From contig CANMBF010000029.1 of the NCBI GenBank assembly GCA_947496065.1, positions 1-32,105 of the forward strand: a DNA stretch of 32,105 nt. The letters run 5' to 3'. Positions 1-32,105 of the stretch are shown piece by piece. Source of the stretch: Bacteroidota bacterium. Its GTDB lineage: Bacteria; Bacteroidota; Bacteroidia; NS11-12g; UBA955. Below the pieces are notes generated by a model that worked only from the letters and a program-made list of their open reading frames with translations, was not told the DNA's origin and ran no database searches. The number at the start of each line of letters is the position of its first letter. Position 1 is the stretch's first letter. A program made the translations under genes and the position numbers.

Positions 1-126
1 TGCAAAACACAGTTAAGGATTAAACCAACCCAATTAATATTAAGGAACCTTTGGCATACGAGATAAATTCTCAATGCAATCGTTTATGTATTTGTATAAA
101 CTTAATCGATTCTGACTATTATTATT

Positions 127-157
127 TTTTGGATTGATTAAATTCTATTTATATTTG
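127..157 (+). promoter_or_regulatory. Bacteroidota-type promoter for the first lipoprotein gene
   Basis: TATATTTG at 150-157 matches the TAnnTTTG -7 box, with a T-rich TTG (129-131) 18 nt upstream as the -33 element. The box ends 7 nt before the ATG at 165, so the 5' leader would be very short or absent. Confidence 0.55.
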
Positions 158-164
158 ACTTGTT

Positions 165-770
165 ATGAAAAATAAGATTTTAGCACTCCTCATTATTCCA
201 ATGTTGTTTTTATATACTGCTTGTAAAAAAAATACAACTGTTGATCCAGTGCACATTGAAATTGAATCAGAAGGATTATTCCTGCCTATCAAAGTCAATT
301 CAAATTGGACTTACGATACAGGTGTTATAAAATCTGTTGTCACTATCACCAGTAATTACAAATCAGTTTTTGGTAAACAATACAATGAATATACCATGGT
401 GTATAATACTGTAATATCCAAAGCTTATTATGCGTATTCAAAAAAGGAATATACCTCTTTATATACTGATACTGCGGGCAGTCAGGAGATCACTTATTTA
501 AAGGAGAGTCCTGTGGTTGGTCAGAAATGGAATGATACCATAACAGTGGCTTCATCGCCGGTCATTTATAAATACGAGGTATTAGAAACCAATGCCAATG
601 TCAACAATGGCACTGTTAGTTTTAGCAATGTCGTGCATGTTAAGCTAAGCATAGGTGCCACCTACACCAACGATGCCTATTATGCCAAAAGTGTAGGTTT
701 GGTTAAATCGGTTACCAATAACAATGCAGTGATCATTACTTCTTTGTTGAAGAGTTATACGATACTCTAA
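165..770 (+). CDS. Hypothetical lipoprotein, 201 aa
   Basis: I do not recognise the family. The protein starts with a lysine-bearing n-region and hydrophobic core ending in a lipobox (LYTAC, Cys20), so it should be lipidated and sit in the inner or outer membrane facing the periplasm or surface. The rest is Thr/Ser/Val/Tyr-rich with alternating strand-like segments, consistent with a small all-beta fold. The ATG at 165 has a good promoter box directly upstream. The next lipoprotein gene begins 23 nt after its stop, so the two are probably co-transcribed. No catalytic motif is visible, and I infer no function. Confidence 0.75.
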   Translation: MKNKILALLIIPMLFLYTACKKNTTVDPVHIEIESEGLFLPIKVNSNWTYDTGVIKSVVTITSNYKSVFGKQYNEYTMVYNTVISKAYYAYSKKEYTSLYTDTAGSQEITYLKESPVVGQKWNDTITVASSPVIYKYEVLETNANVNNGTVSFSNVVHVKLSIGATYTNDAYYAKSVGLVKSVTNNNAVIITSLLKSYTIL

Positions 771-793
771 GTTAACTGACTAAAGCAAACGGC

Positions 794-1483
794 ATGAAAC
801 ATATATTATATGTAGCGCTAATGCTTGCTTTAAATGCGTGTTCAAATACAAGCAGTCAACAACTAAACCATAACCAAAAAGACAGTATCCCTGAAGTGGG
901 GGCTTGGGCACAGGCATCTATTAACCATTATTTGGAAAGCCATATTGGTAATTGGAACTTAGCGGAAGATATTCCAGAAGCCTACATGCAAGCACCTGAA
1001 GTTAGAAATCATAGAAATTATTGTGTGGTTAAAATAGGGTATGATTCAAAAGATAGATTTGTAACCAACCAAATTATTTATATTGATAGTATCACCAAAG
1101 CGGTTTTTGAATATGATAATTTAAATGATTCCTTAATCCCTTGGCCACAACAAGCAAGCAAGGATAATGATGGCAATGAAATACCAAGCAGAGGCACTTA
1201 CCAATTTGATGTTGCCTTTGCAGAGTGGCAGGGAAAATCGATGGGAGAGAAGGTGAAGCTTGTTATCAATAATAAATCTATAAAAGTGATTTATGAAGGT
1301 GGAGGAAACCTATCGAATACAAAAAAAGGCGATGTTATTGCCGAAGGAAAAATCATGAAGCATAAAACAGGTGTTTGGATCATTGGCAGACAAACTTCCG
1401 ATGCGCAATTAGACGAAATAGGCGGCTGCACAGATGGCCCGCCCATCATTGACTTTAAAGAGAAGAAGTTTTGGATGTGCTGA
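794..1483 (+). CDS. Hypothetical lipoprotein, 229 aa
   Basis: This is an unrecognised exported protein. A short signal sequence ends in the lipobox LNAC (Cys16), followed by a Ser/Asn/Gln-rich linker. The mature part (roughly residues 30-229) mixes charged and aromatic residues and has a Gly-rich turn near residue 165 (YEGGGN) and a Cys/Gly-containing C-terminus (GGCTDGPP, then a final MC). It lies 23 nt after the preceding lipoprotein gene and is followed by a strong terminator at 1536-1566, so it is probably the last gene of a two-gene unit. Function is unknown. Confidence 0.75.
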   Translation: MKHILYVALMLALNACSNTSSQQLNHNQKDSIPEVGAWAQASINHYLESHIGNWNLAEDIPEAYMQAPEVRNHRNYCVVKIGYDSKDRFVTNQIIYIDSITKAVFEYDNLNDSLIPWPQQASKDNDGNEIPSRGTYQFDVAFAEWQGKSMGEKVKLVINNKSIKVIYEGGGNLSNTKKGDVIAEGKIMKHKTGVWIIGRQTSDAQLDEIGGCTDGPPIIDFKEKKFWMC

Positions 1484-1535
1484 TGAATAACATGTAAATG
1501 CTAATAGGCCGTACCTTTCTTTTATTGCTATATTG

Positions 1536-1566
1536 AAAAAACATACCAAATGGTATGTTTTTTTTT
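1536..1566 (+). terminator. Rho-independent terminator after the lipoprotein pair
   Basis: ACATACCA (1541-1548), loop AA, TGGTATGT (1551-1558) form a perfect 8-bp stem. Flanking A and T runs extend it, and a run of T follows. It sits about 50 nt after the stop at 1483. Confidence 0.85.
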
Positions 1567-1667
1567 GCATTTACTTTCTGAATTTCAGTTTTGCTAAAAG
1601 TTTATTACTAGTTTATTACTTTTTTAAGATATTGAAATGGAATTTGATTATGTTTGTTACAGAGAAT

Positions 1668-1757
1668 AACTTATAAGATAGCGCAAAGCCACCCACTATT
1701 GGGAGGATAGGCGATACGCGATACGCGTAGCACTTATAAGTAAGTTAGCGGTAATGC
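1668..1757 (+). repeat. Imperfect palindrome, attC-like element 1
   Basis: The left arm reads AACTTATAAG then ATAGCGC (from 1669). The right arm carries GCGTAGCACTTATAAG and then GTTAGCGG (1744-1751). CTTATAAG, itself palindromic, occurs in both arms. Integron attC sites share this plan of AAC at the left end, GTT at the right end and imperfect palindromic arms, but the terminal 7-mers are not a perfect match to the attC consensus and no integrase gene is in the window. The 1484-1813 gap otherwise holds only the terminator and an A-rich leader before the next small gene. Confidence 0.4.
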
Positions 1758-1813
1758 AAAACGACACCGTCTGACAGTACAAATTGAACAAAAATTAAAA
1801 AAAAATAGAAATA

Positions 1814-1897
1814 ATGAGAAAAGTTCAAGAGGTAAAAGAAGTTCAATGTTTGTTGATGCTAAATTTGAGTTTACAAAATAAAATAAAAAAATCATGA
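1814..1897 (+). CDS. Possible 27-codon upstream peptide coupled to the next gene
   Basis: ATG at 1814 opens 27 codons (begins MRKVQEVKEVQ) and stops with TGA at 1895-1897, overlapping the next ATG (1894-1896) as ATGA. This four-base overlap is a classic translational-coupling arrangement and the leader just upstream is A-rich, as is usual before Bacteroidota starts. The peptide is Lys/Val/Leu-rich and resembles nothing I know. It could be a leader peptide or chance; the exact ATGA overlap is the only real support. Confidence 0.3.
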   Translation: MRKVQEVKEVQCLLMLNLSLQNKIKKS

Positions 1898-2133
1898 CAG
1901 AACAAATTCAATTAGTGCCTAACAATTCTTTAATTACGGCAACGCCAGAAGAAGGTCGTCAATTAGCTGTAAAAATGGCAAGACTTATCATTAAGGTAAC
2001 TCAACCGGATGCCGAAATGAGAGAAAAAATGCGACCTCTTTATGCAGAAAATGCAGGACTACTTATTGCCATTGGACAGACCGTTGCGACTGAATTTGCG
2101 ACAATAGCTGCTGCAAATAATTATTGGAAGTAA
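1894..2133 (+). CDS. Small hypothetical protein in cassette-like unit, 79 aa
   Basis: This unrecognised, probably cytoplasmic protein has no signal peptide. Residues 17-38 and 45-75 look helical, and the C-terminal half is Ala/Thr-rich (ATEFATIAAAN). It is the main gene of a unit whose two ends are complementary (1744-1757 and 2145-2158), which is how integron-type cassettes are built: one short gene flanked by palindromic sites. The ATG overlaps the stop of a 27-codon frame. Orphan cassette genes are often fast-evolving and of unknown function; none is assigned here. Confidence 0.55.
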   Translation: MTEQIQLVPNNSLITATPEEGRQLAVKMARLIIKVTQPDAEMREKMRPLYAENAGLLIAIGQTVATEFATIAAANNYWK

Positions 2134-2144
2134 CGGACAAAAAT

Positions 2145-2218
2145 GCACTACCGCTAACAGCGCACAAGCGCCATAACCCTGCCGCAGGCGCAACACAGGG
2201 TTACGAGCGCCTGTGCGC
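2145..2218 (+). repeat. Long GC-rich palindrome, attC-like element 2
   Basis: The left arm 2160-2181 (GCGCACA...TAACCCTG) and right arm 2196-2218 (CAGGGTTA...TGTGCGC) pair over about 20 bp with one small asymmetry, around a 14-nt loop. GCACTACCGCTAAC at 2145-2158 is the reverse complement, with one difference, of the end of element 1 (1744-1757). The stretch is clearly more GC-rich than its surroundings. It could also act as a strong transcription or folding barrier. Confidence 0.5.
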
Positions 2219-2249
2219 GGCACGCGACCAGCAAACATAATAGACAACA

Positions 2250-2867
2250 GTGAAGACAACAAACCCAAAAGACTTTATTGAATTACTTGAGGTATTTAGT
2301 ATCGGCTTGACTAATGGTTTGTTGGACAAGGATGAAGTAATCAAATGGGCGGACAGCATAATCACAAACGACAACGAACCTGACTTTTTTATTATTGAGC
2401 TTTCACTATGCGGACACAAAAGCCTTAATGACGTTGTTTCTCTATTAAATGAATACATAGGACAAGAAAAACCTCAAATTTCCGGAAGAGTTATACTTGG
2501 TTTTATGTACAGACAATATTTGACCGGAAAAATAACTTTAAGAAAAGTTGTTGGGGCTGTTAACTGGATTGTTTGGCAAGCGAACTTATCGGACGAAGAA
2601 AAAGGCTTTATGTATGGGCTTGACGAAGACTATGACTGTGCAGAAGAAGGAATTTATGGTGCAGTTGAAGCGGTAGAAAAGGAAACTCTTCGGTTCCTCG
2701 AAATCTATAAAGGCTTTCAGATTGATAATTTTAAGGACTGGAAATTCATAGATGTGACTATTGACGACAAAATTAAAGTGCTATCAGAAATTGTTAAAAA
2801 AGAGAATGATGAATTTCTCAAAAATCAGAATGCAACGACAAAAAGAAAATGGTGGAAATTATGGTGA
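2250..2867 (+). CDS. Hypothetical cassette-region protein, 205 aa
   Basis: The likely start is GTG at 2250, since no ATG lies near the beginning of the homology-like region. The protein is acidic and probably all-helical and soluble. It opens with a helix (DFIELLEVFSIGL), then DEVIKWADSII and a strand-like FFIIELSL, with a Lys/Trp-rich tail (KRKWWKLW) at the C-terminus. I have a weak impression that 'xxIIKWADxxI...PxxxIELS' proteins recur as small orphan genes near toxin-immunity or cassette loci in Bacteroidota, but that is inference. It lies between palindromic elements 2 and 3, consistent with a second cassette. Confidence 0.6.
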   Translation: MKTTNPKDFIELLEVFSIGLTNGLLDKDEVIKWADSIITNDNEPDFFIIELSLCGHKSLNDVVSLLNEYIGQEKPQISGRVILGFMYRQYLTGKITLRKVVGAVNWIVWQANLSDEEKGFMYGLDEDYDCAEEGIYGAVEAVEKETLRFLEIYKGFQIDNFKDWKFIDVTIDDKIKVLSEIVKKENDEFLKNQNATTKRKWWKLW

Positions 2868-2884
2868 CAGAACAAAGAATGCCA

Positions 2885-3018
2885 GCAGGTAACAGCACCT
2901 ACAAGAAATTGGCGGTTCAGTGCTCCGTAGGCACATTTGTGGTTAATCAAAGTTTGGTTCTCCGCATCAACATTTGTGGTCAAAATTGCCAACTTCTTTT
3001 AGCTGCAAAACGTTGGGC
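2885..3018 (+). repeat. Imperfect palindrome, attC-like element 3
   Basis: GGTAAC near 2889-2894 and GTTGGGC at 3012-3018 bound the element; the latter fits the attC core consensus GTTRRRY exactly. The arms AAGAAATTGGC (2903-2913) and GCCAACTTCTT (2988-2998) pair 10 of 11. Two direct copies of CATTTGTGGT lie in the loop region (about 2934 and 2971). A 72-codon frame crosses it (2849-3067) but is best explained as chance. Confidence 0.45.
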
Positions 3019-3067
3019 GAAATTTGCCGAGACACACCACAATTATGAAAATGTCCTTAATTATTAA

Positions 3068-3075
3068 TAAATTTG
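3068..3075 (+). promoter_or_regulatory. -7 box upstream of the DUF6934-like gene
   Basis: TAAATTTG matches TAnnTTTG exactly and ends 18 nt before the TTG start at 3094. No convincing -33 TTTG was found. Confidence 0.4.
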
Positions 3076-3093
3076 TAAACATAAAATTTAGGA

Positions 3094-3537
3094 TTGAATA
3101 AGCCAAAATATTTATACAAAACCGAGGACGAATTTACTATTTACGAGTTTGTAAGTGAGGGGCCAAAAGGTAGAATTCCGAAAATAGTTGAATATACTGA
3201 AACTGCAACAAAAGGCGTTTATAATTTAGCATATGGTGATTATGACGAAATTAAAAAAACAATTAATGACCTTTCGGTAACTAATAATGGAGACAGCCTG
3301 AAAGTATTAGCAACAGTCGCCTCAACGGTTTACGCATTTTTAGACAAACACCCAAACGCTTATATAGTTGCGACAGGTAGTACAAATATTAGAACAAGAT
3401 TATATAGAATGGGAATAACTAATAATTTGGCCGAAATTAAAGAGGACTTTATAGTTTATGGACTTTCAGAGAAAGGAACTTGGGACGAGTTTGAAATAGG
3501 CGAAGATTACGAAGCATTTTTAATCACAAAAAAATAG
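3094..3537 (+). CDS. DUF6934-like protein, 147 aa
   Basis: The sequence strongly resembles the DUF6934 family as I remember it from Bacteroidota: an N-terminal (M)NKPKYLYKTEDEFTIYEF strand block, a central SNNGDS-like segment (TNNGDSLKVLATVASTVYAF) and the late IVATGSTNIRTRLYRMGI block. The family has no established biochemical role. The start is TTG at 3094, which keeps the conserved N-terminus; no ATG is available. A 50-codon gene begins 14 nt after its stop with its own promoter-like box. The two-gene layout, of a ~150-aa basic protein plus a tiny partner in an island of cassettes, would suit a toxin-antitoxin or immunity pair, but this is inference only. Confidence 0.7.
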   Translation: MNKPKYLYKTEDEFTIYEFVSEGPKGRIPKIVEYTETATKGVYNLAYGDYDEIKKTINDLSVTNNGDSLKVLATVASTVYAFLDKHPNAYIVATGSTNIRTRLYRMGITNNLAEIKEDFIVYGLSEKGTWDEFEIGEDYEAFLITKK

Positions 3538-3545
3538 TAAATTTG
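3538..3545 (+). promoter_or_regulatory. -7 box directly before the 50-codon gene
   Basis: TAAATTTG matches TAnnTTTG exactly. It begins one base after the DUF6934-like stop codon and ends 6 nt before the ATG at 3552, so any transcript from it would be nearly leaderless. Confidence 0.4.
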
Positions 3546-3551
3546 TATATT

Positions 3552-3704
3552 ATGACAGTAGAACAATTAAATAATTCAAAAATTCCGATAATTGTTTTTG
3601 ACAAAAAGTTAGAACAATTTAGAGGTAAAACTTTGTTTCCTGAGAAGTTATCCAAAGCGAATGAAATATTAGCTAAAGTTGGACTTCCTATTAAGAAGAA
3701 ATAA
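3552..3704 (+). CDS. 50-aa partner of the DUF6934-like gene
   Basis: ATG at 3552 opens 50 codons ending TAA at 3702-3704. The peptide begins MTVEQLNNSKIPIIVFDKKL and ends in a basic KVGLPIKKK. It is hydrophilic, with a strand-like IPIIVFD and a helix-like EKLSKANEILAKV, and carries no signal peptide. It follows the DUF6934-like gene by 14 nt, in the same direction, and a small terminator follows at once, so the pair looks like a closed unit. I believe similar tiny genes accompany DUF6934 elsewhere in Bacteroidota, from memory and unchecked. Function is unknown; antitoxin or regulator is one possibility. Confidence 0.55.
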   Translation: MTVEQLNNSKIPIIVFDKKLEQFRGKTLFPEKLSKANEILAKVGLPIKKK

Positions 3705-3708
3705 ACTC

Positions 3709-3726
3709 GCCCATCACGGGCTTTTT
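3709..3726 (+). terminator. Short terminator after the DUF6934 pair
   Basis: GCCC, loop ATCAC, GGGC, then TTTTT, starting 5 nt after the 50-codon gene's stop. The stem is short but GC-only. The rest of 3727-3968 holds no gene I can support; a GAGCATT motif is repeated at about 3732 and 3752. Confidence 0.55.
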
Positions 3727-3968
3727 AAAAGTGGAGCATTTGTACTAAATTTGAGCATTGGGAATTCTAATCCACATGTGTGCTAAATTGAACATTTTAC
3801 ATCGATTTTCCCTCATTCGCAAAGCCCCAAACCATTATTTCAAAATTCCTCTACCCTAAATATTTTACCCTTGATAGCATACCATTTTCTTTTTGATTCA
3901 ATTGTATAATTCAATACATTTGAACACTTGCCTAGCTCATAAGTGAGGATACAAATAGAAGAGGCGGT

Positions 3969-4448
3969 TTAATCCTCCCGTTTCAACAAAGTTAATTTTG
4001 TTGCTTTTGCAATTGACTCCGCACAGTGTATGCCTTCTGGGGTAAAGGACCATAAAAACAAGGTATCTATGCCATGGTTTTTTTGAATTTTTTCAATGGC
4101 TTCAAGGCAAGTTTTTTTGGCAATTCCTTTTTTGCGGTATTCGTCGAGCACCAAAGCAGAGCAAAGGTAAATGGTTTCAAAAAGCATTTCGTTTTGGGTT
4201 TGTTCGTAAAGCTCTTTTTCTGAAATTTCTTTCTTTATAAATGCATTCATAATCCGTTTGGAAGTCGGAATAACTATTACCCATGCCAAAGGGCCTTCGC
4301 CTTCTTCGTATTCAGACAAACAGGCTGGATGGATTTTGTACAAACCATCCATAACATCTTCGTTGACGTCCAGTTGTTGCGGATCTTTTTTGCTTGAAAA
4401 GACCTCATCGGCCAATTGTATCATGCGTTCAAAATTGCTTTTTCCCAT
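3969..4448 (-). CDS. GNAT-family N-acetyltransferase
   Basis: The 159-aa protein fits the GNAT fold. A strand ending in LCSALVLDEYRKKGIAKK carries the acetyl-CoA pyrophosphate-binding motif A (here R-K-K-G-I-A, of the Q/RxxGxG/A type), followed by the long helix CLEAIEKIQKN and a late strand TLFLWSFTPEG. The N-terminal third is helical and acidic. These enzymes transfer acetyl from acetyl-CoA to an amine; the acceptor cannot be told from the sequence. It has an ATG start and stands alone on the minus strand beside the cassette island, with no obvious partner. Confidence 0.65.
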   Translation of the reverse strand: MGKSNFERMIQLADEVFSSKKDPQQLDVNEDVMDGLYKIHPACLSEYEEGEGPLAWVIVIPTSKRIMNAFIKKEISEKELYEQTQNEMLFETIYLCSALVLDEYRKKGIAKKTCLEAIEKIQKNHGIDTLFLWSFTPEGIHCAESIAKATKLTLLKRED

Positions 4449-4710
4449 GGTGGTTTATTTTACAATGATCTCATTTGAAAACAACATAGATTGGTATTTG
4501 TTTCCTGCGGGGTGCCAAATTAGTAAATTTTAAGAGAAAGGATTTCGGCTTGTATAGTTTCTTTGGTTTTCATAACGTCAATTGATAAAATAATTTCATA
4601 CCCTCACAAAGGTTGCAAAAAGCTATTTATAATTATTTGCACAAGTATTGTTATTTCTTATAAGATTCATATATCACTTTTAGTAAACAATTAAGCTCAA
4701 AAACGCAAAA

Positions 4711-4740
4711 AGGACATTCGTCAGAATGTCCTCTTTCTTT
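4711..4740. terminator. Bidirectional terminator downstream of fumC
   Basis: AGGACATTC (4711-4719), loop GTCA, GAATGTCCT (4724-4732) form a perfect 9-bp stem. T-rich tails lie on both strands (CTTTCTTT to the right, TTTTTGCGTTTTT when read leftward). It would end fumC transcripts about 85 nt past the stop. The gap 4449-4823 holds this terminator, the repeat at 4762-4800, and nothing else I can support. Confidence 0.8.
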
Positions 4741-4761
4741 GCAGTACCTCCTGTGTTACCA

Positions 4762-4800
4762 CCCTCCCTTCTCCTATGGAGAAGGGAATGAGGGATGAGG
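4762..4800. repeat. REP-like hairpin repeat
   Basis: CCCTTCTCC (4766-4774), loop TAT, GGAGAAGGG (4778-4786) make a perfect 9-bp hairpin inside a CCCTCCC...GAGGGATGAGG context. Sequences of this 'CCTTCTCC-TTT-GGAGAAGG...GATGAGG' kind are, from memory, dispersed repeats in many Bacteroidota genomes. Confidence 0.5.
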
Positions 4801-4823
4801 ACTGGGATGAGGCGCGCGGCCCT

Positions 4824-6245
4824 TTAATCCATCCCCTCATTCGGATCACCAATCATCGTCTCAGGTCTTACCCACGCATCGAATTGCTCGTTGGTCAATA
4901 ATCCTGAATCAATGGAAGCTTGGCGCAAGCTGGTGTTTTCTTTGTGTGCTTTCTTTGCAATTTTAGCTGCATTCTCATAGCCAATATGGGTGTTCAGTGC
5001 CGTTACCAACATCAATGAATTCTCTAATTTATTTTTAATCTCTGGCAAGTTTGGTTCTATGCCTACTGCACAATTGGTATCGAAACTCAAAGCTGCTTCT
5101 CCCAATAAACGCGCAGATTGCAAGACGTTGGTGGCTATTAATGGTTTGTAAACGTTCAATTCAAAATGACCGTTTGATCCGCCAATGGTAACCGCTACAT
5201 CGTTGCCCATCACTTGCGCGCACACCATGGTTAAAGCCTCGCACTGGGTAGGATTAACTTTGCCTGGCATAATGCTAGAGCCTGGTTCGTTATCAGGAAT
5301 AATGATTTCGCCAATACCGCTTCTTGGACCGCTGCTCAACATTCTTACATCGTTACCAATTTTCATTAAGCTAACTGCAACGCGTTTCAATGCACCGTGT
5401 ATTTCTACCATGGCATCGTGAGCGGCCAAAGCTTCGAATTTATTGGGAGCAGTAATGAATGGTAAGCCAGTTAATTCGGCTATGGTTTTTGCCACTAGTT
5501 CAGAATAACCCTTAGGAGTATTGATACCAGTACCAACTGCAGTGCCACCTAATGCTAATTCACTTGCAGGTACTAAACTTCTATTGATGCAATCAAGACC
5601 ATTGCGCAATTGTTGCACATAACCAGAAAACTCTTGACCGAGGGTCAAAGGCGTCGCATCCATAAAGTGGGTTCTACCAATTTTGATAATATCTTTAAAG
5701 TCGCGCGACTTGTGTTTTAAAGTGGTTTTTAAAGCTTGTATGCCCGGAATGGTATAGTCGATGACTTGTTTGTATACCGCAATGCTCATAGCCGTAGGGA
5801 AGGTATCGTTGCTACTTTGCGATTTGTTGACGTCATCGTTCGGATGCAATACTTTTTCTTCGTCGCTTAATTTACCACCTTGCATCACGTGGGCTCTGTT
5901 AGCAATTACCTCGTTCACGTTCATGTTACTTTGTGTGCCCGAGCCAGTCTGCCAAATCACCAATGGAAACTGCTCGTCTAATTGACCATCTAATATTTCA
6001 TCACAAACCGAACAAATTAAATCACATTTGGTCAATGAAAGAACGCCTAATTTATTATTGGTAATAGCCGCTGCTTTTTTAAGGGTTGCAAAAGCTCTGA
6101 TAATTTCAATGGGCATTCTTTGGTTGCCGATTTTGAAATTTTGTAATGACCGTTGTGTTTGTGCGCCCCAATAAACATTGGCAGGTACTTGTACCGCGCC
6201 CATGGTGTCATGTTCTATTCTGAATTCGTTGGCTGTAGTAGACAT
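4824..6245 (-). CDS. fumC: Fumarate hydratase, class II
   Basis: It catalyses reversible hydration of fumarate to L-malate in the TCA cycle, as a cytoplasmic homotetramer without an iron-sulfur cluster. Diagnostic segments are clear: [12 protein letters not shown] near residue 102, [17 protein letters not shown] near 134, [10 protein letters not shown] near 190, and the family signature [11 protein letters not shown] at about 322-332 with its catalytic-loop serine. Length (473 aa from the ATG) is normal. A longer frame begins with TTG at 6269, but the ATG at 6245 gives the standard [16 protein letters not shown] start, and the promoter box lies between the two. Monocistronic by context. Confidence 0.95.
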
Positions 6246-6266
6246 TTTATAAATTAATATTTTTTG

Positions 6267-6274
6267 CAAAAGTA
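6267..6274 (-). promoter_or_regulatory. fumC -7 promoter box
   Basis: On the minus strand this reads TACTTTTG, matching TAnnTTTG, 21 nt before the ATG at 6245. Its position argues against the longer TTG-started frame. Confidence 0.5.
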
Positions 6275-6369
6275 CAAAGATTCTTGATTAATTGATAACG
6301 AATGAAATACAGAAAATGAATGATTTAAAACAGGTGAATTGGCATTGTTTTTTTTGATTTACAAGGTGC

Positions 6370-6400
6370 TTTGTTTTGTCGCCTCTTTTTCTTCTCTTTG
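6370..6400 (+). promoter_or_regulatory. Promoter of the M61 peptidase gene
   Basis: TTTG at 6370-6373, 19-nt spacer, then TCTCTTTG at 6393-6400 (one mismatch to TAnnTTTG). The box ends 5 nt before the ATG at 6406, predicting a leaderless or near-leaderless mRNA. Confidence 0.5.
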
Positions 6401-6405
6401 CAAGT

Positions 6406-8166
6406 ATGAGAAAACTGTTTTTCATTTTATTATTCATCCCCTTTTTAAACACCAGTGCTATGCAGGTTAATTATCAAATCGATATTGCAAATCCCAATTC
6501 ACATTATGCCAATGTTACCATTCAAATTCTTAACAATACCGAAAAATCCATAGCCGTTAAAATGCCGGTATGGACACCCGGTAGCTATATGGTGCGCGAG
6601 TTCGAACGCAATGTCGATAAAGTAAAAGCGAGCAATGGAAACGATGCTTTAGAGATTAGTAAATCTGATAAAAATACTTGGATGATCAAAGATACCAAAG
6701 GTGCTAATGCCATTACCATTACCTACCCTGTGTATTGTTTCGAAGCAGGTGTAAGAACCTCTTATATTGATGGCGACCGCGCTTTTTTTATATTAACCAG
6801 TTGCCTTATGTATGTGCACCATTTCGAAAACAGCAAAGGTCAATTAGAATTAAAATATTCTGAATATTGGAAAATAGTGTCTACCACTTTAACAGCGTTA
6901 GCGCCCAACAAATACAGTTATAACAATTACGATGAGTTGGTAGATTCGCCCATAGAAATTGGCAACCACGAGGAGATAAAATTCACAGTAAATGGGGTGC
7001 CACACCGCGCTGCCTTAATAGGTTTGAACAATTGCCCTAAAGAAAAATTCACAACTGATATTCAAAAGATTTGCGAAACCATGACCGCCATTGTTGGTGA
7101 GCATCCTTGCAAAGAATATCTTTTCTTTATTCAACATGTCGAAGAAGGTGGAGGGGGATTAGAGCATGCCAACAGTTGTGTGGTGCAAATGCCGCGCTTT
7201 AATTATACCAAGCCCGATCGTTATACGGCCTTTATGGGTTTATTGGCCCACGAGTATTTTCATTTGTGGAATGTGAAACGCATTCGTCCTGCTGCACTAG
7301 GTCCATTCGATTACAGCAAAGAGAACCACACCAACTTATTGTGGGTGGCCGAAGGTATTACCAGTTATTACGATGAATTGGCCTTGTACCGCGCAGGTTT
7401 TCATACCAAGGAACAATACTTAGAAGCCTTGTCAGGTGAATTCTCGGCTACACAAAACAGACAAGGGTCTGCTGTGCAATGTTTACACGAAGCCTCGTTC
7501 GATACTTGGATAAAAGAATACCGCCCGAATGAAAACAGCATCAATTCAAATATCTCATACTACACCAAAGGCGCTGTGGTAGCGGCTTTGCTCGATATAC
7601 AAATCATCAAAGCCACCAATGGTGCCAAACATTTGGATGATTTAATGCAGTATCTGTACAAAGAATTTTACATCAAACAAGGTAGAGGATTTACTGATGC
7701 AGAGTTTTATGCAGCCATTAATACAGTTGCAGGTTCAACAATTGATATGAAAGAATGGGTATTACAACCGAACGATGCCACTACTTATGATAAATGGAAG
7801 CAAGTGTTTGCCGCGGTTGAATGCGATTTAGAAAGCAAGTCATCAGATGCCTTAACATACACTGGTATCAATACAGAAATAAAAGGCGAGCGTTTATTAA
7901 TCAAATCTGTAGAAGCCAATTCACCTTCAGTCACAGCCGGTTTGCAAGCAGGCGATGAGCTGATTGCCATCAAAGATTTGAGACTCAAAACCAATTGGGA
8001 CGAAGTGATGAAAAATGTTGCACTACCAAGTTTCACAGTCACCATTTCGAGGGCTGGAATCGTTCGTGTAATTCAATTAAAAGCCACGAAAAGCCCAAAA
8101 GTGGCTTATAAATTGGTTGAGAAGAATAAGGATAATTCATTTTTATCCAAATGGTTATTGCGCTAA
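6406..8166 (+). CDS. M61 family metallopeptidase with PDZ domain
   Basis: It is a glycyl-aminopeptidase-type M61 enzyme, expected in the periplasm or at the cell surface. From the ATG at 6406 it has a signal peptide (MRKLFFILLFIPF...), an N-terminal beta domain to about residue 200, then the gluzincin core: HEYFH near 282-286 (two zinc ligands and catalytic Glu) and WVAEG near 312-317 supplying the third ligand. A PDZ domain occupies about 500-575 (ANSPSVTAGLQAGDELIAI). The frame can be extended 10 codons to a TTG at 6376, but that start would fall inside the promoter. A single transcription unit is likely; the next gene has its own promoter. Confidence 0.9.
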   Translation: MRKLFFILLFIPFLNTSAMQVNYQIDIANPNSHYANVTIQILNNTEKSIAVKMPVWTPGSYMVREFERNVDKVKASNGNDALEISKSDKNTWMIKDTKGANAITITYPVYCFEAGVRTSYIDGDRAFFILTSCLMYVHHFENSKGQLELKYSEYWKIVSTTLTALAPNKYSYNNYDELVDSPIEIGNHEEIKFTVNGVPHRAALIGLNNCPKEKFTTDIQKICETMTAIVGEHPCKEYLFFIQHVEEGGGGLEHANSCVVQMPRFNYTKPDRYTAFMGLLAHEYFHLWNVKRIRPAALGPFDYSKENHTNLLWVAEGITSYYDELALYRAGFHTKEQYLEALSGEFSATQNRQGSAVQCLHEASFDTWIKEYRPNENSINSNISYYTKGAVVAALLDIQIIKATNGAKHLDDLMQYLYKEFYIKQGRGFTDAEFYAAINTVAGSTIDMKEWVLQPNDATTYDKWKQVFAAVECDLESKSSDALTYTGINTEIKGERLLIKSVEANSPSVTAGLQAGDELIAIKDLRLKTNWDEVMKNVALPSFTVTISRAGIVRVIQLKATKSPKVAYKLVEKNKDNSFLSKWLLR

Positions 8167-8188
8167 AAAAATAATTTTCTTTTTTTGT

Positions 8189-8219
8189 TTTGACTTCATA
8201 AAACCAATTTATAAATTTG
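8189..8219 (+). promoter_or_regulatory. Near-consensus promoter for the barrel-HhH-pdxJ operon
   Basis: TTTG (8189-8192), exactly 19 nt, TAAATTTG (8212-8219): a textbook Bacteroidota promoter. The box ends 4 nt before the TTG start codon at 8224. Confidence 0.65.
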
Positions 8220-8223
8220 GTTA

Positions 8224-9036
8224 TTGAAAACACACACACTTGTTGTGCTCTTGGTATTAAAGGGCGCGACCATAAAAGCTATTGGCTATTTTTCGGCAGT
8301 AGGCGCCGAATCGGCCGCACTCGGAGGCATCAGTTTTATGCCCAATTGCCACAGTTCATCTAATCACAGTGCCCTCATGCCTTGGCTCGAAAAACGAGGC
8401 TTGGCATTAACTGCTGCAAATTATTATGGCGTTAGAAATCTCAATCAAATCAATTGCTCGGGTGTTGTTCCAATCAAGACATTTGGCTATGGTTTTGGGT
8501 TCTACAATTTTGGAAATTCAAATTACACCGAACAGAGTCTTCACTTTTCAGTGGCCCATGCTTTTAATAAACGCTTTAGTTTAGGATTGGGCGCGCAATA
8601 CAACGTATTTAAAATTGCGAACTATGGACATCAAAATAATTTTGTGATTGATGCGAACATGGCGGCCAAGGTGAATGAAAAAGTCATGTTGGCCTTTAAA
8701 GTTTTTAATCCAACGAGAACCAAATTAAATAGCTACAGCGATGAACGTTTGCAAACGGTTTATTTGGCAGGCCTGCAATACAAAGTGAATGCACAGGTAA
8801 AGTCGTACATGCAAATCGAAAAAGTGAATGCCTTTAAACCCAATCTAAAATTAGGCATTGACTATGCGCCAAAGGAGACCATTCATTTGCGACTCGGTTT
8901 TTCTAGCATCCAACCACAGTTTAGTTTGGGTGTGGGCTTTCAGCATAAAAAAATTAAAATTGACTTTGCTTCTACAATTCATCCCATGCTTGGTGTAAGT
9001 TCTCAAACAACATTTGTCTATGCCATTGGTCAATAA
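8224..9036 (+). CDS. Outer-membrane beta-barrel protein (PorV/PorQ-like appearance)
   Basis: The protein (270 aa) has an N-terminal hydrophobic signal segment and then GYFSAVGAESAALGGISFM, the opening typical of Bacteroidota barrel proteins where strand 1 follows the signal. The remainder alternates short amphipathic strands with aromatic ends (YGFGFYNF, FSLGLGAQY, HLRLGFSS, FSLGVGFQ), as expected for an 8-14-strand barrel. No specific family can be fixed; PorV/PorQ-like is a visual impression. The start is TTG at 8224; the next in-frame ATG would delete the signal. It overlaps the following gene by 17 nt, implying translational coupling. Confidence 0.65.
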   Translation: MKTHTLVVLLVLKGATIKAIGYFSAVGAESAALGGISFMPNCHSSSNHSALMPWLEKRGLALTAANYYGVRNLNQINCSGVVPIKTFGYGFGFYNFGNSNYTEQSLHFSVAHAFNKRFSLGLGAQYNVFKIANYGHQNNFVIDANMAAKVNEKVMLAFKVFNPTRTKLNSYSDERLQTVYLAGLQYKVNAQVKSYMQIEKVNAFKPNLKLGIDYAPKETIHLRLGFSSIQPQFSLGVGFQHKKIKIDFASTIHPMLGVSSQTTFVYAIGQ

Positions 9037-11053
9037 AATTATCCTGTTGAGTTGTTCTTGGTGGTGCATGACTACCAATGCGCAAACAGAAGATGACCAC
9101 AGAGAAGGATTAGAAAAATACATTGAAAACACCGAGGGTATAGCCGATTATACCGACTTGTATGATCAAATTGATGTGTTGGTGAAGCAACCCATTAATA
9201 TCAACAAAGCAGATGCAGCAGCCTTAACGCGATTGCCTTTTATGAGTCCTGAAAAAATAAATACACTGCTTGCGCATCGCCAAAGGTATGGCGCCTTCCA
9301 ATCGGTTTATGAGTTACAACAATTAGAAGATTTTGGTTTAGACTATATCAAAATGCTGCGGCCTTTTATTTCGGTTGAAGAAGTGTTTACCCTGAAATCC
9401 ATCAGCAATCCCTTGTTTTGGAAAGGCGGTAAACACGAAGTAATTAGTTTGAGCACTTATAAATTTGAACAGGCCGAAGGCTATGCCTTGCCCGATACCA
9501 ATCCGAACGCCTATCTTGGTAATGCTGTGCGAGAAGTGCTGCGGTACCGAGGAGAGATTAATTCTAGATTGCAAATTAATTTTACTACAGAGAAAGATGC
9601 GGGCGAACAACTGAATGCAAAAGCCATTTTCCTTTCTGCAAATTTATTTTTCAAAAACATGGGTAAAATAAAAGCGCTTGCTATTGGTGATTATCAAGCG
9701 GCTTTTGGTCAAGGTCTAACCTTTGGTAGCTGTATGGCCTTTGGCAAATCGCCCTTTGTATTGAACGTTATGCGGGTGCAAGATGGTTTAAAATCATACC
9801 GATCTTTGAATGAAAATGAATTCTTAAGAGGCCTTGGTATCACTTATCAATTAGCGCGTAAAACAGAACTCACTTTTTTTTATTCAGGCAAAAAAATCGA
9901 TGGTACTGCTAAGCAAGACTCACTCGCTTTGAATGATGTTTTCACCAGTTTAATTTCAACAGGCTATCACAGAAATGCGAATGAATTAAACAGTAAATCT
10001 GTAGTCGGTAGGCGCATTTTTGGCGCCCATTTAACCCAACAGTTTAAAAATTTAACGATAGGGTTAACAGGGGTGCAAACCTTTTTAAAATCGGCCTTAA
10101 TAAAAGGTGATAAGCCTTATCAATTGTACAATTTCGAAGGCACCTCTATCACCAATTTAGGCATCGATTACAAATGGTATTATAAAAATTTAGCAGCCTT
10201 TGGTGAAATTTCTAGTAATCAAAATTTCAAAAACACTTCGTTTGTCAATGGTTTGATTTTAAGTTTAGGAAAACAATTAGACCTTAGCTTATTGCAAAGA
10301 CATTACGATAAAAGTTACCATGGCACCATGACCAATGCCATAGGCGAAGGCAGTGATAATAAAAATGAAAATGGCTTGTATGCAGGCTTTAGTTTAGCGC
10401 CAATGAAGGGCTATAAACTGAATACCTATGCCGATTTGTACCGTTTTAATTGGTTGCGTTACCAAGTAGATGCCCCATCGGGTGGCAAAGATTTTCTATT
10501 GGAATTGCAATACGCCAAGCGCAAAAGTTACAGTTGGTATTTGCGCTATAGAAAAGAAGTGAAACAAATAAATGAAGAAGGCGTGCAACATTTGAACCGC
10601 ATGGAAAACAATACCCGACAACAGGTGCGCTTTCACATCGAGACGATCATTAGTCCAGCCCTGTCTTTAAGAAATAGGGTAGAATGGGTGCAATACCAAT
10701 TGCAATATGGCAAAACAACGCATGGTTTTTTAATGCTTCAAGATGTGGTAATGGCTCCTACAAGACATTTAAAAATAATTGGTCGTATAATGTATTTTGA
10801 TGCCCAAGATTACGATGCAAGGGTGTATGCATACGAAAATGATATGCTCTATTCGTATAGTGTTCCATCTTTTCAGAACAGAGGCACAAGGTTTTATATA
10901 TTGACTAAATATAAATTAAAAAGAAATATAGATATTTGGACTCGATTTTCGCGCACCGCTTATGAGAATCAAACGACTATTGGAAGTGGTTATGATACGA
11001 TTAATAGCAGCAGGGTGAGCGAACTAAAAGTACAAATAAAATGGACCATTTAA
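9020..11053 (+). CDS. Helix-hairpin-helix plus outer-membrane beta-barrel protein
   Basis: This exported protein of about 677 aa has a signal peptide (ending near TNAQ). A ComEA-type helix-hairpin-helix module follows at about residues 48-115: ININKADAAALTRLPF, then INTLLAHRQRYGAFQSVYELQQLEDFG. From about residue 130 to the end there is a long strand-rich region ending in SELKVQIKWTI, an aromatic/hydrophobic terminal strand typical of barrels. ComEA-type HhH modules bind DNA, so DNA handling at the outer membrane is conceivable, but the family is uncharacterised. ATG at 9020 is chosen over TTG at 9014. It overlaps both neighbours (17 nt and 13 nt). Confidence 0.75.
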   Translation: MPLVNKIILLSCSWWCMTTNAQTEDDHREGLEKYIENTEGIADYTDLYDQIDVLVKQPININKADAAALTRLPFMSPEKINTLLAHRQRYGAFQSVYELQQLEDFGLDYIKMLRPFISVEEVFTLKSISNPLFWKGGKHEVISLSTYKFEQAEGYALPDTNPNAYLGNAVREVLRYRGEINSRLQINFTTEKDAGEQLNAKAIFLSANLFFKNMGKIKALAIGDYQAAFGQGLTFGSCMAFGKSPFVLNVMRVQDGLKSYRSLNENEFLRGLGITYQLARKTELTFFYSGKKIDGTAKQDSLALNDVFTSLISTGYHRNANELNSKSVVGRRIFGAHLTQQFKNLTIGLTGVQTFLKSALIKGDKPYQLYNFEGTSITNLGIDYKWYYKNLAAFGEISSNQNFKNTSFVNGLILSLGKQLDLSLLQRHYDKSYHGTMTNAIGEGSDNKNENGLYAGFSLAPMKGYKLNTYADLYRFNWLRYQVDAPSGGKDFLLELQYAKRKSYSWYLRYRKEVKQINEEGVQHLNRMENNTRQQVRFHIETIISPALSLRNRVEWVQYQLQYGKTTHGFLMLQDVVMAPTRHLKIIGRIMYFDAQDYDARVYAYENDMLYSYSVPSFQNRGTRFYILTKYKLKRNIDIWTRFSRTAYENQTTIGSGYDTINSSRVSELKVQIKWTI

Positions 11054-11775
11054 ACAACGGCACTAAACTAAGTGTTAACATCAATAAATTAGCCACCATT
11101 CGCAATGCGCGCGGTGGGAATAATCCAGACATCCAAAGTTTTGCAAAAAAAATTGAAAGCTATGGTGCACATGGCATTACCGTGCACCCACGTCCAGATG
11201 GTAGACATATTCGCTATGAGGATGTATACGCCTTAAAAGAAATTGTAACGACTGAATTTAATATCGAAGGTTATCCTACCGATGATTTTATAGAAATGGT
11301 ATTGGCTGTAAAGCCTGATCAAGTAACGCTTGTGCCCGATGCCCCAGAAGCCTTAACGAGTAATAATGGTTGGGATACCATCGGTCATCAGCAGTATTTA
11401 ACAGAGATTATTTCAGAATTTAAAAAGAACAATATTAGAGTAAGTATTTTTCTGAATTCTGAAATTAAATTTTTAGAATCGGCCAAAGCCACGGGTGCCG
11501 ATCGCATTGAGTTGTATACCGAGTCGTATGCCACCAATTATGCGAGCAATAGGGAAGATGCCATTAAGGATTATATCGCCACAGCCAAAGAAGCGCAGCG
11601 CCTTGATTTGGGTTTAAATGCGGGTCACGATTTAGACTTGCACAATCTTCGCTATTTTGCGCAACACATGCCTGGTTTATTGGAGGTGAGCATCGGTCAT
11701 GCCTTGGTATGCGATGCCATAGAATACGGCATGGCGAATACCGTTAAAATGTATTTGAATCAATTGGCAGGGTAA
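11041..11775 (+). CDS. pdxJ: Pyridoxine 5'-phosphate synthase
   Basis: PdxJ condenses 3-amino-2-oxopropyl phosphate with 1-deoxyxylulose 5-phosphate to make pyridoxine 5'-phosphate, the last ring-forming step of the DXP-dependent vitamin B6 pathway, as a cytoplasmic TIM-barrel octamer. The signature segments are present in order: VNINKLATIRNARGG at the start, GITVHPRPDGRHI near 40, NIEGYPT near 77, DRIELYTESYA near 155, LNAGHDLDLHN near 195 and VSIGHALVCDA near 218. Length of 244 aa is standard. Its ATG lies inside the end of the HhH/barrel gene (13-nt overlap). Its 3' end overlaps the convergent minus-strand gene by 16 nt. Confidence 0.95.
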   Translation: MDHLNNGTKLSVNINKLATIRNARGGNNPDIQSFAKKIESYGAHGITVHPRPDGRHIRYEDVYALKEIVTTEFNIEGYPTDDFIEMVLAVKPDQVTLVPDAPEALTSNNGWDTIGHQQYLTEIISEFKKNNIRVSIFLNSEIKFLESAKATGADRIELYTESYATNYASNREDAIKDYIATAKEAQRLDLGLNAGHDLDLHNLRYFAQHMPGLLEVSIGHALVCDAIEYGMANTVKMYLNQLAG

Positions 11776-12566
11776 GGGCCGTGTTTTAATTTAAACCCAT
11801 TGCAGGCCACTCTGCAAGGTTTGTACTTTTGTATCCCTGTAATACTGAAAATTTGTTTGTTGCCTGTTTGCAAGGTGGTGGTTTCTGAATAAAGTACCAG
11901 TCCTTTTGAAAAAGTCACAGGTTCGTAATACATTGCCGTTAGCATGTCAATTCTTACTTTGTTGAGCCATGCATCGGCTTCGTTACATACCCATAGGGTT
12001 TGTTTGATTTGCCCGTTGTTTAAAACATATTCTTCGCAAACATAACCCAAGAGGGTTTTGGTTCTTCGCGTTTTTTCGAAGTAGCGGGCGCGGTTTTCTA
12101 TAACATTTCGAAAACGATAGTTACTACCTTTGCAGTTTTTTGTATTTTTGAATTGAAACAATTTGCCTGTATCACTTAGATCGATCTTATATTCTACACT
12201 GTCTTTTAATTCTTCGATTCTAAAATAAGTATGTGCTTTGCCGCTTTGCACATAAGATTCTTTGAGTGCGGCATAGTAGGAGCTATCGTCAAAATAAAAA
12301 GTGTAATCGGTTTTTGAACTCACCTTGTTAGTACTATCAGTAAATATATAAGTAGCTTCCATCTGTGAATAGAAATTATAATAGGCCAATGGTCTCAAAA
12401 TTAATTCTTCGCGTCTATTGATGTCCGGACAAGGTAATTTTAAGCCTGTGCGATATAGGTTTTTTGTTGAATCTACTTTTATTTTTTTGCCACCTTTTTG
12501 TGCCTCCAAATTAATAGAAAAGCAAATAACAAAAAGTAAAAAAAGTTTATATAATAGACGCTGCAT
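11760..12566 (-). CDS. Secreted protein of unknown function, 268 aa
   Basis: It carries an N-terminal signal peptide (LLYKLFLLFVICFSINLEAQ) and no lipobox, so it is probably periplasmic or secreted. The body is strand-rich and includes RTKTLLGYVCEEYVLNNGQ followed by LWVCNEADAWLNKV, the 'modified-and-unfolded substrate' look of GLPGLI/DUF4412-type Bacteroidota proteins; that assignment is tentative. Four Cys residues in the C-terminal half may form disulfides. Its ATG shares bases with the VF530 stop codon (TAATG), so it is the translationally coupled last gene of the run. It overlaps the convergent pdxJ by 16 nt. Confidence 0.6.
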   Translation of the reverse strand: MQRLLYKLFLLFVICFSINLEAQKGGKKIKVDSTKNLYRTGLKLPCPDINRREELILRPLAYYNFYSQMEATYIFTDSTNKVSSKTDYTFYFDDSSYYAALKESYVQSGKAHTYFRIEELKDSVEYKIDLSDTGKLFQFKNTKNCKGSNYRFRNVIENRARYFEKTRRTKTLLGYVCEEYVLNNGQIKQTLWVCNEADAWLNKVRIDMLTAMYYEPVTFSKGLVLYSETTTLQTGNKQIFSITGIQKYKPCRVACNGFKLKHGPYPAN

Positions 12567-12820
12567 TACAATTTCGGTTTTAATAAAGTAGGATCAATGC
12601 CATCGCGTGTTACATAAACGAACAAAGCTTCTAATCGGGTGCGCGCCCATGGGGTTTTGCGCATGAATTTCAAACTCGATTTGATCGAAGGATTACTTGC
12701 AAAACAATTCACTGGAATGTGATAATGCAATTGCTCCCAACCATAAAGTGCATGTAAATAAGTTAACATCATTTCTAAAGTAATGCCATGCAAGGGGTTG
12801 TTCTTTTGGGGCTCTGACAT
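12566..12820 (-). CDS. VF530 family small protein
   Basis: The 84-aa protein matches the VF530 family well: HGITLEMMLTYLHALYGWEQLHYHIPVNCF followed by NPSIKSSLKFMRKTPWARTRLEALFV. The family is named after a Vibrio fischeri protein of solved structure, a small helical domain proposed to bind DNA; its cellular role is unknown. The start is ATG, 3 nt after the permease stop, and the stop overlaps the next ATG. Its position inside a membrane and polysaccharide operon gives no functional clue. Confidence 0.85.
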   Translation of the reverse strand: MSEPQKNNPLHGITLEMMLTYLHALYGWEQLHYHIPVNCFASNPSIKSSLKFMRKTPWARTRLEALFVYVTRDGIDPTLLKPKL

Positions 12821-12823
12821 GCG

Positions 12824-13945
12824 TTAAGATTTGATATGAATATCGAGTGCATCGCGCAATGCAATGCCAATAAAATTGAACGCCATCACCAACGCCATAA
12901 TGGCCAAGCCCGGTATGATGGCAAGGTAGGCGCTATCGAACATGATGTAGCCATAATATTCTTTAATCATCATACCCCAACTTGGTGTTGGAGGTGATAC
13001 GCCAAGTCCTAGAAAACTCAAGCCCGATTCAAGTAAAATAGCCGATCCAAAATTGGCAACGGCCAATACAATTAAGGAGCTTTTAAGATTCGGTAAAATA
13101 TGTTTGAACATTATTCTCCAAGACCCAAAACCCAATACTTTCGCTGCCTGTACGTATTCTTTTTCGCGAATGCTAAATACTTGACCGCGCACAACGCGTG
13201 CCACTTCGACCCAACTGCTTAAACCAATGGCAATAAATATTTGCCAGAAACCTTTACCCAATGCAAAGCTTATAGCTACTACCAATAGCATGGTTGGTAA
13301 ACTCCATATCACATTCATCAACCATGAAATAACATGGTCTGTAATACCTCTGAAATAACCAGCCATTAAACCTAATAAAGTGCCAATCAATAACGAGAGA
13401 ATGACAGAAACTATGCCAACAGAAAGCGAAATGCGCGTGCCTATTAATAAGCGACTGAGGAGGTCGCGACCCAAACCATCAGTACCCAACCAAAAAGTTT
13501 TGCTGATAAAGCGATAGGGTTGAATTTTAGAAACGGCAAATTGTTCTTTTAAACTAGTTTCTAATCCGCCATTGTATAAGTCAACCGTCATGGTATCATT
13601 GGCTATTTGATAATTGGTAATGGCAATTTGTTTTACAGATTCAGTTTCGCCATTGATAAAATTGCCAAATGATTTTGGTGCCTCACCGATTTCAAGAAAT
13701 TGAATTTTTGTGGTGGGTTTTAGTAAGGCAATGGGTAAATTAATAGCGTTGGCATGCTTTGTTTTGTCGGGGGTAATGGCATACCCAAGTAGACTAATAA
13801 CAACACAAAATAATATAATCACCATCCCAATGAGTCCCAAAGGATGTCTGAATATTTTGCGCAGTACAGGTGATTTTATTAACAATATAAATGTTGTTCT
13901 TACCTCGCGAAAGTAATTAATCTTTTGCGATTTCTGTAGAACCAT
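12824..13945 (-). CDS. ABC transporter permease, OppC/DppC type
   Basis: It is an inner-membrane permease of the peptide/nickel importer type. TM1 lies at about residues 40-60 (GLIGMVIILFCVVISLLGY). A periplasmic domain of about 100 residues follows, then FWLGTDGLGRDLLSRLLIGTR, diagnostic of OppC-like permeases. Five further TM segments contain the EAA loop that contacts the ATPase (EYVQAAKVLGFGSWRIMFKHILPN). The frame can be extended to a TTG at 14023 deep in the ligase gene; ATG at 13945 (29-nt overlap) is more plausible. No OppB, ATPase or binding protein is adjacent, so partners must be encoded elsewhere. Confidence 0.85.
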   Translation of the reverse strand: MVLQKSQKINYFREVRTTFILLIKSPVLRKIFRHPLGLIGMVIILFCVVISLLGYAITPDKTKHANAINLPIALLKPTTKIQFLEIGEAPKSFGNFINGETESVKQIAITNYQIANDTMTVDLYNGGLETSLKEQFAVSKIQPYRFISKTFWLGTDGLGRDLLSRLLIGTRISLSVGIVSVILSLLIGTLLGLMAGYFRGITDHVISWLMNVIWSLPTMLLVVAISFALGKGFWQIFIAIGLSSWVEVARVVRGQVFSIREKEYVQAAKVLGFGSWRIMFKHILPNLKSSLIVLAVANFGSAILLESGLSFLGLGVSPPTPSWGMMIKEYYGYIMFDSAYLAIIPGLAIMALVMAFNFIGIALRDALDIHIKS

Positions 13946-15401
13946 CAAACGAAATGTTTTCTTGGGGTTGATAATATTTAATAGCAACCAGTATTGCCAT
14001 AAAACCCCAGAGTGGTGCAGCAATTTTATCGAAGTCGCTATAATTATTAAGTAAAGCGTGCACGTAATAAGTTATGAGGCCTAATAATACAGCGGTAGCC
14101 AAACTGCGCTGCCATGGCCATCTTTTTTCATCGTAAATAATATTTAATCCCAGTGCAACCGAGAGCAAGAATACAGCCAACCAGCTTAAGAAACCTGGCA
14201 AGCCCATTTCGGATAAGGCGTTGAAATATTCACTATGTGTATTCCCTAAATCACCACTGTTGGTGCTTATTAAAGTTAAATCTTCGGGTCGTTGGAAAGG
14301 CGCGTATTTGAACGTGTAGGTGCCCGGACCAAAACCAGTCATTGGCTTTTCTTTGAACATCAAAATGGCGCAATGCCAACGGTTCACACGCTCGAGGTTA
14401 GAAGGGTCCGTCGTAATATTGGAGACCGATTGTGCATGCGATTCTAAATCATCGGCACTGCCTTGTTTATTGCTTTCAAGACTGTAGAGCAATTGATCTT
14501 GTTTGATAAAGCCAATAATAGCAGCCAGTCCTAATACTACCATCATGCTTCTGAATTTCACTTTCATCTTGATAATGAAATAAAAACCCATGGCCACCAA
14601 TAAACTCAACCATGAAGCGCGTGTATATGAAAATACAATACCCACCAAAAGAACGAATGCAATGAATGCAAATACATACCTTTGAAAGCTATTAAAATTA
14701 AACCAGTTGCCGCGCAATGCAAACATGATGGCGGGTGGCACGAAGAATGAAATGTACGCTGAATAAATGGTGTGATCTTCAAAAAAAGGTTGCATAATGC
14801 TATAACCCCAGCCACGGGAAAAACCTTCATTAGCATGCTTTAAAATAGTAATACTAACGATAATAAAGGTGCCATAAATCATGTACGATAAGTAACGTCT
14901 CATATTAACTGGCGACTCAAATATTTTAAGTAGAAAGAAAAAGAAGGTCATTAAAAACCAAGTGCGCGCGATGAAATATTTAAGCGAAACAAAAGGCATG
15001 GTGCTAGTGCAAACCGTAATGAACATCCAAAATAAATTAATGAGAATAGCCATTACCAAGGGTGTTCTTAATAGGCGGATATTGAACTCACCTTTAATAA
15101 TTAATTGGTAAAAATAGAGGACGAACAATAGCCATATCATAGGCTCGGTGGGCAATGATAAACCGAGTCCACCACCAACATCTTTTACAAAGACTGAAAG
15201 GGGTACTGCAAAGCAAATAAGCAAGACATAGAAACTTGGATTAAAAACACATAGAAAAATGAGACCAATTGCAAATGGAACTATGGCAATGGCATATAAT
15301 TCAAAGTAAACAGCCGTTAAAATAATGGTCATTAAAGGAAGCACAAACTTTATAATTAAAGTTTTGGTGTCGTAATTAAATATGTGTCGTGATGAGGACA
15401 A
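13917..15401 (-). CDS. O-antigen ligase / Wzy-type polysaccharide polymerase family protein
   Basis: This polytopic inner-membrane protein (494 aa, about 10-12 TM segments) has the Wzy_C/WaaL-type periplasmic loop at about residues 315-400. The loop contains TGFGPGTYTFKYAPF and HSEYFNALSEMGLPGFLSW, the His and Glu-containing signature of ligases and polymerases that transfer undecaprenyl-linked glycans. Ligase and polymerase cannot be separated from sequence. It starts at TTG 15401, one base after the stop of the Wzz-like gene, and overlaps the permease. With the Wzz-like and flippase genes it forms a surface-glycan assembly set. Confidence 0.85.
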   Translation of the reverse strand: MSSSRHIFNYDTKTLIIKFVLPLMTIILTAVYFELYAIAIVPFAIGLIFLCVFNPSFYVLLICFAVPLSVFVKDVGGGLGLSLPTEPMIWLLFVLYFYQLIIKGEFNIRLLRTPLVMAILINLFWMFITVCTSTMPFVSLKYFIARTWFLMTFFFFLLKIFESPVNMRRYLSYMIYGTFIIVSITILKHANEGFSRGWGYSIMQPFFEDHTIYSAYISFFVPPAIMFALRGNWFNFNSFQRYVFAFIAFVLLVGIVFSYTRASWLSLLVAMGFYFIIKMKVKFRSMMVVLGLAAIIGFIKQDQLLYSLESNKQGSADDLESHAQSVSNITTDPSNLERVNRWHCAILMFKEKPMTGFGPGTYTFKYAPFQRPEDLTLISTNSGDLGNTHSEYFNALSEMGLPGFLSWLAVFLLSVALGLNIIYDEKRWPWQRSLATAVLLGLITYYVHALLNNYSDFDKIAAPLWGFMAILVAIKYYQPQENISFDGSTEIAKD

Positions 15402-15402
15402 T

Positions 15403-16428
15403 TTAGGCCTTTACTCCTTTAATTTTCTCGTAAATAGCGAAGAATATAGAAGCTGCAGCAAGGGCAGAAAGTAAAGCAACCAATACAATTAATTTTCTCA
15501 CAGGGTAAGCTCTCTGCTCAGGCGCACCTGCGGCACTTACAGTAAATTTGTTGTTCAATCGTTCTTTTACGTCAATTTCGGCCTTCTCATATTTTTGTTG
15601 TAGGTCCGATAATTTTTCTAATTCTAAAACAAGTGTTTCTGTAAGTGAGGTGAACTCACCACCAAATTGTACCAAGTTTTTTTGCTCTTGCATTAAATCA
15701 TTGACCTTGCCCATATCTCCACGCGAACGGGCTTTGTATATTTCTTCGGCCAAGGCTCTCGATTGTTCTTCGTAGTTGGTGACACCATCTTCACCAATTT
15801 TTTGCATCTTGCCCTTAATGTCATTGACCTCTTGTTGCTTACTATCAAGCGCACGTTTCATAATAGCCAATGCAGGTACGGCAACCTCTTGTTGAATTTC
15901 ATTCTTGATGGTGTCATATAAATTGGCAACGCCGTTGGCAATAAGTGCAGCGATATTAGGGTCTTCATCTAGTACATCAATTTTGATTGATAAATAACGC
16001 GTGCGACTGTAGCTAATATTCGATTCAATTTTATTTTGAAGTTTAGTATTTTTCAAACTGCTATTCTCATCAATTTTGTAATGCTTCATTAAGTTGAAGT
16101 TTTTTACCAAACGCTCAGTTAAGCGCGATGATTGTAAAATTTGTAAAGCCTTTTCAGCTTCTTCTTCCTCACCAAATTCTAAAGGGTCTTTTTGTCTTTG
16201 GTTCAAATCTGTAAGTAAGGCGTTACTAATTGAATTGTTGGTAGTAGGATAAAAAATAACGGAGGCTTTGTACTTCGGCGTAATAATGAAAGAGAGAGCA
16301 GCCGATAAAACGATCGCCGAAATACCAACAGTTACAAGTTGGCGTTTCCAGCGCATAAACAATGCCATCACATCATTAAAAGTAATTAATCCGTTTTTTG
16401 AGCCTTGATCTTCAAATTGATTTTGCAT
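15403..16428 (-). CDS. Wzz-like polysaccharide chain-length determinant
   Basis: The topology is that of a polysaccharide co-polymerase: a cytoplasmic N-terminus, TM1 near residues 30-50 (LVTVGISAIVLSAALSFII), a large periplasmic part with coiled-coil segments (about 190-300, rich in Glu/Lys/Gln), and TM2 near 315-335, preceded by a Pro-containing motif (AAGAPEQRAYPVRK). Such proteins set O-antigen or capsule chain length. The ATG at 16428 is preferred over TTG at 16455, which overlaps a promoter box. The next gene follows after a single base, so co-translation with the ligase is likely. Confidence 0.8.
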   Translation of the reverse strand: MQNQFEDQGSKNGLITFNDVMALFMRWKRQLVTVGISAIVLSAALSFIITPKYKASVIFYPTTNNSISNALLTDLNQRQKDPLEFGEEEEAEKALQILQSSRLTERLVKNFNLMKHYKIDENSSLKNTKLQNKIESNISYSRTRYLSIKIDVLDEDPNIAALIANGVANLYDTIKNEIQQEVAVPALAIMKRALDSKQQEVNDIKGKMQKIGEDGVTNYEEQSRALAEEIYKARSRGDMGKVNDLMQEQKNLVQFGGEFTSLTETLVLELEKLSDLQQKYEKAEIDVKERLNNKFTVSAAGAPEQRAYPVRKLIVLVALLSALAAASIFFAIYEKIKGVKA

Positions 16429-16452
16429 GCTTGATGTAGTAAAATAAGTGTG

Positions 16453-16460
16453 CAAAAATA
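16453..16460 (-). promoter_or_regulatory. Internal -7 box before the Wzz-like gene
   Basis: The minus strand reads TATTTTTG (matches TAnnTTTG), 24 nt before the ATG at 16428, in the 75-nt gap after the flippase gene. It would allow the wzz-ligase part to be expressed separately. Confidence 0.45.
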
Positions 16461-16503
16461 GTAAAATTGAGCATTGATTGGATGCAACGCATGAAAAATG
16501 AAA

Positions 16504-17946
16504 TTATTGTTGGTTGTTCCCCAATATTTTCAACAGGTTCTTAATGTCAAAGATGCGCAAGGCTAAAACTAAAATTGCAGCGCCAATTCCATAGAGTCCT
16601 AGTGTTATCCATATGCTGCTGAGTCCCTTAACTAAGAAGAATAACCCAAATAAACTAACAATTAGTACACCGAATTGAACACCCGTTCTTAAATGCAGTT
16701 TAAATTTAAAAAGATAAAAACAACGGACAATGCATAATCCGGCAAAAATGGTTTGGGTGGTCAGCGAACTGTAGGAAGCACCATATGATTGGTATTTGGG
16801 AATTAATATTAAATTTAAGCCAATATTAACACTAAGTGCTATGATGGCAAAAAGGTTCATGGCTTTGATATCACCTTTAGCAGTCAATAAAGTGCCGAAT
16901 GTATAAACAAAGCACATCGGTATAAAACAAAACAATATATTACCAAAGACTTGACCAGATAAAATGACTTCTTCAATATCATTAAACGCATACATGGCAT
17001 ACATCATTTTTTCGCCAAAAAAATGAGCGGCTAATGCTACAGGGATGGCAATTACCATTAGCAATTTAATAGATAATTCTGTCAATGGTTTAATGTCTTC
17101 TTTTTCGGCCAATAAACGCGCAAACATGGGCAATAAAAGACCAGAGAATAACATGGCAAACATACAGGCGGCATCAAGTAAACGGAAGCTTTGGGCATAA
17201 ATACTTGAATGAAAAACAGCTTCATTTTTAGTCAACAACCAATCCATCATCATCACATCTGCACGGGTGTAAAATCCCATCAATGCAAAAAGCAGTGCAT
17301 AAGGAATGCTCTTTTTTAATACATTTAAAAGCTGAAGTTGCCCCTGTTTGCGTTCTGATTTAATTATACCCCAATACCGAATATTTAAATAACCTGCGAT
17401 GAAAAGTGTAACAATTGACCCAGCAATTTGTGCAAATGCAAAGTGCCATATATCAATTTGTTTTAAGAAATAAAAACCTAAACAGAAGAGGATGGCAAAT
17501 GTTTTATCGCTAATAGACAATAAACTGTCAATGGTGTATTTTTGTAAGCCACTAATATTACTTCTTAAATAGAGAATAAAGGAAGTTATAATTTGATTAA
17601 GGCCAATAATTAAAAGTAAGCTAGCATCCATTTCACGCTTCATGCCTATGTACATGATAATTGCAAAATAAGCGAGGCTTAGGGTGAATTTTGCCAATAG
17701 GATTGACGAAAAATTCTCTTTGAAAAAAAGTGAATTACCGGCCACTTTGGTATTGTTATAATTTTGAATACCTAAGTCAAGGACAATGTTTAACAACAAT
17801 GTTAAATTGAGAATAATAAAATATTCGCCATAAGCAGCACCCAAGGAATTTTGAGCAATACGGTCGATAATTAACAACCAAGCTGGCTTAATAATTAAAT
17901 TGAGCCCTTGTAACAAGACCAGGTTTTTAACGAATACTTTTCTCAA
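16504..17946 (-). CDS. Polysaccharide flippase, Wzx/MATE-like
   Basis: The 480-aa integral membrane protein has about 12-14 TM segments and the features of the polysaccharide transporter branch of the MOP superfamily. It starts with a charged KNLVLLQGLNLIIKPAWLLI, has YTRADVMMMDWLLTKNEAVFHSS in the middle (the conserved 'D-x-x-(M/L)-x' helix) and paired halves of similar topology. Such proteins move lipid-linked oligosaccharide units across the inner membrane. The start is TTG at 17946; an in-frame TGA lies just upstream and no ATG is near. It follows the lipoprotein gene by 32 nt and precedes the Wzz-like gene, supporting a glycan-export role. Confidence 0.8.
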   Translation of the reverse strand: MRKVFVKNLVLLQGLNLIIKPAWLLIIDRIAQNSLGAAYGEYFIILNLTLLLNIVLDLGIQNYNNTKVAGNSLFFKENFSSILLAKFTLSLAYFAIIMYIGMKREMDASLLLIIGLNQIITSFILYLRSNISGLQKYTIDSLLSISDKTFAILFCLGFYFLKQIDIWHFAFAQIAGSIVTLFIAGYLNIRYWGIIKSERKQGQLQLLNVLKKSIPYALLFALMGFYTRADVMMMDWLLTKNEAVFHSSIYAQSFRLLDAACMFAMLFSGLLLPMFARLLAEKEDIKPLTELSIKLLMVIAIPVALAAHFFGEKMMYAMYAFNDIEEVILSGQVFGNILFCFIPMCFVYTFGTLLTAKGDIKAMNLFAIIALSVNIGLNLILIPKYQSYGASYSSLTTQTIFAGLCIVRCFYLFKFKLHLRTGVQFGVLIVSLFGLFFLVKGLSSIWITLGLYGIGAAILVLALRIFDIKNLLKILGNNQQ

Positions 17947-17978
17947 ATCAGATGGACCGTTTTTTCAAAAATTTATAA

Positions 17979-18467
17979 TCAATGGGGTTTAACAAGAATG
18001 GCGAGGGAAGGATCGCTTCCACTGTTATACATTTTGTTTTTGTAGGCGCCATGCACATCAAAATAAATTTTACGGTTATAGCCACATCTGCGATTGCCTT
18101 CTTGTTTTAGACGATAGGAATAACCTATGTTAGTTACAGAATCTTCATAGGAGCTGCTGAGGCTCTTAATTTTTATTTTATAATAATCGAAGGTGCTAAT
18201 GGCAATTTGGCGCGCACTATCAGGAATATTTTTGGTGAAATATAAATCATTGGTATAGTCAGTCACTTTAAATGAATCGCTTCCATTACTAGCCATTCGA
18301 TTATAATAAAAAGTTACTTCAAAAACAGTATCAGCTTTATCGAATCCATTGTATCCATAATGCAAATTAATTTGCAATCCATTGTCGTAATCATAGGGAT
18401 CATACATTCTGCCGCAACAAGCGCTTAATCCTATGATCAAAATGGCAAAGATTCCTAAGTTTTTCAT
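17979..18467 (-). CDS. Hypothetical lipoprotein, 162 aa
   Basis: A signal sequence with a lipobox (LSAC, Cys17) is followed directly by a second Cys and a Tyr/Asp-rich stretch (RMYDPYDYDNG). The body is strand-rich with no motif I recognise. Its ATG shares bases with the kmo stop codon (TAATG), so translation is coupled to kmo. The flippase gene lies 32 nt downstream. It may be a surface or outer-membrane lipoprotein; function unknown. Confidence 0.65.
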   Translation of the reverse strand: MKNLGIFAILIIGLSACCGRMYDPYDYDNGLQINLHYGYNGFDKADTVFEVTFYYNRMASNGSDSFKVTDYTNDLYFTKNIPDSARQIAISTFDYYKIKIKSLSSSYEDSVTNIGYSYRLKQEGNRRCGYNRKIYFDVHGAYKNKMYNSGSDPSLAILVKPH

Positions 18468-19798
18468 TATTTGTATTTTTCTATTAACGGCAGAATAAGT
18501 GTTTTATTACCTAAGTCAGCATCGAGCCCAGCTTCTATAATATGATTTATCAAGGCTTCGTTTTTACTACCTTGGGCTTGGGCATAGCTGTAAGGTGAGG
18601 TATTAAAGGTAACCAATTCATATTGACTTTTAAAATGTTCAGGATATAAATCGCAAAGGTCGTGCTCCACATGTTTGAATTTCATAAACTCGGGGCGACC
18701 CACTAAATCACGCATTTCAACAAAGTTTTTGCAAGCTAAGTCGGCAATCGAATTGGCGTTTATAATTCTGGCTTTTTGGTATTCATCTAAAATAGTATCC
18801 CAATTTGGATAATGTTGTTCGATTAAATCATCCAAGTCTTTGACATCTTCGAAACTGCAGTTCATGCCTTGACCATAAAAAGGAATGATGGCATGGGCCG
18901 CATCGCCAACCAAAGCAAAACGGTTGACCACCCAAGGACTGCAACGCACGGTTACCAAGTTGCCAATTGGGTTATCCATAAAGTCTTTCACCAAGTCGGG
19001 CATCATCGGTACTGCATCGGCAAAATACGTATTGAAAAATTCGAGCACACTGGCTTCATCTTTTAGGTTCGCAAAGCTATGGGTGCCTTCATATCCTAGA
19101 AATAAAGTACATGTAAAACTGCCTTCAGGATTCGGCAAGGCTATCATCATAAACTCGCCACGCGGCCAAATATGCAAAGCGTTTTTTTCGATTTGAAAAT
19201 TTCCGTCTATACCAGCGGCAATTTCTAATTCTTTATAGCCATAGTTCTCATATACTTGAGAATAATTAAAACGATTCATTTTTTGCATCTCGCTCCTAAT
19301 CGCCGAGAATGCGCCATCGGTGCCAAACATCACATCGCCAGAAACTTGTATTTCAGTGCCATCCTTTTTTAGAATAGTAGCTGTATTGTTTTTAAGATTA
19401 GCATTCGTGCATTTGCAATTAAAAAACATTTTCACATTGGGATATTCGCCTGCCAATTGAATTAATTTTAAATTCAAACCTGCTCTAGAAACAGAATTAA
19501 TGTATTGACCTGCAGTACCGTATGGTTGATTACTCAATTCACCCATTTTACTGTGCATTTGTCTGCCGTTCATCGGTATGGCATCTACTAACACTTGATC
19601 GGCTAAGCCTGCTTTTTTCAATGCTTCAATACCACGGGTAGACAATGCGAGGTTAATAGAACGCCCAGCTTCTGTTTTACCTGTGCGCATATCATTGCGC
19701 CTTTCGTATAATTCAACTTCAAACCCCCTTTTCGCTAAACATATGGCCAAAAGTGATCCACTTAACCCACCACCAATTATGACTGCTTTTTCTTTCAT
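18467..19798 (-). CDS. kmo: Kynurenine 3-monooxygenase
   Basis: This FAD-dependent, NADPH-using aromatic hydroxylase converts L-kynurenine to 3-hydroxykynurenine, a step of tryptophan breakdown and of de novo NAD synthesis from tryptophan. The Rossmann start VIIGGGLSGSLLAICLAKRG and the second FAD motif GDAAHAIIPFYGQGMNCSFEDV are both clear. Length (443 aa) and the mid-region ALHIWPRGEFMMIALPN are family-typical. ATG at 19798 is chosen over TTG at 19813, since the latter lies in the promoter box. No kynureninase or 3-hydroxyanthranilate dioxygenase gene is nearby. The next gene overlaps its stop. Confidence 0.92.
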   Translation of the reverse strand: MKEKAVIIGGGLSGSLLAICLAKRGFEVELYERRNDMRTGKTEAGRSINLALSTRGIEALKKAGLADQVLVDAIPMNGRQMHSKMGELSNQPYGTAGQYINSVSRAGLNLKLIQLAGEYPNVKMFFNCKCTNANLKNNTATILKKDGTEIQVSGDVMFGTDGAFSAIRSEMQKMNRFNYSQVYENYGYKELEIAAGIDGNFQIEKNALHIWPRGEFMMIALPNPEGSFTCTLFLGYEGTHSFANLKDEASVLEFFNTYFADAVPMMPDLVKDFMDNPIGNLVTVRCSPWVVNRFALVGDAAHAIIPFYGQGMNCSFEDVKDLDDLIEQHYPNWDTILDEYQKARIINANSIADLACKNFVEMRDLVGRPEFMKFKHVEHDLCDLYPEHFKSQYELVTFNTSPYSYAQAQGSKNEALINHIIEAGLDADLGNKTLILPLIEKYK

Positions 19799-19810
19799 TT
19801 TTAAGATGCT

Positions 19811-19818
19811 CAAAAGTA
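19811..19818 (-). promoter_or_regulatory. kmo -7 promoter box
   Basis: The minus strand reads TACTTTTG (matches TAnnTTTG), ending 12 nt before the ATG at 19798. The upstream gap to 20000 holds no gene. Confidence 0.5.
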
Positions 19819-20000
19819 GTTAAGATTTTGCTTAATGGAAAATGATTTTACTTTATTAATGGAATATTAATACCCTTGCGCAACTATGTGCTTGATACAA
19901 TTCAATTAAAAAGTTTATATGGCGCGGAAAACTTTTGAATTGTTTAATTAATGTAATAGCTGAATTCAAATACAATTGTAATGGAAATTAGGGATTTAGA

Positions 20001-20612
20001 TTATCTATATATAATTCTACATCCAAAGGTTTCTGTTTCTGGACTACTCACTAACTGATTTAATAATAATTCATCAACAGCCTTTGAAATATATGGATTG
20101 GCCAATACTGGATTTTCACCATTGTCATCAATTGCTCCAGAATACTTAATGATCCAGTTGTTGTTTTCATTCCATATGACAAAAGCTTGTGGGGTATGTT
20201 TTGCTTTAAAAAGTTTGCCTATTTTTTGCGAAGCATCTTGCAAATAGGGGAATAAATAACCCTCAGCTGTAGCTCTTTTTTGCATGCTTTGGAATGATTC
20301 ATCTTCGTATATAAAAGTGTCCATTGAATTAATAGCAAGTAAATAAACACCAAGTGAATCGTAATGTTTGGATAATTCATTAAAGCGTTTGGTATACAAT
20401 TTTGCAAAAGGGCAGTGGTTACAAGTAAACACAACAATAAAACCTTTTGCATTTTTATAGTCAACTAAGTTTACTATTTTATTGTCTATGTTTCTTAACG
20501 AGAATGCAGGTATTATTTTCCCAATATTGCCTAGCGTGGATTGGTTTTCATTTTGAAATGAAAGCAACACCAATAGTATTGGTAAATATAAAAATGACCT
20601 GCGGGTTAACAC
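20001..20612 (-). CDS. Exported thioredoxin-like (AhpC/TSA-type) protein
   Basis: The 203-aa protein has an N-terminal hydrophobic segment (FLYLPILLVLLSFQ) and a thioredoxin fold. Its active site VFTCNHCPFAKLY has a CxxC pair near residues 69-72, and there is a cis-Pro region TPQAFVI near 141. The 'CNHCPFA' site is characteristic of a Bacteroidota-rich redoxin group of unknown substrate. The start is GTG at 20612, one base after the multicopper oxidase stop, so the two are co-translated. A redox or copper-handling role next to a copper enzyme is a reasonable inference, not shown. Confidence 0.8.
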   Translation of the reverse strand: MLTRRSFLYLPILLVLLSFQNENQSTLGNIGKIIPAFSLRNIDNKIVNLVDYKNAKGFIVVFTCNHCPFAKLYTKRFNELSKHYDSLGVYLLAINSMDTFIYEDESFQSMQKRATAEGYLFPYLQDASQKIGKLFKAKHTPQAFVIWNENNNWIIKYSGAIDDNGENPVLANPYISKAVDELLLNQLVSSPETETFGCRIIYR

Positions 20613-20613
20613 T

Positions 20614-22308
20614 TTATGATTTGATGAATTTTTGAATGCTAATCTGCTTTGTCGCTTTATCCATTAATTGAACAAAGTAAATACCAGTGGCAAGCGATGA
20701 AATATCGATGCCATTTCTCAAATCAGGCTGAGGTAGCATCATTTTTGTACGACCTAATTGATCGGTGATCGTAATATAATAAACTTCATTAGGATCGGCA
20801 CAAACGATATTGATTCTATCGGTAGCAGGTACAGGCATAACTTTAAATTCAAATGCAGCAGTGCTTAAAGTATTTATTTTGTTAGTTGGATTGGTAACGA
20901 CAAATTGCCCCATCATACCTTCATCTTCGTGCAATGAAATATGGCAATGGTACATGAAAGGGTGGGTGGCGTCTGCAAAATCATCGAACTTAGCAATAAA
21001 CTGCACAGTTTCCTTTCCTTTTACCAACACTACATCTTTCCAACCTTGCTCATAAGCTGGCACTGCAGCTCCATTCCTACTCAATAAATAAAATTCTACA
21101 TCGTGTATGTGAAAAGGGTGTGCAAATATTGAACTGCTTTTTAGTTCCCATATTTCTGTATTGTTCAATGGAACCGTATGGTTAATATATTTGATGTCAA
21201 ACATCTTACGACCAAGAATAAATGCATTGGGTCCAAGGATATTGGGTACGCCAGCACTATCTGTAAAAGTAATGGTACGGGTTAAACTAGCGGATGCAGC
21301 TGATAAAAATTGATTGGTGGTTAAGGTGTTTGGTATGCTAGTTATAGCCTTGCTATTAGCCGCTCCAATTTTAATATTCAAAATATTAAAATCTTTTTTA
21401 CCTAACGCATTAGCAAAAGGTCCATTAGGAAAGTTTTCACCACCCCCAATAAAATTAGAAACAGTCGAATTGTAGGCTTTTAAATCAATAGAGGTGCCGC
21501 TTTGGCCAGCGCAGTTAATAAGGATTTCAATTCTTTCACCTGGTGAAATTAAAAACCTTGTTACGCCAACTGGTTTATCAACTAGGCCACCATCAGTCGC
21601 TATGATATAAAAAGTTCTTCCATCGCTAAAACCTAAATTATATGAACGTTCGATGGCTGCATTCAAAACTCTGAAACGGATCACTTGCGCTGGTGCATTG
21701 AATTGCGCACGCATCACACCGTTGGTTAACATGCTATCACCATAAGGCACTACCTTAAATTGATTAGAAGTAAAACTTCTATCTGTTAAAATTAAAGGAA
21801 TATCATCTACACCATAAGTTCGCGGCAGCGCCAATGCACTTTCTATTTGGTCGCGCACAATTAATAAACCACCAAGACCTTTGGTTATTTGATCCATGGT
21901 CATTTCATGTAAGTGCGGATGAAACCAATACGTGCCAGCATTATTGGCTACTTTCCAATACGGCTGCCACAAAGTGTTAGGAGGTATAACTTGGTGTGGA
22001 CCTCCATCCATCACAGCAGGTAAATGCATGCCATGCCAGTGTATGGTAGTCGTATCATTTAATTTATTTTTAACATTCATGTGCACCGTATCACCTTTGT
22101 TTACAAAAAGGGTAGGTCCCCAAAATGCACCATTGATGCCACTTGTGGTCGTCGTATTACCTTTACTAAGGATTTGCTTAAAACTGTCTTTTAAAGTGAG
22201 ATTAAATGTTTTACCAGTTAAAGTGTCCGGAATCCATAAACGATTGTACTGTGCTTTTAGCGTTAAACTGAAAAGGCAAATAGTTAGGAATGTAAGTTTC
22301 GATTTCAT
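20614..22308 (-). CDS. Secreted multicopper oxidase with type IX sorting domain
   Basis: All four copper-binding motifs are present: HWHGMH (about 90-95), WFHPHLH (128-134), HPFHIHD (397-403) and HCHISLHEDEGMM (454-466), giving one type 1 and one trinuclear site with a Met axial ligand. It should oxidise phenols or metal ions with reduction of O2 to water; the substrate is unknown (CotA/CueO-like). There is an N-terminal signal peptide (ends LKAQ). The last ~75 residues (VMPVPATDRINI...GIYFVQLMD...QKFIKS) form a type IX secretion C-terminal sorting domain, so it is exported across the outer membrane and probably anchored. Confidence 0.92.
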   Translation of the reverse strand: MKSKLTFLTICLFSLTLKAQYNRLWIPDTLTGKTFNLTLKDSFKQILSKGNTTTTSGINGAFWGPTLFVNKGDTVHMNVKNKLNDTTTIHWHGMHLPAVMDGGPHQVIPPNTLWQPYWKVANNAGTYWFHPHLHEMTMDQITKGLGGLLIVRDQIESALALPRTYGVDDIPLILTDRSFTSNQFKVVPYGDSMLTNGVMRAQFNAPAQVIRFRVLNAAIERSYNLGFSDGRTFYIIATDGGLVDKPVGVTRFLISPGERIEILINCAGQSGTSIDLKAYNSTVSNFIGGGENFPNGPFANALGKKDFNILNIKIGAANSKAITSIPNTLTTNQFLSAASASLTRTITFTDSAGVPNILGPNAFILGRKMFDIKYINHTVPLNNTEIWELKSSSIFAHPFHIHDVEFYLLSRNGAAVPAYEQGWKDVVLVKGKETVQFIAKFDDFADATHPFMYHCHISLHEDEGMMGQFVVTNPTNKINTLSTAAFEFKVMPVPATDRINIVCADPNEVYYITITDQLGRTKMMLPQPDLRNGIDISSLATGIYFVQLMDKATKQISIQKFIKS

Positions 22309-22485
22309 TAAATGAATGATGATTAATATTTTGATTAGACGATAAAAGTTAATGCATCTGGCGAAGTATAATAAATATATTTAGCACTAGCATTTATATA
22401 TTCTATAGACTCACTTATTAAAAATGGTTGGCAGCTAATTCCAAGTGAATGTTTAATGCAATGGAATTGAGCAGAATAGTTTTTT

Positions 22486-23172
22486 TTACAAGTAAAATAC
22501 ATGCATGATTTCACTAAATTTCTCACTCCTTTGACCGTTTGAATTCATAATTACCAAAGTGCTTTCAATGGGTTCTACTTCGGTTTTCCCAAAGCCGATG
22601 ATGGTGCGATATGACTTGCCCGGTTTATTTTGAATATGATAAATGTAACTCGGATAAAGTCCCATTGAAGCAGCTGATTTTTTAAATTGTTCCATCTCAA
22701 CAATAGGGTATATGACCATGAAAAGGCCATCTGGATGTAACAGGGCATAAACTTTCTCGATTAAAATATTGGGGGGCAATGTATCACTGTGCAAAGCCAT
22801 ATTTTTATTTGCATTAGGACCTTGCAAATGCTTAGAAAAATAAGGGGGATTGCAAACAATTAAATCGTACAATGTCTCCGAATGATAGGTTGTAAAATCA
22901 GCGTTAAACAAATCAATTTGTTGTTTAAACACCGACGCTTGTATATTTAATTTTGCTTGCTGATAGGCTACCTTGTTTAACTCTAAAGCAGTAATCTTTG
23001 AATTTGAATATTGTTGGGCCAACATCATGGCAATAACACCAGTGCCAGTGCCAATATCTAAACAGTGTTTTGGATCTGCGAATTTTGAAAGAGCACCTAA
23101 TAAGCAACCATCAGTATTTACCTTTAATCCTTCAGTTTGATGCAGAATACTGAATTGCTTAAAATGAAACAT
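22486..23172 (-). CDS. trmN6: tRNA1(Val) (adenine(37)-N6)-methyltransferase
   Basis: The TrmN6/YfiC-type class I SAM methyltransferase makes m6A at position 37 of tRNA1(Val). It starts with the family-typical F-K-Q-F-x-I...VNTDGCLLGALSKF. SAM motif I is DIGTGTGVIAMML (about 39-51), motif II acid TALELN near 61, and the catalytic NPPY (108-111) is specific to amino-methyltransferases acting on adenine or glutamine. The 228-aa length fits. It lies downstream of the ABC-F gene, with a dispersed-type repeat in the gap. Confidence 0.85.
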   Translation of the reverse strand: MFHFKQFSILHQTEGLKVNTDGCLLGALSKFADPKHCLDIGTGTGVIAMMLAQQYSNSKITALELNKVAYQQAKLNIQASVFKQQIDLFNADFTTYHSETLYDLIVCNPPYFSKHLQGPNANKNMALHSDTLPPNILIEKVYALLHPDGLFMVIYPIVEMEQFKKSAASMGLYPSYIYHIQNKPGKSYRTIIGFGKTEVEPIESTLVIMNSNGQRSEKFSEIMHVFYL

Positions 23173-23228
23173 ATAAATTCAGTTGGCAATGTTAAAGTTC
23201 ATTTTTATTTAAAAATATAATCACCAAT

Positions 23229-23291
23229 TGTCATCCTAAGCCTGTCGAATTGTTATCCTGTCCCGATAGCTATCGAGGATGTCGAAGGATG
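23229..23291. repeat. Dispersed-type 'GTCATCCT...TGTCGAA' repeat
   Basis: TCATCCTAAGCCTGTCGAA, then a second related block GGATGTCGAAGGATGG, with a palindrome CGATAGCTATCG at 23264-23275. From memory, the reverse form (TTCGACAGGCTCAGGATGACA) is one of the commonest intergenic repeats in Bacteroidota. It ends 3 nt from the ABC-F stop codon. Confidence 0.55.
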
Positions 23292-23294
23292 GTA

Positions 23295-24929
23295 TTAGTT
23301 AGAAGCAGCGTTCGGATTGAACAAAGCAATTTTGCGTTCTTTTAATGTTTCGTCTTCCAAGTAATCATCGTAAGTGCTATTGCGATCAATCATACCCAAT
23401 GGTCCAATTTCAATGATGCGATTGGCCACCGTATTAATGAACTCGTGGTCATGGCTATAAAATAACAAGGTGCCTTTATAATCAATGAAACTGTTGTTCA
23501 ATGATTGTATACTTTCCAAATCCAAGTGATTGGTAGGCTCATCGGAGATAATCAAATTAGGACTCTCCAACATGGTTTTACTCAACATACATCTCACTTT
23601 TTCACCACCACTTAGCACAGATGCTTTTTTCAAACTTTCTTCACCACTGAATAACATTTTACCTAAAAATCCACGAACAAAAGTCTCGTCTTTTTCTTTT
23701 GAAAATTGTCTTAACCAATCTACTAAACTTAAATCGATTCCTTCGAAGTATTGTGAGTTGTCGTTGGGTATGTATGATTGTTTTATTGTAACACCCCATT
23801 CAGCAGATCCAGTATTCGCTTTTTCATCGCCTCTTAAACATTCGAATAATTTTGTAATAGCTAAAGCGTTTTTGCACAAGAAAGCTACTTTATCACCTTT
23901 GCGAATTGAGAAATTAATATTACTAAACAAGGTGACACCTTCATGTTTATAACTCAAATTTTCAACGTTCAGTACTTGGTCACCTGCCTCACGCTCTTGT
24001 ATAAAGAATACTGCTGGATATTTACGAGTTGAAGGTTTTATCTCTTCGATGTTCAACTTATCAATCATCTTGCGTCTGCTCGTAGCTTGTTTGCTTTTGG
24101 CAACGTTTGCACTGAAACGCATAATGAAATCCATCAATTCTTTTTTCTTCTCTTCCGATTTTTTGTTTTGATCAGAACGTTGTTTCAATGCCAATTGAGA
24201 CGACTGGTACCAGAAAGTATAGTTACCGCTATAAGTGGTAATTTTGTTGAAATCGATATCTGCCACATGGGTACAAACAGAATCTAAAAAGTGTCTATCG
24301 TGAGAAACAACTAATACAGTATTTTCAAAATTGGCCAAGAAATTCTCCAACCATTTAATGGTATCAACATCTAAGTCATTTGTCGGCTCATCCATTAATA
24401 AAATATCAGGATTGCCAAATAAAGCTTGTGCTAATAATACCCTTACTTTTTGGTTATTGCTTAATTCATGAACTGTTCTGTAATGTAAATCATCACTAAT
24501 TCCCAAATCGTTCAACAATGAACCAGCATCGCTTTCGGCATTCCAACCTTGCATCTCAGCAAATTTTTCTTCTAACTCACTCGCCTTAATACCGTCAGCA
24601 TCGCTAAAATCTTCTTTGGCATAAATCAATTCTTTTTCTTTGATGATCTCGAACAAAAGCTTGTTTCCCATCATCACAGTTTCTAAAACTTGCAAATTAT
24701 CAAACTCAAAGTGATCTTGTTTCAAAACACTCATGCGTTTGCCTTTCTCAATATCTACATGGCCAGTTGTGGGGTCTATTTCACCGGATAATATTTTAAT
24801 GAAGGTAGATTTACCTGCACCATTGGCACCAATAATACCATAGCAATTGCCGGGCATAAATTTGACATTTACCTCGTCAAAAAGGATGCGTTTACCATAA
24901 CGAAGGGAAATATTTGAAGCACTAATCAT
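23295..24929 (-). CDS. ABC-F family ATPase, YbiT-type
   Basis: This soluble protein (544 aa) with two ABC domains belongs to the ribosome-associated ABC-F group and most resembles E. coli YbiT: matching segments include GNCYGIIGANGAGKST, MDEPTNDLDVDTI, RFSANVAKSKQATSRRKMIDK and SGGEKVRCMLSK. Domain 1 has a good Walker A (34-42), a poor signature (LSNNQ, 156-160) and a good Walker B. The linker spans about 240-310. Domain 2 keeps the signature LSGGE (439-443) and DEPTNHLD (463-470), but its Walker A is degenerate (CKNALAITK, about 352-360, without the GKST core). Confidence 0.9.
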   Translation of the reverse strand: MISASNISLRYGKRILFDEVNVKFMPGNCYGIIGANGAGKSTFIKILSGEIDPTTGHVDIEKGKRMSVLKQDHFEFDNLQVLETVMMGNKLLFEIIKEKELIYAKEDFSDADGIKASELEEKFAEMQGWNAESDAGSLLNDLGISDDLHYRTVHELSNNQKVRVLLAQALFGNPDILLMDEPTNDLDVDTIKWLENFLANFENTVLVVSHDRHFLDSVCTHVADIDFNKITTYSGNYTFWYQSSQLALKQRSDQNKKSEEKKKELMDFIMRFSANVAKSKQATSRRKMIDKLNIEEIKPSTRKYPAVFFIQEREAGDQVLNVENLSYKHEGVTLFSNINFSIRKGDKVAFLCKNALAITKLFECLRGDEKANTGSAEWGVTIKQSYIPNDNSQYFEGIDLSLVDWLRQFSKEKDETFVRGFLGKMLFSGEESLKKASVLSGGEKVRCMLSKTMLESPNLIISDEPTNHLDLESIQSLNNSFIDYKGTLLFYSHDHEFINTVANRIIEIGPLGMIDRNSTYDDYLEDETLKERKIALFNPNAASN

Positions 24930-24959
24930 AATCTGTCTACTATTTTAAAATAAAGGGTG

Positions 24960-24967
24960 CAAAGATA
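24960..24967 (-). promoter_or_regulatory. ABC-F gene -7 promoter box
   Basis: The minus strand reads TATCTTTG (matches TAnnTTTG), followed by CACCC, and ends 30 nt before the ATG at 24929. Confidence 0.5.
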
Positions 24968-25037
24968 GGCAAATTTCACCATTTTTGGAAGCCTTATCGA
25001 CGGTTAACGACTAAGATTAAAATACATAGGTTTAATA

Positions 25038-26030
25038 CTAAAAATAAAGACCGTAGGCCTTCAATTGCTTATTGCTGTATTGTAACGCAGGGAAAGGAAT
25101 TTTAATGCCATTCAAAATAATAAACAGCGATTTTAAAGCTTTATGTTTCGTTTTAATTTTTGTAAGGTCGATATCCAAAGACAACAAATACTGTCGGTAG
25201 CGCGGTTGGTAATTATAGTCGTGATAAACCCCTTTCTTATCCGTCCACTCATTTTTAAAACCGCCCAATAAGCCATAAGCACTATAGCCCACTGCAATGC
25301 CTAGCCACGGTTTGGGCTTGTATGGCGAATAGGTTAACCAATAGGTTTGACCATTGTAGTCTTTCAATAATTGTTCATTCCAAGACTGACCTAAAGTATT
25401 GGGACGCAAAGCGGGGAAGCCTGTTGTATGAAAACTAAATTTCATTTTGACTTTTTGTTCTTGCCATATGGCATGTTGCCCAGCCGATAAAATAGTGCCA
25501 AAGGTATTGGCAGCCAAATCGCAAGTACTAGCGCCCCAGCCAGCTGAAAGGCCATCCCATATTTCAATTGGATCTTGAAACAAACTGCCGAATAAGGCCC
25601 AACGCCATTGCTTATTTTTAGGAACGCCCGCCCATTTGGCCGCCTCTATGGCTGTTACACCAAGGTAATAGGATGAGAAAGCATGACCGCATTTATCCAT
25701 CTGTAACCATTCTTTGTTGTCATTAAAAAAATGAAATTTAGATTGGGGGTAATCTTTATACCATAATTGCGATAAGGCAAGATGAGCCATTGTGGTTCCG
25801 CCTAATCCAACGGTATAACACAGGGTTTTTCTTTTGCGAAAATGGTTGCTCGTATCTTTAAATAAATGAATTTTCTGATTGCTTGGTAATTTTTCATTTC
25901 TATCAATGTTTAACGTAAAATGAGAAAACGCATCAGCATTCGAATTTAGCAAGGAAGCAGTTTGTCCCATACCCTTTAAGATTGGGATAACAAATAATAA
26001 CAAGCACCAAATACTCGGCCTTGTAAACAT
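25038..26030 (-). CDS. DUF2279-family exported protein
   Basis: The family is recognised by MDKCGHAFSSYYLGVTAIEAAKWAG, then NKQWRWALFGSLFQDPIEIWDG and the following WGASTCDLAANTFGT, a Bacteroidota version of the YfiM/DUF2279 pattern with conserved His, Asp and Glu in putative membrane-embedded helices. An N-terminal signal segment (WCLLLFVIPILKGMGQ) is present, and the C-terminus is strand-like with Tyr/Lys. The ATG at 26030 (4 nt after the mutase stop) is preferred over ATG at 26060, which would overlap the mutase. Function is unknown; an outer-membrane-associated role is inferred. Confidence 0.75.
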   Translation of the reverse strand: MFTRPSIWCLLLFVIPILKGMGQTASLLNSNADAFSHFTLNIDRNEKLPSNQKIHLFKDTSNHFRKRKTLCYTVGLGGTTMAHLALSQLWYKDYPQSKFHFFNDNKEWLQMDKCGHAFSSYYLGVTAIEAAKWAGVPKNKQWRWALFGSLFQDPIEIWDGLSAGWGASTCDLAANTFGTILSAGQHAIWQEQKVKMKFSFHTTGFPALRPNTLGQSWNEQLLKDYNGQTYWLTYSPYKPKPWLGIAVGYSAYGLLGGFKNEWTDKKGVYHDYNYQPRYRQYLLSLDIDLTKIKTKHKALKSLFIILNGIKIPFPALQYSNKQLKAYGLYF

Positions 26031-26034
26031 ACGA

Positions 26035-27432
26035 TTAAAGAATGCTAGATTTACAAGCATCTAATATAGCGAAGGCCTGCTCAGAGGTTTTACTCTCAGC
26101 ATAAACTCTCAGCACAGGCTCGGTACCACTCGGACGGATCATTACCCATTCTTCGTTTCCTAAATGGTATTTAAAACCATCCATGTCTTCGGTTTTCTCA
26201 ATGTTGTAAGAACCAAATGCTTTGTAAGCATTGGCTTTGCAATTGGCAATGATGTTTTGTTTCTGACTTTCTTCGATTTGCAAGTCGTAGCGCTCAACAG
26301 CAAAAGCGCCTACAATATCATAGGTTTCGTTGATAAGGGTTTCGATACTCTTACCTGTTAAGGCCATGTATTCTAAAATTAATAAACCCATCCAAATACC
26401 ATCGCGCTCAGGAATATGGCCTTTTACAGCGATTCCACCGCTTTCTTCAGCACCAATCAATACATCATCGGTAATCATGTATTCGCAAATGTATTTGAAA
26501 CCGATTTTAGTCGTAATGGTTTCTAGTCCTAAATGGGCTGCTAGTTTATCAACTTTAGAAGAAACACTAAAGCTCTTAATGATTTTACCGCTCAATCCTT
26601 TGTGCTTGGTGAGGTATTGCATTAACAATAAAATCAAATGGTGTGAATCAATAAATTTACCATTGCTATCAAAGAAGCCAATTCTATCGGCATCGCCATC
26701 GGTTGCCAATCCACAAAGTATATCAGAATTGTTTTTAATCGCATCCGAAAACTCCATTAAGTTTTTAAGAATAGGCTCGGGGGCTACATTGTTAAACCCC
26801 GGATTGTACTCGCAATGCAATTTGGCAGCATTTGGCAAAAGTGATTTGATGACATTCTGACCTGCGCCAAACATGGCATCGTAACCAAAATGAGGAGCGT
26901 AGGCTTTCAATTTTGAAACATCAAATTTTTCTTCAATTTGAGTCATATAAATGGCCTCAAAATTATTGTAAACAATCAAACCAGAATTGATATAATCGTT
27001 CAAAGATTTTAACTCAGGTAAATGGTTATAATCAATCATGCCTTCAATTTTTTCTATCTCAGCTGGCACTGCTGGTCCACCATAAGCAGCTTTTATTTTA
27101 TAGCCATTGTATCCAGCAGGGTTATGACTAGCTGTAATAATAATACCTGCAAACGTATCGCGTTTTACGTTGGCCAATGAAATCATTGGGGTACTACAAA
27201 ATCCATCTGATAAAAATACCTTGATGCCATGAGACGCCAACACTTTAGCGGTTGTTTCGGCAAACATTTTACCACCAAATCTACAATCGTAACCAACAGT
27301 GCACGTGTGATTAGTTGTAGAATTTAAAACCCATTTGGCCGTTGCATCGGCTACTCGGGTTACATTTTCAACGGTGTAATTATCTGCAATAATTTCGCGC
27401 CAACCGTCGGTACCAAATTTGATTTTATACAT
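26035..27432 (-). CDS. Phosphohexomutase (phosphoglucomutase/phosphomannomutase)
   Basis: It belongs to the alpha-D-phosphohexomutase family, which interconverts 1- and 6-phosphosugars through a phosphoserine. All four hallmark elements are visible in the 465-aa protein: TASHNP with the catalytic Ser (about 100-105), the Mg-binding DGDADR (245-250), the sugar-recognition loop GAEESGG (327-333) and the phosphate-binding RPSGTEP (433-439). Substrate choice between glucose, mannose and glucosamine phosphate cannot be decided; the GAEESGG loop fits phosphogluco/phosphomannomutases. It lies between the GldN-like gene (7 nt upstream) and the DUF2279 gene (4 nt downstream) in one operon. Confidence 0.92.
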   Translation of the reverse strand: MYKIKFGTDGWREIIADNYTVENVTRVADATAKWVLNSTTNHTCTVGYDCRFGGKMFAETTAKVLASHGIKVFLSDGFCSTPMISLANVKRDTFAGIIITASHNPAGYNGYKIKAAYGGPAVPAEIEKIEGMIDYNHLPELKSLNDYINSGLIVYNNFEAIYMTQIEEKFDVSKLKAYAPHFGYDAMFGAGQNVIKSLLPNAAKLHCEYNPGFNNVAPEPILKNLMEFSDAIKNNSDILCGLATDGDADRIGFFDSNGKFIDSHHLILLLMQYLTKHKGLSGKIIKSFSVSSKVDKLAAHLGLETITTKIGFKYICEYMITDDVLIGAEESGGIAVKGHIPERDGIWMGLLILEYMALTGKSIETLINETYDIVGAFAVERYDLQIEESQKQNIIANCKANAYKAFGSYNIEKTEDMDGFKYHLGNEEWVMIRPSGTEPVLRVYAESKTSEQAFAILDACKSSIL

Positions 27433-27439
27433 ATATTTA

Positions 27440-28546
27440 TTAGTTTTTTGAATATTTTACGTAATTGCTTACTTGTGTCCATTGATAGTCCTTTAAAGCT
27501 TTATAATAAAAAGGCGCTTCATTAGGCGGTATCATGGTGTTATTACATTTGAAGATGGTAAACAGATAATTTTTCTCTGTTAGTATATCTTCCATTGATT
27601 TGAAATTGATAAGCAGATGCCATTTCATAATATCATCGAAACTCAAAAGGTTGAGTGGTTTATTATTGGCATACAACTGAATAAAACGTGGTCTGTAAAA
27701 AATCGCATTGCCACTTTTTTCCCAAACTTCTGTTATTTCAATTCTGGTAATGGTTATTTCACTTTTGTATTTTTCAAAATTATAATACTTGCTACCACCA
27801 ATTTCAAAAAAAATCTCTTTGCTTTCGTTTAAGAAGTTTTCAATGGCGGTTAACATAGCTGTAGAAGGATCGCTAGGATCTTGCAAGTTTTTTTCTAAAA
27901 CGTAACTTAACATTTTAGTTGGAGGAATGGGTTGCAAGCCCACTATTTTTTTCTTAGAAAAAAAGGCTTCCTTTTTAATTTTTTGAGCCAAGGATAAATC
28001 CTTCGAAAAATCTGTATTGCCAAATTGAATTAAACTGTAATCGTAACGTTTGCTGTATAAGGCATTGATGTAATTTAATTCAGCAGGACCATTCACATTG
28101 GTTGAAATATTATTCGAAATTAAAAAAGGAAAAGCTTCCTGCGCATCCACATAGCCGAAAGATATTCTTCCGTTTTCAGTTTCAGCTAAAAAAGAAAATC
28201 CAACAATATAAAATTCCGTTTTTTTGCGAGAGCTGGTCCAAACCTCGTTAATAAATAAACTTTCGACATTGGCAAATGAAGTGCGATTGTTTGTTTCTAT
28301 ATTTTTTAATGCCGAAGCCGAAATGGCAATTTGTTTTTTAGGAGAGTCCCAAAGCGTAAGGGTGCCTTCATTTATTTTTTTATAAATTAGTTTAGGCAAT
28401 TCTGTTACCAAATTAAATCCATTGGTGTCATTTTGATTAGCAGCATAAAGGTGTATCAAAACCGGCACCTCCATATAGGATTTGAACCTCGCTTGTAAAT
28501 TCATACAAGAAGATAATACGAGGATATAAAACAGTTTTTTAAACAA
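27440..28546 (-). CDS. Exported protein with possible GldN/PorN-like repeats
   Basis: The 368-aa protein has a signal sequence with a possible lipobox (VLSSC, Cys14). Its two halves look alike: SLFINEVWTSSRKKTEFYIVG near 97-116 and RIEITEVWEKSGNAIFYRP near 268-286, each followed by a hydrophobic strand pair. The second continues into LNLLSFDDIMKWHLLINFKS, which recalls the 'SFDDI(F/L)xxRxFxxxIYKE' segment of the type IX secretion ring protein GldN. The first half has LPKLIYKKINEGTLTLWD, recalling GldN's 'DVLxKAIxNGxITEVY'. This is memory-based and distant. TTG start at 28546 overlaps the acyl-CoA dehydrogenase stop by 8 nt. Confidence 0.55.
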   Translation of the reverse strand: MFKKLFYILVLSSCMNLQARFKSYMEVPVLIHLYAANQNDTNGFNLVTELPKLIYKKINEGTLTLWDSPKKQIAISASALKNIETNNRTSFANVESLFINEVWTSSRKKTEFYIVGFSFLAETENGRISFGYVDAQEAFPFLISNNISTNVNGPAELNYINALYSKRYDYSLIQFGNTDFSKDLSLAQKIKKEAFFSKKKIVGLQPIPPTKMLSYVLEKNLQDPSDPSTAMLTAIENFLNESKEIFFEIGGSKYYNFEKYKSEITITRIEITEVWEKSGNAIFYRPRFIQLYANNKPLNLLSFDDIMKWHLLINFKSMEDILTEKNYLFTIFKCNNTMIPPNEAPFYYKALKDYQWTQVSNYVKYSKN

Positions 28547-29756
28547 ACGCGTTTTCTCCGGTAATTTCCATACCTAGTATTAACAAGTGCACATCATGGG
28601 TTCCTTCGTAAGTTACCACAGATTCAAGGTTCATCATGTGTCGCATAATTGGATACTCACCGGTAATGCCCATGCCACCGTGTATTTGGCGGGCTTCGCG
28701 GGCAACATCTAGAGCGATTTCAACATTGTTTCTTTTGGCCATACTGATTTGAGCAGGTGTTGCTTTGCCGGCATCCATTAAATTACCCAAACGCCAACAC
28801 AACAATTGTGCTTTTGTAATTTCGGTAATCATTTCGGCTAATTTCTTTTGTTGCAATTGGAAACCTGCAATTGGGCGACCGAATTGCACGCGTTGTTTTG
28901 AATAACGCAATGCTGAATCGTAGCAATCCATGGCAGCGCCTAAGGCGCCCCAACTAATACCATATCTTGCAGAGTTAAGGCAAGTTAAAGGACCTTTTAA
29001 ACCTTCAACACCTGGCAATAAATTTTCTTTCGGTACTTTCACATTGTCGAACACCAATTCGCCAGTAGCACTAGCTCTTAAGCTCCATTTGCCATGGGTC
29101 TCAGGGGTCGTAAAACCTTCATATCCGCGTTCAACGATAATACCTTTAATTTTTCCTTCTTCATTTTTAGCCCATACCACTGCAATGTCTGCAAATGGCG
29201 AATTGCTAATCCACATTTTAGCGCCATTCAATAAATAATGATCGCCCATGTCTTTAAAGTTGGTAAGCATGCCGCTAGGGTTACTGCCATGGTCGGGTTC
29301 GGTTAAACCGAAACAACCCATGAGTTCACCTTTCGCTAATTTTGGTAAATATTTTCTTTTTTGTTCTTCGCTTCCGAATTTATAAATCGGATACATTACC
29401 AAAGAACCTTGTACTGATGCGGTAGAACGTATGCCACTATCACAACGTTCAAGCTCTTGCATGATTAAACCATACGTAATATAATCCATACCACCACAAC
29501 CGTATTCGGCTGGTAACTGTGGACCGAAAGCACCAATTTCGCCTAAACCTTTAATAATATGGTGTGGGAATTCTGCTTTTTGTGCATATTCTTCAATAAT
29601 TGGAGAGAGTTCTCTTTTTACCCAATCTCTCACAGAATTGCGGATAAGGATGTGTTCTTCGGTCAATAAATCATCGACATTGTAAAAATCAGGTTGAACA
29701 TAACGGTCCTTTCCCTGGTTGATATCTTTCAGTTCTTCAAAATTAATATTACCCAT
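28539..29756 (-). CDS. gcdH: Glutaryl-CoA dehydrogenase
   Basis: This FAD flavoenzyme of the acyl-CoA dehydrogenase family oxidatively decarboxylates glutaryl-CoA to crotonyl-CoA in lysine and tryptophan breakdown. In the 405-aa protein GCFGLTEPDHGSNPSGM (about 152-168) is the first FAD/substrate motif, SLRASATGELVFDNVKVP comes mid-protein, and the C-terminal VVTYEGTHDVHLLILGMEITG contains the catalytic Glu with the GCDH-type 'YEGTHDxHxLILG' ending. The substrate is inferred from these GCDH-like features. ATG start; promoter shared region with the divergent folB. First gene of a four-gene operon. Confidence 0.88.
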   Translation of the reverse strand: MGNINFEELKDINQGKDRYVQPDFYNVDDLLTEEHILIRNSVRDWVKRELSPIIEEYAQKAEFPHHIIKGLGEIGAFGPQLPAEYGCGGMDYITYGLIMQELERCDSGIRSTASVQGSLVMYPIYKFGSEEQKRKYLPKLAKGELMGCFGLTEPDHGSNPSGMLTNFKDMGDHYLLNGAKMWISNSPFADIAVVWAKNEEGKIKGIIVERGYEGFTTPETHGKWSLRASATGELVFDNVKVPKENLLPGVEGLKGPLTCLNSARYGISWGALGAAMDCYDSALRYSKQRVQFGRPIAGFQLQQKKLAEMITEITKAQLLCWRLGNLMDAGKATPAQISMAKRNNVEIALDVAREARQIHGGMGITGEYPIMRHMMNLESVVTYEGTHDVHLLILGMEITGENAFV

Positions 29757-29770
29757 TGTCTGTTTTATGA

Positions 29771-29778
29771 TATTTTTG
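29771..29778 (+). promoter_or_regulatory. folB -7 promoter box
   Basis: TATTTTTG matches TAnnTTTG, 34 nt before the ATG at 29813. It lies in the 56-nt gap between folB and the divergent gcdH. Confidence 0.4.
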
Positions 29779-29812
29779 CTGCGAAATTAATATAAACAAG
29801 TCAAGAGAACAA

Positions 29813-30172
29813 ATGAAGAATGAAGTGTATAGTATAATAGCGGGGGACATTGAAATATGGGCCAGAATTGGCGTTCATGCGGAAGAACAATTGGTAGAAA
29901 ATCAAATACTGGTAACGGTTGAGGTGAATTCAATGCAGCCGTATAAAAAAGGGGAATACCTCGATTATGAACAAATATTAGACATTGTGCATGCTGTTTT
30001 CGGACATTCTCAAAAAGTATTAGAGGACATAGCGGTCGAAATTATCGAGACCATTAAAGCCCGTTTTGAGTCCCCGTTGAGCAGTGTGACATGTAAAATA
30101 AAAAAAGTTAAACCAGCGATTAGCAGCATGAAAGTGGGGCATTTGGGGGTGGAGATTACAAGGCATTTTTAG
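29813..30172 (+). CDS. folB: Dihydroneopterin aldolase
   Basis: FolB converts 7,8-dihydroneopterin to 6-hydroxymethyl-dihydropterin and glycolaldehyde in folate biosynthesis, as a cytoplasmic homo-octamer. The 119-aa length is standard. Family features are IWARIGVHAEEQ (about 16-27, with the substrate-binding Glu), NQILVTVEV, YLDYEQI near 50, LEDIAVEII near 76, and the catalytic-Lys region KKVKPAISSM near 98-107. Its gene is divergent from gcdH and is followed after 58 nt by a separately promoted hydrolase gene. No other folate genes are in view. Confidence 0.92.
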   Translation: MKNEVYSIIAGDIEIWARIGVHAEEQLVENQILVTVEVNSMQPYKKGEYLDYEQILDIVHAVFGHSQKVLEDIAVEIIETIKARFESPLSSVTCKIKKVKPAISSMKVGHLGVEITRHF

Positions 30173-30192
30173 ATGAGAATAATTATTTCCTT

Positions 30193-30225
30193 TTTGGCAA
30201 ATAAGATGACAAACAGTTATTTTTG
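30193..30225 (+). promoter_or_regulatory. Promoter of the alpha/beta-hydrolase gene
   Basis: TTTG at 30193-30196, a 21-nt spacer, then TATTTTTG at 30218-30225. The box ends 5 nt before the TTG start codon at 30231. Confidence 0.55.
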
Positions 30226-30230
30226 CATCC

Positions 30231-31076
30231 TTGAAAGCAATAGAACAACAACAAATCGCCATCAATGGCAGTAGAGATAAAAAAATCACCTTAGACCTTA
30301 CCCTACCTAATAGTAAAGTTAAAACCCCTGTGGTTATATTCTGCCATGGGTTCAAAGGGTTCAAAGATTGGGGCCATTTTAATTGGTTAGCTAGCGAATT
30401 TGCCAAAGAAGGATTGGCCTTCTTGAAATTTAATTTTTCTTATAACGGTACTACTGAATCTCAGCTCATCGATTTAAGCGATATGGAAGCTTTCGCTCTA
30501 AATAATTACACCACAGAGTTCAATGATTTAGGTGTGGTGATAGATTTTGTTGATAAAGAATCCGAAACTTATAATCTTGATAAAAACGAAATTTATTTAG
30601 TCGGTCATAGCAGAGGAGGCGGCATCGCCATGCTCAGAGCGAGCGATGATAGAAGGATAAAGAAATTGGCATTATGGGCTTCGCTTTCAGAGTTCGAGAG
30701 TTTCTTTAGACCCGAAACCATCGCGCAGTGGGAGAAAGAAGGCGTAGTGTATGCGGTGAACAAAAGAACTGGTCAGAACCTGCCTTTGAACAAACAATTC
30801 TATGATGATTATTTAGCGAACAAAGAAAAGCTCGATGTGCGCAAAGCGGCTAAATTGTTAAGTGCTCCTTTGTTATTGGTTCATGGCGATAAAGATGAGA
30901 GTGTGCCAATGTCGCATGCCGAAGCTTTGTACAATATTGTGCAACATTCCATTTTAATCAAAGTAGAAAATGGCGACCATACCTTTGGGGCCAAACATCC
31001 ATTCGATGCAGCCAATGATGTGACAGAAATGTTAGAGGAGTTGGTTGAGAATACAGTGGAGTTTTTTATAGATTAA
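30231..31076 (+). CDS. Alpha/beta hydrolase (dienelactone-hydrolase/acyl-esterase type)
   Basis: The 281-aa cytoplasmic serine hydrolase has no signal peptide. The oxyanion region is VVIFCHGFKGFKDWG (about 34-48), the nucleophile elbow GHSRGG (125-130, Ser127), the acid HGDKDESVP (218-226, Asp222) and the His NGDHTFG (His250): a complete triad. The substrate is unknown. TTG at 30231 is the only sensible start, since the next in-frame ATG is past residue 80 and would destroy the fold. The TTG lies 5 nt after the -7 box. It is convergent with the YdeI-like gene, 13 nt between stops. Confidence 0.88.
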   Translation: MKAIEQQQIAINGSRDKKITLDLTLPNSKVKTPVVIFCHGFKGFKDWGHFNWLASEFAKEGLAFLKFNFSYNGTTESQLIDLSDMEAFALNNYTTEFNDLGVVIDFVDKESETYNLDKNEIYLVGHSRGGGIAMLRASDDRRIKKLALWASLSEFESFFRPETIAQWEKEGVVYAVNKRTGQNLPLNKQFYDDYLANKEKLDVRKAAKLLSAPLLLVHGDKDESVPMSHAEALYNIVQHSILIKVENGDHTFGAKHPFDAANDVTEMLEELVENTVEFFID

Positions 31077-31094
31077 TAAAAAACTTTTATTAAT
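31072..31094. terminator. A/T-only palindrome spanning both stop codons
   Basis: ATTAATAAAA (31072-31081), loop AAC, TTTTATTAAT (31085-31094): a perfect 10-bp inverted repeat containing the TAA of the hydrolase gene and, on the other strand, the TAA of the YdeI-like gene. It may act as a shared weak terminator. Confidence 0.4.
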
Positions 31095-31668
31095 CATTTA
31101 AGCCTTTTCCTTTAATGATTTGCGGGATGCATTTTTCAATGCGGTCCAATTTTGTTTTAGATTGTTTAGGGGCCGAGAAGTATAGCAGATAGACGCGTTG
31201 TCGACCAGGGTTCAATGCTTTAAATGCTATCTTTAAGGCAGGCATGCTGTCTAATTTATACTTGAATTCTTCGGCCATTTCGAATTCAGTAGGCGCTTTG
31301 AAAGCCACTTTTAAGCCGGCCTTTTCAACTTCAATCGCGTCCTTGATATAAGCATTTATGGCCGGCGCCAATTCCTGTACTTCAATCACATTGGTGAATC
31401 GAATCTGACGCGTAGCTTGTACATTTTTGGTTTGTTGTACCAAAATATTTTGAGGGTCTTTTAACAAAGCTCCTTTAAAAAATAACAAAGCACAATAGTC
31501 TTTGAAGGTATGTATCAATACAATATTACTTTCATTTAATTGGTAACATGGGCAACCCCATTTCAGTTCTTCTTTTAAACCGCAATCCAATACAAGCAAT
31601 CTTAATTGCTGAATCGCTAGTTGCCATTTGTCGGCTTTGTTAAAATAAAAATCTGTTTTGGGATTCAT
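31090..31668 (-). CDS. YdeI/OmpD-associated (DUF1801-like) protein
   Basis: The protein (192 aa) has an N-terminal DUF1801/YdhG-like domain (KWQLAIQQLRLLVLDCGLKEELKWGCPCYQ, then IHTFKDYCALLFFKGALLKDP). A C-terminal bacteriocin-protection/OmpdA segment follows at about 140-190 (FKYKLDSMPALKIAFKALNPGRQRVYLLYFSAPKQSKTKLDRIEKC). It is soluble and basic near the end. The family is widespread and its role is poorly known; one member was linked to antimicrobial-peptide resistance in Bacillus. ATG at 31668, following an A-run. The 31669-31753 stretch upstream is A/T-rich with no gene. Confidence 0.85.
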   Translation of the reverse strand: MNPKTDFYFNKADKWQLAIQQLRLLVLDCGLKEELKWGCPCYQLNESNIVLIHTFKDYCALLFFKGALLKDPQNILVQQTKNVQATRQIRFTNVIEVQELAPAINAYIKDAIEVEKAGLKVAFKAPTEFEMAEEFKYKLDSMPALKIAFKALNPGRQRVYLLYFSAPKQSKTKLDRIEKCIPQIIKGKGLND

Positions 31669-31753
31669 GATTTTTTAAAAAAAAAAGTTTGGTCTTTATG
31701 GCATAAAATTAATTAAAAGTATTTAATATACTATTTATTTATTATTATTTAAG

Positions 31754-32105
31754 AGGTGAATGAGCCGCAGAGGGGTGGGCCAATCAACAAAATCAAAATG
31801 CTTTTACTTCGTAAAAGTTTTTATGGTCACAATAAAATTCATTCAAGCAAGCTTGGGAAATTTAATATGGTTAATTGTTATTCACCTAAAGGTGAATGAG
31901 CCGCAGAGGGTGTGCCAATTAACAAAATCAAAATGCTTTTACTTCGTAAAAGTTTTTATGGTCACAATAAAATGTATGCAAGCAAGCTTGGGAAATTTAA
32001 TATGGTTAATTGTTATTCACCTAAAGGTGAATGAGCCGCAGAGGGTGTGCCAATTAACAAAATCAAAATGCTTTTACTTCGTAAAAGTTTTTATGGTCAC
32101 AATAA
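31754..32105. repeat. Structured 135/136-bp tandem repeat, 2.6 copies, running off the window
   Basis: Copies start at 31754 (136 bp), 31890 (135 bp) and 32025 (81 bp to the window end). Each is bounded by AGGTGAAT ... ATTCACCT and has a second nested pair CAATTAAC ... GTTAATTG; in copy 1 the left arm reads CAATCAAC. Each also holds a perfect hairpin CTTTTAC-TTC-GTAAAAG followed by TTTTTA (31801, 31936, 32071). The two full copies differ at few positions. The units are not multiples of one frame and carry no credible gene. Unit size and lack of spacers rule out CRISPR. Confidence 0.9.

Follow-up and report, generated by a model that had tools for sequence, protein, structure and literature searches.

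The window analysed here, 32,105 nucleotides long, is the whole of contig C29 in a 79-contig draft genome of a Bacteroidota bacterium (G000). A gene for an alpha/beta hydrolase (30231-31076) and a gene matching DUF1801 and OmdA (YdeI-like; 31090-31668) are followed by a tandem repeat, which Tandem Repeats Finder places at 31754-32105 with a period of 135, 2.6 copies and a 97% match. The original prediction described a tandem array of a 135/136-bp element, and this is what is found: two complete units and 81 bp of a third, which is incomplete because the contig ends there (Table 1). On the plus strand, the order within the unit is HP1, a G-rich stretch, one arm of stem A, hairpin HP2 with its T-tract, a B arm, the HP3 apex and the other arm of stem A. 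The predicted nested 8-bp pair (the arms of stem A) and terminator-like hairpin (HP2) are present in copies 1 and 2, and the T-to-C change in copy 1 does leave an A.C mismatch on the plus strand and a G.U pair on the minus strand. The pairing of the proposed outer 8-bp terminal inverted repeats is likewise real; these repeats are, however, better described as one hairpin, HP1, which lies at the junction between units and covaries between species.

Table 1. Positions of the array units and their structural features in the window.
Feature	Position	Strand	Remarks
Copy 1 of the unit (136 bp)	31754-31889	-	Outermost; left hairpin degenerate; strand of the tRNA-Cys transcript
Copy 2 of the unit (135 bp)	31890-32024	-	
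Copy 3, first 81 bp only	32025-32105	-	Cut by the end of contig C29
HP1, first junction, TTATTCACC-TAAA-GGTGAATGA	31878-31899		T-arm-like hairpin of the family; from covariation
HP1, second junction, TTATTCACC-TAAA-GGTGAATGA	32013-32034		From sequence and covariation
GAGCCGCAGAGGGTGTGCC	31898-31916		Probable counterpart of the conserved GGGGnGGC / GCCnCCCC stretch; from its position between HP1 and arm A
Arm A, copy 1, CAATCAAC	31781-31788		Pairs with 31870-31877; G.U on the minus strand
Arm A partner, copy 1, GTTAATTG	31870-31877		
Arm A, copy 2, CAATTAAC	31916-31923		Pairs with 32005-32012
Arm A partner, copy 2, GTTAATTG	32005-32012		
HP2, copy 1, CTTTTACTTCGTAAAAG + TTTTTAT	31801-31824	+	Terminator-like on the plus strand
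HP2, copy 2, CTTTTACTTCGTAAAAG + TTTTTAT	31936-31959	+	
Arm B', copy 1, ATGGTCACAAT	31823-31833		
HP3 apex, copy 1, CAAGCAAGCTTG	31844-31855		
HP3 apex, copy 2, CAAGCAAGCTTG	31979-31990		

The evidence for the fold of this array is strong in its comparative part and moderate in the energy of a single unit, which folds only moderately better than its shuffles (z about -1.7 on either strand). In G000 and its congeners G014, G006 and G003, 100% of the HP1 cells are paired, with compensatory changes at two pairs, and the covariation score, obtained from five sequences only, was reached by 0 of 500 shuffles. The HP1 of the window is an enlarged hairpin in which the surrounding CGG, TCA and TAA residues are retained. 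In G003, HP2 is altered on both arms relative to the window.

Contig C41 of the same genome begins with two further copies of the unit (5-247 of locus L006), and these run up to a hairpin terminator, a tRNA-Cys(GCA) gene (L006 302-373, minus strand) and, on the plus strand, atpD (ATP synthase beta subunit, named by reading its sequence). Gene order in relatives suggests that C29 and C41 adjoin at this point, which would carry the array past position 32105, where the original prediction had looked for more copies, as far as the tRNA-Cys terminator. The array of G000 then comprises at least five copies or part copies between the DUF1801/OmdA (YdeI-like) gene and the terminator, and transcription of tRNA-Cys reads the minus strand of the window. 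In the tRNA-adjacent unit on C41, arm B' pairs with TATGCCACAA, which lies behind the tRNA-Cys terminator. The outer units of the array have no terminator and are missing arms A and B at their start.

Copies in relatives had also been anticipated, and congeners do share the array at this locus. In G003, one contig carries the alpha/beta hydrolase gene ahead of the array and another begins with the array, tRNA-Cys and atpD; G006 has the array with tRNA-Cys and atpD; G010 has a DUF1801/OmdA-like gene and the left edge of the array; and in G014 the array is short and resolved, and the gene to its left is a different one. Copies from one genome are nearly identical, and those from different genomes are not; unequal recombination that homogenises the array would produce this pattern, and such concerted evolution fits the recent amplification first proposed. 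The congeners G005, G007, G013, G015 and G016 have a canonical form of the element at tRNA-Cys (GGACCACCCCCTTACGGATCATGAAATAATCC in G013). Among the tRNA-Cys genes of nine congeners there are at least five arm-A sequences, each of which is best matched by its own partner.

A family of elements trailing tRNA genes

Searches with the unit, and then with the HP3 pattern, brought up the same anatomy behind tRNA-Ser genes (tga, gga and gct) in other species. Within G000 it trails the tRNAs for Arg(tct), Ser(tga), Ser(gct), Ser(gga), Asp(gtc) and Arg(ccg) as well as Cys, while the unit of the window itself is found only in the single tRNA-Cys array. The outer end of the element carries a conserved motif antiparallel to the tRNA, consisting of GGGATTACTnnGCGTGATCCC, a short spacer and GGGGnGGC. 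This pattern has 33 matches in 108 genomes of the order and none when reversed. A named collection of 84,980 species contains 95 such stretches; among the 80 of these that were listed, with titles sorted to phylum by hand, a convergent tRNA gene lies near the motif in 35 of 50 Bacteroidota matches and 0 of 30 from other phyla, mostly 70-300 bp away and once at about 610 bp. In a sample of 392 genomes of the phylum, a covariance model of the motif matched 7 under strict filters; the Cys array itself has diverged too far to match this model. The family is widespread in Bacteroidota but patchy. Its members in scattered Bacteroidota mostly follow tRNA-Ser, and their period is 82-195 bp, mostly 160-180. 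The family is absent from Rfam, and neither the window nor the related loci tested have a match at gathering level; permissive searches for self-cleaving ribozymes and other known RNAs returned weak matches far below gathering scores. In the literature we found a described counterpart in E. coli and no description of the Bacteroidota family.

The array of the window almost certainly belongs to this tRNA-trailing structured family, of which its sequence marks it as a diverged member. The stretch GAGCCGCAGAGGGTGTGCC has diverged from the canonical GGGGnGGC / GCCnCCCC, to which it is probably equivalent, as it holds the same position as in canonical members.

At 8 loci, the unit ends in an exact 17-19-nt copy of the 3' part of the local tRNA, starting from A58 of the T-loop; the tRNAs are Ser and Gln, one example is from Chryseolinea serpens, and in most of the 8 the sequences after the two copies are unrelated. 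Among cultured carriers is C. serpens DSM 24574, at its tRNA-Ser(tga) (L192). The Ser(gct) locus of G000 retains 16 of 17 nucleotides of the copy. Most other loci keep only AATCCC, the 3' arm of HP1, and in the window HP1 is followed only by AAC. At Ser(gct), G000 has two complete and different units in tandem, each starting from a tRNA 3' end, and several compensatory changes distinguish their arms. These two kinds stand in one order in G000 and G014 (L111 and L271) and in the opposite order in G006 (L270), which suggests recombination between units. At tRNA-Arg(tct) behind tRNA-Pro, a unit is present in some congeners and absent from others, and G003 has a putative tyrosine-integrase gene there, read from its sequence. 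These observations suit either duplication and recombination of the tRNA tail or the insertion of whole cassettes; an empty-site pair was not found among the loci compared.

Several related arrangements were seen near tRNA genes. Behind tRNA-Met(cat) of G000 (L105), the tRNA-Met 3' end and terminator stand in three tandem copies, in which a GGGTCCGCCGCGGCGGACTCCC hairpin occupies the position of the T-arm; this tRNA-tail repeat is simpler and has no four-way arms. Upstream of the unit at L227, small copies of HP1 are repeated in tandem with a short spacer (GGGGATTACTGGCGTGATCCCCATTGCAAATGCCATCGGGCATTTCC), and HP1 can therefore amplify without the rest of the unit. At L183 (minus strand, about 4190), the T-loop of tRNA-Ser(gct) is the exact starting point of an insertion (GGGATTCGAAC, followed by foreign DNA) that has separated a structured array from its tRNA. 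Near-identical DNA, with a palindromic trailer (CCGTGTC...GACACGG) and a GIY-YIG nuclease-like gene, lies behind tRNA-Phe (L099, contig C9) and tRNA-Arg(acg) (L103, contig C21) of G000, and tRNA-Leu(taa) (L096) is likewise trailed by a GIY-YIG-like gene. This looks like a separate mobile unit targeting tRNA 3' ends. We rejected a GIY-YIG homing nuclease as the mover of the family, the genes in question not adjoining its units.

Fold and strand of the units

Counted from the tRNA 3' end, the canonical fold consists of arm A in the tRNA trailer, the terminator hairpin, arm B with HP3, HP2 and the partner of arm A. This four-way cross, into which the tRNA-proximal element also folds, is followed in canonical members by GCC, a run of C and HP1, which resembles the T-arm of a tRNA. 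Statistics on arms, mismatches and fold energy were taken over 47 distinct tRNA-adjacent units. The pairing score of the arms has a median of 28 with their own partners and 0 with partners swapped between loci, and 98% of the real units lie above the 95th percentile of the swapped ones. The covariation foreseen in homologues is seen both in HP1 (five sequences) and in arms that match their own partners (47 units), and the fold is conserved while the sequence turns over. In L246, a GC-rich distant member, the four-way cross is kept without any U-tract, which indicates that the arms are no by-product of terminators.

Fold energies relative to shuffles have a median z of -8.1 on the tRNA-sense strand and -7.1 on its complement. 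Once corrected for composition, the difference is in favour of the sense strand in 38 of the 47 units (p=9e-7). Arm mismatches are G.U or G.A on the tRNA-sense strand in 66 cases and on the other strand in 11 (p=1e-10). By locus the counts are 30 and 5 (p=2e-5), and they are 51 and 6 without the class that selection on T-tracts could cause. In arm A alone, G.U and A.C are even (6 vs 5), the bias coming from arm B and the G.A pairs. This bias marks the tRNA-sense strand as the folded one, and we consider it very likely that selection acts on the fold of this strand. HP1 runs against the strand bias of the arms: in all members columns 6 and 16 of A2 hold an invariant T.G on the strand opposite the tRNA, which is C.A on the tRNA strand, a pair partly fixed by the search pattern. 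The mismatches uphold the original suggestion of RNA-level constraint on the minus strand, and strand-specific pairing indirectly supports its reading of the locus as a non-coding RNA array, which would be transcribed from that strand. RNA is the natural reading of the folded molecule; single-stranded DNA of the tRNA-sense strand would give the same bias.

Origin and role of the units

E. coli tRNA-linked repeats (TLRs), which include the tyrT repeats (RtT RNA, RF00391; RttR) and RrA, RrB and RrF, stand as one to five copies directly downstream of a tRNA or rRNA gene. Our best explanation is that the array forms the outer portion of a structured element trailing tRNA-Cys(GCA), one of a Bacteroidota-wide set of TLR-like elements; we hold this to be probable, and to about the same degree that the working molecule is a TLR-like RNA made by read-through of the tRNA terminator. 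Some polymerases would pass the terminator, and the extended transcript may fold into units and be processed to a stable RNA, by analogy with the E. coli repeats. Extra copies could arise by unequal recombination between units, which would also keep them alike. The most plausible use is that of a structured 3' external transcribed spacer, putatively binding a protein or an RNA. Several observations count against a read-through RNA, namely the C.A pair of HP1, the even split of G.U and A.C in arm A, the patchy occurrence of the family, the missing tRNA 3' copy in the window and the outer units that have no first A and B arms and no terminator. Intrinsic terminators on both sides would stop most polymerases before the fold was complete, and a single-stranded DNA intermediate would leave the strand bias equally well.

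That intermediate is central to the main alternative, which we think unlikely, in which the units are mobile DNA cassettes, gene-less and about 150-190 bp long, that insert into the tRNA T-loop and whose folded strand is single-stranded DNA. Each would bring its own tRNA 3' end and terminator and displace the old 3' end outward, with arrays being stacked insertions. The exact 17-19-nt direct repeats from A58, with unrelated sequence after both copies, the presence or absence of units at orthologous tRNA-Arg(tct), the swapped order at Ser(gct) (G000 and G014 vs G006) and the patchy distribution speak for it. However, an integrase signature occurs at only 1 of 48 loci, for which reason a prophage or ICE remnant was also rejected; no dispersed copies were seen away from tRNAs and no empty-site pair among the loci compared; the orthologous tRNA-Ser(gga) and tRNA-Cys units of G000, G003 and G006 look vertically inherited; and HP1 survives intact where decay has removed the tRNA copy. 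A more specific form, in which cassettes insert at A58, substitute for the tRNA 3' end and are recognised in the form of folded tRNA-sense single-stranded DNA, is slightly more doubtful still. If true, it would represent a new kind of minimal integrative element, with the E. coli TLRs as another branch. The copies of a MITE are dispersed, bear terminal inverted repeats and are flanked by target-site duplications. The 17-19-nt tRNA copy of fresh members could be read as such a duplication; the early idea of a MITE-like unit is supported only in part and not in the form proposed, the unit being confined to one array in G000 and its relatives sitting behind tRNAs rather than dispersed. A viral origin was also set aside, with no matches in viral contigs.

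The suggestion of a stack of terminators is right insofar as two of the hairpins are terminator-like: the tRNA terminator hairpin and HP2 have T-tracts on opposite strands in most members, and tRNA-Met of G000 has simple tandem terminator copies. Stacked or bidirectional terminators might insulate the tRNA gene and have been amplified since extra ones are harmless or useful. We regard this as improbable, and rejected a stack of intrinsic terminators as the identity of the array, since L246 keeps its four-way fold without U-tracts and a terminator needs neither the pairing and covariation of arms A and B nor the conserved HP1 and C-rich stretch. We give even less credence to a mutational by-product without function, in which slippage duplicates the tRNA tails and the long inverted repeats are kept complementary by template switching or gene conversion. 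The arms do turn over fast without losing their complementarity, even where two units of the same locus are compared. However, the inner hairpins (T and HP2) have not been homogenised with each other despite lying inside the palindrome, conservation of HP1 and the C-rich motif extends across the phylum, and strand-specific mismatches are unexpected from correction of double-stranded DNA.

A family with the TLR layout in a second phylum, whose fold is conserved and whose independent members are many, opens TLR function to comparative and genetic tests, and it provides strand-specific evidence that the tRNA-sense strand is the one that folds. Rfam would gain a structured family that it does not have, and a class of repeats that breaks short-read assemblies behind tRNA genes would be explained.

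Comparison with known systems

Like REP/BIME elements with RAYT transposases, the units are palindromic, intergenic and sometimes tandem. They differ in their link to tRNA 3' ends and in their length of 80-195 bp, whereas REPs are dispersed palindromes of 20-40 bp, and the GTAG/CGTC tags of REPs (PMC3733652) are not in the Bacteroidota motif. With integron attC sites and gene cassettes they share a structure conserved above sequence, one folded strand and stacked units; no genes lie between the units, though, and RYYYAAC/GTTRRRY core boxes are present in 0 of 47, on which ground an attC site was rejected. Direct repeats of the tRNA 3' end recall ICEs and prophages accreted at tRNA genes, and the same tRNAs are used (the putative integrase at tRNA-Arg(tct) of G003 and the Ser(gct) T-loop insertion at L183). 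The units, by contrast, are 80-195 bp long, with a conserved fold and neither genes nor integrase.

The E. coli TLRs have been known since 1978, and K-12 has 22 of them, spread over ten loci; each includes 18-19 bp identical to the 3' end of the tRNA or rRNA gene that precedes it. Three rRNA-linked ones bind Hfq and CsrA, they otherwise have no known function, and the E. coli relatives are read-through RNAs (PMC8144298). The RF00391 model gave four matches at E. coli tyrT, our positive control, and none in the window or the related loci tested. We describe the array of the window as TLR-like rather than as a TLR because the tRNA 3' copy is missing; exact identity of 17-19 nt is found at 8 related loci. 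The layout is common to both and the sequence is not, the phylum is another, and tyrT is without the four-way cross, the paired trailer arms and the C-rich motif. The likeness lies in a position behind tRNA genes in one to several tandem copies, which extends to the window array, ending as it does at the tRNA-Cys terminator. The periods are similar, at 178 bp in tyrT and 82-195 bp, mostly 160-180, in Bacteroidota. Read directly, the tyrT locus has a 19-bp repeat from A58 (AATCCTTCCCCCACCACCA), to be compared with the 17-19 bp of fresh Bacteroidota members. AGT precedes AATCC in Bacteroidota, as GAGT precedes the repeat in tyrT, and each has a hairpin that mimics the T-stem of the tRNA (GAAGG...CCTTC in tyrT). 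In fresh members, moreover, the unit lies between two terminators, as in the E. coli repeats.
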